From Nisaea sp. (GTDB lineage Bacteria > Pseudomonadota > Alphaproteobacteria > Thalassobaculales > Thalassobaculaceae): a DNA stretch of 64,000 nucleotides. The notes beneath the pieces are model-generated. The model saw only the letters and a list, made by a program, of their open reading frames with translations. It was not told where the DNA came from and did no database searches. Position 1 is the stretch's first letter. The number at the start of each line of letters is the position of its first letter. Positions 1-64,000 of this stretch are shown here, piece after piece. The position numbers were made by a program, and so were the translations under genes. The stretch is taken from the NCBI RefSeq assembly GCF_017640745.1, contig NZ_JAEPQA010000008.1:62001-126000 (forward strand), in the 5' to 3' direction.

Positions 1-3000
1 CACCGTTTCCGGGTTCACGTTCCGCTCGAAGCTGCCGTCGCTGTCATAGACGAAGGCCATGCCCCCGGTCATGCCGGCACCGAAATTCTCGCCGACCGGA
101 CCGAGCAGGACGGCGGTGCCGCCCGTCATGTACTCGCAGCCGTTGGAGCCGCAGCCCTCGACCACCGCCTCGGCCCCGGAGTTCCGGACCGCGAAGCGTT
201 CGCCCGCCTGGCCGGCCGCGAAGAGCTGACCCGCGGTCGCGCCGTAGAGCACTGTGTTGCCGACGATGGTGTTCTCGTTGGACGGGAACTGCGCCGCCGT
301 CATCTGGCGGATGACGATGGTGCCGCCGGAGAGACCCTTGCCGACATAGTCGTTGGCATCGCCGAACACTTCCAGCTTCAGGCCCTGCACCGCGAAGGCG
401 CCGAGCGACTGGCCGGCGGAGCCGCGCAGGCGGACCGTGATATGGCCCGGCTGCAACCCGGTCATGCCGTACTTCCGGGTGATCCGGGAGCTCAGCTTGG
501 TGCCGATGGCGCGCAGCGTGTTGGCGATGTTGTAGGTGAGCTGCATCTTCTCGCCGCCCTCGAGCGCCGGCTGCGCGTCCTTGATCATCTGCGCGTCCAG
601 AGTCTCCGGCACCTCGTTGCGGCCCTCGACCGCATTCATCACCGGCAGCCCGCCGCTATCGGCGCGCACCAGGATCGGGTTGAGGTCGAGATCGTCGAGC
701 GAGGGGTCGCCGCGGCTGACCTGATGCAGCAGGTCGGTCCGGCCGATCACTTCCTCAAGGCTCCGCACGCCGAGTTCCGCCAGGATCTCGCGCACTTCCT
801 CGGCAATGAAGGAGAACAGGTTCACCACCTTTTCCGGCGTGCCGTCGAACTTGGCGCGCAGGCTCTGGTCCTGGGTGCAGACCCCGACCGGGCAGGTGTT
901 GCTGTGGCACTGCCGCACCATGATGCAGCCCATCGCCACCAGCGAGGCGGTGCCGATGCCGAACTCCTCGGCCCCGAGAATGGCCGCGATGACCACGTCC
1001 CGGCCGGTGCGGAAGCCGCCGTCGACGCGGAGCGCCACCTTGTGCCGGAGCCGGTTAAGGGTCAGCACCTGATGCACCTCGGAGAGGCCCATTTCCCACG
1101 GGATACCGGCATATTTGATGCTGGTCTGCGGGCTGGCGCCGGTCCCGCCGCCATGGCCGGAGATCAGGATCGTGTCGGCCTTCGCCTTGGCAACGCCGGC
1201 CGCGATCGTGCCGATGCCGGAGGAGGCGACGAGCTTCACGCAGACCCGGGCGTCCGGGTTGATCTGCTTCAGGTCGTAGATCAGCTGCGCCAGATCCTCG
1301 ATCGAGTAGATGTCGTGGTGCGGCGGCGGCGAGATCAGCGTCACGCCCTCGGTCGAGTGCCGGAGCTTGGCGATCATGGCATTGACCTTGATGCCCGGAA
1401 GCTGACCACCCTCGCCGGGCTTCGCCCCCTGGGCGACCTTGATCTCGAGTTCGCGGCAGTTGTTGAGGTATTCCGCCGTCACGCCGAAGCGGCCGGAGGC
1501 GACCTGCTTGATCGCCGAGCTCGGATTGTCGCCGTTCGCCCGCGGCTTGAAGCGCGCCGGATCCTCGCCGCCCTCGCCGCTGTCGGACTTGGCGCCGATA
1601 CGGTTCATGGCAATGGAGAGGGTCTCGTGCGCTTCGGGGCTGAGGGCACCGAGGGAGATGCCAGGCGCCACCAGACGCTTGCGGATCTCGGTGATGGAGG
1701 AGACGTCCTCCAGCGCCACTTCCTCGCCCGTCGGCTTGAAGCCGAGCAGGTCGCGGAGGTTGATCGGCTTCTGGGCGTAAATCTCCGCCGCGTACTTCTT
1801 GTAGAGGTGATAGCTGTCGGTCGCGACCGCATGCTGCAGGGTGTGCATCATCGGGCCGTCGAACGCGTGCCGCTCACCCTGGCGGCGGAAGCGGTAGAGA
1901 CCGCCGACCGGAAGCGTGACGACGGTGTCGTCGAAGGCCTTGCGGTGCTGCTCCAGGGCTTTCTTCTGGATACCGGCGAGACCGAGGCCGGAGATCCGCG
2001 AGGACATGCCCGGGAAGAAGCGCGCGACGAGGGAGCGGGAGAGGCCGACAGCCTCGAAGTTGTAGCCTCCGCGATAGGATGAGAGCACGGAGATGCCCAT
2101 CTTGGACATCACCTTCAGGATGCCGTCCTGGATCGCCTTGCGGTAGGAGGCGACGCACTCATCCAGCGTCTTGTCGCCGAACAGACCGCGCGCATGGCGG
2201 TCGGCGATGGCTTCCTGCGCCAGATAGGCGTTGACCGTGGTCGCGCCGACGCCGATCAGGACGCAGAAATAATGTACGTCGAGGCACTCGCCCGTCCGCA
2301 CGTTGACCGAGGTGAAGGTCCGGAGCTGCTGGCGCACGAGATAGGAGTGCACCGCGCCGGTGGCGAGGATCATCGGGATCGCCGCGCGCTTCGCCGAAAT
2401 CTCCTTGTCGGAGAGGATGACGTGGGTGCAGCCGCCGCGGACCGCGTCCTCGGCCTCGCGCTGGATCCGGCTGATCGCCTCCGCGAGAGCGGATTCACCA
2501 CCGTCGACGTCGAAGGTGCAGTCGATCTCTTGCGCCGTGTCGCCCATATAGTCGCGCATCGCCTGGAATTCGGCGTTCGAGAGCACGGGGGATTCGAGCA
2601 GCAGATGCTCGCACTGCTCCTCGGTCTCTTCGAGGATGTTACCGAGGTTGCCGAGGCGGGTGCGCAGGGTCATCACCCGGCGCTCGCGCAGAGAGTCGAT
2701 CGGCGGGTTGGTGACCTGGCTGAAGTTCTGCCGGAAGAAATGATGCAGCCCGCGGTATTTCTCGGACAGCACCGCGAGCGGCGTGTCGTCGCCCATCGAG
2801 CCGATGGCTTCCTTGCCGCCTTCCGCCATGGGCTGCAGGATCAGTTCCATGTCCTCGAGCGACCAGCCGGAGACCACCTGGCGGCGGCGCAGCTCGTCGC
2901 GCTCCAGCCCGGCCTTCTCCTCGTGGTGGCTCTTGATCAGACGGTCGATCTTGACGCTCTTCTTGATCCACTTGCCGAAGGGCCGGGACTTGGCCAGATG

Positions 3001-4353
3001 CTCCTTCAGCTCGGTATCGTGGTAGAGCTTGCCGTTGACCAGGTCGACCGCGATCATCTCGCCCGGATCGAGCCGGCCCTTCTCGATGATGTTCTTGTCC
3101 TTGATGCGGACCATGCCGGTCTCGGAACCGGCGATCAGCAGGCCGTTGTCGGTCACGCTGTAGCGCATCGGGCGCAGACCGTTGCGGTCCATACCGCCGA
3201 GCACCCAGTGTCCGCCGAAGGCGGCGATCGCCGCCGGACCGTCCCACGGCTCCATGACCGCGTTGCAATAGGCATAGAGGTCGCGGAGCTCCTGGCTGAG
3301 GCTGCCGCCGTCCGCCACCGCTTCCGGGATCATCATGGTCTTGACCATCGGAAGCGATCGGCCGGCGCGGACCATCAGCTCGAACACCGCGTCCAGCGCA
3401 GCGCTGTCGGAGCTGCCGTCCTGGATCACCGGCTTGATATCCTCAATCTCGTCGCCGAAGCGGTCCGCGGCCATCCGCGTCTCGTGGCTGCGCATCCAGT
3501 TCCAGCAGCCCTTCAGCGTGTTGATCTCGCCGTTATGAGCCAGCACGCGGAACGGCTGCGCCGCGCGCCAGGCCGGGAAGGTGTTGGTCGAATAGCGCTG
3601 GTGATAGATCGCGAAATTCGAGATGAAACGCTCGTCCAGCAGGTCCGGGAAGAAGGCCGTCACCTGCTCGGCGAGGAACATGCCCTTGTAGATGATGGAG
3701 CGGCAGGACAGCGAGCAGATGTAGAAGTCGGTAATGTTCTCCGCCAGAACCGCACGCTCGATCCGGCGGCGGATGAGATAGAGATCGCGCTCGAACAGGA
3801 TCTCGTCCGCGCCGGGCTCGCCGGAGACCATGATCTGCTCGATTTCCGGACGGGTCGCGTTCGCCTTCTCGCCGATCACTTCGACATTCACCGGCACCTG
3901 GCGCCAGCCGAAGATCTTGTACCCGCGCGAGAGGATCTCCTCTTCGACGATGCAGCGGCAGCGCTCCTGCGCCGCGAGGTCGGTGCGCGGCAGGAACACC
4001 ATGCCGACCGCGATCAGGCCGTCATTGACCGGCTGTCCGGCGCGTTCGACATGCTCGCGGAAGAAATCCTGCGGGATCTGCAGATGGATGCCGGCGCCGT
4101 CGCCGGTCTTGCCGTCGGCATCGACCGCGCCGCGGTGCCAGATCGCCTGCAGCGCCTGGATGCCGGCTTCCACGACGTCGCGCCGCGGCGTGCCGTCGAT
4201 CGAGGCGACGAAGCCGACGCCGCAGTTCTCGTGCTCGTCCGCCGGGTTGTAGGCATGCGCCTCGGTCAGACGGGAGAGGTTCTCGCGGTATTCGGCGACG
4301 AAACGCTCGCCGTCATTCATCGGAAGGCTCTTGTCCTGCTTCATGTCGGTCAT
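1..4353 (-). CDS. gltB: Glutamate synthase (NADPH) large subunit, partial at left edge
   Basis: This is the alpha subunit of glutamate synthase, which makes two glutamates from glutamine and 2-oxoglutarate in cytosolic nitrogen assimilation. It reads open from the ATG at 4353 to the window edge, giving 1451 codons, so only the extreme C-terminus is missing. The N-terminus is a short propeptide ahead of Cys44 in HENCGVGFV, the amidotransferase nucleophile exposed on maturation. The order then follows the family: glutaminase, central domain, FMN-binding synthase domain (SGHGGGTGASP; the Cys-rich CIMVRQCHSNTCPVG of the 3Fe-4S site), and the glycine-rich C-terminal beta-helix near the edge. It starts 8 nt after the gltD stop, so gltD and gltB form one transcription unit with gltD first. 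The call is secure. Confidence 0.97.
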   Translation of the reverse strand, partial: MTDMKQDKSLPMNDGERFVAEYRENLSRLTEAHAYNPADEHENCGVGFVASIDGTPRRDVVEAGIQALQAIWHRGAVDADGKTGDGAGIHLQIPQDFFREHVERAGQPVNDGLIAVGMVFLPRTDLAAQERCRCIVEEEILSRGYKIFGWRQVPVNVEVIGEKANATRPEIEQIMVSGEPGADEILFERDLYLIRRRIERAVLAENITDFYICSLSCRSIIYKGMFLAEQVTAFFPDLLDERFISNFAIYHQRYSTNTFPAWRAAQPFRVLAHNGEINTLKGCWNWMRSHETRMAADRFGDEIEDIKPVIQDGSSDSAALDAVFELMVRAGRSLPMVKTMMIPEAVADGGSLSQELRDLYAYCNAVMEPWDGPAAIAAFGGHWVLGGMDRNGLRPMRYSVTDNGLLIAGSETGMVRIKDKNIIEKGRLDPGEMIAVDLVNGKLYHDTELKEHLAKSRPFGKWIKKSVKIDRLIKSHHEEKAGLERDELRRRQVVSGWSLEDMELILQPMAEGGKEAIGSMGDDTPLAVLSEKYRGLHHFFRQNFSQVTNPPIDSLRERRVMTLRTRLGNLGNILEETEEQCEHLLLESPVLSNAEFQAMRDYMGDTAQEIDCTFDVDGGESALAEAISRIQREAEDAVRGGCTHVILSDKEISAKRAAIPMILATGAVHSYLVRQQLRTFTSVNVRTGECLDVHYFCVLIGVGATTVNAYLAQEAIADRHARGLFGDKTLDECVASYRKAIQDGILKVMSKMGISVLSSYRGGYNFEAVGLSRSLVARFFPGMSSRISGLGLAGIQKKALEQHRKAFDDTVVTLPVGGLYRFRRQGERHAFDGPMMHTLQHAVATDSYHLYKKYAAEIYAQKPINLRDLLGFKPTGEEVALEDVSSITEIRKRLVAPGISLGALSPEAHETLSIAMNRIGAKSDSGEGGEDPARFKPRANGDNPSSAIKQVASGRFGVTAEYLNNCRELEIKVAQGAKPGEGGQLPGIKVNAMIAKLRHSTEGVTLISPPPHHDIYSIEDLAQLIYDLKQINPDARVCVKLVASSGIGTIAAGVAKAKADTILISGHGGGTGASPQTSIKYAGIPWEMGLSEVHQVLTLNRLRHKVALRVDGGFRTGRDVVIAAILGAEEFGIGTASLVAMGCIMVRQCHSNTCPVGVCTQDQSLRAKFDGTPEKVVNLFSFIAEEVREILAELGVRSLEEVIGRTDLLHQVSRGDPSLDDLDLNPILVRADSGGLPVMNAVEGRNEVPETLDAQMIKDAQPALEGGEKMQLTYNIANTLRAIGTKLSSRITRKYGMTGLQPGHITVRLRGSAGQSLGAFAVQGLKLEVFGDANDYVGKGLSGGTIVIRQMTAAQFPSNENTIVGNTVLYGATAGQLFAAGQAGERFAVRNSGAEAVVEGCGSNGCEYMTGGTAVLLGPVGENFGAGMTGGMAFVYDSDGSFERNVNPETV

Positions 4354-4361
4354 CCCCGGCT

Positions 4362-5804
4362 TCAGGAGGCGAGATCGAGCGCGGCCGTGGCCTTCCGCTC
4401 GATAAAGGCATGGATCTGGTCGGCAACGTCGCGGCCGTCGCGCACCGCCCAGACGACGAGCGAGGCGCCGCGGACGATATCGCCGGCGGCGAAGACGCCG
4501 TCGAGACTGGTCATCATGGTGGTGAAATCGACCGAGAGCGTGCCCCAGCGAGAGACCTTGAGCTCCTTCTCGCCGAACATCTCCGGCAGATCCTCCGGAT
4601 CGAACCCGAGCGCCAGGATCGCCATGTCGGCCGGGATCGTGAAGCTGCTGTCCTCGACCACCTGCGGCGCCTGCCGTCCGGTCGCGTCCGGCACGCCGAG
4701 ATGGATGCGGTGGCAGCGCACGCCGTCGATCACCCCGTCGCCTGTGAAGGCTTCGGGCGCGGCCAGCCAGATGAACTCGACGCCTTCTTCCTCGGCGTTC
4801 TGCACCTCGCGCTGCGAGCCCGGCATATTGGCCTTGTCGCGGCGATAGACGCATTTCACCGACTTCGCGCCCTGGCGGATCGCGGTCCGCACGCAGTCCA
4901 TCGCGGTGTCGCCGCCGCCGATCACGACGACGTCCTTGCCTTTGGCGTCGAGGCTGCCGTCCTCGAAGGCGGGGACCTTGTCGCCGAGCCCGACACGGTT
5001 GGACGCGGTCAGATAGTCGAGCGCCGCGTTGACATTGCCAAGACCGATGCCGGGGCACTTCATCTCGCGCGCCTTGTAGACGCCGGTCGCGATCAGCACC
5101 GCGTCGTGCTTCTCGCGCAGTTCGGCGACGGTCACGTCCTTGCCGACATCGACGCCGGTGTGGAAAGTGATGCCGCTGTCCTCAAGCACCTTCGAGCGGC
5201 GCTGCACGACGTCCTTCTCCAGCTTGAAGTTCGGAATGCCGTAGATCATCAGGCCGCCGATACGGTCGTATCGATCATAGACATGGACTTGGTAGCCGCG
5301 CTTGCGGAGCTGCTCCGCCGCCGCAAGGCCACCCGGGCCGCCGCCGATGATGCCGACGCTTTCCTTGCGTTCCTGTGCCGGCTTGACCGGCTTGACCCAG
5401 CCCTGCTCGAAAGCGGTCTCGGTGATGTATTTCTCGACGGAGCCGATGGTGACCGAGTCAAAACCCTTCTCGATCACGCAATTGCCCTCGCAGAGACGGT
5501 CCTGCGGGCAGATGCGGCCGCAGATCTCCGGGAAATTGTTGGTCGCGCTGGAGATCTCGTAGGCCTCCTCCAGGCGCCCTTCCGCGGTCAGCATGAGCCA
5601 GTCGGGAATGTTGTTGGAGAGCGGGCAATGCACCTGGCAATAGGGCACGCCGCACTGCGAGCAGCGTCCGGCCTGTTCCCGCGCCTGCTCGGTGGCGAAC
5701 TCGTTATAGATCTCGCCGAAATCCTGGCGCCGCTCCTCCGCCTTGCGTTTGGCGGGCATCCGCTTCGCAGTATGGACGAATTTCAGCATGCGATCGGTGG
5801 TCAT
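4362..5804 (-). CDS. gltD: Glutamate synthase (NADPH) small subunit
   Basis: This is the 480-residue beta subunit, which takes electrons from NADPH through FAD and passes them via iron-sulphur clusters to GltB. The N-terminal domain has the Cys-rich motifs CSQCGVPYCQVHCP and CGRICPQDRLCEGNC for the low-potential 4Fe-4S clusters. An FAD-binding GxGxxG (GIIGGGPGGLAAAE) follows near residue 150, and a second nucleotide-binding motif (VVIGGGDTAMDC) for NADPH near residue 295. The C-terminal part (GVFAAGDIVRGASLVVWAVRDG) is typical of the pyridine nucleotide-disulphide oxidoreductase fold. The length is normal for the family. It is the first gene of the gltD-gltB unit, and a candidate sigma-70 promoter lies about 100 nt upstream. 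Confidence 0.97.
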   Translation of the reverse strand: MTTDRMLKFVHTAKRMPAKRKAEERRQDFGEIYNEFATEQAREQAGRCSQCGVPYCQVHCPLSNNIPDWLMLTAEGRLEEAYEISSATNNFPEICGRICPQDRLCEGNCVIEKGFDSVTIGSVEKYITETAFEQGWVKPVKPAQERKESVGIIGGGPGGLAAAEQLRKRGYQVHVYDRYDRIGGLMIYGIPNFKLEKDVVQRRSKVLEDSGITFHTGVDVGKDVTVAELREKHDAVLIATGVYKAREMKCPGIGLGNVNAALDYLTASNRVGLGDKVPAFEDGSLDAKGKDVVVIGGGDTAMDCVRTAIRQGAKSVKCVYRRDKANMPGSQREVQNAEEEGVEFIWLAAPEAFTGDGVIDGVRCHRIHLGVPDATGRQAPQVVEDSSFTIPADMAILALGFDPEDLPEMFGEKELKVSRWGTLSVDFTTMMTSLDGVFAAGDIVRGASLVVWAVRDGRDVADQIHAFIERKATAALDLAS

Positions 5805-5903
5805 TCCACTCTCTCCCTCGGCCTCTCTGGACCTGTTCCGCTTCGGGTTTCGTCGCCGCCCGACTTCTCGTTATGACGGCACTCTACCTCATCGGGGAGC
5901 GCT

Positions 5904-5932
5904 TATCTACGGAAAGGAAGCGAAAAGGTCAA
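5904..5932 (-). promoter_or_regulatory. Candidate sigma-70 promoter for gltDB
   Basis: Read on the minus strand there is TTGACC, a 17-nt spacer and TAGATA. The -35 matches consensus at five of six positions; the -10 matches only about half. Transcription would start near 5897 and leave a leader of roughly 90 nt before gltD. The remaining gap between gltD and uppP (5805-6153) holds a purine-rich tract and A/T-rich DNA but no credible gene. Confidence 0.4.
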
Positions 5933-6037
5933 TAGATAGGACTAATTTTTTATCCGGACCTCGCGCCCATTGCGCCGCACAACAGCGTGCGCGAAACGAA
6001 ATGAATAAATAGTCCCATATCGGACCTTTAACATTGA

Positions 6038-6066
6038 TTCTTTCCCAAGGGCACCAATGCTATAGT
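6038..6066 (+). promoter_or_regulatory. Candidate promoter for uppP
   Basis: A strong -10-like TATAGT lies at 6061-6066. A poor -35-like TTCTTT sits 17 nt upstream. Transcription would begin near 6073, about 80 nt before the GTG start of uppP. The assignment rests mainly on the -10 hexamer. Confidence 0.3.
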
Positions 6067-6153
6067 CACGGCGGCCATGTCGGGGAGGTCGGGGGGCTCC
6101 CGCCACGGCCGCCAGACAGATTCCCGCCGACACGATCTGACCGGAGTCCACGC

Positions 6154-6954
6154 GTGCCGATCCTCCATCTGGCCATCCTCGCTCTCGTGCAGGGGATCAC
6201 CGAGTTCCTGCCTATTTCCTCAAGCGGACATCTGGTCCTCGTGCCCTACGTCATGAACTGGACCGATCAGGGCCTGCTGCTCGACGTGGCGGTCCATGTC
6301 GGAACCCTGCTCGCGGTCATGCTCTATGCCTGGCGCGAGATCTGGATGATGCTGGGCGGCCTCTGGCGTCTCGTCCGCGGCCGGATCGACCAGGGAACCC
6401 GGCTGATGCTGCAGGTCATCCTCGGCTCGATCCCCGTTGTTATCGCCGGCTACGCGATCGCCAAACATGCGGGCGGCATGCTGCGCAGCGTCGAGATCAT
6501 CGGCTGGACCACGCTCGGCTTCGGTATCCTGCTCGGGCTTGCCGACCGGGCGGGCATGACGGTCCGCCGGCTCGAGCACATGGGATACGGCAGCGCGCTG
6601 GCGATCGGGCTCGCCCAGGTGCTCGCGCTCATTCCGGGAACCAGCCGCTCGGGCATCACCATGACCATGGCGCGCTTCCTCGGGTTCGAACGGGCGGATG
6701 CGGCGCGCTTCTCGCTGCTGCTCGCGATCCCGGCCATCGCCGGCGCGGGAACGCTTTCGGGTATCGAGCTCTGGCAGAGCGGCGACGTCCAGCTCACGCG
6801 TGACGCCTTTACAGCGGCAGGCCTTGCTTTCGTCTCCGCCCTGATCGCGATCGTGCTGATGATGGCCTGGCTGCGCCGCGCCGGCTTCATGCCGTTCGTC
6901 GTCTACCGCATCCTGCTCGGCGGGGTTCTGCTCTATCTGGTTTATGCCGCCTGA
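6154..6954 (+). CDS. uppP: Undecaprenyl-diphosphate phosphatase
   Basis: This is an integral inner-membrane enzyme that dephosphorylates undecaprenyl diphosphate to recycle the lipid carrier for peptidoglycan and O-antigen synthesis (BacA family; confers bacitracin tolerance). The GTG at 6154 gives 266 residues, the usual size, and begins MPILHLAILALVQG, matching the family N-terminus. A GGAG lies 7 nt upstream. An in-frame ATG at 6034 would add a proline- and arginine-rich leader that the family lacks. Active-site motifs are EFLPISSSGHL near residues 17-27 (Glu17 and His26) and LIPGTSRSG in the second half. Several hydrophobic helices alternate with short loops. It stands alone, divergent from gltD. 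Confidence 0.95.
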   Translation: MPILHLAILALVQGITEFLPISSSGHLVLVPYVMNWTDQGLLLDVAVHVGTLLAVMLYAWREIWMMLGGLWRLVRGRIDQGTRLMLQVILGSIPVVIAGYAIAKHAGGMLRSVEIIGWTTLGFGILLGLADRAGMTVRRLEHMGYGSALAIGLAQVLALIPGTSRSGITMTMARFLGFERADAARFSLLLAIPAIAGAGTLSGIELWQSGDVQLTRDAFTAAGLAFVSALIAIVLMMAWLRRAGFMPFVVYRILLGGVLLYLVYAA

Positions 6955-7049
6955 CGGACGGCTCTCGTGCCGGATCGGCCATCGACCGTGAGCATCCGGG
7001 TTCTTAAAGTTCCGCCACCAATCATGTGTAATGCCGAAGGAGAGGCCGC

Positions 7050-7901
7050 ATGCGGTTCGCATCATTCACCCTGAACGGCAAGGCGACCTGGGGCCTGGCA
7101 ACCGACAAGGGACTGCACCCGGTGACGGCCGGTCTCGCCGCGCGCTTCCCGACGCTGCGGGCCGCGATCGCCGCCGACGCGCTCGCGGAGGTGAGCAGCG
7201 CGCTCGCGGGAACCACAGCCGCGGTCTCGCTCGACGATGCGGATTACCTTCCGCTCATTCCCGATCCCGACAAGATCCTCTGCATCGGGCTCAATTACGA
7301 GGCGCACCGGATCGAGGGCGGCTGGCCCGTGGTCGAGCACCCGACCATCTTCCTGCGTCTGCCCAACTCGCAGATCGGCCACAATCAGCCGATGATCCGG
7401 CCGAAAGTCTCCGAGACGCTGGATTTCGAGGCCGAGCTCGCGGTCGTCATCGGCCAGGGCGGCCGCTATATTTCCGAGGCGGACGCAATGGCGCATGTCG
7501 CCGGCTATGCCTGCTACAACGAGGGCAGCGTCCGTGAGTGGCAGCGCCACACCCAGCAGTTCACGCCGGGCAAGAACTTCATCGGCACCGGCGCCTTCGG
7601 CCCCTGCCTCGTCACGCCGGACGAGATCGACAATCTCGGTGATCTGGTGATGGAAGCCCGCCTCAACGGCGAGGTCGTGCAGCATACCAAGTTCGACGAC
7701 CTGATCTTCCCGATCCCGCGCCTGATCAACTACATCAGCACCTTCACCGAGCTGGTTCCGGGCGACGTCATCGTCACCGGCACGCCGGGCGGCGTAGGCG
7801 GACGGCGCCAGCCGCCGCTCTGGATGAAGCCGGGCGATGAGATCGTCATCGATATCGAAAAGATCGGAAAGCTCGTCAATCCGGTGGTCGCGGAGAGCTG
7901 A
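7050..7901 (+). CDS. Fumarylacetoacetate hydrolase family protein
   Basis: This 283-residue enzyme belongs to the FAH superfamily (fumarylacetoacetases, 2-oxo-pent-4-enoate hydratases, acylpyruvate hydrolases). The N-terminal domain is short. The catalytic fold carries KILCIGLNYEAH near residues 75-86, the acidic metal-ligand motif DFEAELAVVIG at 125-135, then a conserved block ending TPGKNF, and GDVIVTGTPGGVG near residue 245. The usual NDVSARD-type loop reads NEGSVRE here, so the metal site or substrate may differ slightly. The start is an ATG preceded by AAGGAGAGG. Three bases separate it from the next gene, a metallohydrolase, so the two are probably co-transcribed. The exact substrate cannot be read from the sequence. 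Confidence 0.85.
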   Translation: MRFASFTLNGKATWGLATDKGLHPVTAGLAARFPTLRAAIAADALAEVSSALAGTTAAVSLDDADYLPLIPDPDKILCIGLNYEAHRIEGGWPVVEHPTIFLRLPNSQIGHNQPMIRPKVSETLDFEAELAVVIGQGGRYISEADAMAHVAGYACYNEGSVREWQRHTQQFTPGKNFIGTGAFGPCLVTPDEIDNLGDLVMEARLNGEVVQHTKFDDLIFPIPRLINYISTFTELVPGDVIVTGTPGGVGGRRQPPLWMKPGDEIVIDIEKIGKLVNPVVAES

Positions 7902-7904
7902 GCC

Positions 7905-8795
7905 TTGACCACCGTCATCCCCTTCGACCGGAGCTTCGATCCGCCCTATGGCGTGGTCGAACGGCTCGGTCCGGGGCTTCGGCGTATCGTGGCACGCAAT
8001 CCCGGCCCCTTCACTTTCCGGGGCACGGCGACCTTCATCGTCGGCGAGGGCGAGGTCGCCGTGATCGACCCGGGGCCGGATCTCGCGGGGCACATCCCGG
8101 CGCTGCTGGAGGGACTGGGGAACGAGAGGGTCAGCCATATTCTGGTGACCCACACCCATCTCGACCACTCCCCGGCCGCGGCCGAACTGAAGGCGCGGAC
8201 AGGAGCGCCGACTTACGGCTACGGCCCGCATGGCAGCGGCCCCGGAGGGATCGAGGCCGGGGGCGATCCGGATTTCACCCCGGACGTGCGGATCGGCGAC
8301 GGACAATTGATCGAGGGACAGGGCTGGCGCCTGGAGGCGCTGCACACGCCCGGCCATACCTCGAACCATCTCGCCTTCGCCTGGCCGGAGCGTTCCATCC
8401 TCTTTCCGGGCGATCTGGTCATGGGCTGGTCGACCAGCGTGATCTCGCCGCCGGACGGGCATATGGGCGATTATCTCGACAGCCTGCGGAAAGTGCTGGG
8501 GCGGGACGAAGCAACCTACTGGCCGACCCATGGCGGGCCGATCCGCGATCCGAGGCCGTTCGTCGAGGCTTTCATCGCGCATCGCCGGGACCGCGAGGAG
8601 GAAATCCTCGCCTGCCTCCGGGACGGGATCGAGACGATTTCGGACATGGTGCCAGTCATCTATGCCGACGTGCCGCCGGCCGTGCACGGCGCCGCCGCAC
8701 GCTCGCTGCTTGCGGCGCTGATCTATCTGGTCGAGACCGGGCGGGTAATGACCGATGGCGCGCCGGACGAGGAAAGCCTCTACAGGCTTCCCTGA
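7905..8795 (+). CDS. MBL-fold metallohydrolase, LACTB2-like
   Basis: This 296-residue metallo-beta-lactamase-fold hydrolase has the metal-binding motif HTHLDH (His83, His85, Asp87, His88). Further ligands lie in LHTPGHTSNH and in FPGDLVMGW. After residue about 225 comes a charged helical segment beginning RRDREEEIL and a winged-helix-like tail, the architecture of LACTB2-type proteins, which include an endoribonuclease; some relatives act on thioesters. The likely start is a TTG, three bases after the FAH gene stop; no strong ribosome-binding site is visible and translational coupling is plausible. The fold is secure, the substrate is unknown. Confidence 0.82.
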   Translation: MTTVIPFDRSFDPPYGVVERLGPGLRRIVARNPGPFTFRGTATFIVGEGEVAVIDPGPDLAGHIPALLEGLGNERVSHILVTHTHLDHSPAAAELKARTGAPTYGYGPHGSGPGGIEAGGDPDFTPDVRIGDGQLIEGQGWRLEALHTPGHTSNHLAFAWPERSILFPGDLVMGWSTSVISPPDGHMGDYLDSLRKVLGRDEATYWPTHGGPIRDPRPFVEAFIAHRRDREEEILACLRDGIETISDMVPVIYADVPPAVHGAAARSLLAALIYLVETGRVMTDGAPDEESLYRLP

Positions 8796-8804
8796 GCGTT
8801 TGGC

Positions 8805-9503
8805 CTAACTGTAGCGGATATAGGGCGATTCTGTCCGGTAGCTGAAGAACGGGTAGGTCTCGCGTGGCGCAAGGTTTTCCTCCGCCCGGCGCTTGACCTC
8901 GAGCAACATGAACTCGGTCACGTCGACGAGCGGAAGTTTGAGGGCTTCGTCCAGCGGGAAGAAATCCAGGTCGGAGAGTTCTCCGCTGCCGCCGAGCGTG
9001 CCGGACATGTGCTCCTCCCAGGCAAAGAAGAAGCGGGCATTGAAGCGGAACTTGCGCTTGGACGGCGTGATGGCATGCCCGACATAGCCGAGCTTCCCGA
9101 GCTCCGGGGCAAGCCCCTTACCGCCGATCTCGGACCATGAGGGATGGGAGGTTGGACCGAGATCGCCCTGGCCGGCCAGCAGCAGTCCGGTTTCCTCGAA
9201 AGCCTCGCGCACAGCGGCCATCGGGAACCCGCGGGCACGGTTCTCGTCCTTGGAAATGCGTTTGAGATCGTGCGGCTGGAGATCGCTCGCGAAACCGACC
9301 TTGCGGTCTGCGGCATCGACCTTTCCGCCGGGGAAGACATAGACGCCGCCGAAGACGGCTTTCTTGCCGCGCCGCCCCATCAGCACGTCGAGCCCGTCAC
9401 CATTGCGGCGCAGGACGATCAGGCTGGCGGAATCTTTTGGGCGGACAGGCTTTTGCCCGGGCTCGACCAGTCCGGGCAAGGTATTCGGCGGGGCGCGTCT
9501 CAT
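8805..9503 (-). CDS. Nudix hydrolase, NUDT19-like
   Basis: The 232-residue protein carries a Nudix motif split by a long insertion: the proximal glycines are in VFPGGKVDAADR (residues 57-67), and the catalytic helix REAFEETG is at 99-106. About 30 residues of insertion separate the halves, as in the NUDT19/RNA-decapping-like and CoA-diphosphatase-related subfamily. It would hydrolyse a nucleoside diphosphate linked to another moiety. It is convergent with the metallohydrolase gene, the two stops lying about 10 nt apart, and no clear terminator lies between them. The family is clear, the substrate is not. Confidence 0.85.
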   Translation of the reverse strand: MRRAPPNTLPGLVEPGQKPVRPKDSASLIVLRRNGDGLDVLMGRRGKKAVFGGVYVFPGGKVDAADRKVGFASDLQPHDLKRISKDENRARGFPMAAVREAFEETGLLLAGQGDLGPTSHPSWSEIGGKGLAPELGKLGYVGHAITPSKRKFRFNARFFFAWEEHMSGTLGGSGELSDLDFFPLDEALKLPLVDVTEFMLLEVKRRAEENLAPRETYPFFSYRTESPYIRYS

Positions 9504-9604
9504 GGTTTCTCAAAGACTTGGCGTGAGATGATCGAGCCAGTCTAGGACGGTTGGAGGCATTCCTCCAAGCCCGAACGCGCCCCCCCCGCAGAGAGGCATT
9601 CGCC

Positions 9605-9703
9605 TTAGAGGTTGTTCATCGCACCGTAATAGGCGACGTAGGCGATCAGACCCAGAACGCCGGCACAGGCGAGAATGGTCTGCGGAATGCTGATGCGGTT
9701 CAT
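9605..9703 (-). CDS. Small membrane protein, 32 residues
   Basis: An ATG at 9703 opens a 32-codon frame that ends in TAA. It is preceded by a strong ribosome-binding site (GGAAGGAG, 5-6 nt before the ATG). The product begins MNRISIPQTILACAGVLGL, has one hydrophobic helix (about residues 9-27) and ends in a short polar tail, GAMNNL. It looks like a single-span membrane peptide. I do not recognise the family. It sits alone between the Nudix gene and mmcB, on the same strand. The ribosome-binding site and clean amphipathic layout argue that it is translated, but conservation has not been tested. Confidence 0.6.
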   Translation of the reverse strand: MNRISIPQTILACAGVLGLIAYVAYYGAMNNL

Positions 9704-9849
9704 GTCAGTGCTCCTTCCAGGGCAAATAACGACTTTCGCCTATCCATATAGGGCACGCCCCGCAGCGCAACATGCAGAGATAGTGCAATGCACAATTGCA
9801 AATACGTCATAAGTATCCAAACAGAAATGCTATTGCTGCCTGATCGCGA

Positions 9850-10308
9850 TTAATCCGGCAATCCATTTAAACCGCCCGCCTCGTCCAACAGGAGGGTCAG
9901 ACGGCGTGCAGCCGTGCGGGCGAGCGTCAGGGTCAGGGACTTGCGGCGCGCCGCATTTAGCCGCGCTTCTTCCGCCTCCCGCGCGATCACCGCTTCGTAC
10001 TGGTCGGCCAGAATCAGCCCGCAGAGCGGATCGCCCGGCAAAAGCTCGCGCGGGAAATCGGGCGTGACCGCAAAATAGAAGCGGTCGCAGAAATCGAGAT
10101 ATTCGTGCCATTTCCGGTCCGCGAGATAGTCCGCCATGTCGGACTTCACCTCGACCACGACGATCCCGCCCGAAGGATCGAGCGCCATGACGTCGACTCG
10201 CCGTCCCGAGCGCAGCGGCATCTCGGTGACATGGCTCCAGTTGAGTTCGGTAAAGAGCCGCGAAACGCCGCGGGTCACCTGCTGCGTGATTTCCGGACGC
10301 GCCGCCAT
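9850..10308 (-). CDS. mmcB: MmcB-family DNA repair protein
   Basis: The product (152 residues from the ATG at 10308) matches the MmcB family of alphaproteobacteria, linked in Caulobacter to mitomycin C resistance and SOS-regulated repair. The conserved core is visible: VTRGVSRLF, then SGRRVDVMALD, IVVVEVKSD, ADRKWHEYLDFCDRFYFAV and ARRKSLTL. The E-x-K in VVEVKSD, with the upstream Asp, resembles a PD-(D/E)xK nuclease core. A longer in-frame reading from 10467 would overlap the pentapeptide gene with a low-complexity peptide and is not favoured. The start lies 10 nt after the upstream stop, so mmcB is probably the second gene of a two-gene unit. Confidence 0.88.
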   Translation of the reverse strand: MAARPEITQQVTRGVSRLFTELNWSHVTEMPLRSGRRVDVMALDPSGGIVVVEVKSDMADYLADRKWHEYLDFCDRFYFAVTPDFPRELLPGDPLCGLILADQYEAVIAREAEEARLNAARRKSLTLTLARTAARRLTLLLDEAGGLNGLPD

Positions 10309-10318
10309 GGCCTCGCCT

Positions 10319-11749
10319 CTAGTCGTCGAGGACCATATTCGTCGCGCCCCGCGTATCGGCGTCGGACAGGTCCGCTCCCCGCAAGTCGGCGCCGGAGAAA
10401 TCGGCGTCGCGCAAAACCGCGCCGCGGAGGTTGCAGTCCCGGAGATCGGCGCCGGCGAAGACCGCACCGCTCATCTCCGCCTGATGAAAATCGCCGCCAC
10501 GCAAGATCGCGCGATCGAATCTCGCCCGGTCGAAATGAGCCGGCCAGCGCTGCGTCTTGGCCCCGACGATCTGCACCGGTCCCGCCTGTACCCCGGTCAG
10601 CCGCGCTTCCATCAGATTGGCGCGCCGCATTGTCACGCCGCGCAGATCCGCGTTCGAAAGATCCGCCGAGCGCATGTCGGACAGCGCCAGATCCGCCATC
10701 AGCAGGTTGATGCCCGACAGATCGCAACTGGTCAGAACGCTGCACTCCATATTGGCGGCGGCCAGGTTCAACCTGCTCAGGCTCTGCTTGCTGATGTCCC
10801 TGCGCGCGAGCGGCGCCCGGACACCCTGCTTGCCGTTACTTTTGATCCAGAGATCGTGCTGGATCATGATCTCCCGCATCTCCGGCCCGAGCGCGTCCAG
10901 CGCGCGTGGCATGCGCGCCAGTCGGAATTGCGGGTCGTCCGGGTTCATGTTCGAGAACACGGCGCCGGCGAGATCGGCACCGGTCAGATCCGTGCCGCTG
11001 AAGATCACGTTGTAGAGGATCGTGCCGTGCAGGATCGCACCGGTCAGCGTGGCCTCGGTCAGGTCCGCGCCTTCCAGATCGGCGCCGGTCAGGTTCGAGT
11101 GGCTGAGATCGGCTCGCACGAAACGGGTGTTGCGGAGCTTCGCGTCGGTCAGATCGGTCTGCACGATGAAGGCATTGGACAGCCGGGCGCCGCTCATATC
11201 CGCGCGTGTCGCGTTGGCCACCGCAAGATCGGCATCGACCGTATTGTAGGTGACGGCGACGAGATTGCCCCGCGCGTCCGGCTTCAGCAGCACGCCGTCC
11301 CGCAGATCGGCCTCCTGCATCGTCACGTCGCAGAGGTCCGCGCCGCGCATGCAGGCTCCGCGGAGGTCGGAGCGGGAAAGATTGGCGCCCTTCAGACGGG
11401 CCTCACGCATGTCGCAGGCGAAAAGATTCGCCGTCTTCAGGTTACAGTTCTCAAGATTGGCATTGCGGAGCGAGGATCCCGAGAGCTCGGCACCGGAGAG
11501 CTCGCGACCGCTCAGATCCTTGAACTTGAGGTCATAGCCCTGAAGATTGGCTCGGGCGCCGCCGGTCTGCCCGCGCAAGAACATCCCGTGCCGCTCGATT
11601 ACGTCCTCGAGCTCGGCGAGCGAAATCTGCCTTAGAGGGATATCGTCGGCAGCGGGAGTGCCGAGATCCAGTCTGGCTTCCGACGATGCCCAGGCGACTT
11701 CTGCCGGGATGCCGGGGACAGTGTCAGTGTCGTCTTTACGTCCGGACAA
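10319..11749 (-). CDS. Pentapeptide repeat protein
   Basis: This 476-residue protein is built largely of tandem A(D/N)LXX pentapeptides, which fold into a right-handed quadrilateral beta-helix. Repeats run from about residue 75 to 225, then a repeat-poor linker (about residues 265-310, including MPRALDALGPEMREI), then a second block to the C-terminus (for example ADLALSDMRSADLSNADLRG). So there are two solenoids joined by a hinge. The N-terminal 70 residues are not repetitive and lack an obvious signal peptide. Some family members mimic DNA and protect gyrase; nothing in the sequence proves that here. It lies directly upstream of mmcB on the same strand. Confidence 0.85.
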   Translation of the reverse strand: MSGRKDDTDTVPGIPAEVAWASSEARLDLGTPAADDIPLRQISLAELEDVIERHGMFLRGQTGGARANLQGYDLKFKDLSGRELSGAELSGSSLRNANLENCNLKTANLFACDMREARLKGANLSRSDLRGACMRGADLCDVTMQEADLRDGVLLKPDARGNLVAVTYNTVDADLAVANATRADMSGARLSNAFIVQTDLTDAKLRNTRFVRADLSHSNLTGADLEGADLTEATLTGAILHGTILYNVIFSGTDLTGADLAGAVFSNMNPDDPQFRLARMPRALDALGPEMREIMIQHDLWIKSNGKQGVRAPLARRDISKQSLSRLNLAAANMECSVLTSCDLSGINLLMADLALSDMRSADLSNADLRGVTMRRANLMEARLTGVQAGPVQIVGAKTQRWPAHFDRARFDRAILRGGDFHQAEMSGAVFAGADLRDCNLRGAVLRDADFSGADLRGADLSDADTRGATNMVLDD

Positions 11750-11863
11750 GTCCTAGGCCTGCTTCCCAAACTCTGCGCGGGAACGCTTTGTGCACCCCGC
11801 CATCGCTTAAGTAGATCGTGTTCCGGCGCCGGAATGCAAAAAAATATTCGGGGGAAGCCGGGA

Positions 11864-12820
11864 TCACATCCAGTCCTGGGCCTGCGGGAAATTGTAGGCG
11901 ACGAACCTGTAGGTTGACTGCACCGCCTCGCGAATCCCCTTGGACCGGGTTGAAAGATCGATGTTCCAGGTCTCGATGACCTCGTCCCAGATCATGATCT
12001 TCTTGTGCAGTTCGTCACGCATCTCGCGAATGAAGTTGATCTGCTTGTCGTAGCTCTTCAGGACCGTGAGGATCTCGCCGGTCTGCGCGTCGACCTGATC
12101 GAAGATGAAGCTGAAATCGCGAATCGGCGGCTCCATCAGGGTCCGTACCCGCTGCACTTCGGCCGTGAACTGACGGTCGCCGCGATGCAGCGCAATGACC
12201 TGCACGAGCTTGGTCTGGATCGCGCTGGCATATGTGAAGCGGTCGCGAAGCGCCTCGATATAGGCAAGCTCACGACCAACCCGGTCGATGAGATCGAGGA
12301 CTTCCTGCTTGCGCTCCTCGCCGAGACCGAGCTTCTGAGCGATCTCGGAGATACCCTTCTGGATCCGCTCCTTGGTCTCCGGCTTGTTTAGCTCCGCCTG
12401 GATTTCGGACTCGTCCGGCGTGTAAACCGCCGATCCCGCAACCCACTGCGCGATCTGGACCATCAGCCGGTTCTTCGCCCGCTCCCGGTGCTTTTCCTCG
12501 ATCGACCAGCTGGCGGAGCCGTCCAGCAGTTCGCGCGGAATGGTGTCGCCCGGGCGGATATCCTTGACGTAGTTCAAGCCCTTGCGAACGGTATCGAGCA
12601 GCTTGCCGTCCTGGGACTCCTCGTCGATGCCGAACTCGGTGCAGAGTGAATCAAGCGGGATCGAGGCTTCAAGATCGCCGACACGCACGCGCAGCGCAGG
12701 GGTCCGGTCCTGCCCGGACAGCCGGAAATGCGCGCCGTTCACCTTGAAGATCTTGTGTTCAAATGCGAAGTGCGTCGACGGATCCAGAGACTCGTCTTTT
12801 TCTTGTTCAGCAGCGGTCAT
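11864..12820 (-). CDS. Conserved hypothetical protein, mostly helical
   Basis: I do not recognise this 318-residue protein. It has no signal peptide or membrane span. Residues 20-75 look like a small beta-rich domain (FKVNGAHFRLSGQDRTPALRV). The rest is charged and helical, with long heptad-like stretches (residues about 165-290) suggesting coiled coil. The C-terminus is aromatic (YRFVAYNFPQAQDWM). The codon use resembles its neighbours, so it appears native. It is divergent from cheZ with about 250 nt between them, which suggests but does not show a link to motility or cell-cycle regulation. Confidence 0.6.
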   Translation of the reverse strand: MTAAEQEKDESLDPSTHFAFEHKIFKVNGAHFRLSGQDRTPALRVRVGDLEASIPLDSLCTEFGIDEESQDGKLLDTVRKGLNYVKDIRPGDTIPRELLDGSASWSIEEKHRERAKNRLMVQIAQWVAGSAVYTPDESEIQAELNKPETKERIQKGISEIAQKLGLGEERKQEVLDLIDRVGRELAYIEALRDRFTYASAIQTKLVQVIALHRGDRQFTAEVQRVRTLMEPPIRDFSFIFDQVDAQTGEILTVLKSYDKQINFIREMRDELHKKIMIWDEVIETWNIDLSTRSKGIREAVQSTYRFVAYNFPQAQDWM

Positions 12821-13068
12821 TCTCGCTCCACATTCGCAGGTTCGAAAACCTGCCTCCCCAACGTCTCGAGCTTTCTTACTTCAAGAGACTGAATGAATAG
12901 CTAACGCCGGCCTGGAAACCGAGGGTACCTCTTCACGCCACTCTTTGTAGAGAAAATTGATTAACGGAAAATTAGGACGGCGCCTCTATAGTGCCTTGAA
13001 GCGGGAACGCAAGACTCGGGTACAGTCCCATGTCGGCCCGCGAGCGTAACTATTGCCGAGGTCGCGTC

Positions 13069-13851
13069 GTGGGTGATGTAAAGGGAAGAATTTTCTCGGT
13101 CGAGCGCCGTGCGCAGCAGCGCAGCGGGTCCGGCGGGGCGACGCCCCCGAAAGCCATTGCTCCCGGCCTCTCCTCCAGCGCCTTCGAGGAAGCGCTGCTG
13201 GCGGAAATCTCGAGCCTGAGGACGGAGCTCTCCGAGATTCGCAAGGCCGTTGGAATGACCGGCATAGCGGCGCCGGTGGCCGAGGTTGCGGAAGACGCCG
13301 ACATCAGCGAACACGACATCGACCACGATCTCAGGATCGAGATCGCCCAGATGGTCCGCTCAATCGGCCGTGCGAAGAGCCAGATTGCGGCGATCAAGCA
13401 TCCGATGTCGACCGAAGACCAGATGCAGACTGCATCCCTGCAGCTCGACACGATCGTGCAGACGACCGAGACCGCGACCAACGAGATCATGTCCTCCGTC
13501 GATTCCATCGAGGGCACCCTGAAGCAGATTCACGGCTTTACGCTCGACGATCCCGAGGTGCAGCAGCTCATCGATCAGGCGTCCAACCAGCTGATCTCCA
13601 TTATCGAGGCCTGCAGCTTCCAGGATCTCACCGGTCAGCGGATCAACCAGGTGGTCAAGACGCTCCGCTTCATCGAGAGCCGCATCCTCGCGATGATCGA
13701 TATCTGGGGCGGCCTCGAGGCCTTCAAGGACCTGCCGATCCCGAAGGACGAGAGCGATGAAGGCGCCTCCGAAGAGGACGATCTGCTGAATGGCCCCGCG
13801 CTCGGCAGCGCCGGGCTCAGCCAGGACGATATCGACGCCCTGTTCGACTGA
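13069..13851 (+). CDS. cheZ: CheZ-family protein phosphatase
   Basis: This protein is related to CheZ, the phosphatase that dephosphorylates CheY-P to reset flagellar rotation. The hallmark helix-bundle motif is present (CSFQDLTGQRINQVVKTLRFIE), with the catalytic Gln and Asp in QDLTGQ. An acidic linker leads to the C-terminal CheY-binding tail SQDDIDALFD. I favour the GTG at 13069 (product starts MGDVKGRIFSVERR, 260 residues) because a GAGG lies 8 nt upstream; an ATG at 13030 would add 13 residues but has no ribosome-binding site. Other chemotaxis genes are not adjacent, although an aerotaxis-type receptor lies 31 kb away. Confidence 0.85.
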   Translation: MGDVKGRIFSVERRAQQRSGSGGATPPKAIAPGLSSSAFEEALLAEISSLRTELSEIRKAVGMTGIAAPVAEVAEDADISEHDIDHDLRIEIAQMVRSIGRAKSQIAAIKHPMSTEDQMQTASLQLDTIVQTTETATNEIMSSVDSIEGTLKQIHGFTLDDPEVQQLIDQASNQLISIIEACSFQDLTGQRINQVVKTLRFIESRILAMIDIWGGLEAFKDLPIPKDESDEGASEEDDLLNGPALGSAGLSQDDIDALFD

Positions 13852-13903
13852 TCCCACGGCAAGAGCCCCGGGCGGACCGACTTGCGAAGCTCGCGGCCGG
13901 TGA

Positions 13904-13935
13904 CTTGATCCCGGCCGCCCGATCACCTACATGAG
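13904..13935 (+). promoter_or_regulatory. Candidate RpoH (sigma-32) promoter for hsp20
   Basis: CTTG at 13904 is followed after 18 nt by CCTACATGAG at 13926-13935. The alphaproteobacterial heat-shock consensus is about CTTG-N17/18-CYTATnTnnG, and only one defined position differs (C for T). It lies about 90 nt before the small heat-shock gene, where such a promoter would be expected. Confidence 0.5.
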
Positions 13936-14024
13936 ATAAGCGCGCGATCAATGAGGATGCGCGTATTGGGTGCCGCAAACGCGGGCTCGAAGATCGTCTC
14001 GCTCATGTATGAGGGGTTGGTCCC

Positions 14025-14486
14025 ATGTCACGCATGTCCGTTTTCAATTCGCCGCTCCTGCTCGGATTCGACCACTTCGAACGGGCGCTGGACCGGATCT
14101 CGAAAACCACCTCCGACGGTTATCCGCCGTACAACATCGAGCAGACCGGCAAGGATGGTCTGCGCATCACGCTTGCCGTGGCGGGCTTCGCCTCCGAGGA
14201 CCTCAGCGTTCAGATCGAGGATAACCAGCTGGTGATCCGCGGCCGCCAGAGCGACGATGACGACCGGATCTATCTGCACCGCGGTATTGCCGCGCGCCAG
14301 TTCCAGCGGACCTTTGTCCTCGCGGAGGGAATTGAAGTCGTCGCCGCGGATCTAGATAACGGCCTGCTTCACATCGAGCTTCACAGACCGTTGCCCGAAG
14401 TGAAGGTACAGACGATCGAGATCAACGGCGGCCGGAAGACCCCGAGGGTCACTTCCGAGAAGCTCGATATCGAGCACGCCGACTGA
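14025..14486 (+). CDS. hsp20: Small heat-shock protein, Hsp20/IbpA family
   Basis: This 153-residue ATP-independent chaperone holds unfolding proteins in the cytosol. The alpha-crystallin domain spans about residues 35-130. It begins at YPPYNIEQTGKDGLRITLAV, continues through LVIRGRQ, and reaches GLLHIELHRPLPE with the conserved G-x-L-type motif near residues 112-118. The N-terminal arm has FDHFERALDRI, the IbpA-like start. A purine-rich ribosome-binding site (GAGGGG) precedes the ATG. It is followed after 61 nt by a DUF1150 gene, a common pairing in alphaproteobacteria, and is preceded by a candidate heat-shock promoter. Confidence 0.95.
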   Translation: MSRMSVFNSPLLLGFDHFERALDRISKTTSDGYPPYNIEQTGKDGLRITLAVAGFASEDLSVQIEDNQLVIRGRQSDDDDRIYLHRGIAARQFQRTFVLAEGIEVVAADLDNGLLHIELHRPLPEVKVQTIEINGGRKTPRVTSEKLDIEHAD

Positions 14487-14547
14487 TACCGCCCGACGGA
14501 CGGATTCTATCAACCAGACGGACGCATCAGCCGGAAAGGAGATGCGT

Positions 14548-14775
14548 ATGGATACGGATATGCCAGAACCAATCGATGTGCGCCGCATGAGCGCCAAGGA
14601 TTTCGCAGCCCTGGGGCTGTTTGACATCGCGTTCGTGAAACCGGTGACGAGCGGCGGAGAGGCGAACTACGAAATTCACACCGCGGACGGGCAACTCGTC
14701 GCCGATGCGCCGAGCTGGGACGCGGCCGTTTCGCTGATCCAGGAAAACGAGATGGAGGCGGCTCGGATTCACTGA
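14548..14775 (+). CDS. DUF1150 family protein
   Basis: This 75-residue protein matches DUF1150, a small alphaproteobacterial family often found next to hsp20 genes. Visible family features are LGLFDIAFVKPV, the YEIHTADGQ core and the QENEMEAARIH end. The ATG at 14548 is favoured because AAAGGAG then lies 6 nt upstream; the ATG at 14542 would directly abut that site. No function is established. Its place behind the heat-shock gene suggests co-regulation with it. Confidence 0.85.
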   Translation: MDTDMPEPIDVRRMSAKDFAALGLFDIAFVKPVTSGGEANYEIHTADGQLVADAPSWDAAVSLIQENEMEAARIH

Positions 14776-14805
14776 TCCGGCCCCAGCCATTTCAAGCTTA
14801 GAGAT

Positions 14806-14828
14806 CGCAGGCCGGCCACCGGCCTGCG
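14806..14828. terminator. Hairpin between convergent genes
   Basis: A perfect inverted repeat with 10-bp arms (CGCAGGCCGG / CCGGCCTGCG) and a 3-nt loop lies between the DUF1150 gene and ptsN, which converge. It could stop transcription from both sides. No long T-tract follows on either strand, so the terminator call is moderate. Confidence 0.5.
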
Positions 14829-14841
14829 TCATCGAGAAAAC

Positions 14842-15306
14842 TCAGGCCGCGTTGCTGGCCGTCGCTTCCGTGAGCAGTGCGTAGATCGCGTCGACACTGT
14901 CAGCGCCGCGGATCTTGTCGCAGGTTCCCTTGTCGCGCAGCAGACGCGAGACGCGAGCAAGCGCCTTCAGATGGTCCGCTCCGGCGGACTCGGGCGCAAG
15001 CAGCAGGAAAATGATGTCGACCGGCTTGTCGTCGATGGCATCGAATTCGACGGCCCTGTCGGCACGCGCAAAGATACCGTACAGCCGGTCGAGTTCAGGC
15101 AGCTTGCCATGCGGAATCGCAATGCCTTCGCCCATCCCGGTCGTACCGAGACGCTCCCGCTCCAGCAACACGTCGAAGATCTCTCTTTGCCCGAGACCAG
15201 TCACGTCGGCGGCACGGCGGGACAGCTCCTGCAGCGCCTGTTTCTTCGACGTAACTTTCAGATGAGGAATGACGCCCTCGGGAATTAGGATTTCCGCGAT
15301 TTCCAT
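14842..15306 (-). CDS. ptsN: PTS IIA-like nitrogen regulatory protein PtsN
   Basis: This 154-residue protein is EIIA-Ntr, the terminal phospho-acceptor of the regulatory nitrogen phosphotransferase system. The active-site His66 is in GEGIAIPHGKLP. The family pattern continues with the FDAIDDKPVDIIFLLLAPE block. It is the last gene of the lptC-lptA-lptB-rpoN-hpf-ptsN series, the order typical of alphaproteobacteria. It likely links nitrogen or carbon status to potassium transport and stress responses; in this group it is often phosphorylated by a PtsP-PtsO pair, neither of which lies in the window. Confidence 0.95.
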   Translation of the reverse strand: MEIAEILIPEGVIPHLKVTSKKQALQELSRRAADVTGLGQREIFDVLLERERLGTTGMGEGIAIPHGKLPELDRLYGIFARADRAVEFDAIDDKPVDIIFLLLAPESAGADHLKALARVSRLLRDKGTCDKIRGADSVDAIYALLTEATASNAA

Positions 15307-15401
15307 CGTGTCTACCCTGCTCTCGCTTCAAATAGGCACCGTGCGGGCCATCTCTGTCAAGCGAGCAGCCCTTTGACGATGCCGGTCCCGTTGCGGCCGG
15401 C

Positions 15402-15980
15402 TCAGCCTTGAGCCAGGCCCTTTGGATCGATCCAACCGATGTTCCCGTCGCCGCGGCGGTAGATCACGTTCAGTTCACCGTGCGACCGGTTCCGGAACAT
15501 CACCACCGGAAGGTCGCCCAATTCCAGACGCATGACGGCCTCCTCCACCGAGAGATCCTCGATCGTGGTGGTCATCTCCGCGACAACCACGGCCTGCCAC
15601 TCCTCCTCCGGAGAAGGTTGGGCCTCGGCATGATCGGCCGCGAGCACATACTGCTGAGCTGCAATATTTGCGCCACCGTTCCCGCGATGATGGTCACGGA
15701 CCCGGCGCTTGAACCGGCGCAGGCGCTTGTCGATATGCTCGCCCGCCTTGTCGGCGGACTTGTAGGCATCGCCGTCGCTTCCCTGTCCGCGGACAAACAT
15801 GTCCCGCCCGACATGAACCGCGATATCGGTCCGGAAATCGTTCCCCTCCTTGGAAACCGTCACGGTCCCTTCGAGCGGATCGCCAAAGTACTTCTCGGAA
15901 ATGTCCGTCACCAGTCGCTCAACATGTTCCTTGAGCGCGTCGCTGATCTGGACCTGCTTACCGTTGATTGCTAGCTGCAT
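15402..15980 (-). CDS. hpf: Ribosome hibernation-promoting factor, long form
   Basis: The ATG at 15980 gives a 192-residue protein starting MQLAINGKQVQISDALKEHV, the typical N-terminus. Residues 1-100 form the S30AE domain that occupies the decoding centre of the 30S subunit (for example IDKRLRRFKRRVRDHH). After a linker, residues about 133-190 form the C-terminal dimerisation domain (SVEEAVMRLELGDLPVVMFRN) that pairs ribosomes into inactive 100S dimers in long HPFs. A longer reading from 16061 would add 27 residues not found in the family. It sits between rpoN and ptsN. Confidence 0.94.
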   Translation of the reverse strand: MQLAINGKQVQISDALKEHVERLVTDISEKYFGDPLEGTVTVSKEGNDFRTDIAVHVGRDMFVRGQGSDGDAYKSADKAGEHIDKRLRRFKRRVRDHHRGNGGANIAAQQYVLAADHAEAQPSPEEEWQAVVVAEMTTTIEDLSVEEAVMRLELGDLPVVMFRNRSHGELNVIYRRGDGNIGWIDPKGLAQG

Positions 15981-16155
15981 GCGTCTTTCGCGGTCGATGA
16001 CATTTTGGCCTTTCGGCGTCGGGACCCGGCTTTGAACTATCCGGAGAAAGTCTGCCCGCAACGTCGCCTCGGCGACGAAGGCGCGGAACTTATGCGCGCC
16101 TCATAGGAGAGTCAAGCGCTGCGGTTATGAGTTTTCTAAGTCCCCGGCATAAAGG

Positions 16156-17742
16156 TCAAATTCCCATCGATTTTTCGCGTCTCCTCTGTACGGACGACGG
16201 AATTCTCATCGCTTCGCGGTATTTCGCGATGGTCCGCCGTGCAATATCGACGCCCTCGCCCCGGAGGATTTCAACGATGCGGTCATCCGACAGCACCTTG
16301 TTCGGCGGCTCCTCATCGATCAGCTTCTTGATCTTAAACCGGACCGCCTCGGCGGAGAGGGCGTCACCACCCGCCGAGGATGCGATGGCACTCGTGAAGA
16401 AGTACTTAAGCTCGTAAATACCGCGCGGCGTCGCCATGAACTTGTTCGAGGTGACGCGGCTGACCGTACTTTCGTGCATCTCGATCGCCTCGGCGATATC
16501 GCGCAGAACCAGCGGGCGCAGATACTGGATGCCGTGCTGGAAGAAGGCGTCCTGCTGGCGGACGATCTCGCCCGAGACCTTGAGGATCGTCGTTGCGCGC
16601 TGATGAAGCGAGCGGACCAGCCAGTTGGCCGACTGGTGGCATTCGCTGAGATATTCCCGGTCGGCCTTGTTCTTCGGGGTTCGGCTGATCTGCGAGAGAT
16701 AGGCGTTGTTCACCAGCACCCGGGGCAAGGTATCCGGATTGAGTTCGACCACCCAGCTGCCGTCGGGCGCGGCGCGCACCAGCACGTCCGGCACCACGGG
16801 CTCGCTGGTGTCCGGCTCGAAGGCGAGCCCCGGCTTCGGATTCAGCGACCGGATTTCCTCCACCATCTCGGTGAGATCCTCGGCATCCACGCCGCAGACC
16901 TTCAGCAGCGCCGGCATGTCGCGCTTGGCGAGCAGCGGCAGATTGTCGAGCAGGGCCTGGATCGCCGGATCGAGCCGGTTGCGGTCCTTCAGCTGCAGGG
17001 CGAGACATTCGGAGAGGCTGCGGGCGAAGATCCCCGGCGGGTCGAGCGCCTGGAGCTTGCCGAGGACCGTCTCGACCGCCTCGAGTTCCGCCCCGAGCCG
17101 GTCGGCAACCTCTTCCAGATCGCCGGTCAGGTAGCCGGCATCGTCGAGCTGGTCGAGCAGATCCGCGGCGATGATCCGCTCGTCGGGCCGGCTGATGTCG
17201 AGCGCGATCTGTTCCAGCAGATGCTCGCGCAACGTCTTCAGACCGCCGACGCTCTCCTCGATGCCCGGAAGATCGTCGCCGCCGCGGCCGGAGCCGGAAC
17301 CGGCCGCTGCCTCCCAACTCCCGAGCGTGGGCGTCACGGACGGATCGGTTTCCTCGACGCCCGCGCTGCCCCAGTTGTTGTCGTAGTCGGAGTCGCCCGG
17401 ATCCTCGGCGCCCGCGGGAAGCGATTCGGACGTCGTCCGGTCGACGATATCGGGGCCGTCCGGCGCATCGTCCCAGCCGCTGTCGCCCGCGCCTTCCGGC
17501 GCCGCGCCTTCTCCCTCGACAGCCTTGTCATAGGCCGCGAGATTGTCCGCTTCGAGCGCTTCCAGGGTCGCGGGCCCGTCGCCGTCGTCGCGCTCCAGCA
17601 GGGGATTCTGCTCAAGCTCGGCCTCGACGAATTCCGTCAGCTCAAGATTGTTGAACTGCAGCAGCTTGATGGCCTGCTGCAGCTGCGGCGTCATTACCAG
17701 GTTCTGGGACTGTCTGAGGTCCAGTCTGGCCGAAAGCGCCAA
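16156..17742 (-). CDS. rpoN: RNA polymerase sigma-54 factor
   Basis: This 528-residue sigma factor directs transcription from -24/-12 promoters with enhancer-binding ATPases, usually nitrogen, motility and stress genes. Region I is the glutamine- and leucine-rich start (RQSQNLVMTPQLQQAIKLLQ). An acidic, low-complexity region II follows (about residues 55-150, rich in Asp, Glu, Gly and Pro). Then come the core-binding domain and the DNA-binding region, with the RpoN box ARRTIAKYRE at residues 501-510. It starts 11 nt after the lptB stop, so it probably shares the LPS-export transcript. Confidence 0.97.
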   Translation of the reverse strand: MALSARLDLRQSQNLVMTPQLQQAIKLLQFNNLELTEFVEAELEQNPLLERDDGDGPATLEALEADNLAAYDKAVEGEGAAPEGAGDSGWDDAPDGPDIVDRTTSESLPAGAEDPGDSDYDNNWGSAGVEETDPSVTPTLGSWEAAAGSGSGRGGDDLPGIEESVGGLKTLREHLLEQIALDISRPDERIIAADLLDQLDDAGYLTGDLEEVADRLGAELEAVETVLGKLQALDPPGIFARSLSECLALQLKDRNRLDPAIQALLDNLPLLAKRDMPALLKVCGVDAEDLTEMVEEIRSLNPKPGLAFEPDTSEPVVPDVLVRAAPDGSWVVELNPDTLPRVLVNNAYLSQISRTPKNKADREYLSECHQSANWLVRSLHQRATTILKVSGEIVRQQDAFFQHGIQYLRPLVLRDIAEAIEMHESTVSRVTSNKFMATPRGIYELKYFFTSAIASSAGGDALSAEAVRFKIKKLIDEEPPNKVLSDDRIVEILRGEGVDIARRTIAKYREAMRIPSSVQRRREKSMGI

Positions 17743-17753
17743 GGCCGGTCTCC

Positions 17754-18548
17754 CTAGAGCCTGAAGCGGTCGCCGAGATAAACCCGACGCACATCGGTAT
17801 TGGCGACGATCTCGTCCGGCGCACCGTCCATGAGAACCATGCCGTCATGCAGGATGAAGGCGCGGTCGACAATATCCAGCGTCTCACGGACATTATGGTC
17901 CGTGATCAGCACGCCGATGCCGCGGTCTTTCAGATGCGAGATCAGATCGCGGATCTCCCCGACCGCGATCGGATCGATCCCCGCCAGTGGCTCGTCGAGC
18001 AGGATGAAGGCCGGATGCGAGGCAAGCGCACGGGCGATCTCGACCCGCCGGCGCTCTCCGCCCGAAAGCGCGATGGACGGCGTTCGGCGTAGATGGCTGA
18101 TGGAGAACTCCGCCAGCAGGTCTTCCAGCAGCGCGTCGCGCCGTGCCGGGTTATCCTCGACCACTTCCAGCACCGCCCGGATATTCTGCTCGACCGTCAA
18201 ACCGCGGAAAATGGACGCTTCCTGCGGCAGATAGCCGATGCCGAGGCGCGCCCGCCGGTACATCGGCAGTTCGGTGATGTCCGCCCCGTCCAGGTGGATC
18301 GAGCCATAGTCCGCCGAGATCAGTCCGGTGATGACGTAGAAGCAGGTCGTCTTGCCGGCGCCGTTGGGGCCAAGCAATCCCACCGCCTCGCCGCGCTGGA
18401 CAGAAATGCTGACGTCGCGCAGAACCGGCCGCGACTTGTAGCGCTTGCCGAGATTGCGCGCGACCAGTCCGCGGTTGCTGGTGACCAGACGCGGTCCGTC
18501 CCCGCTTTTGGCAGAGGCGCCCGCCGCACCAAGACTAGTATCGTTCAT
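17754..18548 (-). CDS. lptB: LPS export ABC transporter ATP-binding protein LptB
   Basis: This is the cytosolic ATPase of the LptB2FGC complex that extracts lipopolysaccharide from the inner membrane. Residues 60-68 are the Walker A motif [24 protein letters not shown] is the ABC signature; [12 protein letters not shown] is Walker B; and the H-loop His is in ITDHNV. The 264 residues include an N-terminal extension of about 25 residues relative to the shorter enterobacterial form. It follows lptA by 45 nt on the same strand. Confidence 0.96.
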
Positions 18549-18593
18549 CCCTTGCCTTTGCCCCGCTTCGCGGTCTGCCGTTTCCGTGCCGGT

Positions 18594-19436
18594 TCATTTG
18601 TTGTCCGACTTCGGATTGAACAATCCTCTGACCCGTTGTTTCGCTCCATCCGGTCCCGACAGCAGCTTGCTGATGCCGGTCTTGAGATTCACCTCGGCGC
18701 GCTCGCCGTTCAACTGGTTCTCACCCCGCGTGATCCGCACATTGCCCTGAAGGATCGCGGTCTCCGAATCGACATTGTAGATGCCTTCGTCGCCGCGCGC
18801 GACATCCTCGGCCGTGGTGATGACGACATTGCCGACCGCGTCCATCCGCGTGGCGACCAGCTTGCCCGCGCGATCCTCCTCGAAACGGGCGATCAGGGTA
18901 TCGGCGCGGATCGTCCGGTCGTCCTTCTTCGCGACCGCGTTTCCGCGGGCGACCGCGATCTTGCGCTGCTCCCAGTATTCCAGGCTGTCCCGCGCCGTGA
19001 TCGTCTCGGTCCCCGTCTCGAGCCGGGGCGGCGCCTGCTTGCCAAGCAGCACCGCGACCGCTTCGTCCAGATCGTAGACCGCGCGCTCGCCATAGCCGGT
19101 CTGCTTGTCTGAAGAGATTACGACCTTGCCGACCGCTTCCAGCCGGTAGATGTCGGTCGCGCCGTTTGCGTCCCGGTAGAGCGCCGTCAGGGTGTCGGCC
19201 CGCACCGTCACGCCGCCGCGCGAGGCCTTGGCGTTTCCGCGGGCGACATACATGCGCTGGTCGCGAACCCACTCGATTCCGTCATCGGCCTCGACGGTCA
19301 CCGGACCTTCGTCGCCGGCCTGGCCCGGGACGCTCTGGGCCCGCACCTCCGCAATCGCCATCGTCCAGAAAAAGGCCGCCAGCAAAATGGCCCAACCGAA
19401 AACTGTCCGACGGCCGGGTCGGTCTACATGCATCAC
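18594..19436 (-). CDS. lptA: LPS transport periplasmic protein LptA
   Basis: This 280-residue OstA/LptA-family protein forms the periplasmic bridge for LPS transport. A signal peptide is visible (basic MMHVDRPGRR, then a hydrophobic segment ending near AIAEVRAQS). The rest is beta-jellyroll sequence with repeated units of the type VRADTLTALY and IRADTLIARF and paired glycine-containing turns. It is longer than the enterobacterial protein (about 185 residues), which suggests a second OstA-like unit. Its start overlaps the end of lptC by 4 nt. Confidence 0.92.
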   Translation of the reverse strand: MMHVDRPGRRTVFGWAILLAAFFWTMAIAEVRAQSVPGQAGDEGPVTVEADDGIEWVRDQRMYVARGNAKASRGGVTVRADTLTALYRDANGATDIYRLEAVGKVVISSDKQTGYGERAVYDLDEAVAVLLGKQAPPRLETGTETITARDSLEYWEQRKIAVARGNAVAKKDDRTIRADTLIARFEEDRAGKLVATRMDAVGNVVITTAEDVARGDEGIYNVDSETAILQGNVRITRGENQLNGERAEVNLKTGISKLLSGPDGAKQRVRGLFNPKSDNK

Positions 19437-20140
19437 TTCGCTCTCCGGGTCTCGAGCCCACCGAGCTGAGCCGGATAAAGCACCACCTTGCTCTTGCCAA
19501 CGAAAACGATGCGCTCGCCCCGGTCATAGATCCGGAATCCCTCACCGGTCGCGATGCCGCTCTGGCCGTGGGCGCTTACCGGATCGTCGCTGGTCGCCAT
19601 GCCCTCGTCCAGCAGGACGCGGGCGCTTTCCGAGGTCACCGTGTAGCCACGGTCGTGAAACACCGTGACGCCGCCGCTGAGGTCGATCGTCTTCTGTTTC
19701 CGGTCGTAGATGCCGGCCGCTGCGGAAAGCGCGAGCCACTCCTCCTCGTTGACCGCGAGGTCGGCCTGCGGCGCGACGAGATCGAGACGGTCCGACTCGT
19801 GACTGTCCTGGCTCGCGCGCTCCGCGGTGATCTCATAGGGGCGCTGGGCGTCGTCCACCCCGACATAGCGCGGCTGGTCCATGCTCAGCCCGTCTGTCGC
19901 GACGGCAAGCAGGTTCTTCGCCTTGTCTCCGAGGCGGAATTTGGTGTGATCCGGAATCAGCTGCGGCCAGCTCACGATCAGCGCCACGATGGCAAGCGCC
20001 AGCGCCGGCAGGATCAGCTTCATCAGCACGACCATGCGGCTGGCGCGGAAATGCGCCGCCTCGCGCTTTCGAGGGGCGTCCGGCATGAACCGGCGCCCGC
20101 CGAAATCACCTCCGATGTTTGACGCTGTCTGTTCGGACAT
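19433..20140 (-). CDS. lptC: LPS export ABC transporter periplasmic protein LptC
   Basis: This 235-residue bitopic protein receives LPS from LptB2FG and hands it to LptA. A basic N-terminus precedes one membrane span (about residues 34-55, VVLMKLILPALALAIVALIV). The periplasmic part carries the LptC pattern (for example YVGVDDAQRPYEITAERA and LSGGVTVFHDRGYTV). The 4-nt overlap with lptA and the position ahead of lptB confirm the assignment. It is the first gene of the lpt-rpoN-hpf-ptsN series. Confidence 0.92.
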   Translation of the reverse strand: MSEQTASNIGGDFGGRRFMPDAPRKREAAHFRASRMVVLMKLILPALALAIVALIVSWPQLIPDHTKFRLGDKAKNLLAVATDGLSMDQPRYVGVDDAQRPYEITAERASQDSHESDRLDLVAPQADLAVNEEEWLALSAAAGIYDRKQKTIDLSGGVTVFHDRGYTVTSESARVLLDEGMATSDDPVSAHGQSGIATGEGFRIYDRGERIVFVGKSKVVLYPAQLGGLETRRAK

Positions 20141-20307
20141 CCGTTCCTCTTAAGGTCCGCCAACAGTGCGGAATCACGAAACAGACCGCTTCGCCTCGGA
20201 GCGGGCCTCGTTCTGCGGACCAAATCTGGCCCGACAATTGCTTGTCATCTTGTCCGAAGTATGGCGAAGGACCGCCAAAGGGTCAATAAATCCCGATATT
20301 TCCGGCC

Positions 20308-20919
20308 TTAATGGGAGAAAATATCCTGGTCGTCATAGCCGATCAGGTCGAGCGATGCCCTGACAGGCAGATAGGCGAAGCTCGCCGCGGCATAGCCGTC
20401 GCGGCCCTCTCTCACGAGCCGCCGGTCCAGCTCTTCCTTCAGACGATGCAGGTAGAGCACATCGGATGCCGCGTAGTGCATCTGCTCCTCGGTCAGCGTA
20501 TCGGCACCCCAGTCCGAGGATTGCTGCTGCTTCGAAAGCTCGACCCCGAGCAGTTCGCGGCAGAGATCCTTCAGACCATGCTTGTCGGTATAGGTGCGCA
20601 CCAGCTTCGAGGCGATCTTCGTGCAATAGATCGGGGAGGTCACCACGCCGAGATAGGCCTGCATGATCGCCACATCGAAGCGGGCGAAGTGGAACAGCTT
20701 CAGCACTTTCGGATCGGTCAGCAGCCGGACGAGGTTCGGCGCGTTGTAGACCCCTTTGGCAAACTGCACGAGATGCGCGGTTCCGTCGCCGGAAGAGAGC
20801 TGCACCACGCAGAGCCGGTCGCGCTCGGGGCGCAGCCCCATGGTCTCGCTATCGATCGCGACCACCGGTCCGAGATCGAGCCCGTCGGGCAGATCGCCCT
20901 TGTGCAAGGTAATGGTCAT
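20308..20919 (-). CDS. Ribonuclease D-type 3'-5' exonuclease, catalytic domain only
   Basis: The ATG at 20919, preceded by GGGAGG, gives 203 residues. All DEDDy exonuclease residues are present: Asp23 and Glu25 in AIDSETMG, Asp82 in ARFDVAIM, and Tyr149 and Asp153 in HYAASDVLYL. Full RNase D adds HRDC domains; these are absent, so the protein is a stand-alone exonuclease domain of the kind common in alphaproteobacteria. It probably trims RNA 3' ends such as tRNA precursors. It is transcribed towards lptC, about 170 nt away, and tRNA-Leu(CAG) lies about 110 nt upstream on the same strand. A longer start at 21006 adds an unlikely arginine-rich leader. Confidence 0.88.
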   Translation of the reverse strand: MTITLHKGDLPDGLDLGPVVAIDSETMGLRPERDRLCVVQLSSGDGTAHLVQFAKGVYNAPNLVRLLTDPKVLKLFHFARFDVAIMQAYLGVVTSPIYCTKIASKLVRTYTDKHGLKDLCRELLGVELSKQQQSSDWGADTLTEEQMHYAASDVLYLHRLKEELDRRLVREGRDGYAAASFAYLPVRASLDLIGYDDQDIFSH

Positions 20920-21029
20920 CTGAGCCTCCCGCCCCGTCTCTTTCGGCAGCCGGACGGCCGCACCTCGTCGCCGGCCCGTCGCGAATTCGCAAGGGCAGAC
21001 AAACACTTCCGGTCTCTTTTAAAGGAGGT

Positions 21030-21116
<87 letters not shown>

Positions 21117-21343
21117 ACAGCGGGCAGCACCAGTCCGCCGCTGAGGCCGCCGTAAATGCCAGCACGCGAAGCGTCTGTCAAAGGCTTTTTGCGGCCGGAC
21201 GAAGTTCATGTGCGCTCCCGGATCGCCGCCGGGGATTTTTGATCGCCGCGGCTGCGCCGCTATATTATAAGCGCCCGTGAGGTAAAGGACTGCGCCGCCG
21301 GCTTGCTGGGCCCGGAAAGGCGCGCTGGGGAAGGACAATATCC

Positions 21344-22300
21344 ATGTTCCAAGGCAAGCAGATCACCATTTTCGGAGGCTCCGGCTTCATCGGTCGGAAC
21401 ATCGTGCGCGAACTCGCGCAGAAGGGTGCCCGTATCGCGGTAGCCTGCCGGGATGTCGAAGCCGCGAAATTCCTCAAGGTCCAGGGCGTCGTCGGCCAGG
21501 TGACGCCGGTCCATGTCGACGTGACCGAGGGCCTGAGCGCGATCGCGCCCGCCGTCGAGGGCGCCGACATGGTGATCAATCTCTGCGGCATCCTTTTCGA
21601 GAGCGGCCGCAACCGTTTCGACGCGGTGCAGGGCACAGCGCCGGGCCTGATCGCGAGCGCGGCGGCGAAAGCGGGCGCCGGAAAGTTCCTTCATGTTTCG
21701 GCAATCGGTGCAGATGCGAATTCGGCCTCGCGCTATGCCCGCAGCAAGGCCGCCGGCGAGGATGCCGTGCGCGCCGCCTTCCCGTCCGCAACGATCCTCC
21801 GCCCGAGCGTCGTGTTCGGCCCGGACGACGATTTCTTCAACCGTTTCGGCGCGATGGCGGAGAGCTTCCCGTTCCTGCCGCTGATCGGCGGCGGCACGAC
21901 CAAATTCCAGCCGGTCTATGTCGACGATGTCGCTGACGCCGCGCTCAAGGCCCTCGCAACGGACGAGGCCGCTGGCAAGACCTATGAACTCGGCGGTCCG
22001 AAGATCTACACCTTCCGGGAGCTGATGGAGATGGTCAACGCGCAGACCGGACGGGCGCGGCGGCTGGTCGATATCCCGTTCTGGGCCGCCTCCATCGAGG
22101 CGGCATTCCTGGAGTGGCTGCCGACGCCGCCGCTGACCCGCGATCAGGTGACGCTGCTGAAGAGCGACAATGTGGTCTCCGAAGGCGCGCTGACCCTCAC
22201 GGATCTCGGCGTCACGCCGACGGCCTGCGAGGCGATCCTGCCGACCTATCTCGACCGTTTTCGCACCGGCGGCCGATACAACCGCTTTCGCGCGGCCTAG
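21344..22300 (+). CDS. NDUFA9-like complex I NAD(P)H-binding subunit family protein
   Basis: This 318-residue extended short-chain dehydrogenase-type protein begins with a dinucleotide-binding motif (IFGGSGFIGRN, residues 9-19). It resembles the NDUFA9/39-kDa subunit family of alphaproteobacterial complex I and atypical SDRs. The catalytic Tyr-Lys pair is degenerate: a YARSK remains (residues about 129-133), but the surroundings differ from classical SDRs. Such proteins are thought to stabilise complex I or act in ubiquinone-related steps. A GGGGAAGGA ribosome-binding site precedes the ATG. Its end overlaps the convergent response-regulator gene by 4 nt. Confidence 0.85.
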   Translation: MFQGKQITIFGGSGFIGRNIVRELAQKGARIAVACRDVEAAKFLKVQGVVGQVTPVHVDVTEGLSAIAPAVEGADMVINLCGILFESGRNRFDAVQGTAPGLIASAAAKAGAGKFLHVSAIGADANSASRYARSKAAGEDAVRAAFPSATILRPSVVFGPDDDFFNRFGAMAESFPFLPLIGGGTTKFQPVYVDDVADAALKALATDEAAGKTYELGGPKIYTFRELMEMVNAQTGRARRLVDIPFWAASIEAAFLEWLPTPPLTRDQVTLLKSDNVVSEGALTLTDLGVTPTACEAILPTYLDRFRTGGRYNRFRAA

Positions 22301-22701
22301 AACGAAGAGCCCTCGGGCGGCAGCAATCTGAGGCTCTCAGGCAGATACTGTTCGATCTGCGGAACGAAACGGCGCACTTCGATGGGCTTCGTGATATAGC
22401 CGTCGAATCCGGATCTCTCCACCTGCTCGGCGACGCCGTCTGCGACCAGTGCCGTGACGGCGACGAGCGGGATGTCCTTCAGGGACTCGTCCCCGCGTAT
22501 CGCTTCGGCAACGCCGAAACCGTCGAGACCGTCCATCTGCAGATCGCACAGAACCATGTCCGGCCGCGTCTGACGGAGCGCGTTCAGTCCTGCCAACCCG
22601 TCGTGCGCTCCGTCGACTTTGTGGCCGAATGCCTCAAGTACGGCTCGAAGCAACTCCAGGTTCGCCGGAAGATCTTCGATGACCAGGATTCGCGCCGCCA
22701 T
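22297..22701 (-). CDS. Receiver-only response regulator
   Basis: The ATG at 22701, with AAAGGAG upstream, gives 134 residues that make only a receiver domain. Phospho-acceptor Asp53 is in MVLCDLQMDG, the acidic pair is Glu9-Asp10, and Lys105 is in the TKP motif. There is no output domain, so it acts through protein partners, as in CheY-like or cell-cycle relay proteins. Its first 68 nt overlap the end of the adjacent histidine kinase gene in a different frame, so the two are translated from one message and very probably are cognate. Confidence 0.92.
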   Translation of the reverse strand: MAARILVIEDLPANLELLRAVLEAFGHKVDGAHDGLAGLNALRQTRPDMVLCDLQMDGLDGFGVAEAIRGDESLKDIPLVAVTALVADGVAEQVERSGFDGYITKPIEVRRFVPQIEQYLPESLRLLPPEGSSF

Positions 22702-23803
22702 ATTCCGCTCCTTTCTGGTGCAGGGACAAAGTGAAAACGCTTCCCTTGCCGGGCTCCGACACAAAGCTGATCCGCCCGCCGAGACGCCCGGCCAGCTGCT
22801 GGCTTATGAAAAGTCCCAGCCCCGTTCCCTCGCGCTCCCGGTTCGAGCGATAGAACATCTCGAAAAGGCGCTTCTGAGCCTCGTGCGGAATGCCGATCCC
22901 GGTATCCCTCACCGTGAACTCGATCGTCGGCCCCCGGTTCGACTCCTGCCGCGAGACCGAAACCGTGACACCGCCTTTGTCGGTGTATTTCACGGCATTG
23001 CCGATCAGGTTGATGAGGATCTGGGTCAGGATACGGCGGTTGGTCAGCAGGACCGGAGCTTCGGCCTCGCAACGGAAAGAGAGAGCGAGCCCTTTCGCTG
23101 CGGCTTCCGGTTCGACCATCTTGCAGACAGAGACCGCGATCTCGCATCCGTCGGTCCGCTCGAGATTCCCGCTATCGGCGGCGAAATCAGGATTCTGCAG
23201 CGACAGGAGTTGATTGATCAGCGCAAGGAGGTGAGCCGCGCTTTCCTCGACGGTCGAAAGCTGGGTCCGCTGCTTCTCGTTGATCGGTCCCGCCAACTCC
23301 ATCAGCAACGTGGCGGTGAACCCGCAGATCGCGTTCAACGGCGTCCGCAATTCGTGCGACAGGCTGAACAGAAACCGGTTCATGTTCTCGAGCTTTTCCA
23401 GCTCGACTTCCCGGACCCTGGCCTTGCGTTCGCGCTCAAGGCGATCCGTCACGTCGCGGATCGCACTCGATATGAGGATACCGTTCGAAGAGGGTATGGG
23501 GCTGAGGCTTATCTCGACCGGAAACTGCTCGCCGGATCGGCGTACCCCCTTGAGCTCGAGATTCGCCGCCATGTCGCGCGCCCGCGGTTCGCGGACATAT
23601 CCTTCGCGAAACGCAATATGCCGCTTGCGATGCGCTTCCGGCATGAGCATCTCGACGGGCTGGCCCGCGAGTTCGGCCCGCGAATATCCGAAAAGCTCCT
23701 CCATCCTGCCATTGGCGAGAACGATCATCCCTTCGGCATCCACGATCAGCATCGCGTCCGGCACCGACTCCAGAAACAGCTCCAGGTTTTCAGACAGAGG
23801 CAT
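22634..23803 (-). CDS. PAS-domain sensor histidine kinase
   Basis: The protein is 389 residues with no membrane span, so it is a cytosolic sensor. A PAS domain covers about residues 5-120 (AMLIVDAEGMIVLANGRMEE). A short coiled linker leads to the dimerisation domain with phospho-acceptor His150 in SLSHELRTPLNA. The ATPase domain has the N box (QILINLIGNAVKYT), the G1 box DTGIGIP and the G2 box GTGLGLFISQ. The last 25 residues lie in DNA shared with the response regulator and may be unstructured. The signal cannot be predicted, since PAS ligands vary widely. Confidence 0.93.
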   Translation of the reverse strand: MPLSENLELFLESVPDAMLIVDAEGMIVLANGRMEELFGYSRAELAGQPVEMLMPEAHRKRHIAFREGYVREPRARDMAANLELKGVRRSGEQFPVEISLSPIPSSNGILISSAIRDVTDRLERERKARVREVELEKLENMNRFLFSLSHELRTPLNAICGFTATLLMELAGPINEKQRTQLSTVEESAAHLLALINQLLSLQNPDFAADSGNLERTDGCEIAVSVCKMVEPEAAAKGLALSFRCEAEAPVLLTNRRILTQILINLIGNAVKYTDKGGVTVSVSRQESNRGPTIEFTVRDTGIGIPHEAQKRLFEMFYRSNREREGTGLGLFISQQLAGRLGGRISFVSEPGKGSVFTLSLHQKGAEYGGANPGHRRSSGEPGVASSRT

Positions 23804-24026
23804 GCGCAGACCATCCCCACCTATTCCGGTGCTGGTGACAGACAGCCGGTCCCGACACGTCCTTGGTCGGGATGAGTGTAATCAGCTATTTTGATTAAAA
23901 TCAAATTTTAGCGGTTGCATTGATTGAACCGCCACCAATCGTAAGCTGCAGAGCGCCGGCGACAGGCCCGGAAGGACAGATACGATGGGAAACGACGCCT
24001 CAAATGGGAGCCCGAAAATGGACGAA

Positions 24027-24050
24027 GCCCGCAGGTTTCCCTGCGGGCTT
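24027..24050 (-). terminator. Hairpin terminator after tRNA-Ala
   Basis: A perfect inverted repeat (GCCCGCAG / CTGCGGGC, extended by AA/TT) lies immediately past the tRNA-Ala 3' end on the minus strand. A moderately T-rich stretch (CGTCCATTTT) follows. It probably ends the tRNA transcript. Confidence 0.65.
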
Positions 24051-24053
24051 CGG

Positions 24054-24129
<76 letters not shown>

Positions 24130-24235
24130 TTAACGCTCCCGACCGGTTGGGTTCCGGCGCGGTGGGCCGCCTATGTAGCGACCCCGGCGCCCCGGATCAA
24201 GAGCTTTTTGTCATCCGTTCGAAACGGATGACAGC

Positions 24236-24685
24236 CTAGCGATCGTCTTCGTCGTCATCGTCTCCGATCACGCCGACATCGTCGTCGTCATCCAGGTCGT
24301 CTGTGTCTTCGAGCAGCGCATCGTCATCGTCGCTGTCGTCGTCGTCCGTGTCGAGATCGGGGATCAGCTCGTCATCGTCATCACTGTCGTCGTCGGCATC
24401 GGCGTCATCGTCGTCGTCGAGCACGTCATCGTCGTCGTCGGACTCGAGCTCGTCGATCTCGTCTTCCTCGTCCTCGATCTCGTTGTCCGCGTCCTCGGCC
24501 TCTTTCGGCTTTTTCTTCTTTTCGTCCGCCAGAGGCACAGCCCGCGCGCGCCGGCTCTTCAACACCGCTTCCGGATCGAATTCGGTCTCGCACTTCGGAC
24601 AAACGATTGGAGACTTCATCAGGTCGTAGAAGCGCGTGCCACAAGATTGGCAGGTACGCTTGATGCCCCATTCCGGCTTTGCCAC
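24236..24685 (-). CDS. TIGR02300-family protein with acidic tail
   Basis: The GTG at 24685, preceded by CGGAGG, gives 149 residues starting MAKPEWGIKRTCQSCG. A four-Cys zinc ribbon is visible (CQSCG and CPKC) around the family's FYDL signature, here FYDLM where FYDLN is usual. From residue about 62 the protein is almost entirely Asp and Glu, encoded by long runs of GAC/GAT/GAG. Members of this alphaproteobacterial family have no proven function. The acidic tail suggests binding to basic proteins or nucleic-acid-like mimicry. It is divergent from aroA, about 200 nt away. Confidence 0.85.
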   Translation of the reverse strand: MAKPEWGIKRTCQSCGTRFYDLMKSPIVCPKCETEFDPEAVLKSRRARAVPLADEKKKKPKEAEDADNEIEDEEDEIDELESDDDDDVLDDDDDADADDDSDDDDELIPDLDTDDDDSDDDDALLEDTDDLDDDDDVGVIGDDDDEDDR

Positions 24686-24885
24686 GTCATTCCTCCGAGA
24701 ACAGCCCACTTCGGATCGCAATCCAACGAGGCGCCGAATAGCGATCATATTTCCGTCTGTCAAAGCGAAAATGCGCATTGCGGAAGCCGGATTCCGGCGG
24801 GCGCCGCGGATTTCCTCCAGACAGTGTGCAAGCCTCTGTGATAGAGAGCCTGCGGTCAACGCGAATTCGCCCTCAGAGAAGCCCA

Positions 24886-26211
24886 ATGACATCCCTCAGC
24901 GCATCGAAGAGCTCCGCCCTGACCGGGACCCTGAAAGTGCCCGGCGACAAGTCGATTTCCCATCGCTCCCTGATCCTCGGCGGTCTCGCGGTCGGACGCA
25001 CGACGGTCTCCGGTCTGCTGGAGGGCGAGGATGTGCTCGCGACCGCCGCCGCCATGCGGGCGCTGGGCGCCACGGTAAAGCGGCACGAGGACGGAACCTG
25101 GGAAATCCACGGACGCGGCATCGGCACGCTCGACGAGCCCGACGACGTGCTCGATCTCGGCAATTCCGGTACCGCGGCGCGGTTGCTGATGGGGCTTGTC
25201 GCCGGGCATCCGATCTCGGCCATCTTCACCGGCGATGCCTCGCTCCGCCGCCGCCCCATGGCCCGGGTGATCACGCCGCTGAGCCGGATCGGCGCCGCCT
25301 TCCACGGCCGCGCCGGCGGAAAGCTGCCGCTCTGCGTCGAAGGCGCGCGCGACCCGCTGCCGATCCGCTATACGCTACCCGTCGCCTCCGCCCAGGTGAA
25401 ATCCGCGATCCTGCTCGCCGGCCTCAACACGCCGGGCGAGACCACGGTGATCGAACCGGAAAAGACCCGCGATCACACCGAGACCATGTTCCGCCATTTC
25501 GGCGCCGAGGTCCGCGTCGAGGACCTGCCGGAGGGCCGCGTGATTACCCTCACCGGCCAGCCCGAATTCCATGGTCGAGACATCGTCGTCCCTGCCGATC
25601 CCTCCTCCGCCGCCTTTCCCGCTGTCGCCGCCCTGATCACCCCGGGCTCCGACATCACACTGCCTGCGGTCGGCCTCAATCCGCTGCGCTTCGGCGTTTT
25701 CGAGACGCTGCTCGAGATGGGTGCCGATATCGAGATCACCAACCGGCGCGAGGAAGCAGGCGAGCCGGTCGGCGACATCAGGGTGCGCCACAGCGAGCTG
25801 AAGGGCATCGAGGTTCCGGCCGAACGGGCGCCGAGCATGATCGACGAATATCCGATCCTTTCCGTCGCCGCCGCGTTCGCCGAGGGCGCAACCGTGATGC
25901 GCGGCGTCGGCGAGCTCCGGGTCAAGGAAAGCGACCGCCTCGGCGCCATGGCGCGCGGCCTCGCCAAGGCCGGCGTCCGGGTCGAGGAAGGCGAGGATAC
26001 GCTCGCGGTCAGCGGCTCCTCGAACGGCGTCGCTGGAAACGCGCTGATCGAGGCCGATCTCGACCACCGCATCGCGATGTCCTTCCTGGTGCTCGGCATG
26101 GGCGCCGAGAGCCCGGTCGCGATCGACGACGCGCGCACCATCGACACCAGCTTCCCCGGCTTCGCCGATCTGATGCGCGGCGCAGGCGCGAAGATCCAGA
26201 ACAAGGCCTGA
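24886..26211 (+). CDS. aroA: 3-phosphoshikimate 1-carboxyvinyltransferase (EPSP synthase)
   Basis: This 441-residue enzyme joins shikimate-3-phosphate and phosphoenolpyruvate in the shikimate pathway. The ATG at 24886 gives the usual N-terminus leading into [14 protein letters not shown] (residues 17-30); a start at 24778 would add 36 atypical residues. [11 protein letters not shown] at 91-101 and RVKESDRL are active-site loops. The overall sequence resembles the alphaproteobacterial type to which the CP4 enzyme belongs, but Gly95 occupies the position that is Ala in CP4, the arrangement usually associated with glyphosate sensitivity. cmk follows after 3 nt. Confidence 0.96.
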
Positions 26212-26214
26212 CCC

Positions 26215-26847
26215 ATGATCATCGCCATCGACGGACCGGCTGCCGCGGGCAAGGGAACCCTCGCGCGCCGTCTCGCGGACGAGCTCGGCTTCGCCTATCT
26301 CGATACAGGATCTCTCTACCGCGCCGTCGGGGTGATGGTGCTGCGCGCGGGCGACGATCCCGAGGACAAGGCGGCCGCGGCGGACGCGGCGCGCAATCTC
26401 GACCGGAGCATTCTCGGCAGCCCCGAGCTGCGGACCGGCGAGGCCGGCGCCGCCGCCTCGAAAGTCGCAGCCGTCCCGGAGGTCCGGGCCGCGCTGAAGG
26501 ACTTCCAGCGCAACTTCGCGACCAATCCGCCGGGCGGCGCGAAAGGCGCGATCCTGGACGGGCGGGACATCGGCACGGTCATCTGCCCCGACGCCGACCG
26601 CAAGCTCTTCGTCACCGCCTCGGTCGAAGCCCGGGCCGAGCGGCGATTCAAAGAGTTGCAGGAGCGGGGCGAGGCCGCTATATATGCGCGCGTTTTGCAG
26701 GACATGCGGGAACGCGATGCCCGTGACGCCGGCCGGAGCGACGCTCCGATGGTGCAGGCGGACGACGCGGTTCTGATCGACACATCGTCGATGACCCCGG
26801 ATGAGGCCTTCGCGGCCGCCCTCGAGGTGATCAAAGGCACGGACTGA
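26215..26847 (+). CDS. cmk: (d)CMP kinase
   Basis: The 210-residue cytidylate kinase phosphorylates CMP and dCMP. The P-loop is IAIDGPAAAGKGT (residues 3-15), the nucleotide-binding LDTGSLYR follows at 28-35, and DGRDIGTVICPDA is the conserved block in the second half. It starts 3 nt after aroA, and rpsA follows after a leader; aroA-cmk-rpsA is a common order in proteobacteria. Confidence 0.96.
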   Translation: MIIAIDGPAAAGKGTLARRLADELGFAYLDTGSLYRAVGVMVLRAGDDPEDKAAAADAARNLDRSILGSPELRTGEAGAAASKVAAVPEVRAALKDFQRNFATNPPGGAKGAILDGRDIGTVICPDADRKLFVTASVEARAERRFKELQERGEAAIYARVLQDMRERDARDAGRSDAPMVQADDAVLIDTSSMTPDEAFAAALEVIKGTD

Positions 26848-27067
26848 TCGCCGCGTCCTGGAAAACGAACTGAGAGATGCCGGTCACACAGGTCCGATGA
26901 CCGGCTTTGGCAACCCAACGGTGGCTGACAGGCTCAGCCGCGTTCCAACCCACGGACCGGGTGGAACGGCCCCGCGGAGCGGGGTGCAGATACTCAATTT
27001 GCACAGCCACCAAGACACTGCTGCCGGTGAACCGCGGTTCTCCGGCAAGACCCTTTGAGGAGCTTAC

Positions 27068-28786
27068 ATGGCTAATTCAGCCGCTGCGGTTCAAGAACCG
27101 GATTTCAATGAGAATTTTGCTGCCCTGCTCGACGAGTCGTTCGGCGACGTCACGAGCATCGAAGGCAGCGTGGTCAAGGGCACGGTCGTTTCCATCGAAG
27201 GCGACAGCGCCCTGATCGATGTCGGCCTCAAGTCCGAAGGCCGGGTGGCGCTGAAGGAATTCGCGGGCCCGGGCCAGAAGGCCGACCTGAAGCCCGGCGA
27301 CACCGTCGAGGTGTATGTCGAGCGCATGGAAGACCGTAACGGCGAAGCCATGCTGAGCCGCGAGAAGGCCCGCCGCGAGGAAGCCTGGGCAGTTCTCGAA
27401 GGCGCCTTCGAAAAGAGCGAGCGCGTCACCGGCACCATCTTCGGCCGGGTCAAGGGCGGCTTCACCGTCGATCTCTCCGGCGCCGTGGCATTCCTGCCGG
27501 GCAGCCAGGTCGACATCCGTCCGGTCCGCGACATCGGCCCGCTTCTGGGCACGCCGCAGCCGTTCCAGATCCTGAAAATGGACCGCCGCCGGGGCAACAT
27601 CGTCGTTTCCCGCCGTGCCGTTCTTGAAGAGTCCCGCGCCGAAGCCCGTTCCGAGCTGGTCGCGAACCTCCAGGAAGGCCAGGTCCTGCAGGGTGTGGTC
27701 AAGAACATCACCGACTACGGCGCGTTCGTGGATCTCGGCGGTGTCGACGGCCTGCTGCACGTCACCGACATCGCGTGGCGCCGCATCAACCACCCGAGCG
27801 AAGCGCTGCAGATCGGCTCCACCGTCAAGGTGCAGGTCATCCGCTTCAACCCGGAAACCCAGCGTATCTCCCTCGGCATGAAGCAGCTCGAGGCGGATCC
27901 GTGGGAAGGTGTCGAGCTGAAGTACCCGGTCGGCACCAAGTTCACCGGCCGCGTCACGAACATCACCGACTACGGTGCGTTCGTCGAGCTGGAGCCGGGC
28001 ATCGAAGGTCTGGTCCACGTCTCCGAAATGAGCTGGACCAAGAAGAACGTGCATCCGGGCAAGATCGTCTCCACCAGCCAGGAAGTCGAGGTCATGGTCC
28101 TCGACGTCGATCCGAGCAAGCGGCGCATCTCCCTTGGCCTCAAGCAGTGCATGGCCAATCCGTGGGACGATTTCGTCACCAGCTACCCGGTCGGCACCGA
28201 GATCGAGGGCGAGGTCAAGAACATCACCGAATTCGGTCTGTTCGTCGGCCTTTCCGGCGAGATCGACGGCATGGTGCACCTCTCCGACCTCTCCTGGGAG
28301 CAGTCGGGCGAAGAGGCCATCAAGGAGTACAAGAAGGGCGACATGGTCAAGGCGAAGGTCCTTGACGTCGATACCGAGAAGGAGCGCATCTCCCTCGGCA
28401 TCAAGCAGCTCTCCGAGGATCCGTTCGAGTCCGGCGCGTCCGACCTGCGCAAGGGTGCGGTTGTCACCTGCACGGTCACCACGCTCACCGACAACGGCCT
28501 CGAGGTCTCCGTCGGCGACGGCCTGAACGGCTTCATCCGCAAGTCCGATCTCTCCCGCGACCGTTCCGAGCAGCGCCCGGACCGTTTCGCCGTGGGCGAG
28601 AAGGTCGATGCCAAGATCACCCAGATCGACAACAAGACGCGCAAGCTAACCCTGTCGATCAAGGCCCGCGAAATCGAGGAAGAGAAGAAGGCCATGGCCG
28701 ACTACGGCTCCTCCGACAGCGGCGCCAGCCTGGGCGACATCCTCGGCGCGGCCCTGAAGCAGAAAGAAGAAGAGAACCAGGGCTGA
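27068..28786 (+). CDS. rpsA: 30S ribosomal protein S1
   Basis: This 572-residue protein brings mRNA to the 30S subunit. Six S1 (OB-fold) repeats can be read, beginning near residues 27 (VVKGTVVSIEGDSALIDVG), 115, 198, 285, 370 and 458. Domains 3 to 5 share the ITDYGAFV/ITEFGLFV pattern and end in RISLGxKQ. A strong GAGGAG precedes the ATG. The 220-nt leader (26848-27067) contains several GC-rich hairpins, for example CCGGTCA...TGACCGG near 26880, and could mediate the autogenous control known for S1 in other bacteria. Confidence 0.97.
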   Translation: MANSAAAVQEPDFNENFAALLDESFGDVTSIEGSVVKGTVVSIEGDSALIDVGLKSEGRVALKEFAGPGQKADLKPGDTVEVYVERMEDRNGEAMLSREKARREEAWAVLEGAFEKSERVTGTIFGRVKGGFTVDLSGAVAFLPGSQVDIRPVRDIGPLLGTPQPFQILKMDRRRGNIVVSRRAVLEESRAEARSELVANLQEGQVLQGVVKNITDYGAFVDLGGVDGLLHVTDIAWRRINHPSEALQIGSTVKVQVIRFNPETQRISLGMKQLEADPWEGVELKYPVGTKFTGRVTNITDYGAFVELEPGIEGLVHVSEMSWTKKNVHPGKIVSTSQEVEVMVLDVDPSKRRISLGLKQCMANPWDDFVTSYPVGTEIEGEVKNITEFGLFVGLSGEIDGMVHLSDLSWEQSGEEAIKEYKKGDMVKAKVLDVDTEKERISLGIKQLSEDPFESGASDLRKGAVVTCTVTTLTDNGLEVSVGDGLNGFIRKSDLSRDRSEQRPDRFAVGEKVDAKITQIDNKTRKLTLSIKAREIEEEKKAMADYGSSDSGASLGDILGAALKQKEEENQG

Positions 28787-28819
28787 GGCTGACGCCTTAC
28801 CCGACCGTCTCGCGAGCAG

Positions 28820-28845
28820 CGGCGCCGCCCCTTCGGGCGGCGCCG
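28820..28845 (+). terminator. Rho-independent terminator after rpsA
   Basis: A perfect inverted repeat with 11-bp arms (CGGCGCCGCCC / GGGCGGCGCCG) and a CTTC loop lies 34 nt after the rpsA stop. A T-rich stretch (TTCTCATTT) follows. This is the cleanest intrinsic terminator in the window. Confidence 0.8.
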
Positions 28846-28922
28846 TTCTCATTTCAGGCCGCCTAAGACGCACTTCCAATTTGGTGAAGTGCATTTTTAT
28901 TATGCAATAGAGAGACTTAAAC

Positions 28923-28952
28923 TTGACGAGAGGCGTCAAAATTCGGTTTTAT
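28923..28952 (+). promoter_or_regulatory. Candidate ihfB promoter with overlapping inverted repeat
   Basis: TTGACG at 28923-28928 is a good -35. TTTTAT 18 nt later is a fair -10. The region is markedly A/T-rich against its surroundings. TTGACG-agagg-CGTCAA is also a 6-bp inverted repeat over the -35, so a regulator site may overlap the promoter. The ihfB start is about 70 nt downstream. Confidence 0.4.
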
Positions 28953-29020
28953 TGTCGCCGTGACCCAACCGGCTACCGATTGGACGGGCCGACGGGTTGA
29001 TTGGGGGGAGCGTGGCAAAC

Positions 29021-29302
29021 ATGACCAAATCAGAGTTGATCATGCGTCTTGCCGAGGCGAACCCTCACCTCTACCAGCGAGATGTGGAGCGGATCGTTTC
29101 CGCAATCTTCGACGAAATCTCCGACGCCCTCGCACGCGGAGACCGGGTGGAGCTGCGTGGTTTCGGCGCCTTTTCCGTGAAGAAGCGCGATGCCCGCGTG
29201 GGCCGCAATCCGCGCACCGGCGACTCCGTCCCGGTGCAGGAAAAGTTCGTTCCCTTCTTCAAGACCGGCAAGCAGCTGCGCGACCGGATCAACGAAGGCT
29301 AG
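29021..29302 (+). CDS. ihfB: Integration host factor subunit beta
   Basis: This 93-residue DNA-bending protein pairs with the alpha subunit and acts in recombination and at sigma-54 promoters. It opens [26 protein letters not shown], has the conserved [25 protein letters not shown] arm with the intercalating Pro, and ends in [14 protein letters not shown]. The ATG at 29021 is chosen because GGGGGAG lies 10 nt upstream; a GTG at 29012 is possible but too near that site. Its partner rpoN lies 12 kb away. Confidence 0.94.
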
Positions 29303-29343
29303 ACGCCAAGGGCGCTCGGTCTCTCTTCTCCAGTTTTCATGAT

Positions 29344-29425
29344 CGTCATACCGGCGAAGGCCGGTACCTAGAGGAGCGCGTGCAGCCCTTCGATCTGCTG
29401 GGCCCCGGTCTTCACCGGGGTGACG
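29344..29425. repeat. REP-like repeat, copy 1 (82 bp)
   Basis: Two hairpin modules, CCGGCGAAGGCCGG on the left and CCCCGG...CCGGGG on the right, are bracketed by CGTCATACC and GGGTGACG. A second copy in the same orientation lies at 34967-35049. Both ends and both stems are conserved while the centre varies, as expected of a mobile palindromic element. It fills much of the gap between ihfB and lapA. Confidence 0.75.
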
Positions 29426-29497
29426 AAGTATGAAATCGGGCATTTAGATTTTCCGCGCCGCGCACTAGATTAGGAGCGCTAGCAAAACGGAAACGCC

Positions 29498-29839
29498 ATG
29501 GCCCGCAGATCATTCATCGCTAAGACCTTCGGCATGCTAATCGGATTGCCGGTCGCAATCGTGATCATCCTGTTCGCCGTCTCGAACCGGCACGCGGTCG
29601 AGGTCGGCTTCTGGCCGCTGCCGATCACCGTCGAGGTCCCGGCCTATATCCTCGGTCTCTGCACCATGCTGTTCGGCTTCATCCTCGGCACCGTCGCCGC
29701 CTGGTTCAGCGGCGGCAGCACTCGACGCCGGGCGCGGGTCGCGGAAGGCAAGGCGCGGCGCCTCGAACATGATCTCGAGGACCGCAAACACGAGGTCGAG
29801 GACCTGCGCAAAGCCATCCCGGCTCCGAACCCGCGGTAG
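29498..29839 (+). CDS. LapA-domain inner-membrane protein
   Basis: The 113-residue protein has two membrane spans (about residues 11-27 and 47-72) with a short loop carrying SNRHAVEVGFWPLP, the LapA (DUF1049) pattern. A charged, helical cytoplasmic tail (residues 75-113) follows. In Enterobacteria LapA works with LapB to control LpxC turnover and LPS assembly. Four nt separate it from trpF, and the codon use is like its neighbours. No LapB-like gene is in the window. Confidence 0.83.
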   Translation: MARRSFIAKTFGMLIGLPVAIVIILFAVSNRHAVEVGFWPLPITVEVPAYILGLCTMLFGFILGTVAAWFSGGSTRRRARVAEGKARRLEHDLEDRKHEVEDLRKAIPAPNPR

Positions 29840-29843
29840 AAAC

Positions 29844-30485
29844 ATGCTCGTCAAGATCTGCGGCCTGAAGACGCCGGCCACTGTAGAAGCGGCGGCGGCG
29901 GCCGGCGCCACTCATATCGGATTCAATTTCTTCGCGCCCTCTCCGCGTTCCGTGACGCCGGAGCAGGCGAAGGAGCTGGCGCGCCATCTCCCCGAGGGCG
30001 TGAAAACCGTCGCCCTCGTGGTCGATGCCGACGATGCGCTGCTCGACGCGATCTGGGAAAATCTCCATCCGGACATCTTCCAGCTTCACGGCAAGGAAAC
30101 ACCGGACCGCGTCCGTGAGATCAAGGCACGCTACGGCGTGGCCGTCATGAAGGCGGTGCGGGTCGCCGAGCCGGAGGACGCGCGCGCCGCGGAAGCCTAC
30201 GACGGCGCCGCCGACATGATCCTCTTCGACGCCAAACCGCCCAAGGAGCTGGACAAGCTTCCCGGCGGAAACGGCCTTCTGTTCGACTGGAAAGCTCTCC
30301 GGGCCTACCGGGGCGACACGCCCTGGATGCTCGCGGGCGGCCTCGACGCCGAGAACGTCGCCGAGGCGATCCGGGTGACCGGCACGGACGCGGTCGACAC
30401 CGCCTCCGGCGCGGAGGATGCGCCGGGCGTTAAGAACCCGGAAAAGATCGCGAAATTCGTCGCCGCGGCACTCCGCGCCGAGTGA
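29844..30485 (+). CDS. trpF: Phosphoribosylanthranilate isomerase
   Basis: This 213-residue TIM-barrel enzyme catalyses the Amadori rearrangement in tryptophan synthesis. The catalytic Cys is in MLVKICGLKT (residues 1-10), DADDALLDAIWENLHPDIFQLHG follows, and the catalytic Asp is in the ILFDAK block. LAGGLDAENV is the phosphate-binding region. The ATG at 29844 gives the family N-terminus. trpB follows after 94 nt; the order trpF-trpB-trpA is conserved. Confidence 0.95.
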   Translation: MLVKICGLKTPATVEAAAAAGATHIGFNFFAPSPRSVTPEQAKELARHLPEGVKTVALVVDADDALLDAIWENLHPDIFQLHGKETPDRVREIKARYGVAVMKAVRVAEPEDARAAEAYDGAADMILFDAKPPKELDKLPGGNGLLFDWKALRAYRGDTPWMLAGGLDAENVAEAIRVTGTDAVDTASGAEDAPGVKNPEKIAKFVAAALRAE

Positions 30486-30579
30486 CAATTTTTGCCCGCC
30501 CGGAGCCTTGCTTTGGCCGGGCGCCCCGCGCATTATGCCGCCTTTCGCAAGCCTCCCCGAAAGATGAGGAAGTCTGACC

Positions 30580-31808
<1,229 letters not shown>

Positions 31809-31809
<1 letters not shown>

Positions 31810-32645
31810 TGGACTACACCGCTTCGCGCCTCGACAAGTGCTTCGCCGCCCTGAAGGCGGAGAACCGGCCCGGCCTCGGCATCTTCGTGACCGCCGGCGA
31901 CCCGGACCAGGAGACCTCGCTTGCCATCCTGAAGGCCCTGCCCGGCGCCGGCGCCGACATGATCGAGTTCGGCATGCCTTTCTCCGACCCGATGGCCGAC
32001 GGCCCGTCGATCCAGGCTTCGAGCCTGCGCGCCCTGAAAGCCGGCGCCTCGCTCGCCAAGACCATCGATCTGGTGCGCAAGTTCCGCGAGGAGGACCAGA
32101 CGACGCCGGTCGTCCTCATGGGCTACTACAACCCGATCTATATCTACGGGGTGGAGCGCTTCCTGACCGACGCCATCTCGGCCGGCGCCGACGGGCTCAT
32201 CGTCGTCGACCTGCCGCCGGAAGAGGATGACGAGCTCTGCGTCCCGGCGGTGAAGCGCGGCCTGCCCTTCGTCCGGCTGGCGACGCCGACCACCGACGAT
32301 GCGCGGCTGCCGAAGGTGCTGACCAATACCAGCGGCTTCATCTATTATGTCTCCATCACCGGGATCACCGGGACCGCCGAGGTGCCGATCGACATGGTCC
32401 GCGCGGCGGTCGGCCGGCTGCGGACCCATACCGACCTGCCGATCGGCGTCGGTTTCGGGATCAAGACGCGCGAACACGCGGCCGCGATCGGCTCCGTCGC
32501 CGATGCCTGCATCGTCGGCACCGCGGTGGTGAACGCGCTTGCCGGCTCGCTCGACAGCAACGACAAGGCCGGACCGGATACCGTCAAGGCCGTGACCGAT
32601 CTGGTATCGGAACTGGCCAAGGGCGTGCGCGAGGCACGCGGCTGA
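31809..32645 (+). CDS. trpA: Tryptophan synthase alpha chain
   Basis: The 278-residue TIM-barrel subunit cleaves indole-3-glycerol phosphate. Catalytic Glu53 is in [10 protein letters not shown] and Asp64 in PMADGPS. The phosphate-binding loop [11 protein letters not shown] is present, and the start directly overlaps trpB. All expected motifs are intact. Confidence 0.97.
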
Positions 32646-32678
32646 GATTTGAACCCGCGGATTGCGGAGTGAGATGAG

Positions 32679-33605
32679 ATGAACTGGATCACCAACTCTG
32701 TCCTGCCGAAGATCAAGGCGCTCGTGCAGCCGCACGACGTGCCGGAGAATCTCTGGATCAAGTGCGGCGGCTGCGGGGAGATGATCTTCCACCGCAATCT
32801 CGAAGAGAACCAGCAGGTCTGCCCGAACTGCGAGCATCACATGCGTCTCAGCGCGGAAAAGCGCCTTGAGATGCTGTTCGACGGCGAGAAACACGACCGG
32901 ATCGAGCTGCCGAAGCCGGTCCTCGACCCGCTGAAGTTCCGCGACCGCAAGCGCTATACCGACCGGCTGAAGGAAGCGCAGTCGAAGACCGGCGCCGAGG
33001 ATGCAATCATCGTCGCGCATGGCAAGATGGGCGGCGCGCCGGTCGTGCTCGCCCTCTTCCGCTTCGACTTCATGGGCGGCTCCATGGGCATTGCGGTCGG
33101 CGACGCGCTGGTCCGCGCGGCCGAACTCGCCAAGGCGCAGAAGGCACCGCTGGTGGTCTTCCCGGCCTCGGGCGGCGCCCGCATGCAGGAAGGCATCCTC
33201 TCGCTGATGCAGATGCCGCGCACGGTCATCGCTCGCGAGATCGTCAAGGAAGCGGGCCTGCCCTTCGTTGTCGTGCTGACCGACCCGACCACGGGCGGCG
33301 TCACCGCCTCCTTCGCCATGCTGGGCGACATTCATATCGCCGAGCCGGGCGCCATCATCGGTTTCGCCGGCCAGCGGGTGATCCAGGAGACCATCCGCGA
33401 GCAGCTGCCCGACGGCTTCCAGCGCTCGGAATACCTGCTCGAGCACGGCATGGTCGACATGGTCGTGCACCGCAAGGATCTCCGGAACACCCTGATCCGG
33501 ATCTTCGCCATGATCCGCTCGCCCCTGCCGGAGGCCGAGGTGGTCAAGCTGCCGAAAGCGAGCGCGCAAGCGGCAGAAAGCACGGACGAGGACGACGAGA
33601 CCTAG
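32679..33605 (+). CDS. accD: Acetyl-CoA carboxylase, carboxyltransferase subunit beta
   Basis: The 308-residue beta subunit of the carboxyltransferase carries an N-terminal zinc ribbon (Cys29, Cys32, Cys48, Cys51) followed by a crotonase-like domain. FPASGGARMQEG near residue 160 and TDPTTGGVTASFAMLGD are CoA and carboxybiotin site motifs. A polar tail ends the protein. It lies between trpA and folC, the common accD-folC arrangement. Confidence 0.97.
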   Translation: MNWITNSVLPKIKALVQPHDVPENLWIKCGGCGEMIFHRNLEENQQVCPNCEHHMRLSAEKRLEMLFDGEKHDRIELPKPVLDPLKFRDRKRYTDRLKEAQSKTGAEDAIIVAHGKMGGAPVVLALFRFDFMGGSMGIAVGDALVRAAELAKAQKAPLVVFPASGGARMQEGILSLMQMPRTVIAREIVKEAGLPFVVVLTDPTTGGVTASFAMLGDIHIAEPGAIIGFAGQRVIQETIREQLPDGFQRSEYLLEHGMVDMVVHRKDLRNTLIRIFAMIRSPLPEAEVVKLPKASAQAAESTDEDDET

Positions 33606-33630
33606 GTCCCGTCCGCCGGAGGATCCCGAC

Positions 33631-34944
33631 ATTCCCGCCTCGACGCCCTCGCCGCAGCCGATCCTGGAGAGGTTGCAGCGCCTGCACCCGAAACTGATCG
33701 ACCTGACGCTCGACCGGCTCGAGCGGCTGCTGGAAGGGCTCGGCCATCCGGAGCGGAAGCTGCCGCCGGTGATCCATGTCGCCGGCACCAACGGCAAGGG
33801 CTCGACGGTCGCCATGCTGCGCGCGATCTACGAGGCGGCGGGGCGCACGGTCCATGCCGACACCTCGCCGCATCTGGTGCGCTACAACGAGCGCTTCTAC
33901 ATCGCCGGCAGAGAGATCGACGACGCGGCCCTTACGGAAATCCTCGAGGAATGCGAACGCGTCAACGCGGGCGTGCCGATCACCCTCTTCGAGATCACCA
34001 CCGCGGCGGCGTTCCTCGCCTTCTCCCGCACTGCGGCGGACGTGCTCTTGCTTGAGGTCGGGCTCGGCGGCCGGTTCGACGCGACCAACGTCGTCGAGAA
34101 GCCCGCGGTCTCTGTGATCACGCCGGTCTCGATGGACCACATGAGCTTCCTCGGCGACACGATCGAGAAGATCGCCTTCGAGAAAGCCGGGATCCTGAAG
34201 CCGGGCGTACCGGCGGTGATCGGACCGCAGGATCCGGCGGCGCTCGCCGTGATCGAGGCGCGGGCGGCGGAGGTCGGCGCACCGCTCTACCGGCATGGAA
34301 GGGAATGGACCATCGCGGAAGGCGGCGACGGCATGCTTTTCAGCACCGGCGGCACCACGCGGCGCTATCCGAAACCGGGCCTGCTCGGCGCGCACCAGAT
34401 CGCCAATGCGGGGCAGGCGCTGATGGCGGCCGATCTCGCGGAAAAACTGGTCCCGACGACCGAAGGCGCTCGCGCCAAGGGCATCGCCGAGGCAAGCTGG
34501 CCGGCCCGCATGCAGCATCTTGAAACAGGCGCGCTGACAGAGTATCTCGCGCCGGGCTCAATGCTCTGGGTCGATGGCGGACATAACGAAAGCGCGGGGG
34601 CGGCGGTCGCCGCGATCCTTGACGGCTGGGCGAAGGAAAAGGGCGCGCTGCCCGTGCATATGCTCTTCAGCTCGCTGAACACCCGCGACCCGGCGGCCTT
34701 CCTGAAGCACCTGAAGGGCCGGGCGAAACGCCTCTATGTCATGCCCATTCCGGGCGAGCCGAACACGCTGACCGAGGACGAGCTGATGGACGGGGCCAAA
34801 CGCGCCGCGATGCCGGCCGTTCCGGTGAAAACCGTGAAGCAGGCACTCCGCGACAGCCAGAAGAAGGGCACGCCCGTGCGCTTCCTGATCTGCGGCTCGC
34901 TGTATCTCGCCGGGCATGCGCTCGGCCTCAATTCCGGCGGCTGA
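33631..34944 (+). CDS. folC: Bifunctional folylpolyglutamate synthase / dihydrofolate synthase, probable ATT start
   Basis: This enzyme adds glutamate to dihydropteroate or folate. It has the Mur-ligase-like P-loop HVAGTNGKGSTVAML near residue 52, DTSPHLVRYNERF, and DVLLLEVGLGGRFDATNV. No ATG, GTG or TTG lies upstream in frame within the accD-folC gap. The first conventional start is a TTG at 33673 with GGAG only 3 nt before it. An ATT at 33631 has GGAGGA 7 nt upstream and supplies the ILERLQRLHPK N-terminus expected for alphaproteobacterial FolC, so I place the start there (437 residues). Fallback start: TTG at 33673, 423 residues. Confidence 0.9.
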   Translation: MPASTPSPQPILERLQRLHPKLIDLTLDRLERLLEGLGHPERKLPPVIHVAGTNGKGSTVAMLRAIYEAAGRTVHADTSPHLVRYNERFYIAGREIDDAALTEILEECERVNAGVPITLFEITTAAAFLAFSRTAADVLLLEVGLGGRFDATNVVEKPAVSVITPVSMDHMSFLGDTIEKIAFEKAGILKPGVPAVIGPQDPAALAVIEARAAEVGAPLYRHGREWTIAEGGDGMLFSTGGTTRRYPKPGLLGAHQIANAGQALMAADLAEKLVPTTEGARAKGIAEASWPARMQHLETGALTEYLAPGSMLWVDGGHNESAGAAVAAILDGWAKEKGALPVHMLFSSLNTRDPAAFLKHLKGRAKRLYVMPIPGEPNTLTEDELMDGAKRAAMPAVPVKTVKQALRDSQKKGTPVRFLICGSLYLAGHALGLNSGG

Positions 34945-34966
34945 ACGCTTCAGCCCACCGCTTAAC

Positions 34967-35049
34967 CGTCATACCGGCGAAAGCCGGTACCCAGGGATCG
35001 AGTTCACAGTCCCATGTTCTCTTGGGCCCCGGCCTGCGCCGGGGTGACG
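34967..35049. repeat. REP-like repeat, copy 2 (83 bp)
   Basis: This copy shares the CGTCATACCGGCGAA...GCCGGTACC left arm and the CCCCGG...CCGGGGTGACG right arm of the element at 29344-29425. It has the same orientation and nearly the same length but a different centre. It lies between folC and a dehydrogenase gene. Confidence 0.75.
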
Positions 35050-35076
35050 TTCATTCATCAGTTGGGGAGCACACAC

Positions 35077-35820
35077 ATGGATCTCGGTCTCAAGGGCAAG
35101 AACATCATCGTCACCGGCGGCACCCGCGGCATCGGCCTCGCGATCGCCGAGGCCTGCGCCGCCGAAGGCGCGGCCATCTCGGTCTGCAGCCGCACCGAAA
35201 CCAGCGTCGCCTCGGCGGCGGAGAAGCTTGCGACATACGGCGGCACGGTCCATACCGCGATTTGCGACGTCGCCGACGCCGACGCGCTGAAGGCCTATAT
35301 CGAAGCGGCGGCGGACGCGCTCGGCGGGATCGACGGGCTGGTGAACAATCCCTCCGGCTTCGGCGCGACAGACGACGAGGACGGCTGGAAGAAGAGCGTC
35401 GACGTGGACCTGATGGGCGTCGTCCGCGCCACCTGGGCGGCCTACCCGTACCTGACGAAAAGCCAGGGCGCGATCCTGACGATCTCCTCGGTCTCCGGCA
35501 TCGGCGCAACCACCAATCTGCCGTACGGCGCGGTGAAGGCCGCAGTGATCCAGCTGACCCAGAGTCACGCCAAGAAATTCGCCGCCGACCGGGTCCGGGT
35601 GAACTGCATCGCCCCAGGCTCGATCCTGTTTCCCGGCGGCAGCTGGGAGCGGCGCGAGACGGAGAATCCGGACCTCTACAACAGCACCCTCGCCCGTATC
35701 CCCTTCGGCCGCTTCGGCAAGCCGGAGGAGATCGGCACCGTCGCAGCCTTTCTGCTCTCGCCCGCCGCGAGCTGGGTCACCGGCCAGACCGTCGCGGTCG
35801 ACGGCGCGCAGAATCTTTAG
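35077..35820 (+). CDS. SDR-family oxidoreductase (3-oxoacyl-ACP reductase-like)
   Basis: The 247-residue classical short-chain dehydrogenase has TGGTRGIG (residues 13-20) for NAD(P) binding, the LVNNPSGFG segment, catalytic Ser138, Tyr150 and Lys154 (SSVS...YGAVK), and a C-terminus TGQTVAVDGAQNL. The usual NNAG reads NNPS, as in some hydroxyacid reductases. The ATG at 35077 has GGGGAG upstream. It looks monocistronic, with palindromic repeats on both sides, so its pathway cannot be inferred from neighbours. Confidence 0.85.
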   Translation: MDLGLKGKNIIVTGGTRGIGLAIAEACAAEGAAISVCSRTETSVASAAEKLATYGGTVHTAICDVADADALKAYIEAAADALGGIDGLVNNPSGFGATDDEDGWKKSVDVDLMGVVRATWAAYPYLTKSQGAILTISSVSGIGATTNLPYGAVKAAVIQLTQSHAKKFAADRVRVNCIAPGSILFPGGSWERRETENPDLYNSTLARIPFGRFGKPEEIGTVAAFLLSPAASWVTGQTVAVDGAQNL

Positions 35821-35845
35821 TCCGCTTCCAGACGGCCAACCGCCC

Positions 35846-35873
35846 CGTCATCCCGACATGCGTCGGGATGACG
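35846..35873. repeat. Short perfect palindrome (12-bp arms)
   Basis: CGTCATCCCGAC / GTCGGGATGACG with a 4-nt loop sits 26 nt after the SDR gene stop. A second hairpin with the same CGTCATCCCG...CGGGATGACG outline lies at 36431. It may also act as a terminator. Confidence 0.7.
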
Positions 35874-35897
35874 AAAACCAAGGAAGAGGCACATCTG

Positions 35898-35969
35898 ATG
35901 CTGATCGAGAAGTCCGGCACGCCGAACACCGGCGACAAAGCGACGGCGGCGAAGATCACCGAAATCTGA
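35898..35969 (+). CDS. Possible 23-residue peptide
   Basis: An ATG preceded by GGAAGAGG (about 6-8 nt) opens 23 codons ending in TGA, giving MLIEKSGTPNTGDKATAAKITEI. It is polar with no recognisable motif. Either it is a genuine small peptide or the 5' remnant of a degraded gene next to the repeat at 35846. The evidence is a good ribosome-binding site only. Confidence 0.25.
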   Translation: MLIEKSGTPNTGDKATAAKITEI

Positions 35970-35981
35970 GGCGTTTCGCCG

Positions 35982-36206
35982 TTACCCGGAACAGGGCCGG
36001 TCGTTCAGGAGATGCTTCTCCCTCAGACGCTGCAGGATTTCGCAGTCCGAGCATTCGTATTTTCCCGAATCCTCAAGCATCGCCACAAGGCGGTCCTCAA
36101 GGGATCTAGCGACCTCCGGATCGCTGATTTTCGAAATCGCGTCCGCAAGCGCAAGCGCGATGTTCGCGAGGCACCATGCGGCGGCCCCGTCGTGAGTGCT
36201 GTTCAA
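35982..36206 (-). CDS. Hypothetical small protein (about 74 residues)
   Basis: The minus strand encodes a plausible helical peptide with coding-like composition: AAAWCLANIALALADAISKI, then SLEDRLVAMLEDSGKYECSD and a charged end, REKHLLNDRPCSG. The best start is a TTG at 36206; no good ribosome-binding site is visible, and the frame continues upstream in unlikely sequence, so the start may be wrong or the gene a fragment. Two CxxC-like Cys residues (ECSDC) are present. I do not recognise it. It lies between the SDR gene and the formaldehyde dehydrogenase gene. Confidence 0.35.
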   Translation of the reverse strand: MNSTHDGAAAWCLANIALALADAISKISDPEVARSLEDRLVAMLEDSGKYECSDCEILQRLREKHLLNDRPCSG

Positions 36207-36430
36207 GATGGTATCGGCGGATAAACCGCTCCGGTCGTGATAACGACGCCGTTTCGGCTCGCTAGTTCGAGCGGCGGCTTTCAGAAAAGCTAACGATAGA
36301 TGGGCGCGGTACGCCCTCGGCCCGCATGCTTTTAAGGCATGCCCGGAGGCTGGCCCATGCATGGCCGAAGCGGTCTTTCGCCTTGAAAGCACCGCGCCGC
36401 GGACAGGCGGGGCCGTCGCCCCGCTCCGGA

Positions 36431-36460
36431 CGTCATCCCGGCCGAAGAGCCGGGATGACG
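36431..36460. repeat. Short perfect palindrome (12-bp arms)
   Basis: CGTCATCCCGGC / GCCGGGATGACG with a 6-nt centre lies 21 nt past the stop of the class III alcohol dehydrogenase. It belongs to the same palindrome type as 35846-35873 and could serve as its terminator. Confidence 0.7.
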
Positions 36461-36481
36461 AACTTGGGGTGATAACAGGGG

Positions 36482-37591
<1,110 letters not shown>

Positions 37592-37750
37592 GGCGTTCTC
37601 CCTCACGTGCCCTGATCTGATTCGAGGCTAACAGTCTTTCATCGACGGCACTTTTGCAATGCACGTCTCGGAACGTTCCCCGTGCGCCATTCTCCTCGAC
37701 CGGGGGCGGAAAGCGCGAAAGAATGACCGCAACCAGAGGGAGGAAAAACA

Positions 37751-38530
37751 ATGGCCGACAAGGTTGTGATCACCGGCGGAGCCTCGGGCATCGGATACGC
37801 CGTCGCCGAGAAACTGCTCGCAGAAGGCGGCAGCGTCTGCCTGCTCGACATGAACGGAGACACTCTCGCCGCCGCGCGGGACAAGCTCGGCGGGGAGAGG
37901 ATCACGACCGGCGTCGTCGACGTCCGCAACGAGGCCGCGCTCGATACGCAAATCCGGAACGGCGCCGAAGCGATGGGCGGGCTCACCGGCTGCGTCGCCA
38001 GCGCCGGGATCGGGCACCGTAAGACCATCCTCGACGGCGACGCGGAGGATTTCGCGCGGATCATCGCGATCAACCTGACCGGGGTCTACGCGACCCTGCG
38101 CGCGGCGGCGAAAGTGATGATCGAGCAGGGCACCGGCGGCGCCCTCGTCTCGCTTGCCAGCGCGACCGGAGTTAGGGGCTGCGCCGAACGGGCCGCCTAC
38201 GGCGCCTCGAAGGCCGGCGTGATCAACCTGACCGAGGTCGCCGCGCTCGAATTCGCCAAGCACGGGATCCGGGTCAACGCGCTCTGCCCGGCGCCGATCA
38301 ACACGCCGCTGATCGCGGGGGTGCAGGACGCCAATGTCCGTGCCGAGTGGATGCAGGGCATCCCGATGAACCGCTATGGCGAGCCCGCGGAGGTCGCCGA
38401 GCTCGCCGCCTTCCTGCTGAGCGACAAGGCCTCCTACATCACCGGGCAGGCGGTGAATATCGACGGCGGCTGGTCGGCGGCGGGCGTACAGACCGCGGCG
38501 ACGCGGATCGCGAAAGGAGCGGGCCGATGA
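37751..38530 (+). CDS. SDR-family oxidoreductase
   Basis: The 259-residue classical SDR has TGGASGIG (residues 8-15), an acidic residue (Asp33) after beta-2 that suggests NAD preference, and catalytic Ser137, Tyr150 and Lys154. The usual NNAG reads ASAG. It ends TGQAVNIDGGWSAAG. A GAGGGAGG ribosome-binding site precedes the ATG. Its stop overlaps the next start by 4 nt (ATGA), so it is coupled to the enolase-superfamily gene; the two likely act on one hydroxyacid or sugar-acid substrate. Confidence 0.87.
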   Translation: MADKVVITGGASGIGYAVAEKLLAEGGSVCLLDMNGDTLAAARDKLGGERITTGVVDVRNEAALDTQIRNGAEAMGGLTGCVASAGIGHRKTILDGDAEDFARIIAINLTGVYATLRAAAKVMIEQGTGGALVSLASATGVRGCAERAAYGASKAGVINLTEVAALEFAKHGIRVNALCPAPINTPLIAGVQDANVRAEWMQGIPMNRYGEPAEVAELAAFLLSDKASYITGQAVNIDGGWSAAGVQTAATRIAKGAGR

Positions 38531-39615
38531 GTGGAACCCAGGACATAAAAATCGGCAGCTTCCGGGTCCGCACCGTCACCGCGCCGCTGCCGCAGCCGCA
38601 CAAGACCGCGTCCGGCACCCTGCATGCCGCCCCGCTGGTGCTGCTTGATGTCGGCACCGACACGGGCGTGGTCGGCTCGGCCTATCTCTTCCCCTACGCC
38701 GCCCATTTCCTCCGCCCGCTCGCCCTGCTGGTCGCCGAACTGGAGGATCTGGTGAAGGGTCAGCCGCTGATGCCGCGCGACATCTGGCAGATGTTCCGGA
38801 CCAAGAGCCGCCTCGCCGGCTGGCCCGGCCTGATGGCGTCCGCGGTCGGCGGCATCGACATGGCGCTCTGGGACGCGCTGGCGAAAGCGCACGAGCTGCC
38901 GCTCGCCGCCCTGCTCGGCACCGCGCCGCGCCCGATCTGGGTCTATGACAGCCTCGGCCAGATGGGCCCGGAGGAGACCGCGCGCGATATCGGGCGCTCG
39001 CTGAAGGACGGCTTCCGGGCGTTCAAGGTGAAGTCGGGCGCGCCGGACCCGCGCGAGGATGTCGCGGTGGCCCGGGCGATCAAGTCCGTCGCGGGCGAGG
39101 ATGCCTGGGTGGCGATGGATTTCAACCAGGCCTTCAGCGCCGACGAGGCAGTGAAGCGGATGCATCTGCTTGATCATGAGGGCCTCGCCTGGATCGAGGA
39201 GCCGGTCGCCTGGGACGACGTCACCGGCCATGCCCATGTCCGCGCCTCGATCGCGACACCGGTGCAGAGCGGTGAGAACTGGTACGGCGCGCGCGACATG
39301 GCGCGGATGCTGGAGGCTGGCGCGATAGATCATGCGATGCCGGACGCAATGCGGATCGGCGGCGTCACCGGCTGGATGGAGGTCGCGGGCCTCGCCGCCG
39401 CGCACAATATTCCGGTCTCCAGCCACCTCTTCCCTGATCATTCGGTCCATCTGCTCGCCGCGACGCCGACCGGCCATATCCTCGAATGGTTCGATCTCGC
39501 CGCCGGCATCCTCGCCGAGCGGCCGAAGATCGAGAACGGCATGGTGGTGCCTCCAGACCTGCCCGGCGCCGGGATCATCTGGGACGAGAAGGCGATAGAC
39601 GAATTCGCAGCGTAG
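38527..39615 (+). CDS. Mandelate racemase-type enolase-superfamily enzyme
   Basis: The 362-residue enzyme has the capping domain and barrel of the MR/MLE family. Metal ligands Asp198, Glu224 and Glu250 and acid-base residues Lys167-x-Lys169, Asp273-His300 and Glu320 are all present, each offset by three from mandelate racemase numbering recalled from memory (Asp195, Glu221, Glu247; Lys164/166; Asp270/His297; Glu317). So the whole mandelate racemase active site is conserved, not just the superfamily core. The start overlaps the SDR stop. The substrate is unknown but should be a 2-hydroxyacid or acid sugar. It converges on putA, 8 nt away. Confidence 0.88.
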   Translation: MSGTQDIKIGSFRVRTVTAPLPQPHKTASGTLHAAPLVLLDVGTDTGVVGSAYLFPYAAHFLRPLALLVAELEDLVKGQPLMPRDIWQMFRTKSRLAGWPGLMASAVGGIDMALWDALAKAHELPLAALLGTAPRPIWVYDSLGQMGPEETARDIGRSLKDGFRAFKVKSGAPDPREDVAVARAIKSVAGEDAWVAMDFNQAFSADEAVKRMHLLDHEGLAWIEEPVAWDDVTGHAHVRASIATPVQSGENWYGARDMARMLEAGAIDHAMPDAMRIGGVTGWMEVAGLAAAHNIPVSSHLFPDHSVHLLAATPTGHILEWFDLAAGILAERPKIENGMVVPPDLPGAGIIWDEKAIDEFAA

Positions 39616-39622
39616 GCCCGGC

Positions 39623-42600
39623 TCAGCCGATCGACATCAGGCTCGCATTGCCGCCGGCCGCCGCCGTATTGACGCTGATGGACTGCTCCTCGACCAGCCA
39701 GTCGAGACAGTAATCCTCGCGGCCCGCCGCGAGCCCGGCCGGCGAGACACCCTGCACAGCGACCAGCGGGCCGTCCCGCTCCGCCGCCTGCGTCTGGATC
39801 CCGATCAGCGCGTCCGCATCGCCCTCGAACAGCACGCCGGCGATATCCGGCTCGGCCGCCCAGTCCTTCGCCAGCGCCACCCGCTCACGGAGATCCTTCG
39901 GCAGCTCCGACACCAGCTTTGTCGCGGCCGCGTTCTCCTGCAGGACCGCCTGGTTGCCCGCCGCGAGGATCGCTGCGACCTGGCGCAGCAAACCGGTCTC
40001 ACCTGAAGCGAGGGCGGCGATCCGTCCCTTCGGATGGACGATATAGCGGTTCCGCTCCCCGACCGGGCCCGGCAGGTCGAGATCGGTGCCGAGGGGCGAG
40101 CGGGCGATATAGGTCCGGGCGAGATCGGCGTCCGCCGCACGCCCCGTTTCCCGCAGCCAGGCCTCGAACTGGTGCGCCGGTTGCGGGCCGACCTCGGGGG
40201 CGCTCTCGCGGAGCGCGGAAGCGAAAGGCCGCCGCGCGAGCAGGCGGTTGAGGTAGAGCGGTCCGCCCGCCTTCGGACCGGTGCCGGAAAGCCCGCGCCC
40301 GCCAAAGGGCTGCACGCCGACAATGGCGCCGATGATGTTGCGGTTCACATAGACATTGCCGACGCCGATCCGCCGGGCCACCCGGTCGATGGTCTCGTCG
40401 ATCCGCGAATGTACCCCGAAGGTCAGGCCGTAGCCGGTCGCGTTGATAGCGTCGACAAGCTGGTCGAGACGGCTTCGCTTGAAGCGGATGACGTGCAGCA
40501 CAGGCCCGAAGACCTCGCGTTCCAGCTCCGACATCTCCCCGATCTCGATCAGGGTCGGGGCGACGAAAGTGCCGTGCCGCGTCTCTGTCGTCAGGGGGAG
40601 GGATTCGACCTGATTGCCCTTGTCGCGCATGGCGTCGATATGGGCCTGGATGTTGCTCCGCGCCTCACCGGTGATGACCGGACCGACATCCACCGAGAGC
40701 CGGTCCGGATTGCCTACCGCGAGCTCGCGGAGCGCGCCCTTCAGCATGGTCAGCATGCGGTCCGCCACGTCTTCCTGCAGGCAGAGCACGCGGAGCGCCG
40801 AGCAGCGCTGTCCCGCACTGTCGAAGGCCGACATGATGACGTCGGCGACGACCTGCTCCGGCAGGGCCGAACTGTCCACGATAAGCGCGTTCTGCCCGCC
40901 GGTCTCCGCGATCAGCGGGATCTGCGTGCCGTCCGGCGCGAGCCGCCCGGCGAGGCCTGCCTGGATCAGCCGCGCGACCTCGGTCGAGCCGGTGAACATG
41001 ACGCCGCGGACCCGTTTGTCGGCGACCAGCGCCGCGCCGACATCGCCGGCGCCGGGCAGAAGCTGCAGCACATCCGCCGGAATGCCCGCCTCGTGCAGCA
41101 GGCGCACCGCCTCGCCGGCGATCAGCGGGGTTTCCTCGGCCGGTTTCGCCAGCACCGGGTTGCCGGCGGCTAGCGCGGCCGAGACCTGCCCGGTGAAGAT
41201 CGCGAGCGGAAAGTTCCAGGGGCTGATGCAGACCACCGGACCGAGCGGCCGATGCGTGTCCATGTCGAACTTGGTTTCGACCTCGGTCGCGTAGTAGCGG
41301 AGGAAGTCCACCGCCTCGCGCACCTCGGCAATGGCGTTCGCCATGGTCTTGCCGGCCTCGCGCACGCAGATCCCCATCAGCACCGGCATGCGCGCTTCCA
41401 TCAGGTCGGCGGCCCGCAGCAGCAGGGCGGCGCGCTCCGCCGGCTCCGTCGCCGCCCAGACGGGAGCAGCAGCCTCTGCGGTCTCGAAGGCCTTCGAGAT
41501 CGTTTCCGGATCGGCGTCCCTCACCGTACCGACGAGATCGCGCCGGTCGGACGGGTTGCGCACCTCGCGTACGGGCCCGGAGGGCTCGGCGCCGTGAACT
41601 GTCGGCACCGTGGTCCAGAAGGTCTCCGCACTGGAGAGCAGGGCCGCGGAAAGCGAGGCGAGGCGCTGTTCGTTGGAAAGGTCGAGCCCTTCGGCGTTCG
41701 GACGGACTTCACCGTAGAGGTTGCGCGGCAGGCGGATCTGCGGATGCGGCGCGCCGACCGGCTCGATGGCCTGCGCGGCGGCAACAGGATCGGCGATCAG
41801 GTCGTCGACCGAGAAGGCCGGGTCGGCGATGCGGTTGACGAAGGAGGTGTTGGCGCCGTTCTCCAGCAGCCGGCGGACGAGATAGGCGAGCAGGGTCTCG
41901 TGGCTGCCGACCGGGGCATAGACCCGGCAGGGCCGGTTCAGCTTGTCCTTGCCGACGACCTCCTCGTAGAGCGGCTCGCCCATGCCATGCAGGCACTGGA
42001 ACTCGTACTGCCCGGCATAATAGTTCGGCCCGGCCATCTGCATGATCGCGGCGAGGCTCTGGGCATTGTGGGTGGCGAACTGGGGATAGACCGCGTCCGG
42101 GGCCGCCAGCAGCTTCTTCGCGCAGGCGAGGTAGGAGACGTCGGTGTGGATCTTCCGGGTGAAGACCGGGAAATCCTCCAGCCCGTCGACCTGCGCGCGC
42201 TTGATCTCGCTGTCCCAATAGGCGCCCTTCACCAGCCGGATCATCAGCCGGTGACGGCTCCGCCGGGCGAGGTCGATCAGGTAGTCGATGACGAAGGGAC
42301 AGCGCTTGGAATAGGCCTGCACCACGAAGCCGATGCCGTTCCAGTCGGAGAGGTCCACGTCGAAGCAGAGCGCCTCCAGCAGGTCGAGCGAGAGCTCCAG
42401 CCGGTCCATCTCCTCGGCGTCGATATTGAGGCCGATATCGTAGGAGCGGGCGAGCAGCGCGAGCTTCTTCAGGATCGGCAGCAGCTCCTCCATCACCCGG
42501 TCGAGCTTCTGGCGCTGGTAGCGCGGATGCAGGGCGGAGAGCTTGATCGAGATCCCCGGCCCCTCGTAGATGCCGCGGTTCTTCGCCGCCTTGCCGATGG

Positions 42601-43510
42601 CATGGATCGCCTGTTCGTAATCCTTCAGGTAGCGCGCCGCGTCCTCCGCCGTCGTCGCCGCCTCGCCGAGCATGTCGTAGGAATAGCGAAAGCCCTTCTT
42701 CTCCATCGCCCGGCTGTTGGCGAGCGCCTCGGAGATGGTCTGGCCGGTGACGAACTGCTCGCCCATCATCCGCATCGCGACATCGACGCCGCTGCGGATC
42801 AGCGGCTCGCCGCCGCGCCCGATCAGCTTGGTCAGCGCCGCGCCCATGCTCTCCTCGCTCTGGGTCGAGGTCAGCCGTCCGGTGACGACGAGGCCCCAGG
42901 TCGCGGCATTGACGAAGAGCGAGGGGGAATGGCCGAGATGGGATTTCCAGTCGCCGCCGGAGATCTTGTCGCGGATCAGCGCATCGCGGGTCTGCCGGTC
43001 GGGGATGCGGAGCAGCGCCTCGGCAAGGCACATCAGCGCGACGCCTTCCTGGCTGGAAAGATCGTATTCGTGGATCAGCCCCTCGACCCCGCCGCCGATA
43101 CTCTTCTCGCGCAGCGCCTCGACCAGCTTGCGGGCGAGATCGGAGGCCGCTTTCAACTTCGCCGGCGACAGCGAGGCCTCGGAAATCAGATAGGGCAGGC
43201 ACTCGGTCTCGGGCTTGCGGTAGGCGGCGGTGATGCGGGCGCGCAGGACGCTCTGGGCCTGAACACCCTGGGCGAAATCGAGGAACGGACGCGGGCCCGG
43301 ATCGGAGGCTGCCGGCCCGTCTTCGAGATCGACCCCGGCCTCGGCGGCGAGATAGCCGTCCAGCGGTTCGCCCCGCTCGATCCGTTCGATGGCGCCGAGC
43401 AGCGACTGCTTGACCAGCCAGTGCGGCGTGCGCCCGACCTTCTCCGCCGCATCGCGCAGCCGTGCCCGCAATTCCTCGCTGACTTTCACCCCGATGGTCT
43501 GCGCCGCCAT
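39623..43510 (-). CDS. putA: Trifunctional PutA: proline dehydrogenase / P5C dehydrogenase / repressor
   Basis: This 1295-residue enzyme oxidises proline to glutamate. Residues 1-45 (QTIGVKVSEELRARLRDAAEK) form a ribbon-helix-helix DNA-binding domain, so it can repress its own operon. The FAD-binding proline dehydrogenase domain covers about 100-590 (GVEGLIHEYDLSS... RLVKGAYWDSEIK). The aldehyde dehydrogenase domain (about 620-1130) has the catalytic Glu in AETGGQNA and Cys in GQRCSALRV. The C-terminal extension is present. A PutP transporter is not visible nearby. Confidence 0.96.
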   Translation of the reverse strand: MAAQTIGVKVSEELRARLRDAAEKVGRTPHWLVKQSLLGAIERIERGEPLDGYLAAEAGVDLEDGPAASDPGPRPFLDFAQGVQAQSVLRARITAAYRKPETECLPYLISEASLSPAKLKAASDLARKLVEALREKSIGGGVEGLIHEYDLSSQEGVALMCLAEALLRIPDRQTRDALIRDKISGGDWKSHLGHSPSLFVNAATWGLVVTGRLTSTQSEESMGAALTKLIGRGGEPLIRSGVDVAMRMMGEQFVTGQTISEALANSRAMEKKGFRYSYDMLGEAATTAEDAARYLKDYEQAIHAIGKAAKNRGIYEGPGISIKLSALHPRYQRQKLDRVMEELLPILKKLALLARSYDIGLNIDAEEMDRLELSLDLLEALCFDVDLSDWNGIGFVVQAYSKRCPFVIDYLIDLARRSRHRLMIRLVKGAYWDSEIKRAQVDGLEDFPVFTRKIHTDVSYLACAKKLLAAPDAVYPQFATHNAQSLAAIMQMAGPNYYAGQYEFQCLHGMGEPLYEEVVGKDKLNRPCRVYAPVGSHETLLAYLVRRLLENGANTSFVNRIADPAFSVDDLIADPVAAAQAIEPVGAPHPQIRLPRNLYGEVRPNAEGLDLSNEQRLASLSAALLSSAETFWTTVPTVHGAEPSGPVREVRNPSDRRDLVGTVRDADPETISKAFETAEAAAPVWAATEPAERAALLLRAADLMEARMPVLMGICVREAGKTMANAIAEVREAVDFLRYYATEVETKFDMDTHRPLGPVVCISPWNFPLAIFTGQVSAALAAGNPVLAKPAEETPLIAGEAVRLLHEAGIPADVLQLLPGAGDVGAALVADKRVRGVMFTGSTEVARLIQAGLAGRLAPDGTQIPLIAETGGQNALIVDSSALPEQVVADVIMSAFDSAGQRCSALRVLCLQEDVADRMLTMLKGALRELAVGNPDRLSVDVGPVITGEARSNIQAHIDAMRDKGNQVESLPLTTETRHGTFVAPTLIEIGEMSELEREVFGPVLHVIRFKRSRLDQLVDAINATGYGLTFGVHSRIDETIDRVARRIGVGNVYVNRNIIGAIVGVQPFGGRGLSGTGPKAGGPLYLNRLLARRPFASALRESAPEVGPQPAHQFEAWLRETGRAADADLARTYIARSPLGTDLDLPGPVGERNRYIVHPKGRIAALASGETGLLRQVAAILAAGNQAVLQENAAATKLVSELPKDLRERVALAKDWAAEPDIAGVLFEGDADALIGIQTQAAERDGPLVAVQGVSPAGLAAGREDYCLDWLVEEQSISVNTAAAGGNASLMSIG

Positions 43511-43601
43511 GACCGCCTCCGATGAGCAGAACCCGAATGCGGCAAGGTTACACCACTAGCGCCTCATGGGTGCAACCTCATTTTCGAAAAGGACAACCCG
43601 A

Positions 43602-44744
43602 TCATTCCGCGGGCTCCAGCCGGAGCAACTGTCCGTCGTAGCTGTCGGTCAGGACGTAGATCAGCCCGTCCGGACCCGACTTGACTGCGCGGATCCGCTC
43701 GCCGAGATCCTCCAGCAGAACCTCCTGCCCGGTCACCTTGTCGCCATCCAGCGTAAGGCGGCGGAGATGCGAGCCCGCCAGCGCCCCGACGAAGAGATCC
43801 CCGCGCCAGTTCGGAAATCTGTCCCCGTCGTAGAAGTCCATCCCGCTCGGCGCGATCGACGGCACCCAATAGACAACCGGCTGCTCCATGCCCGGCGCGC
43901 CGGTCTTGTCCGAAATCACAGCCCCGCTGTAATCGATCCCGTAAGTGATCGCGGGCCAGCCGTAGTTCCGGCCGGGGCGGAGGATGTTCACTTCGTCGCC
44001 GCCGCGCGGTCCGTGCTCGTGCGCCCAGATCACGTCCGTTCCCGGGCGGAGCGCCATGCCCTGCACGTTGCGGTGCCCGTAGGAATAGATCTCCGGCCGC
44101 ACGCCCGGCCGCCCGACGAAAGGATTGTCGGCAGGAACCGAGCCATCGTCATTAAGCCGGACCACGGTGCCGATATGGTTTTCCGGGTTCTGCGCTTCCC
44201 GCATATATCCGCCCCGGTCGCCCAGACTGACAAACAGCGTTCCATCCGGCGCAAAGGCAAGACGGGAGCCGAAATGCCGGCCGCCGGATACTTTCGGCTG
44301 CTGGCGGAAAATAACCTTAAGTTCTGTCAGCGTATTGCCGGTCAAGCGCGCCCGGGCCACTTCGGTCCCCACGCCCCCGGCACCGCGCCCGGCATAGGAG
44401 AGATAGATCAGCCCATTCGAGGCAAAATCCGGATGCAGTGCGACGTCCAGCAGACCTCCCTGACCGGAGGCATAAAACTCCGGAATACCGGAGACCTCAT
44501 CCCCTCCGGCGCCAGACGCCTCGAACAGACGAAGCCCGCCTTCGCGTTCCGTCACCAGGATCCGCCGGTCGGGAAGAAAGGCGAGCCCCCAAGGGTGCGC
44601 CAGCCCGTCCGCGAGCTGAACGACCCGGAAGGCATGACGCTCGGAACGCTGGACGGGAAGATCGGTCGCCGAAACACAGCCCGCAGCCGAAACAAGCGCG
44701 ACGAAGGCAGCGCAGACCACTCTCGGGAATGACTTTAATCGCAT
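43602..44744 (-). CDS. PQQ-dependent soluble sugar dehydrogenase family, probable lipoprotein
   Basis: The protein is about 380 residues of the Gdh/YliI-type six-bladed beta-propeller. LAHPWGLAFLPDRRILVTER marks the first blade. FGSRLAFAPDGTLFVSLGDRG, GHRNVQGMALRPG and HEHGPRGGDEVNI carry the residues that bind PQQ and calcium. The ATG at 44744 starts a lipoprotein-like signal: basic MRLKSFPR, a hydrophobic stretch, then a lipobox-like SAAGC, which is imperfect. No strong ribosome-binding site is visible, so alternative in-frame ATGs at 44759 and 44786 remain possible. Substrate and cofactor use are inferred from the family. Confidence 0.88.
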   Translation of the reverse strand: MRLKSFPRVVCAAFVALVSAAGCVSATDLPVQRSERHAFRVVQLADGLAHPWGLAFLPDRRILVTEREGGLRLFEASGAGGDEVSGIPEFYASGQGGLLDVALHPDFASNGLIYLSYAGRGAGGVGTEVARARLTGNTLTELKVIFRQQPKVSGGRHFGSRLAFAPDGTLFVSLGDRGGYMREAQNPENHIGTVVRLNDDGSVPADNPFVGRPGVRPEIYSYGHRNVQGMALRPGTDVIWAHEHGPRGGDEVNILRPGRNYGWPAITYGIDYSGAVISDKTGAPGMEQPVVYWVPSIAPSGMDFYDGDRFPNWRGDLFVGALAGSHLRRLTLDGDKVTGQEVLLEDLGERIRAVKSGPDGLIYVLTDSYDGQLLRLEPAE

Positions 44745-45007
44745 GAATTGCTGCAGCATATCCGTCCATCCGCAAATTGCATACAATTGGTAAATGGCGC
44801 GTGGACAGCATTGGGCAAGTCAAAGCGCGCCTGAACACTATGTTAAGACAGATTATTTTTACGAGATTGGATTCCGCTTCGAATTTCAACCAAATATCCA
44901 GAATATTATTGTATTATTAACCAGACGCACCGCAGAATAACGAAAACGAATGCGGAAACTGATCGCGAAAACGTGATCACAATAAAAATTGGGGTGGGGA
45001 CAGCGCT

Positions 45008-47143
45008 ATGACCGATGCTGCGCAGACTTCAAGACTGGCATTTGCGGGACTGGACAAGAATACTCTTGCGGACATGAAGGCCATCTGGCCGGTGATCGAG
45101 GCCGGATTGCCGTCGGTGCTCGATGCTTTCTATACCCATGTCGCCGCCGCCCCTGAAACGGCCGCCATCCTCGAAAAGGGTCCCGGCATCGACGCCCTCA
45201 AAAAGGCCCAGACGGCGCATTGGCGCACCGTCTTCAATGATGGCTTCAGCGCCGAACACCTTGAGCGCGCAATCCGGATCGGCAGGATTCACGCCAAGAT
45301 CGGGCTCACGCCGCGCTGGTATATCGGCGCTTACACATTCATCCAGCCGCTCCTCTTCAAGTTGATCGCAAAGAAATACAAGCGGACCGAGGACGCCCTG
45401 CGCTACTGCAACGCCGTCGCAAGGGCCGTCGCGATCGACATGGATCTTGCGCTCGAGGCCTATAGCAGCTCGGACGAAGCGGAAAAGCTGCACAGCCAGA
45501 TCCTGAACATGGCAGATACACTGGAACGGGAGATCGACCAGACTGTCGAAGAGGTCACGCTCCAGGCCAATCGCGTCGCCGACCTGACCAACGGCCTTGC
45601 GCTCGCTGCAAATGAAATGGCCGCATTGGTTAACGAAGTCCGGCAGGCGACGGATGTGACCGCGAACAACGTCAATTCGGTCGCCGCGGCGACGGAGGAA
45701 CTCAGCGCGTCGAGTCAGGAGATCGCCACCCAGGTCTCGGAATCCGCTGCCCTCACGAACCAGGCGACCGCTTCCGCGGACGATGCCCGCAGTCAGGTTG
45801 CGGCGCTTGAAGAAGCAACGACCAACATCAGCTCGGTGGTCGATCTCATCAACTCGATCGCCGCGCAGACCAAGCTGCTGGCACTGAACGCGACCATCGA
45901 GGCGGCACGCGCGGGCGAAGCCGGCAAGGGCTTTGCCGTCGTCGCCTCCGAAGTGAAATCGCTGGCGCAGCAGACCGAGAATGCGATCCAGGATGTCAGC
46001 CAGCACACCGCGAACGTGCAGACCGCAACCCGCTCCTCGGTCGACGCCATCACAGGGATCGCCTCCAAGATCGGCGAGGTCAACGGGATCGCTTCCGGCG
46101 TCGCCACGGCGGTCGAAGAGCAACAGGCCGCCACCAGCGAAATCGGCCGCTCCTCGAACGAAGCCTCGGAAATGACCGCCCAGGTCGCCGATGCGATCGG
46201 ACGTGTCGCCGAGCATGCGGACCGGACGAGCAAGTCGGTCGTTGCGATCGAGACTCTGGCAAAGAACGTCAGCGTGAACCTCAGCGACATGAAACGCCGA
46301 CTCTCGGTCGTGGTGCGCTCAAGCGGCCAAGCCGACCGGCGCGGAACCGATCGCGTGCCGACCGTCATCGAGGCCGGCATCGAATTCGGGAACATCAAGG
46401 AAAAGGGCTTCATAGCCGATCTCTCGCCGCGCGGCGCTCTTCTGCTTTGCGACAAGCAAGAGACCGCGATGCCCCAGACGCAGGGGCATATCGTGCTCGC
46501 CAACGGCGTAAGGATCCCCGCCCGTGTGGTGGCGGCTACATCGCTCGGGCTGCATGTCGGATTCGACAATCTCGTCTCAAGCGCCGCCGAAGCTGTCGCG
46601 ACGATGATCGAGCAGGCCATGGGCGAAAACGATACCTTCCGCGAGATCTGCGAGGCGGCGGCAAAAGAGGCAACAGAAGCGCTTGCCGGCAAGATCTCCG
46701 AGGGCCGTATCTCGGTCGAGGATATGTTCGACAGCCATTACACGGTTATTCAGGGAACAAACCCGGTCCAGTTCTCGACCAAGTTCGTCGACCTGACGGA
46801 TCAGGTTCTGACCCCGATCCAGGAGCGCTACAAAGCCAAGGATGAGCGGATCCGCTTCATCGCGGCAACGGACCGCAACGGCTATATCGGCACGCACAAC
46901 AAAGCCGTCTCGCAGCCCCAGCGCCCGGACGATCCGGTCTGGAACGCGGCCAATTGCCGGAACCGCCGGATCTTCGACGACCGCGCCGGCCTGCTGGCAG
47001 CCGGAAACAAGGAACCTTTCCAGCTGCAGACCTATATCCGCGACATGGGCGGCGGGCAGAAGGTGCTGCTGAAGGAAATCGACTGTCCGATCACGCTCTC
47101 GGGCCAGCACTGGGGCAACATGCGCTGCGCCTTCGTGCCGTAA
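45008..47143 (+). CDS. Globin-coupled methyl-accepting chemotaxis protein with PilZ and C-terminal sensor domain
   Basis: This 711-residue receptor has no membrane span. Residues 1-155 are a globin-coupled sensor with probable proximal haem ligand His95 in RIGRIHAKIGLTPRWYIGAY, as in HemAT aerotaxis sensors. A methyl-accepting signalling domain follows, with the hairpin tip near residues 284-316 (AAQTKLLALNATIEAARAGE). Around residue 440 begins a PilZ domain with R(RGTD)R and DLSPRG, the c-di-GMP ligands. From about 545 to the end is a domain frequent in alphaproteobacterial receptors (TDRNGYIGTHN... NAANCRNRRIFDDRAG... MRCAFVP). The combination suggests oxygen sensing tuned by c-di-GMP. Confidence 0.93.
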   Translation: MTDAAQTSRLAFAGLDKNTLADMKAIWPVIEAGLPSVLDAFYTHVAAAPETAAILEKGPGIDALKKAQTAHWRTVFNDGFSAEHLERAIRIGRIHAKIGLTPRWYIGAYTFIQPLLFKLIAKKYKRTEDALRYCNAVARAVAIDMDLALEAYSSSDEAEKLHSQILNMADTLEREIDQTVEEVTLQANRVADLTNGLALAANEMAALVNEVRQATDVTANNVNSVAAATEELSASSQEIATQVSESAALTNQATASADDARSQVAALEEATTNISSVVDLINSIAAQTKLLALNATIEAARAGEAGKGFAVVASEVKSLAQQTENAIQDVSQHTANVQTATRSSVDAITGIASKIGEVNGIASGVATAVEEQQAATSEIGRSSNEASEMTAQVADAIGRVAEHADRTSKSVVAIETLAKNVSVNLSDMKRRLSVVVRSSGQADRRGTDRVPTVIEAGIEFGNIKEKGFIADLSPRGALLLCDKQETAMPQTQGHIVLANGVRIPARVVAATSLGLHVGFDNLVSSAAEAVATMIEQAMGENDTFREICEAAAKEATEALAGKISEGRISVEDMFDSHYTVIQGTNPVQFSTKFVDLTDQVLTPIQERYKAKDERIRFIAATDRNGYIGTHNKAVSQPQRPDDPVWNAANCRNRRIFDDRAGLLAAGNKEPFQLQTYIRDMGGGQKVLLKEIDCPITLSGQHWGNMRCAFVP

Positions 47144-47149
47144 GCGCAC

Positions 47150-48037
47150 TTAAGAGGCCGGCGGCTCGAACTTGCAGTAGATGCGTCGGACGACGCCCCG
47201 GCGCTCGAGCTCGGCGAAACTCGGCGGCCGGTGCTCGAACCGCGGAGCGGGAAGGCTGGCCGTCGCCGGTACTGTCTTCAGAATAGAGCTGACAGTGCGG
47301 GGCGCGGCAGTGATCACCCGGCCCCGGCGCGGTGCTTCCGCGACGGTGACGCCGACCAGTTCGCCCTGTGCGTTCAATGTCGGCCCCCCGCTCATGCCAC
47401 CGAGACTGCCTGACGGAATTCCATCGCGCCGGACCTCGGCCCAGACCAGGACCGGCTCGTCGGTGTTCCTGTGGCCCCGCGTCGCCATCCAGGACCCGCC
47501 GATCAGCGTCGACTCCACCCTTCCGCGGCCGTCGCCGGGAAAACCGTAATGAAACCCGGACTCTCCGGGCAGAGGCTGCGCCACATGCACGGCGATCGGC
47601 TCCGCCCCGAACGAACGGGAGTTCCGGGGCACGGTAATGAGCGCAAGGTCGGCGTGGCCGTCGATCTCCACCGATCCGTCTAGCCAGAAGCCCGAGCGCC
47701 CGCCGGTCAGAAACGCGAGCCGCCCGCACTCGTCGACGACATGGCGGGCGGTCACCCAGGCTCCGGGCCGGGCGACGAAAGCCGTTCCGGTTCCACTGGC
47801 GAGCCGCGGCGTCGACCGGATATTGACCTCTCCCAGCGCACGCTGCTCATGCTGACCCGGAGGTGGCCGGCGCACCGTCCGGGGCTCGACGGACGCCTCT
47901 CGCGGCAGCGGGCGATCCGGCACAGGCCGCTCTGGGGCCGGGTCGCGCCAGGTATCCGGATGCAGGGCGAAACCGAGAAATATCGCCAGGAAGGCCCCGA
48001 GCAGCCCGATCTTGTCCGAGCCCGGTTTGCGGAACAC
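47150..48037 (-). CDS. Membrane-anchored trypsin-like serine protease
   Basis: The 295-residue product from the GTG at 48037 has one N-terminal span (IGLLGAFLAIFLGFAL), a proline-rich linker to about residue 75, then a chymotrypsin-fold domain. The catalytic triad is His99 (TARHVV), Asp130 (HADLALI) and Ser216 (GGMSGGP). No PDZ domain follows, unlike DegP/HtrA. The catalytic domain should face the periplasm. The start lies 5 nt after the DUF350 gene stop, so the two are coupled and may act together at the membrane. Its target is unknown. Confidence 0.85.
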   Translation of the reverse strand: MFRKPGSDKIGLLGAFLAIFLGFALHPDTWRDPAPERPVPDRPLPREASVEPRTVRRPPPGQHEQRALGEVNIRSTPRLASGTGTAFVARPGAWVTARHVVDECGRLAFLTGGRSGFWLDGSVEIDGHADLALITVPRNSRSFGAEPIAVHVAQPLPGESGFHYGFPGDGRGRVESTLIGGSWMATRGHRNTDEPVLVWAEVRRDGIPSGSLGGMSGGPTLNAQGELVGVTVAEAPRRGRVITAAPRTVSSILKTVPATASLPAPRFEHRPPSFAELERRGVVRRIYCKFEPPAS

Positions 48038-48042
48038 CGGAG

Positions 48043-48456
48043 CTATCCCGAAACGGCCGCCGCACTCACGGCGGCAACCGACAGTTTGACGGCGACGAGG
48101 AGGATCGCCGGACCGATCTCCCCCTCCTCGATGCGGCGCGACAGGTTGCGCACCGTCCGGTCCATCGCCCAGAAGACAAGCAGCTGAAGCAAGAGCGTGA
48201 TGACGCCCCATACCAAGATATCCAGAAGGCTGACGCTGGCGGCGAGACAGGACGCCAGCGGAATGGCGAGCCCGAGAATCGCGCCCGCGAGCGATAGCGC
48301 CGCCGCGTTGTTGCCGTCCCGAACAAGCTGCAGCTCGTCATGCGCGGTGATCCGGATATAGACCATGACGGCCAGCACCAGCAGCCCGATCGTCAGCAGA
48401 AAATGCGCGATCAGGATCGGGAACCCTGCCGTAAGACTGCTCAGAATACCGGCCAT
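48043..48456 (-). CDS. DUF350-type membrane protein
   Basis: This protein of about 137 residues has four hydrophobic helices (about residues 10-35, 50-75, 80-105 and 118-137) separated by short charged loops. It matches the DUF350 pattern, with LSLAGAILGLAIPLA as a membrane signature. I use the ATG at 48456; an ATG at 48468 directly abuts a GGAG and is also possible. The gene precedes and is coupled to the protease gene. No function is established for the family. Confidence 0.75.
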   Translation of the reverse strand: MAGILSSLTAGFPILIAHFLLTIGLLVLAVMVYIRITAHDELQLVRDGNNAAALSLAGAILGLAIPLASCLAASVSLLDILVWGVITLLLQLLVFWAMDRTVRNLSRRIEEGEIGPAILLVAVKLSVAAVSAAAVSG

Positions 48457-48739
48457 CACCTCACCCATCTCCAAGTTCCCTAATACCGCACGGAGGCACG
48501 GCAGATCGCGTCCTTCATACCTCTTGCGGCACCGCGAGCCTACCGGAAGACGGCCGCCGGACCGCACCCACAAGAAAATTGGAGGAAACGGGAGACAGCA
48601 GTGACGGTTTGCCTCTATAATCGATCAAATTGAATCTTTTCCCGCCGCGCGCTCTATCTTCAAAGCAAAACATGGGATATAATTTCAGTACTTTTAGAGT
48701 TCTGAAAATGAACTTTCTGAATTGAAAGTGATTTAGCCG

Positions 48740-49579
48740 ATGAGCCGTTACCTGGTACTGGACGAAAGGGCCGAACGCGAAGCGCGTGTCATGCACCGCT
48801 ACCGTACGGAAATCGCGTCCTATTGGGCAAAATGGCATCTCGGTGTCGCGCTGATCTCGTCCCTCGGCATGATCTTCCTGACCGGGCTGATGGTCGCGCT
48901 CTGGAATGCCGCGATCCTCGGCATCGGGCCGACGATCAACGACTGGGGCGACTTTTCCTTCGTGCTCGACATCCGGCTGTTCAACTGGCGCGTCGATCCG
49001 GATTACTACCAGCGTCTCGTGACTTATCCGCTGACCCCGGTGACCCTGGACCACATGCCGTGGGCGCATCTCTTCGGCTTCGTCACCTTCGGCACCTGCC
49101 TGATCACGGCGATGATGAGCATCCTGCATTTCGAGCCGCTCATCAGCCACGACCCGAACCGCTACATCCGGATCGAGCCGGTGCGGCTCTCGCCCGCGAT
49201 CGAGGTCTATTTCGAGAGCGACCGGGGGCGCGACCAAAAATGCGTCATAGACGTGATGTTCACCGCGCCGGGCCCCGCCAGCGCCCAGGTCATCCGGGAG
49301 AAGTGCAAGGCGATCTCGCTGCATTGCCAGACCGAGCTGCAGCGTCTCGTCGACAACGCCGTCTGGCAGATCAAGGTGCCGCAGCTGCGCCGCAAGCTTG
49401 CCCAGATCGCCGTCGAATACGTCCCGCGGGACGCGATCCACGATCTGCAGATCCGCTCCATCAAGATGCATGACGTCATCCGGCCGATGACGATGCAGGT
49501 TGCAGTCTCCGAACTGCCGGCCGACATCGTTCCGGTGCCCGTCGCAGGCACCGAGATTCCGGAAACCGAGCCGGCCTAG
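48740..49579 (+). CDS. Membrane protein of unknown function
   Basis: I do not recognise this 279-residue protein. An N-terminal cytosolic stretch (residues 1-30) precedes one span near 35-60 (LGVALISSLGMIFLTGLMVAL). A second span lies around 115-140 (GFVTFGTCLITAMMSIL). The C-terminal 120 residues are soluble, with a helix-rich block (LQRLVDNAVWQIKVPQLRRKL) and a segment IHDLQIRSIKMHDVIRP that resembles FliL-like folds only superficially. It is isolated and converges on the TauE/SafE gene with a 4-nt overlap. Confidence 0.6.
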   Translation: MSRYLVLDERAEREARVMHRYRTEIASYWAKWHLGVALISSLGMIFLTGLMVALWNAAILGIGPTINDWGDFSFVLDIRLFNWRVDPDYYQRLVTYPLTPVTLDHMPWAHLFGFVTFGTCLITAMMSILHFEPLISHDPNRYIRIEPVRLSPAIEVYFESDRGRDQKCVIDVMFTAPGPASAQVIREKCKAISLHCQTELQRLVDNAVWQIKVPQLRRKLAQIAVEYVPRDAIHDLQIRSIKMHDVIRPMTMQVAVSELPADIVPVPVAGTEIPETEPA

Positions 49580-50343
49580 AACAGAGCCGTCAGATCGCTC
49601 GCGCCGACCCAGAGCAGACGCACCGCCAGCAGGGTCAGCACCGTCTTGAAGCCGATCGCGAAGACCCGCTCGGGCAACCTCTCCAGAACCTTCTTCCCGG
49701 TCGCGGTACCGAGGAAGCCCGTCGCGATCATCGCGGCGATCAGGGGCACCCATTCCGTGAAGGCGAAGCCGAGGATCCCGAAGGCGACGATCTTCACCCC
49801 ATGCTGCATGGTCATGCAGGCGCTGTGGGTGGCAACCGTCGCCATCTTGCCGTAGCGGTCCGGCGGCAGGAAAGCCGCCAGCAAGGGGCCGGTGGCGCCG
49901 ACGAACATGGTGGCGAAGGTGGTCGCCAGACCGACGGCGGCGAAACCCGGCGCCGGCACCTTGTGCTTGCCAAGCTTCGGCCCCCAGACCGTATAGAGAA
50001 TGAAGAGCGCCAGCACCGCCTGCAACGCCGCCTGAGGCACCGAAATCACGAGCTGCGCCGCGATCGCCGCGCCGACGATGGCACCCAGCACGAAGAATCC
50101 GAAGACCCGGCGCTCCAGATGTTGGCGCATCAGATAGGCGCGGCCGGCATTGGAGCCGAGCTGCACCACCCCATGCACGGGAATCACCGCGAGCGGCGGC
50201 AATACGGAGCCGATGGCGACCAGCATCATGACCCCGCCCCCCAGCCCGAAGGCGACGGTGACAGCGGACGTAAAGTAGCTGAAGACAACGAGCGCGACAG
50301 CGCCCCAGAGCGGTACGGCATCGGGTAACAGGATTTCGAGCAC
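49576..50343 (-). CDS. TSUP-family transporter (TauE/SafE)
   Basis: The 255-residue polytopic membrane protein has about eight hydrophobic helices and the TSUP pattern: ALVVFSYFTSAVTVAFGLGGGVMML at the start, a GAIVGAAIAAQL segment in the middle, and GFLGTATGKKVL near the C-terminus. TSUP proteins export sulfite, sulfoacetate or other organic anions. The GTG at 50343 is preferred because it begins at the first helix; upstream reading is atypical. No sulfur-metabolism gene lies next to it, so the substrate is unknown. Confidence 0.82.
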   Translation of the reverse strand: MLEILLPDAVPLWGAVALVVFSYFTSAVTVAFGLGGGVMMLVAIGSVLPPLAVIPVHGVVQLGSNAGRAYLMRQHLERRVFGFFVLGAIVGAAIAAQLVISVPQAALQAVLALFILYTVWGPKLGKHKVPAPGFAAVGLATTFATMFVGATGPLLAAFLPPDRYGKMATVATHSACMTMQHGVKIVAFGILGFAFTEWVPLIAAMIATGFLGTATGKKVLERLPERVFAIGFKTVLTLLAVRLLWVGASDLTALF

Positions 50344-50538
50344 GGTCGGATTTTCCGGAATGGGTTTTGCCAGTTGCGGCGGCAGCTTAGCCGATCCTGC
50401 GCGCCCCGCCACCCTGCCGATGAGGTGACTTGTGCCCCGGCCCGCGCCATATAGAGTGAACACCCAAATGCGGCCATATTGATGCCGCACTCTACCGGAC
50501 CACGGATGGCGCCGTGCGTGCGGCATCGAATGGAGGCA

Positions 50539-53500
50539 ATGGTGAAGAAACTGGTTCTCGCGATCCTGGCGCTGGTGATCGTTCTCGGCGCCGTCATTCT
50601 CGTCGGGCCGAGTTTCGTCGACTGGAACAGCTACAAGACGGAGATCACCAAGGCGGTCGAGGACCAGACCGGCCGCAAGCTTGAGATCGACGGCGATATC
50701 GGATTCCAGGTTCTGCCGGCACCGCGCCTTTCGGTGGAGAAGCTGCGCCTCGCGAATGCGGAGGGCGGGACCGGAGACACCTTTGTCTCGGTCGGCGCGC
50801 TACAGATCCATGTGGCGCTGGCGCCGCTGCTCAGCGGCAAGATCAAGGTCGCCTCGGTCACACTGAAGGACCCGGTGATCCGGCTCGAGAAGTTCGCCGG
50901 CGGCGGCAACAACTGGACGTTCGCGGCCGCGACGGAAACGGCGCCCCAGGCGGATGCGGGAACGGCTGGCACCGGCGGCGGCGATCTGGACTTCACCCTC
51001 GACGGTGCCGAAATCGTCAACGGGCAGGTGAGCTTTCTCGATCACGCGAGCGGCCAGGAGCACACGGTCACCGGCATCGATGCGACGCTCAGTGCCGAGA
51101 GCCTGGACGGTCCCTTCAAGCTCAAGGCCGGCCTTGCCTATCAGGGGCTTCCCCTCTCCATATCCGCCGCCACCGGCCGGATCGATGCCGGGCGGGCGAC
51201 GGTACTGGAAACCGTGCTCTCGATCGGCGAGAAAGCCGCGGAAGTCTCCTTCGGCGGCACAATCGTGCTCGGCGACAATCCGCGCCTCGCCGGTACGGTC
51301 ACGGCGTCCGGCGCCGATCTGACAGGCGCGGTCGACGCGCTCGCGCCGCTTGGCATTGCAAAGGGGTCGGTTCCCCCGGCCCTCAAGGGCCCGTTCAAGC
51401 TTGCGGCGAAACTGGAGGGAGACCAGACGCGGGTTGCCGCCAGCGACCTCACTCTCACGGCTGCGGGCCTCACCGCCAAGGGCAAGGTCACGGCCGAGCT
51501 GGGCAGCCCGCTCGCCGTCGATGCCGCGCTCGCGCTCGACCGCTTCTCGCTCGATCAGCTGATCGCCGCCTTCGGCGGCGCTGCAGCTCCCTCTCCCGCT
51601 CCGGCAGCACCCGCGGCACCGGCCGCCGCTGCCGCTTCGTTCGCCCTTCCGGAGGGGATTGAAGCCGATCTCACGCTCTCCGCCGACGCCATGGATTTCC
51701 GCGGCGGCGTCGTCCGGCAGCCCAGGATAGAAGTCGCGCTGGCGAACCAGACGCTCGTCCTGAAAGTCCTGAGCGCGCAGATGCCCGGCGGCTCGGATCT
51801 GACGGTATCCGGCACGCTCGAGAGCGTCGGAGGAAAACCGCAATTCGCCGGGCGGGCGGATTTCGTTTCCGACAATCTGCGCGGCGCCCTCGCATGGCTC
51901 GGGACGGAGCTCGACGCCGTTGCCCCCGATCGCCTCCGCAAGGGCAGTCTCGGCGCCGACATCACCGCGACGCCGGAACAGGTCCAGCTCACCAACTGGA
52001 TCATGGATCTCGACACCACCCAGATCCGCGGCGGCCTGACCCTGCTGCTGCGCGAGCGCCCGGCCTTCGGCCTCGCGCTCAATCTCGGCAAGCTCAATCT
52101 CGACGCCTATCTGCCGCCGGAAGCTTCCGGGAACAGCGCTCCGGCGGACGGCAGCGCCAAGCCCGCCCCCGCCGGCCCGACCCCGATGCAGCAGATCGCC
52201 GTCGCCCTCAATACCTTCGATGCCAATATCGTCGTGAATTTCGACGAGCTTCTGGTGCGCCAGACCGCCATCGTGAACGGCAAGGTCGACGCCACGATCC
52301 AGAACGGCGCACTGAACCTGCGCAACCTGTCGATCGCAGATCTCGGAGGAGCGCGGGTCAAGCTGAGCGGCTCGCTCGCCGGGTCCGTCGCGGATCCCAA
52401 CACCAAGCTCGACTTCGAGATCGATGCGAAATCCGCCGCCCGCCTCGCGCGGCTCGGCGGGGTCGAGCCGACCGAAACCCTCCAGCGCGTCGGCGCGGTG
52501 CGGCTGGCCGGGAGCATTCTCGGCGATCTCTCCGCCCTGACGGTCGACGCAACGGCAAGTGCCGTTGGCGGAAGCGCCTCGGTGAAGGGCGTACTGCAGC
52601 CGCTGGCCCGGCCGCTCGGCCTCGATCTCGCCCTCAAATTGCAGCATCCGGACGTGAAACGGATGGCGGAGACCCTGTCTCCGGGCGCCTTGCCCGCGGA
52701 CATGTCGCTCGGAGCCGTTGCACTCGCCGCCACCCTGGCCAGCGCCCAGAACGGCGCCCTCGCCGTCGATGCGACGATGGACCTCGACGGCGGTCAGCTC
52801 GGCGTCAAAGGCACTGTCGATACCAGCGGTACCAAGCCGGTCCTCGCGCTCGACACACGCTATGCGCATCCCGACGTGGTCGCCCTGATCCGGAGCTTCG
52901 CTCCCGGCTACACGCCGGAGAAAAGGGATCTCGGCCCGGTCAAAGTGGAAACCCGGCTCGAAGGCGCCGCCGACAACCTCGCCATCAACGGCCTGAAGCT
53001 CGGCGCCGGCCCGCTGTCGCTCACCGGCAAGGCTTCGCTGGCATTGCGAGATCCCCGCCCGAAACTGACGCTTGCCGCGGAAACCGGCACTGTCGCCATC
53101 GATCCCTGGCTGCCGAAGGGCAGCGCACGCCCGGGCGGCGGTGTCGCTCCGGCCGTCCCGGTAAAGAGCGGCGCCCGCGCCTGGTCCCGCGAGACGATCG
53201 ACACCTCCGGTCTGCTGGCCGCGGACGCGGACGTCTCGCTGAAGGCGAAGCAGGTCCAGTACGGCGCCTATGTCTTCGACAATCTCGATCTCGCCGCCAT
53301 CCTCGACAACGGCGCCCTTACCGTCTCGCGTCTGACCTCCGGCCTCTTTGGCGGCACTGTGGACGGAACGGCGAGCCTCCGCCACGGAGCGACTCCGTCG
53401 GCGGAGATGACGCTCAAGGTGAAGAACGCGGATGTGCGCCAGGCAGCGATGTCGGCAGCCAACGTCGCCCAGGTCACCGGGACGCTCGACTATGAAACCG

Positions 53501-54120
53501 CTCTGCAGACCAGTGGCCGCAGCGAGTTCGCCCTGGTCTCGGGCCTGCAGGGTTCGGGGACCATGGCGGTCCGCAACGGCACCGTCGAAGGCTTCGACCT
53601 GCCGGCCGTGAGCGACCAGCTGAAACAGCTCGACCGCTCTGTCGATTTCCTCGTCCTCGCCCAGAAGGCGATGAGCGGCGGCACCACGCCGTTCGAAAGC
53701 CTCACCGCGAGCTATCAGATCACAGACGGCGTGCTGCGCTCGGAAGATATCACGCTCAAATCGAAAGCAGCCGAGGGCCGCGGCACCGCCGTCGTCAATC
53801 TGCCGCCGCAGGAAATGGACGTGAACACCCAGTTCTGGCTGAGCGAGCATCCGAACTCGCCGCCGATCGGCCTGCGCATGGTCGGTCCGCTCAACAATCC
53901 GCGCCAGATCCTCGACGCCAACAAACTGCAGGCCTTCGTGCTGCAGCGGGTGATCGAGCGAGGAATCCTGCGTCAGTTCAACAAGAGCGGCGGCGGCACG
54001 CAGACACAGGGATCGGGAACCGCAACGGAACAGCCTTCTGCGGCACCGTCGCAGCCGGTCGAGAAGCTGACGCCGGAGAAGGCCCTGCAGGGCGTGCTGA
54101 AAGGCCTACTCGGGAACTGA
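50539..54120 (+). CDS. AsmA-family outer-membrane lipid-homeostasis protein
   Basis: This protein of about 1193 residues has an N-terminal span (VKKLVLAILALVIVLGAVIL) and the AsmA start (VDWNSYKTEITKAVEDQTGRKLEIDGDI). The long periplasmic part is a repeating beta-groove with many LxVxGxL-type strands and ends in the AsmA C-terminal region (RLTSGLFGGTVDGTASL... LGLLGN). An Ala/Pro-rich linker near residues 350-370 (about 51590-51635) separates two portions. AsmA-like proteins transport phospholipids between the membranes. ATG at 50539 or GTG at 50542 could be the start; GGAGG lies 2 or 5 nt before them. Confidence 0.88.
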   Translation: MVKKLVLAILALVIVLGAVILVGPSFVDWNSYKTEITKAVEDQTGRKLEIDGDIGFQVLPAPRLSVEKLRLANAEGGTGDTFVSVGALQIHVALAPLLSGKIKVASVTLKDPVIRLEKFAGGGNNWTFAAATETAPQADAGTAGTGGGDLDFTLDGAEIVNGQVSFLDHASGQEHTVTGIDATLSAESLDGPFKLKAGLAYQGLPLSISAATGRIDAGRATVLETVLSIGEKAAEVSFGGTIVLGDNPRLAGTVTASGADLTGAVDALAPLGIAKGSVPPALKGPFKLAAKLEGDQTRVAASDLTLTAAGLTAKGKVTAELGSPLAVDAALALDRFSLDQLIAAFGGAAAPSPAPAAPAAPAAAAASFALPEGIEADLTLSADAMDFRGGVVRQPRIEVALANQTLVLKVLSAQMPGGSDLTVSGTLESVGGKPQFAGRADFVSDNLRGALAWLGTELDAVAPDRLRKGSLGADITATPEQVQLTNWIMDLDTTQIRGGLTLLLRERPAFGLALNLGKLNLDAYLPPEASGNSAPADGSAKPAPAGPTPMQQIAVALNTFDANIVVNFDELLVRQTAIVNGKVDATIQNGALNLRNLSIADLGGARVKLSGSLAGSVADPNTKLDFEIDAKSAARLARLGGVEPTETLQRVGAVRLAGSILGDLSALTVDATASAVGGSASVKGVLQPLARPLGLDLALKLQHPDVKRMAETLSPGALPADMSLGAVALAATLASAQNGALAVDATMDLDGGQLGVKGTVDTSGTKPVLALDTRYAHPDVVALIRSFAPGYTPEKRDLGPVKVETRLEGAADNLAINGLKLGAGPLSLTGKASLALRDPRPKLTLAAETGTVAIDPWLPKGSARPGGGVAPAVPVKSGARAWSRETIDTSGLLAADADVSLKAKQVQYGAYVFDNLDLAAILDNGALTVSRLTSGLFGGTVDGTASLRHGATPSAEMTLKVKNADVRQAAMSAANVAQVTGTLDYETALQTSGRSEFALVSGLQGSGTMAVRNGTVEGFDLPAVSDQLKQLDRSVDFLVLAQKAMSGGTTPFESLTASYQITDGVLRSEDITLKSKAAEGRGTAVVNLPPQEMDVNTQFWLSEHPNSPPIGLRMVGPLNNPRQILDANKLQAFVLQRVIERGILRQFNKSGGGTQTQGSGTATEQPSAAPSQPVEKLTPEKALQGVLKGLLGN

Positions 54121-54351
54121 TCCGGAGTTTCCGCGCTGCAGGTCGGCGAGCACATAGACCCGGAGCGCGCTCGAGAGATTGCCGCTGCGGGTGGCGTCGA
54201 CCTCGGAGACCAGCGCGTTGATCGAAAGTTCCCGCTTCCGCGCGATCTCCTTCAGCGCCTCCCAGAAAGCCTCCTCAAGCGAGATCGAGGTCTGGTGCCC
54301 GGAGACCGTGACCGTGCGCTTGCGCAGATGGGTCGGGTCGCCTCCGCTCAT
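54106..54351 (-). CDS. Ribbon-helix-helix domain protein
   Basis: This 81-residue protein has the RHH_4 pattern: KRTVTVSGHQTSISLEEAFWEALKEIARKRELSINALVSEVDA, a short beta strand and two helices. It probably dimerises and binds DNA; similar proteins are often called aryl-sulfate sulfotransferase-like by annotation error. Its start overlaps the end of the methyltransferase gene by 4 nt, so the two are co-transcribed. Its end overlaps the convergent asmA stop by 15 nt. Confidence 0.85.
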   Translation of the reverse strand: MSGGDPTHLRKRTVTVSGHQTSISLEEAFWEALKEIARKRELSINALVSEVDATRSGNLSSALRVYVLADLQRGNSGSVPE

Positions 54352-55718
54352 GCCGCCGGCCGCTCGAAGGTGGCGACGAGTTCGATATGCGGGGTCCAGA
54401 GGAACTGGTCGATCGGCGTGGCCCCGTGACAGACATAACCGCCATCGACGAGAGCCCGCGCATCCCGGGCGAAGGTCGCGGGGTTACAGGAGACATAGAC
54501 CACACGCGGGACCCGAGACGCGGCGAGTGCGACGCATTGCTCGCGCGCGCCGGCCCGGGGCGGATCGAGCACCACGGCCTCGAAGCGATTCAGTTCCTTG
54601 CCCGCGAAGGGGCGCTGCGTCAGATCCCTACGCTCGGTCCGGAGGCGCGCGCCGAGCCCCGCCGCATCGGCCCCGGCCCGGATCGCCGCCAGCAGGCTGT
54701 CGTCGCCTTCGACCGCGACACGTTCCGCCGCGTCATCGAGCGAAAGGCATAGCGTGCCGCAGCCGGCATAGAGATCGAGGACCGTGCGGGCCGCGCCAAC
54801 ACCGTCTCGGACGCATTTCTGGATGATCGCCTCGCCGTCCCGCGTCGCCTGCAGAAAAGCGCCCGGCGGCGGAGTGACGGGAGTGCCGCCGAAGAGGATC
54901 TGCGGCCGCCGGCGCTCCGCCAGCGGCACCGCGTCGGTCAGCGTCTCGTCTCCGGCAAGATAGGATATCCGGGCGAGGTCGTGGGTCTCCGCGAAGGCGG
55001 CAAGACTCTCGCGGAAACCGAGACCCGGGTGAGCCGGCAGCCGAAGCAGCACATCGAGCCCGTTATCGAGCGCATTGACGACGCAGTCGACACCCTCGCC
55101 GGGCTTCAGGACCGGCTCGAACAGAGCGCGGAGCGGCTCCAGAAGGGCGAAGATTTCCGGCAGCAGGACAGGGCATTCGGAAAGCTCGACGATCCGGTTG
55201 CTGGCGCGTTCATGGAAGCCGGCGATCAGTTTCGCCCCGATCCGGCGCAGCACGAAATCGGCGCGCCGCCGGGTCCCGGGCGCGGCCGGATGCAGCTCCG
55301 CCACCGGAACCTCGCCGAGCCCGACCCGGCCGAGATGCTGGATCACCTGATCCCGCTTCCAGCCGCGATAGGCCTCGTCCGAGAGATGCTGCACGGCGCA
55401 CCCGCCGCAGGCCATGAAATGGGCGCAGGCGGGGTCGATCCGTTCAGGCGAGGGCTGCACCAGCTCGATCAGCTCGCAGGCAACGCCTTCGCCCCGGTCC
55501 GAGACCGGCCGCACCCGGACCCGCTCTCCCGGCAGCGCAAAGGGCACGAAGACCGGACGCGTCTCCTCGGCATAGCCGACCTTGAGTGCGGCCTCGGCAA
55601 GCCCGTCGCCGCGCCCGCCGAGGCGCTCGATCTCGAGCTCCAGAACCGTGCTGTTTGCGGCGAAACGTCGCCGCTGTCCGTCGCGTCCCCGCTTGCTTCT
55701 CTGCCGTCCGCGGCCCAT
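54348..55718 (-). CDS. 23S rRNA (uracil-5-)-methyltransferase, RlmD type
   Basis: This enzyme of 456 residues has an N-terminal TRAM-like domain (AANSTVLELEIERLGGRGDGLA). A 4Fe-4S cluster is bound by Cys98, Cys104, Cys107 (CAHFMACGGC) and Cys182. The SAM-binding Rossmann domain (DLYAGCGTLCLSL) and catalytic Cys in YVSCNPATFARD follow. It methylates a uridine in rRNA, probably 23S U1939. The ATG at 55718 has GGATGGA upstream. The RHH gene follows with a 4-nt overlap. Confidence 0.9.
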   Translation of the reverse strand: MGRGRQRSKRGRDGQRRRFAANSTVLELEIERLGGRGDGLAEAALKVGYAEETRPVFVPFALPGERVRVRPVSDRGEGVACELIELVQPSPERIDPACAHFMACGGCAVQHLSDEAYRGWKRDQVIQHLGRVGLGEVPVAELHPAAPGTRRRADFVLRRIGAKLIAGFHERASNRIVELSECPVLLPEIFALLEPLRALFEPVLKPGEGVDCVVNALDNGLDVLLRLPAHPGLGFRESLAAFAETHDLARISYLAGDETLTDAVPLAERRRPQILFGGTPVTPPPGAFLQATRDGEAIIQKCVRDGVGAARTVLDLYAGCGTLCLSLDDAAERVAVEGDDSLLAAIRAGADAAGLGARLRTERRDLTQRPFAGKELNRFEAVVLDPPRAGAREQCVALAASRVPRVVYVSCNPATFARDARALVDGGYVCHGATPIDQFLWTPHIELVATFERPAA

Positions 55719-55836
55719 AAAGCGTCCATCCTTTTCGCGCGTGCGCTGCCCGGCCCCTTGCCGGCGGGCGCGCCGCAATGGTGATGACATGGCACGAGCC
55801 GATCTGACAACTGCCGAACTGAGGAGCGCGCCCGCG

Positions 55837-56196
55837 ATGACCCGTCGCCGGCGGCGCTTCCTCGCGGCCTGGATCGGACTTTTCGCCTTCGTGCTGCAGT
55901 TCGGCTTCTCGCTCGGCACCGCGGCCAGCCTCGGGAAACCCGTTCCGGGAAGCCTCGCCGCCGATCTTGCGGCGCTCTGTCTCGACACCGCGGACGGCAC
56001 GAGTGACGGGGCGGAGACGGCCTCGCATCCCTGCGACCATTGCCGGCTTTGCGGCAGCGGTTTCGCCTATCTGCCAGAAACCGACCGGTCCGCGAAACCG
56101 CTTCATGCGCTTCGGACCTTCTCCACCGAGCAGCCGCAATCGGCCCCTGCCCGGCGGACCGTCTCGTCGGAATTTCCGCGCGCGCCCCCTCTCTGA
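55837..56196 (+). CDS. DUF2946 family protein
   Basis: The protein (119 residues) has a basic N-terminus, a hydrophobic stretch (about residues 8-33) and the Cys/His cluster HPCDHCRLC typical of DUF2946, a family found next to copper-handling genes. I prefer the ATG at 55837 because GAGGAG lies 10 nt upstream; an ATG at 55789 would add 16 residues. It precedes the PCuAC copper chaperone gene by 67 nt, which suggests a shared role in periplasmic copper handling. Confidence 0.75.
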   Translation: MTRRRRRFLAAWIGLFAFVLQFGFSLGTAASLGKPVPGSLAADLAALCLDTADGTSDGAETASHPCDHCRLCGSGFAYLPETDRSAKPLHALRTFSTEQPQSAPARRTVSSEFPRAPPL

Positions 56197-56263
56197 CGCT
56201 TCAATTCACACAAGCCCGTTTCCCGCGCGGTCCCGCCGCGCTGCAGAATTGAAAGTCAGAGCA

Positions 56264-56791
56264 ATGAATCTTTCCGTGAAAAACATCGCGCGCTTCGCCG
56301 CGCTCGTCCTTCTCACCCTGCCGCTGTTCGGCGGCCTCTCGCCCGTCTGCGCCCATGAATTCAAGGCCGGCGACATCATGATCGACCATCCCTGGGCGCG
56401 CGCGACCCCGGGCCGGGCGAAGAACGGCGCCGCCTTCATGAAACTGATGAACATGGGCGGCACGCCGGACCGGCTGATGGACGCCAGGGGCGACGTCGCC
56501 GAGCGGGTCGAGCTGCACACCCATATCCACGAGAACGGCGTCATGAAGATGCGCCCGAGCGGCCCCATCGAGGTGCCGGCGAACGGCCATGTCATGCTCG
56601 AGCCGGGCAGCTATCACGTGATGATGATCGGCCTGAAGGCGCCGCTGGTCGAGGGCGAGAGCTTTCCGGTGACGCTGGTCTTCGAAAAGGCCGGTGAGGT
56701 CACGGTCGAGATCACGGTCGAGTCCGTCGGCGCCGGCGCGGGCGGCATGAAGATGAACCATGGCGCCGGCCATGGCATGAAGAAGAACTAG
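56264..56791 (+). CDS. Periplasmic copper chaperone PCu(A)C
   Basis: This 175-residue secreted protein has a signal peptide (residues 1-30, ending PVCA). The copper-binding motif H-x10-M-x21-H-x-M is formed by His85, Met96, His118 and Met120. The C-terminus is rich in Met and His (KMNHGAGHGMKKN) and could hold additional copper. PCu(A)C delivers Cu(I) to the CuA or CuB sites of cytochrome oxidase. It follows the DUF2946 gene. Confidence 0.93.
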   Translation: MNLSVKNIARFAALVLLTLPLFGGLSPVCAHEFKAGDIMIDHPWARATPGRAKNGAAFMKLMNMGGTPDRLMDARGDVAERVELHTHIHENGVMKMRPSGPIEVPANGHVMLEPGSYHVMMIGLKAPLVEGESFPVTLVFEKAGEVTVEITVESVGAGAGGMKMNHGAGHGMKKN

Positions 56792-56816
56792 GAAATCAGG
56801 AGCCCGGCGGGCGCCG

Positions 56817-57227
56817 TCAAGCGGGATCTTCCAGCTTGACCGTGCCCGGCCGGGTGACGATCCAGACCGCGACCAGCGTCAGCAGCGCGCTGGTCGCCGC
56901 CGCCAGCCGCCAGTCCTCGAGCACGACGCCCCAGAGCAGACCGAGCGTGACCGCGATCATCGTCACCGCGGCAATCTTCGCACGCGGCGGGATGACGCCG
57001 TACTCGTGCCATTCGCGCAGGCCCTGGCCGAAACGGGGATGGTTGTAGAGCCAGAGATGGAAGCGCTCGGAAGAGCGGGAAAAGGCCCAGAGCGCGATCA
57101 GCAGAAAGACCGTCCCGGGCAGCCCCGGCAGGATGATCCCGGCGATACCGACCACAGTGCAGACCAGGCCGACGGCCAGCAGCACGTAGCGGAACGGTCC
57201 GCAGATGGTTTTCGGCTCTCGGCTCAC
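56817..57227 (-). CDS. YbaN-family (DUF454) inner-membrane protein
   Basis: The GTG at 57227, with GGAG 6 nt upstream, gives 136 residues. Two or three membrane helices are visible (VLLAVGLVCTVVGIAGIILPGLPGT; then a C-terminal pair). The family signature LPGLPGTVFLLIALWAFSRSS and LYNHPRFG is intact. Function is unknown; homologues are often single genes. It is convergent with the copper chaperone gene. Confidence 0.85.
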   Translation of the reverse strand: MSREPKTICGPFRYVLLAVGLVCTVVGIAGIILPGLPGTVFLLIALWAFSRSSERFHLWLYNHPRFGQGLREWHEYGVIPPRAKIAAVTMIAVTLGLLWGVVLEDWRLAAATSALLTLVAVWIVTRPGTVKLEDPA

Positions 57228-57296
57228 AAGACTCTCCAGATTACCGGTCCATCGTGCCGGCAAGCCGTTAAGATATAGTAAGGGCGAAGGTTCCGG

Positions 57297-58001
57297 CTAG
57301 AGGCGGCGGGCGAACCAGATCACCCGGCCGACGATATTCACCTCCTCCAGGGTCCGCTCGTAATTCTGATAGCGCGGGCTCTCGGAGCGGATCAGCAGGC
57401 GCGGCGGCTCGCTGTTGGGGATGAGCTCGAGCTGCTTGGCGACCAGTCCGATCCCGTCATGCAGCACGAAGATCCCCGGCGGCGAGGGCGCGGTCCGGCT
57501 GAGGTCGATCATTACCTTGTCGCCGGACTGCAGCACCGGCTCCATGGAATCGCCGTCGATCGAAATGATCCGGAGATCGCGCGGCGCGGCGCGCAGCTCG
57601 TAGCGCAACCAGCCGGAATCGAAATACCAGTCGGTTCCGCCCGGCTCCTGCTCGAGGTGGGTGCCACCGCCGGCGGAGGCCGAAATCCGCACTTCCGGCA
57701 CGGCGATCACGCCCGCGCCACCTCTCTGGTCGGCCAGGGGCATGGGGGCAAACCGGTTCGGCCGCGGTGCCGCCGGAAGCGCGTCGCGATCGGCCCGCAG
57801 CACGGATTCGTCCACCCCGAGATGGCGGGCCAGCGCATAGCGCACGTCTTCCGGCAGCTTGCGCGGCGTGCCGCGATTGATGAACTGATGCAGATAGGCG
57901 TGGTTCTTGCCGCAGGCCAGCGAGGCTTTCTTGAGATCCGTCGGCGGGTCGCGGTGTGCCACCAGCTCGAGGATGCGCTTGCGCTGGGTATCGAGTTTCA
58001 T
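57297..58001 (-). CDS. S24-family CI/LexA-like repressor
   Basis: This 234-residue protein has an N-terminal helical DNA-binding region (LKKASLACGKNHAYLHQFINRG) and a C-terminal S24 peptidase domain with the Ser152 (IDGDSMEP) and Lys189 (GLVAKQLE) dyad. An Ala-Gly pair near residues 110-111 is a possible self-cleavage site. The family responds to DNA damage or phage state and represses nearby genes. It is divergent from the DUF6362 gene, with 227 nt between them. It may be phage-derived. Confidence 0.85.
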   Translation of the reverse strand: MKLDTQRKRILELVAHRDPPTDLKKASLACGKNHAYLHQFINRGTPRKLPEDVRYALARHLGVDESVLRADRDALPAAPRPNRFAPMPLADQRGGAGVIAVPEVRISASAGGGTHLEQEPGGTDWYFDSGWLRYELRAAPRDLRIISIDGDSMEPVLQSGDKVMIDLSRTAPSPPGIFVLHDGIGLVAKQLELIPNSEPPRLLIRSESPRYQNYERTLEEVNIVGRVIWFARRL

Positions 58002-58228
58002 GACGGGAGCCTAAGCTTACTCAATCGGCACTTCAAGAGTTTTTTTCCTATTGCAGGCAGAATGCATTTGGCATACAACAACCTACGCGTCAGTGAAGTG
58101 GGTATTTTTAACCGGGAAAATCCGATCCCGTGACGCAAGAACGTATTTGGCGCGGAACCAATCCACTCTGCAATTCTTTTGACGCCTGCACTGGATGCGC
58201 GCGCACGGGATCCTATTGGAGGGAGTCT

Positions 58229-58645
58229 ATGACCGTCACAGAGAACGTGCCCGATCCAAAATGGATCAAGGAGTGCCTGAAAGAAGCGGCAGACACGCTG
58301 CGCCGGCTGCCCCGGGCCTATGCAAAGCCGCGCCTCACGGGCTGGCCCGACGTCGTCCGGAACAGCCTGGCGCACGAATTCGCGCCCGGCCGCACAAGAC
58401 CCGCCGCTCCAAGTCCGGCGGCGATCGACCGGCTCGACGAGAGTCTCCATTGGATGTTTGCCTGCAGTCCCGAACAGCGCAAGATCGTCTGGGCGCGCGC
58501 GTGCGGCGTCCCCTGGCGGAAACTGGAGGATATCGACGGACGCAGCCATGTCACCCTGCGCCGGATCGAAGATCAGGGACTCAGTGCCATCCGCGAACGG
58601 CTTCGAAGCGCACCGGCCAAACCCGGTTTCCCTGCGCCTAGATAA
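58229..58645 (+). CDS. DUF6362 family protein
   Basis: This 138-residue protein matches DUF6362 (WPDVVRNSLAHEF... EQRKIVWARACGVPWRKLEDIDGRSHVTLRRIEDQGLSAIRERL). The C-terminal part looks like a sigma-70 region 4-type helix-turn-helix, so it may bind DNA. GGAGGGAG precedes the ATG. It is divergent from the S24 repressor and may be its target. Its stop overlaps the hairpin at 58642-58663. Confidence 0.8.
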   Translation: MTVTENVPDPKWIKECLKEAADTLRRLPRAYAKPRLTGWPDVVRNSLAHEFAPGRTRPAAPSPAAIDRLDESLHWMFACSPEQRKIVWARACGVPWRKLEDIDGRSHVTLRRIEDQGLSAIRERLRSAPAKPGFPAPR

Positions 58646-58663
58646 TCGGTTTTTTCCGATTAT
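58642..58663. repeat. Hairpin with T6 loop (and matching inverted copy at 58742-58753)
   Basis: ATAATCGG-TTTTTT-CCGATTAT is a perfect 8-bp inverted repeat at the end of the DUF6362 gene. Its core CGGTTTTTTCCG recurs in inverse orientation as CGGAAAAAACCG at 58742-58753. It could terminate the gene or be paired operator sites for the S24 repressor. Confidence 0.55.
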
Positions 58664-58805
58664 TTGGAACGACAACTCAAAGAAACTGAGGCATATTTCC
58701 GAATAGAATGCACTTCCGCATACTTAATTACGAAAATCTATCGGAAAAAACCGCTTTACAAACTTTATAAAATCGGCTAAATACTATCCTACAGTCGGCG
58801 CTCTG

Positions 58806-58843
58806 TGTCGGCTGCCACATAAGTTTGTCACTTGCCATATTAG
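58806..58843 (+). repeat. Imperfect tandem 20-bp repeat
   Basis: TGTCGGCTGCCACATAAG at 58806 and TGTCACTTGCCATATTAG at 58826 share 13 of 18 bases at a 20-bp period. Arrays of this type can be transposase-binding sites at element ends, but no transposase is in the window. Confidence 0.4.
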
Positions 58844-59198
58844 CGGTATGCTGTTGACGCAATTGCTGGCTTCCCAGAGCCAAAAACCTTGATAAATCAA
58901 TGGCCGCGCAGACTCCAAGAGTGGCGGGCACTTCACCCCTAAGTCACGCTCTCAAGCCCGAAACGCCGCCCCTCCAGCCATCAACGCCTCCATCGCCCTG
59001 CCGCCTCAAGCCGCTCATCTTCATCGCGCTCAATCGCCGGTCGACAGCAAGCTTTCGCCCCCCTCGATATCGCCGAGTTTTCTTCAAGCTCGCCGCCCAG
59101 CAAAGCAACGGCCGCCAAACCAGGCTTCGCGCCACCATCTCAGATGGATGCGACCTCACAGCGCCATCGGCAACAAACCGCCGGTCGCCATGCTGTCC

Positions 59199-59228
59199 GG
59201 CTCATGCGGGCAATTGCCCGCATGAGCC
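59199..59228. repeat. 30-bp perfect palindrome
   Basis: GGCTCATGCGGGCAA followed by TTGCCCGCATGAGCC is a perfect 15 + 15 palindrome with no spacer. It lies in the gene-poor stretch, about 100 nt past the end of the gene at 59331 (minus strand). No T-tract follows on either strand, so it is not a textbook terminator. Confidence 0.9.
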
Positions 59229-59330
59229 ATAACCCCGGAAACTCTAGCCCCTGCCGAGGGCACGTTCGGGAGCACTCCAATTCCTGATCGGGCTCTACCA
59301 ATAGACGGAGGAAACTCGGGGCTCAGGTCA

Positions 59331-59792
59331 CTACTCACGTACAGATACAGTGATTGCACCGTGTTCACGAATGCTCGAACCACTCACAACCACTACATCT
59401 AGGATATTAATCGGAAAGCGGTACACCGTCGGGAACTCAGCGAGAATTCTGCGCTGAACGTCTTCGGGTGTCATTTGTGCACCTTCCTCAGTGACAATGG
59501 CATACTTTTTAGTATCGATTTCGACCGTGATAGGAACAGGCGGTAGAGCAGGAATGTACTCCGCCTCCTCGGGAGAGCCTACATGGTGAATGTAACCAAT
59601 GCGGCTTTGTAGCCGAAATCCTGGAAATGAAACCTCTCGGACGATGTAACCGGTTTCGACTGCATACCCGTCCGCATCTCCATGAGCTTCTTCGAAATTG
59701 AAGTAGTCCATAGTTTGCTCACTAAAAATCTCGGTTTCGTGCTCTCGTTCGAACAAATCTAGAAAATCCGAAATCGAAATCTTAGCGGGCAT
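59331..59792 (-). CDS. Hypothetical accessory protein (153 residues)
   Basis: I do not recognise this gene. The product is acidic: MPAKISISDFLDLFEREHETEIF, then alternating short strands (YIVREVSFPGFRLQSRIGYIHHV) and a C-terminal basic-hydrophobic part (RRILAEFPTVYRFPINILDVVVVSG). No signal peptide or membrane helix is visible. Base composition and codon use are less GC-rich than in the core genes, as expected of recent acquisition. It lies alone on the minus strand between the palindrome and the regulator-peptidase pair. It could belong to the same island, but function is unknown. Confidence 0.6.
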   Translation of the reverse strand: MPAKISISDFLDLFEREHETEIFSEQTMDYFNFEEAHGDADGYAVETGYIVREVSFPGFRLQSRIGYIHHVGSPEEAEYIPALPPVPITVEIDTKKYAIVTEEGAQMTPEDVQRRILAEFPTVYRFPINILDVVVVSGSSIREHGAITVSVRE

Positions 59793-60155
59793 GTATGGCT
59801 CCAGATGAAGGTACGCAGGACTGATTGGTCAATGTCTTAGCTAGCCTCTTTGACTTTGTCACCGAGCGCTGCGTCAGAAAAATTTCAATGAGGATACCTG
59901 ACCCAGAACCTTAGTACGTAAGTGACACCTCAGACTGTCGCATTTGATCTGCCCGCCCAACACTGCCCCATATTTGGTTAGATTTTTTCCGCGTCATTCC
60001 GCGATTAGGTACAAATACGACAAAATGAAAATGCGTAGGCGGGTGGCACTGGTGGCGGGGCTAGTCTGCGTCGTTGAGGCGGTCTGTGTAGTCGAATTCG
60101 GATGGATACGGAAGCTATTGATCTACGCAAATTTAAAATCACCAATGCGCTGCCT
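59793..60155. other. Intergenic stretch without a supported gene
   Basis: About 360 nt lie between two minus-strand accessory genes. The longest plus-strand frame (59944-60282) runs into the antisense of the metallopeptidase gene and has no ribosome-binding site. The stretch probably carries the promoter for the gene at 59331, but no convincing motif is visible. Confidence 0.5.
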
Positions 60156-61043
60156 TTACCGCCGAAAGCGTGGCGTCCAACTGTCTAGAAGGTCAGCGTC
60201 TTCATCCTCTAGATCTTCATCGCCCAGCCCCTCTTGCCCGATGCTCGTCGAAACGAGGACCGTCAGAACTTTACCGTACTGACCAAGACCAATCGACTCC
60301 TCGGAAACCAAGGATGGTTTAGTTCCGCCGAGCCAATCACGGACATCGACCTCGTCGACCACCTCCTCTCCCGCTACGACCGCGTCGCGCCGCTCCGCCA
60401 GTCGTGCCGTCTTAGTGCCTGGTGGTAGGGAAGAGCCTTTCCGCAACCAATCAAGTTTTGGAAGGGACTTCATCGCTTCAGACATGAAGCAGTAGTCGAT
60501 CGTCCCGTCTGTACTCACTATCACAGCTGCCGCGATGTCAGTGAGTTCTGCGAAGCGGATTGCTGTTGCTGTTCGAGAAGTTATGCAAATTTCCGCGACG
60601 GCCTTGATCGCATCGAGCCCTGGTTCGTAGCGGTTTAAGGCGCTGCGGAATGGCGTCTCTGGCATTAGAAGCCCGGCGGCGAAGTGATCGGCTTCCAACT
60701 CAAACAGGTCATTCGTCACGAACCCCGCGCGCGATACGTGAGGGCCGTCCTTCAGAACATGTTCGATGTGCCCTGGAAGAAAATAGTGTCCCAGTTCATG
60801 ACTCACGCTGAACCTTTGAAAGCCGAGGCTTGGGATATGAGTCGCATAGATAATACCAAACTCATTCCCGTGGCGCAGAAGCATGCCAGACACACCATCA
60901 TGCTCTTGAGGTTTGGCCTGCACGACAATATCGCGGCTCTCAGCAATGGCGAAGGGGTCGACAGGCAACTCCTTTATGCCTTCGTCTCTCAGAAATGCTT
61001 CAGCAGTCTGACGGGCGAGCTTCAGGCTAAAACGACGGCTCAT
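60156..61043 (-). CDS. ImmA/IrrE-family metallopeptidase, CapP-like
   Basis: The 295-residue protein has a zincin motif (His82-Glu83-Leu-Gly-His86 in SVSHELGHYF) and a downstream ELEADHFAAGLLMP block supplying the third ligand, as in ImmA, IrrE and CapP peptidases. The N-terminus (FSLKLARQTAEAFLRDEGI) is typical. Beyond residue about 150 is a mixed region that may be the GAF-like sensor of IrrE/CapP, ending in an acidic tail (GDEDLEDEDADLLD). It starts 5 nt after the HTH gene stop. Such peptidases cleave their partner repressor after DNA damage. Here the next operon is CBASS, so CapP is the best-fitting role. Confidence 0.85.
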   Translation of the reverse strand: MSRRFSLKLARQTAEAFLRDEGIKELPVDPFAIAESRDIVVQAKPQEHDGVSGMLLRHGNEFGIIYATHIPSLGFQRFSVSHELGHYFLPGHIEHVLKDGPHVSRAGFVTNDLFELEADHFAAGLLMPETPFRSALNRYEPGLDAIKAVAEICITSRTATAIRFAELTDIAAAVIVSTDGTIDYCFMSEAMKSLPKLDWLRKGSSLPPGTKTARLAERRDAVVAGEEVVDEVDVRDWLGGTKPSLVSEESIGLGQYGKVLTVLVSTSIGQEGLGDEDLEDEDADLLDSWTPRFRR

Positions 61044-61048
61044 ATTCC

Positions 61049-61393
61049 CTAATCTTTCTTGACCCGGCGGTTCGCTAGCATTTCCAGAAAATCACGGGCG
61101 ATCTCTCGGTCGCTGCCGGTAAGCTTTGCGACGTCACGAAATAGCGGGTCGCCATCTTGGGCAAGCTCAGGACTTTCGACACGTCCAAGCAGGTAGTCGG
61201 TGGTAATCTCGAGCGCGACTGCGAGTCGCCGCAAGGAGTCGAACGAAGGCTTCCGGCCTGTTTCGAAATGCGCGATCGAACTGGCTGGCATTCGAGCACG
61301 TTTTGCCAATTCTTCCTGACTGTAACCTCTTAATTCTCTGGCATTTTTCAGCCTTTGGCGGAAAATTTCTGATGCGTGCCCGTCTTCTGACAT
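61049..61393 (-). CDS. XRE-family HTH regulator, CapH-like
   Basis: The 114-residue protein has a helix-turn-helix at about residues 10-66 (FRQRLKNARELRGYSQEELAKRARMPASSIAHFETGRKPS), then a short C-terminal segment (FRDVAKLTGSDREIARDFLEML) that could oligomerise and hold the cleavage site. GGAGAAGA precedes the ATG, and the site overlaps one ATGTC-N6-GACAT palindrome, so translation or transcription of this gene is likely autoregulated. It pairs with the downstream metallopeptidase, as CapH does with CapP, and is divergent from the CBASS operon. Confidence 0.85.
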   Translation of the reverse strand: MSEDGHASEIFRQRLKNARELRGYSQEELAKRARMPASSIAHFETGRKPSFDSLRRLAVALEITTDYLLGRVESPELAQDGDPLFRDVAKLTGSDREIARDFLEMLANRRVKKD

Positions 61394-61407
61394 GTCTTCT
61401 CCGACAT
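61392..61407. promoter_or_regulatory. Candidate operator 1: ATGTC-N6-GACAT
   Basis: This inverted repeat overlaps the start codon and ribosome-binding site of the XRE regulator. It shares arms and spacing with the site at 61458. Bound regulator would block the XRE gene. Confidence 0.6.
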
Positions 61408-61457
61408 AAAAATCTTGACGCCAATTGCGACGCTCTTACATTTGAGACAGGTATCTC

Positions 61458-61473
61458 ATGTCGTTGGCGACAT
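61458..61473. promoter_or_regulatory. Candidate operator 2: ATGTC-N6-GACAT
   Basis: This copy is extended to 18 bp (CATGTCG-TTGG-CGACATG, 61457-61474). On the minus strand it fills the spacer between a possible -35 (TTGTCC, 61474-61479) and a weak -10 region near 61451-61456 for the regulator gene. It lies about 65 nt before the CBASS start, so it could also control that operon. Confidence 0.6.
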
Positions 61474-61539
61474 GGACAAGCAAATGATAGCGGCATGCAT
61501 GTTATTTTTACGAGCCGCGCCAGACACAAGGACTGACCC

Positions 61540-62826
61540 ATGTCCCACGAGCACCCGTTCCACCAATTGACCGCTCTCGACGAAGTTCTGCTAGATGTCG
61601 CTGCCCTCATTGAGCTCAGCCCTCGCGATCGGAGGGTTGCAGAAAACCGGTACCGGCTTCTCAAGGAGCACCTCGAACGCGACAAGAGCCCGCTGGCGCC
61701 TTACCTGATCGATGGCGTGAGCCTGATTTACGCTCAGGGTTCCGTCGCGACGAGTACTACGATCGTCAGTGGTACCGAGGACGATCGGTTTGATGTTGAT
61801 GCGATCGTTGAGGTCGACGTACCGACCAATTGGGATGACAGTCGGGCACTCGACGAACTTGAGAAAGCTCTGCAAGGCTTCCCGGGTGCAACCGAGATTG
61901 TCCGATGCACACGCTGCGTCCAGATTCGCTTTCCGTTCATGCATATGGATGTTGCCATCATGGATCGGCGTGAACGGATGACTCTTTCTCGGGCTGGGGA
62001 GATTTTTCACTCCCCGGACAGTGGGGACGCCTATCGCGTCGCCTCAAACCCGTGGGGCTTTACTGCGTGGTTTCGAACGAAAGTTGGGGTCGGCCAGAAG
62101 AAGTTCGCCGAGAGCCTGGGCCGACATCGAACTGCCGCGGGCCGCAATCGCCTCGACTTCATCAACGAGGAAGAGCGTTTGGTTGTGGCGAAAGCCGACC
62201 AGGCCGACCTCCCTCCCATTATCCCCAGCGAAATTGACGCTCAAGAGGCAGTCGCCTTGAAGCTGCTCAAGCGCTACTTGAACCTGCGTTACGAAGACCT
62301 CACCCTGAACCGCCCGCCGTCGATCTACCTTACAAAGAAGGCCGGGGACGTCGGGTTCGCGCCGCTGGGTCTGTCGATGCAACTCTTCGTGCTGGCCGAC
62401 TCGATCGCCAAGATCATGCGTGCACACATTCAGAAGGGCACGCGCCCGCTGGAGGTGAATCCGAGCTACCCCGCCGACAAGATCAACGACCGCTGGCCCC
62501 GTCCCGGACCCGATGGTCTCACTGATATGCGCACTCTCGCGGAGCAGCTTGAGCACCTGACGTCGGAACTGGTGAAGATCGCGATCGCCCCCCTTGTGGA
62601 GATAGCTAAAGCCATCGACGACCTGTTCGGCGAACGGGTTGGAAAGGAGCAGCGCGCGGTCTTGGCGGCACGGCACGACCGCCGGAAAGATCCAACTCCT
62701 ATTCTTTCGGCGGATCGTTCTGGGGCGATCCAGGCTCCTGCCATTGTCGTTTCGTCTGAACAGTATCGAGAAGTTCCTCGCCATAACTTCCACCCGTCGG
62801 TGCTGGACGGCGAGGATGACGAGTAG
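61540..62826 (+). CDS. CBASS CD-NTase (cGAS-like nucleotidyltransferase)
   Basis: This 428-residue enzyme has the polymerase-beta fold of CD-NTases. Gly67-Ser68 is in YAQGSVATSTT, the metal-binding acids are Asp85 and Asp87 (DDRFDVDAIV), and a third is Asp137 (HMDVAI). These enzymes make a cyclic oligonucleotide on phage infection. The C-terminal region is helical and ends in an acidic tail (VLDGEDDE), the part that E2-type partners are expected to act on. AAGGA lies 7 nt before the ATG. The E2-like gene follows after 7 nt. The product nucleotide cannot be told from sequence. Confidence 0.92.
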   Translation: MSHEHPFHQLTALDEVLLDVAALIELSPRDRRVAENRYRLLKEHLERDKSPLAPYLIDGVSLIYAQGSVATSTTIVSGTEDDRFDVDAIVEVDVPTNWDDSRALDELEKALQGFPGATEIVRCTRCVQIRFPFMHMDVAIMDRRERMTLSRAGEIFHSPDSGDAYRVASNPWGFTAWFRTKVGVGQKKFAESLGRHRTAAGRNRLDFINEEERLVVAKADQADLPPIIPSEIDAQEAVALKLLKRYLNLRYEDLTLNRPPSIYLTKKAGDVGFAPLGLSMQLFVLADSIAKIMRAHIQKGTRPLEVNPSYPADKINDRWPRPGPDGLTDMRTLAEQLEHLTSELVKIAIAPLVEIAKAIDDLFGERVGKEQRAVLAARHDRRKDPTPILSADRSGAIQAPAIVVSSEQYREVPRHNFHPSVLDGEDDE

Positions 62827-62833
62827 AGGTCAA

Positions 62834-63316
62834 ATGCGTCGATCCCCTGCTTCGCAGCTTGCGGCGATGCGCCGTCTTTGGCCCGACTTCACCGGACAGA
62901 AGCTGCCGGATGGGACATTGGCGTGGGCAGGTCCGCTACGGCCCAAGGCGCAGCTTTACAGTATCTCGTTGTTCTGGAAGCCGGGAGAAATGTCACTTCC
63001 GTATGTATTCGTCGACTCGCCCCCACTTGCGCCGCGGCCCGGCGGCGAATTCGCCGAAATTCCTCACCTGATATTCTATGAGGAAGAACCCACTCGTTCG
63101 GGACTGTGTCTGTTTGACCCTGAGGGACGAGAATGGTCGCCGTCAGACCTGATCGCAGAGACGACGATCTACTGGGCCGCTGAATGGCTGGCCTACTACG
63201 AACTGTGGCATCTTACAGGGGATTGGCTGGCGCCTGGCGTGGGATATGAAAGCGTGGCGCGCATGCATGCGAGTGAAGTGGAGACCATCAAGGAGGTGCT
63301 TGCCGATGTTCACTGA
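62834..63316 (+). CDS. E2-like protein of short type II CBASS (Cap2-like)
   Basis: This 160-residue protein resembles the prokaryotic E2 fold. A beta-rich N-terminus (LYSISLFWKPGEMSLPYVFV) leads to the HLIFYEEEP strand, a candidate catalytic Cys92 in SGLCLFDPEGREWSPSDLIAETTIYWAAEWLAYYELW, and the helical end. No E1 domain is fused, so this is the E2-only arrangement reported in short type II CBASS, where the E2 alone attaches the CD-NTase C-terminus to targets and primes it. AGAGG lies 4 nt before the ATG. The next gene overlaps by 11 nt. Confidence 0.82.
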   Translation: MRRSPASQLAAMRRLWPDFTGQKLPDGTLAWAGPLRPKAQLYSISLFWKPGEMSLPYVFVDSPPLAPRPGGEFAEIPHLIFYEEEPTRSGLCLFDPEGREWSPSDLIAETTIYWAAEWLAYYELWHLTGDWLAPGVGYESVARMHASEVETIKEVLADVH

Positions 63317-64000
63317 TCGGCGAGCCAACAGCCTTCAGACCACACGGCGCCGTCAGCCCTGGCCAAAGGATCAGACATTCAAGATCCTGGCGCTGGATGG
63401 CGGAGGGATAAAGGGCGTCTACACCGCTGAACTTCTTCGCCTATGTGAAGAAGAGTTCGGGCACGGGAAACCGATCTCTGACTTCTTCGACATGATAGCA
63501 GGCACGTCGACTGGCGGCATCATAGCCCTCGGCCTTGGCCTCGGGATTTCCACGGCAGACATCACGTCCTTCTACTGCGACGATGGGAGAAAGATCTTTC
63601 CGCCAGTACCAACAAGATTGTGGAGCAGGGTCCGCAAGTGGGTGCGTTGGCGATTTCTAGGTCCGAAGCTCGCGCACGAGGAACTGGAGAATGCGCTGAA
63701 ACGCCGGTTCGGGGATCACCTGTTGGCCGAGTCAGCGACTCGTATCGTTGTTCCTGCCTTCATGATGCCGAAGACCGAGATCGCAGTCTTCAAGACCGAT
63801 CACCATGAGGACTTTCGCAATGATCATCGGACACCGATGTGGCAGGTAGCCAGGTCGACATCGGCCGCGCCGACGTACCTGAAAGGCCATGAACACGAAG
63901 AGAGCGGAAGAATCTTCATCGATGGCGGCGTGTGGGCGAATAACCCGGTTATGGTCGCCTTGGTCGATGCATTGACCGCCTACGATCTAACACCGGACCA
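63306..64000 (+). CDS. Patatin-like phospholipase CBASS effector (CapV-like), partial at right edge
   Basis: The frame opens at the ATG at 63306 and runs off the window after 231 codons. The patatin fold is clear: oxyanion loop ALDGGGIKGVY (residues 29-39), nucleophile Ser68 in GTSTGG, and catalytic Asp206 in FIDGGVWANNP. In CBASS such proteins are activated by the cyclic nucleotide and degrade the inner membrane, aborting infection. The start overlaps the E2-like gene by 11 nt, so all three genes form one operon. The C-terminus and anything downstream are outside the window. Confidence 0.93.
   Translation, partial: MFTDRRANSLQTTRRRQPWPKDQTFKILALDGGGIKGVYTAELLRLCEEEFGHGKPISDFFDMIAGTSTGGIIALGLGLGISTADITSFYCDDGRKIFPPVPTRLWSRVRKWVRWRFLGPKLAHEELENALKRRFGDHLLAESATRIVVPAFMMPKTEIAVFKTDHHEDFRNDHRTPMWQVARSTSAAPTYLKGHEHEESGRIFIDGGVWANNPVMVALVDALTAYDLTPD

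What the first reader, a model, noticed from the sequence alone, without database searches (positions are those of the whole stretch)
61392..61473. Two identical-spacing palindromes ATGTC-N6-GACAT in the divergent promoter
Both copies have the same half-sites and the same 6-nt centre, 66 nt apart. One covers the start codon of the XRE gene; the other fills the spacer of a possible regulator promoter. This is the layout of a repressor that controls itself and the opposite operon.
Basis: seen in the sequence. Interest (0 to 1): 0.7.

Follow-up and report, generated by a model that had tools for sequence, protein, structure and literature searches.

The report
Switch controlling a bacterial anti-phage operon
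The two matching DNA palindromes are very probably docking sites for CapH, a known kind of repressor that keeps an anti-phage (CBASS) operon off until DNA is damaged; what is new is how the sites are arranged and that they change in step with the protein.

Summary
Both palindromes are real (61392-61407, 61458-61473, 66 nt apart), but their 6-nt centres differ (TTCTCC, GTTGGC). The XRE gene is capH and its neighbour capP, an ImmA/IrrE peptidase; the opposite genes are a CBASS operon (cyclase, E2, patatin). CapH/CapP is a known DNA-damage-responsive control module.

All 12 closest relatives keep the distal site, really three alternating half-sites (61446-61473). The extended motif occurs once in this genome. 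The proximal copy, over the capH ribosome site and start codon, is a perfect palindrome in none of those 12: its right half (GACAT, ending in the AT of ATG) is invariant, its left half drifts.

Across 20 diverse CapH loci, the start-codon half-site (mostly GACAT, GCCAT or GTCAT) recurs in the same locus's distal region in 16, against 6.8 under shuffling. CapH recognition-helix residues 35, 36 and 39 differ with it. A sigma-70-like CBASS promoter lies between the sites.

Best reading: CapH binds both sites, repressing CBASS and itself until CapP cleaves it. Binding is inferred, not shown. Ordinary in kind; the operator layout and helix/site correspondence are useful.

The parts
61392..61407 (.). 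proximal CapH operator, ATGTC-N6-GACAT, over the capH Shine-Dalgarno (GGAGAAG) and the first two bases of its start codon
   Evidence: exact palindrome; right half invariant in 13 of 13, left half at 3 of 5 positions; start-codon half-site covaries with the distal site
   Evidence: conserved in 12 of 12 closest relatives; 16 of 28 columns invariant against 2 of 59 in the cyclase leader; unique in the genome
61415..61442 (+). probable CBASS promoter TTGACG-N16-TACATT; predicted start of transcription about 61449, inside the distal cluster
   Evidence: promoter scan 9 of 12, 1 found against 0.2 in shuffles; CTTGACG invariant in 13 of 13; start site is inference from spacing
61450..61479 (-). possible capH promoter (TTGTCC ... 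GATACC) with the distal palindrome in its spacer; weak
   Evidence: CTTG mostly conserved upstream of the site; not found by the promoter scan
61049..61393 (-). capH, XRE repressor, 114 aa; recognition helix about 37-45
   Evidence: PADLOC capH 2.6e-24; Pfam HTH_3 2.3e-14; model
60156..61043 (-). capP, ImmA/IrrE-type metallopeptidase (HELGH motif), 295 aa
   Evidence: PADLOC capP 3.7e-67; Pfam Peptidase_M78 7.7e-12; PDB CapP 7t5t 4.9e-11; HELGH in the translation
61540..62826 (+). CBASS oligonucleotide cyclase (CD-NTase), 428 aa
   Evidence: PADLOC PDLC00813 1.3e-182; Pfam SMODS 7.4e-8
62816..63316 (+). E2-like protein; ORF listed from 62639, likely start ATG 62816
   Evidence: PADLOC E2 9.6e-52 over residues 65-225 of the ORF; start is inference
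63246..64000 (+). patatin-like phospholipase effector; ORF continues past the window to the equivalent of 64337
   Evidence: L002 5247-6338; Pfam Patatin 4.6e-28; PADLOC phospholipase effector 2.4e-108

Best explanation
The palindromes are operators of the repressor CapH. CapH dimers bind a three-half-site cluster that covers the start of CBASS transcription and the neighbouring capH promoter region, and a second site that covers the capH Shine-Dalgarno and start codon, 8 bp upstream of the CBASS -35. Occupied sites shut off both the CBASS operon and capH-capP. On DNA damage (for instance during phage infection) single-stranded DNA activates CapP, which cleaves CapH; the sites empty and both operons are expressed. 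Shown here: gene identities, conservation, the covariation of the start-codon half-site with the distal sites, and the correlation with recognition-helix residues. Inferred: that CapH binds, that binding represses in both directions, the use of the promoters. From published work on other CapH/CapP pairs: ssDNA activation and cleavage.
For: capH and capP models; CBASS genes opposite; distal site in 12 of 12 closest relatives; extended motif unique in the genome; start-codon 5-mer found in the own distal region in 16 of 20 representative loci against a permutation mean of 6.8 (0 of 20000), against 4.4 (maximum 11) in shuffled distal regions and 0 of 20 in an equally long capH coding stretch; by type 20 of 20 GACAT, 3 of 3 GCCAT, 4 of 5 GTCAT loci; residues 35/36/39 differ by type; distal and proximal regions of one locus resemble each other more than regions of different loci in 20 near and 26 distant CapH loci (0 and 1 of 20000 permutations; 0 of 200 shuffles each); the same GACAT sites stand before unrelated operons.
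Against: No binding data. Relatedness of loci is not removed by the permutations. The left half of the proximal site is degenerate (permutation p 0.033). Group A exceptions: L051, L052, L054, L039 and L036 do not have one of the three start-codon half-sites together with its distal match. L041, a 69% identical CapH on a viral contig, has a perfect proximal site but no distal cluster. Residues 36 and 39 are only 2 of 14 positions that separate the GACAT and GTCAT types, and 35 is 1 of 5 for GACAT and GCCAT.
Confidence: 0.87

Rival explanations
1. Only the distal cluster is an operator; the proximal palindrome is a ribosome site and start codon that happen to look similar.
For: The Shine-Dalgarno fills the centre; the left half is degenerate in relatives, position 4 keeping T in only 2 of 13; left-half permutation p 0.033.
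Against: The three bases before ATG have no need to be GAC, yet are invariant in 13 of 13 and switch to GCC or GTC where the distal sites do.
Confidence: 0.15
2. The proximal repeat acts in RNA: a 5-bp hairpin with the Shine-Dalgarno in the loop and the start codon in the stem lowers translation of capH.
For: The window sequence can form the stem (directly from the sequence).
Against: In the 7 distinct sequences among 13, pair 4-13 is formed in 2 and pair 1-16 in 4, and no pair shows a change on both sides. A DNA site explains the matching distal copy, an RNA hairpin does not.
Confidence: 0.04
3. The sites belong to another regulator of the host (an SOS-like or global factor) and not to CapH.
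For: No binding shown; 12 exact 16-mers exist in the genome.
Against: The sites travel with capH over alpha-, beta- and gammaproteobacterial plasmids and different operons, change with the CapH recognition helix, and the extended motif is unique in the genome.
Confidence: 0.04
4. CapH binds the region, but the dimer reads GACAT-N7-ATGTC (61446-61462) and not the reader's 5-6-5 palindrome.
For: The third half-site is conserved in relatives and perfect (ATGTC) in many; three half-sites allow either register.
Against: In the window the third half-site is CTGTC; the outermost half-site is as well conserved (4 of 5 columns against 3 of 5); the proximal site has the 6-nt spacing.
Confidence: 0.25

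Closest known systems
CapH/CapP module of CBASS (Lau et al. 2022, EMBO J; paper not held; known here from passages of PMC13373217, PMC10904395 and PMC10233336)
   Same: XRE repressor plus ImmA/IrrE peptidase next to a CBASS operon; both proteins match the PADLOC models.
   Different: Low sequence identity to the solved E. coli MS115-1 CapH domain (7t5u, 31%); the operator sequences of the published pairs could not be compared here.
DdrO/IrrE (PprI) of Deinococcus
   Same: Repressor removed by an ssDNA-activated metallopeptidase (PMC10904395, passages); DdrO is among the top Foldseek matches.
   Different: DdrO controls a dispersed DNA-repair regulon through the RDRM motif; here the extended motif occurs once in the genome.
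ImmR/ImmA of ICEBs1
   Same: XRE repressor with ImmA-type peptidase; ImmR is the best PDB sequence match of CapH (7t8i, 2.8e-7).
   Different: Controls an integrative element, not a defence operon.
CapW and CapK/CapS controllers
   Same: Other local repressors of immune operons that bind palindromes at the promoter (PMC9122588 and PMC13373217, passages).
   Different: WYL-domain or kinase/STAS proteins, no peptidase; CapS uses two different half-site spacings, this CapH cluster spacings of 6 and 7.

Membership tests
CapH/CapP module | XRE protein matching the capH model | tested here: met
   2.6e-24, 84.3 bits
CapH/CapP module | adjacent ImmA/IrrE metallopeptidase matching capP, with HExxH | tested here: met
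   3.7e-67; HELGH in the translation
CapH/CapP module | adjacent to an immune operon | tested here: met
   CBASS cyclase, E2 and phospholipase opposite
CapH/CapP module | CapH binds the promoter region | not testable with these tools
   only conservation and covariation
CapH/CapP module | CapP cleaves CapH when ssDNA is present | not testable with these tools
   known from published pairs (passages)
CBASS | CD-NTase plus effector, with an ancillary protein | tested here: met
   PDLC00813 1.3e-182, E2 9.6e-52, phospholipase effector 2.4e-108

The most novel reading that the evidence does not exclude
CapH promoters follow a simple protein-DNA code and a fixed plan: a start-codon-embedded half-site plus a distal cluster that flank the defence promoter, with recognition-helix residues 35, 36 and 39 setting the variable half-site base (M35-P36: GACAT; L35-P36: GCCAT; Q36-A39: GTCAT). 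Because one half-site is locked to the start codon, repressor, operators and divergent promoter move together as a cassette that can be set before unrelated immune operons (CBASS types, ubiquitin-like operons).
Probability: 0.45. Interest if true: 0.5.

Novelty: new member of a known kind. Interest (0 to 1): 0.4.

Why it matters
It gives exact, testable CapH operators in a divergent CBASS promoter, a sequence-based way to find and check them in other CapH/CapP loci, and a short list of CapH residues likely to set operator specificity. It supports the view that the control module is exchangeable between different immune operons.

Tried and rejected
RNA hairpin at the proximal site: no compensating changes in 7 distinct sequences, rejected. 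A further palindrome in the window, TGAGA-N6-TCTCA (61443-61458): within 1 mismatch in only 4 of the 12 closest relatives (L010, L012, L013, L014), so not taken as the operator. Symmetry of the proximal site beyond its right half: weak (p 0.033). CapH elsewhere in the genome: the extended motif has no second place; the other 10 exact 16-mers lie in long open frames. Terminator-like hit at 61433-61418 (-): 1 found against 0.5 in shuffles, ignored. A GTCAT-type promoter with a -10-like TATACG just upstream of the start codon (L037, L038, L050, L055), suggesting leaderless capH there, was seen but not tested.

Data handling: 66 loci had a CapH match with a CapP within 800 nt; 5 duplicates were dropped and 61 kept. 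32 scored above 70 bits (group A), reduced to 20 representatives at 80% identity; of the other 29, 3 were left out of the group B test (2 near copies, 1 with a truncated upstream region), leaving 26. Start codons were set by hand for 29 loci, 2 of them in group A (L036, L039).

Full report
What is there. Two exact copies of ATGTC-N6-GACAT lie at 61392-61407 and 61458-61473, 66 nt apart. Their centres differ (TTCTCC, GTTGGC). The first covers the Shine-Dalgarno-like GGAGAAG and two bases of the start codon of the gene at 61049-61393 (-). With up to 1 mismatch the window has 10 places against 1.01 expected, and the genome has 12 exact places, 10 of them in long open frames. The pair within 82 bp is what stands out.

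Genes. The XRE protein matches PADLOC capH (2.6e-24) and its neighbour at 60156-61043 matches capP (3.7e-67); the opposite strand carries a CBASS cyclase (1.3e-182) and an E2 protein (9.6e-52), followed by a patatin-like phospholipase effector (2.4e-108) that runs past the window end. A solved CapP (7t5t) is the only PDB sequence match of the peptidase at the cut-off. For CapH the best PDB sequence match is ImmR (7t8i); Foldseek gives no match below 0.001, with SinR, DdrO and the E. coli MS115-1 CapH domain among its first ten, on a model of mean pLDDT 74.9.

Close relatives. A scan of 84,980 species genomes gave 30 loci with a relative of CapH, 12 of them at 72-85% identity (L003-L014). All 12 keep the distal palindrome with at most one mismatch, followed by GAGATA- or GGAATA-like bases and a third half-site. 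In 13 sequences the distal cluster 61446-61473 has 16 of 28 invariant columns, the CTTGACG of the CBASS promoter 7 of 7, the promoter spacer 1 of 16 and the cyclase leader 2 of 59. The proximal site has 10 of 16 invariant columns: right half 5 of 5, left half 3 of 5. None of the 12 has a perfect proximal palindrome, though two more distant loci, L048 and L041, do. Nine of the 12 have the same cyclase, E2 and patatin opposite; L010, L012 and L013 have a different patatin first, and in L010 a different cyclase family, PDLC00783.

Wider relatives. Eleven plasmid loci were read (from 66 plasmid records with a match). GACAT sites stand before a patatin-DncV-ThiF operon (L045), a cyclase-TRIP13 operon (L046, L047) and a cyclase-phospholipase operon (L048); L049, L050 and L053 stand before multiubiquitin/ThiF operons with other half-sites. 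CapP homologues occur in 39 of 398 phylum genomes and 45 of 385 class genomes at 1e-25. Close CapH relatives are rare: 7 of 385 class genomes, and of 36 genomes of the order only this one.

Covariation. In 20 representative loci (80% identity) the five bases from -3 to +2 of capH were compared with the region -115 to -35 of the same locus: found in 16, against a mean of 6.8 when they are dealt out among loci (0 of 20000 as high), 4.4 (maximum 11) in dinucleotide-shuffled distal regions, and 0 of 20 in a coding stretch of the same length. By type: GACAT 20 of 20 loci, GCCAT 3 of 3, GTCAT 4 of 5 (L054 lacks it); four further loci have other start-codon words. On a CapH tree GCCAT needs 3 changes (2-3 in bootstrap trees, though starred branches force only 1) and L035 falls among GACAT loci, so the switch probably happened more than once. 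The left half at -14 covaries only weakly (58 of 100 matches against 52.0, p 0.033).

Protein side. All 20 GACAT loci have M35-P36, all 3 GCCAT loci L35-P36, all 5 GTCAT loci Q36 with A39. The model places the recognition helix at 37-45. These are 2 of 14 and 1 of 5 positions that separate the types, so part of the pattern may be ancestry.

Generality. Over 26 more distant CapH loci, distal and proximal regions of one locus resemble each other more than those of different loci (11.62 against 10.65 of 16; 1 of 20000 permutations; 0 of 200 shuffles). Two operator copies around the promoter therefore look like a general plan of the family, with locus-specific sequence.

Mechanism. The CBASS promoter TTGACG-N16-TACATT (61415-61442) sits between the two sites; its start of transcription should fall in the distal cluster. 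A CapH dimer there would block CBASS initiation, and the capH promoter region too; the proximal site would block the capH start region. Published work on other pairs says that CapP is activated by ssDNA and cleaves CapH (passages of PMC13373217, and PMC10904395). Binding, promoter use and autoregulation at this locus are inference.

Novelty. The module is known. The operators are a new member of a known kind. The held papers that name CapH (8, 6; I saw passages of three) gave me no CapH operator sequence, but the primary paper is not held, so I make no claim that this layout is unpublished.

Noticed in passing
window 61040-61540; G000: The module looks horizontally acquired: of 36 genomes of the order, 4 others in the genus included, only this one has the close CapH, while relatives sit on plasmids of alpha-, beta- and gammaproteobacteria.
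   Followed up: partly
L041 4850-5020: Viral contig with a 69% identical CapH and a perfect proximal palindrome, but no distal cluster; the upstream bases look like coding sequence.
   Followed up: no
L037, L038, L050, L055, upstream of capH: GTCAT-type loci carry CTATACG about 14 nt before the start codon with a TGACG-like -35 about 17 nt further up and no clear Shine-Dalgarno; capH may be leaderless there.
   Followed up: no
window 64000 onward (L002 9446-10126 and 12924-16652): Beyond the CBASS operon lie a RES-domain protein (7.9e-38), an AAA/SMC-like ATPase with a LmuB match (3.6e-20) and a metallophosphoesterase, so the area may be a defence island.
   Followed up: partly
window, 8 places listed away from the promoter: ATGTC-N6-GACAT with at most one mismatch is more frequent in the window than shuffles predict, also outside this promoter (10 against 1.01); unexplained.
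   Followed up: partly
window 57297-58001 (-): S24-peptidase-type (LexA/cI-like) regulator about 3 kb from capP (Pfam Peptidase_S24 3.3e-9).
   Followed up: no
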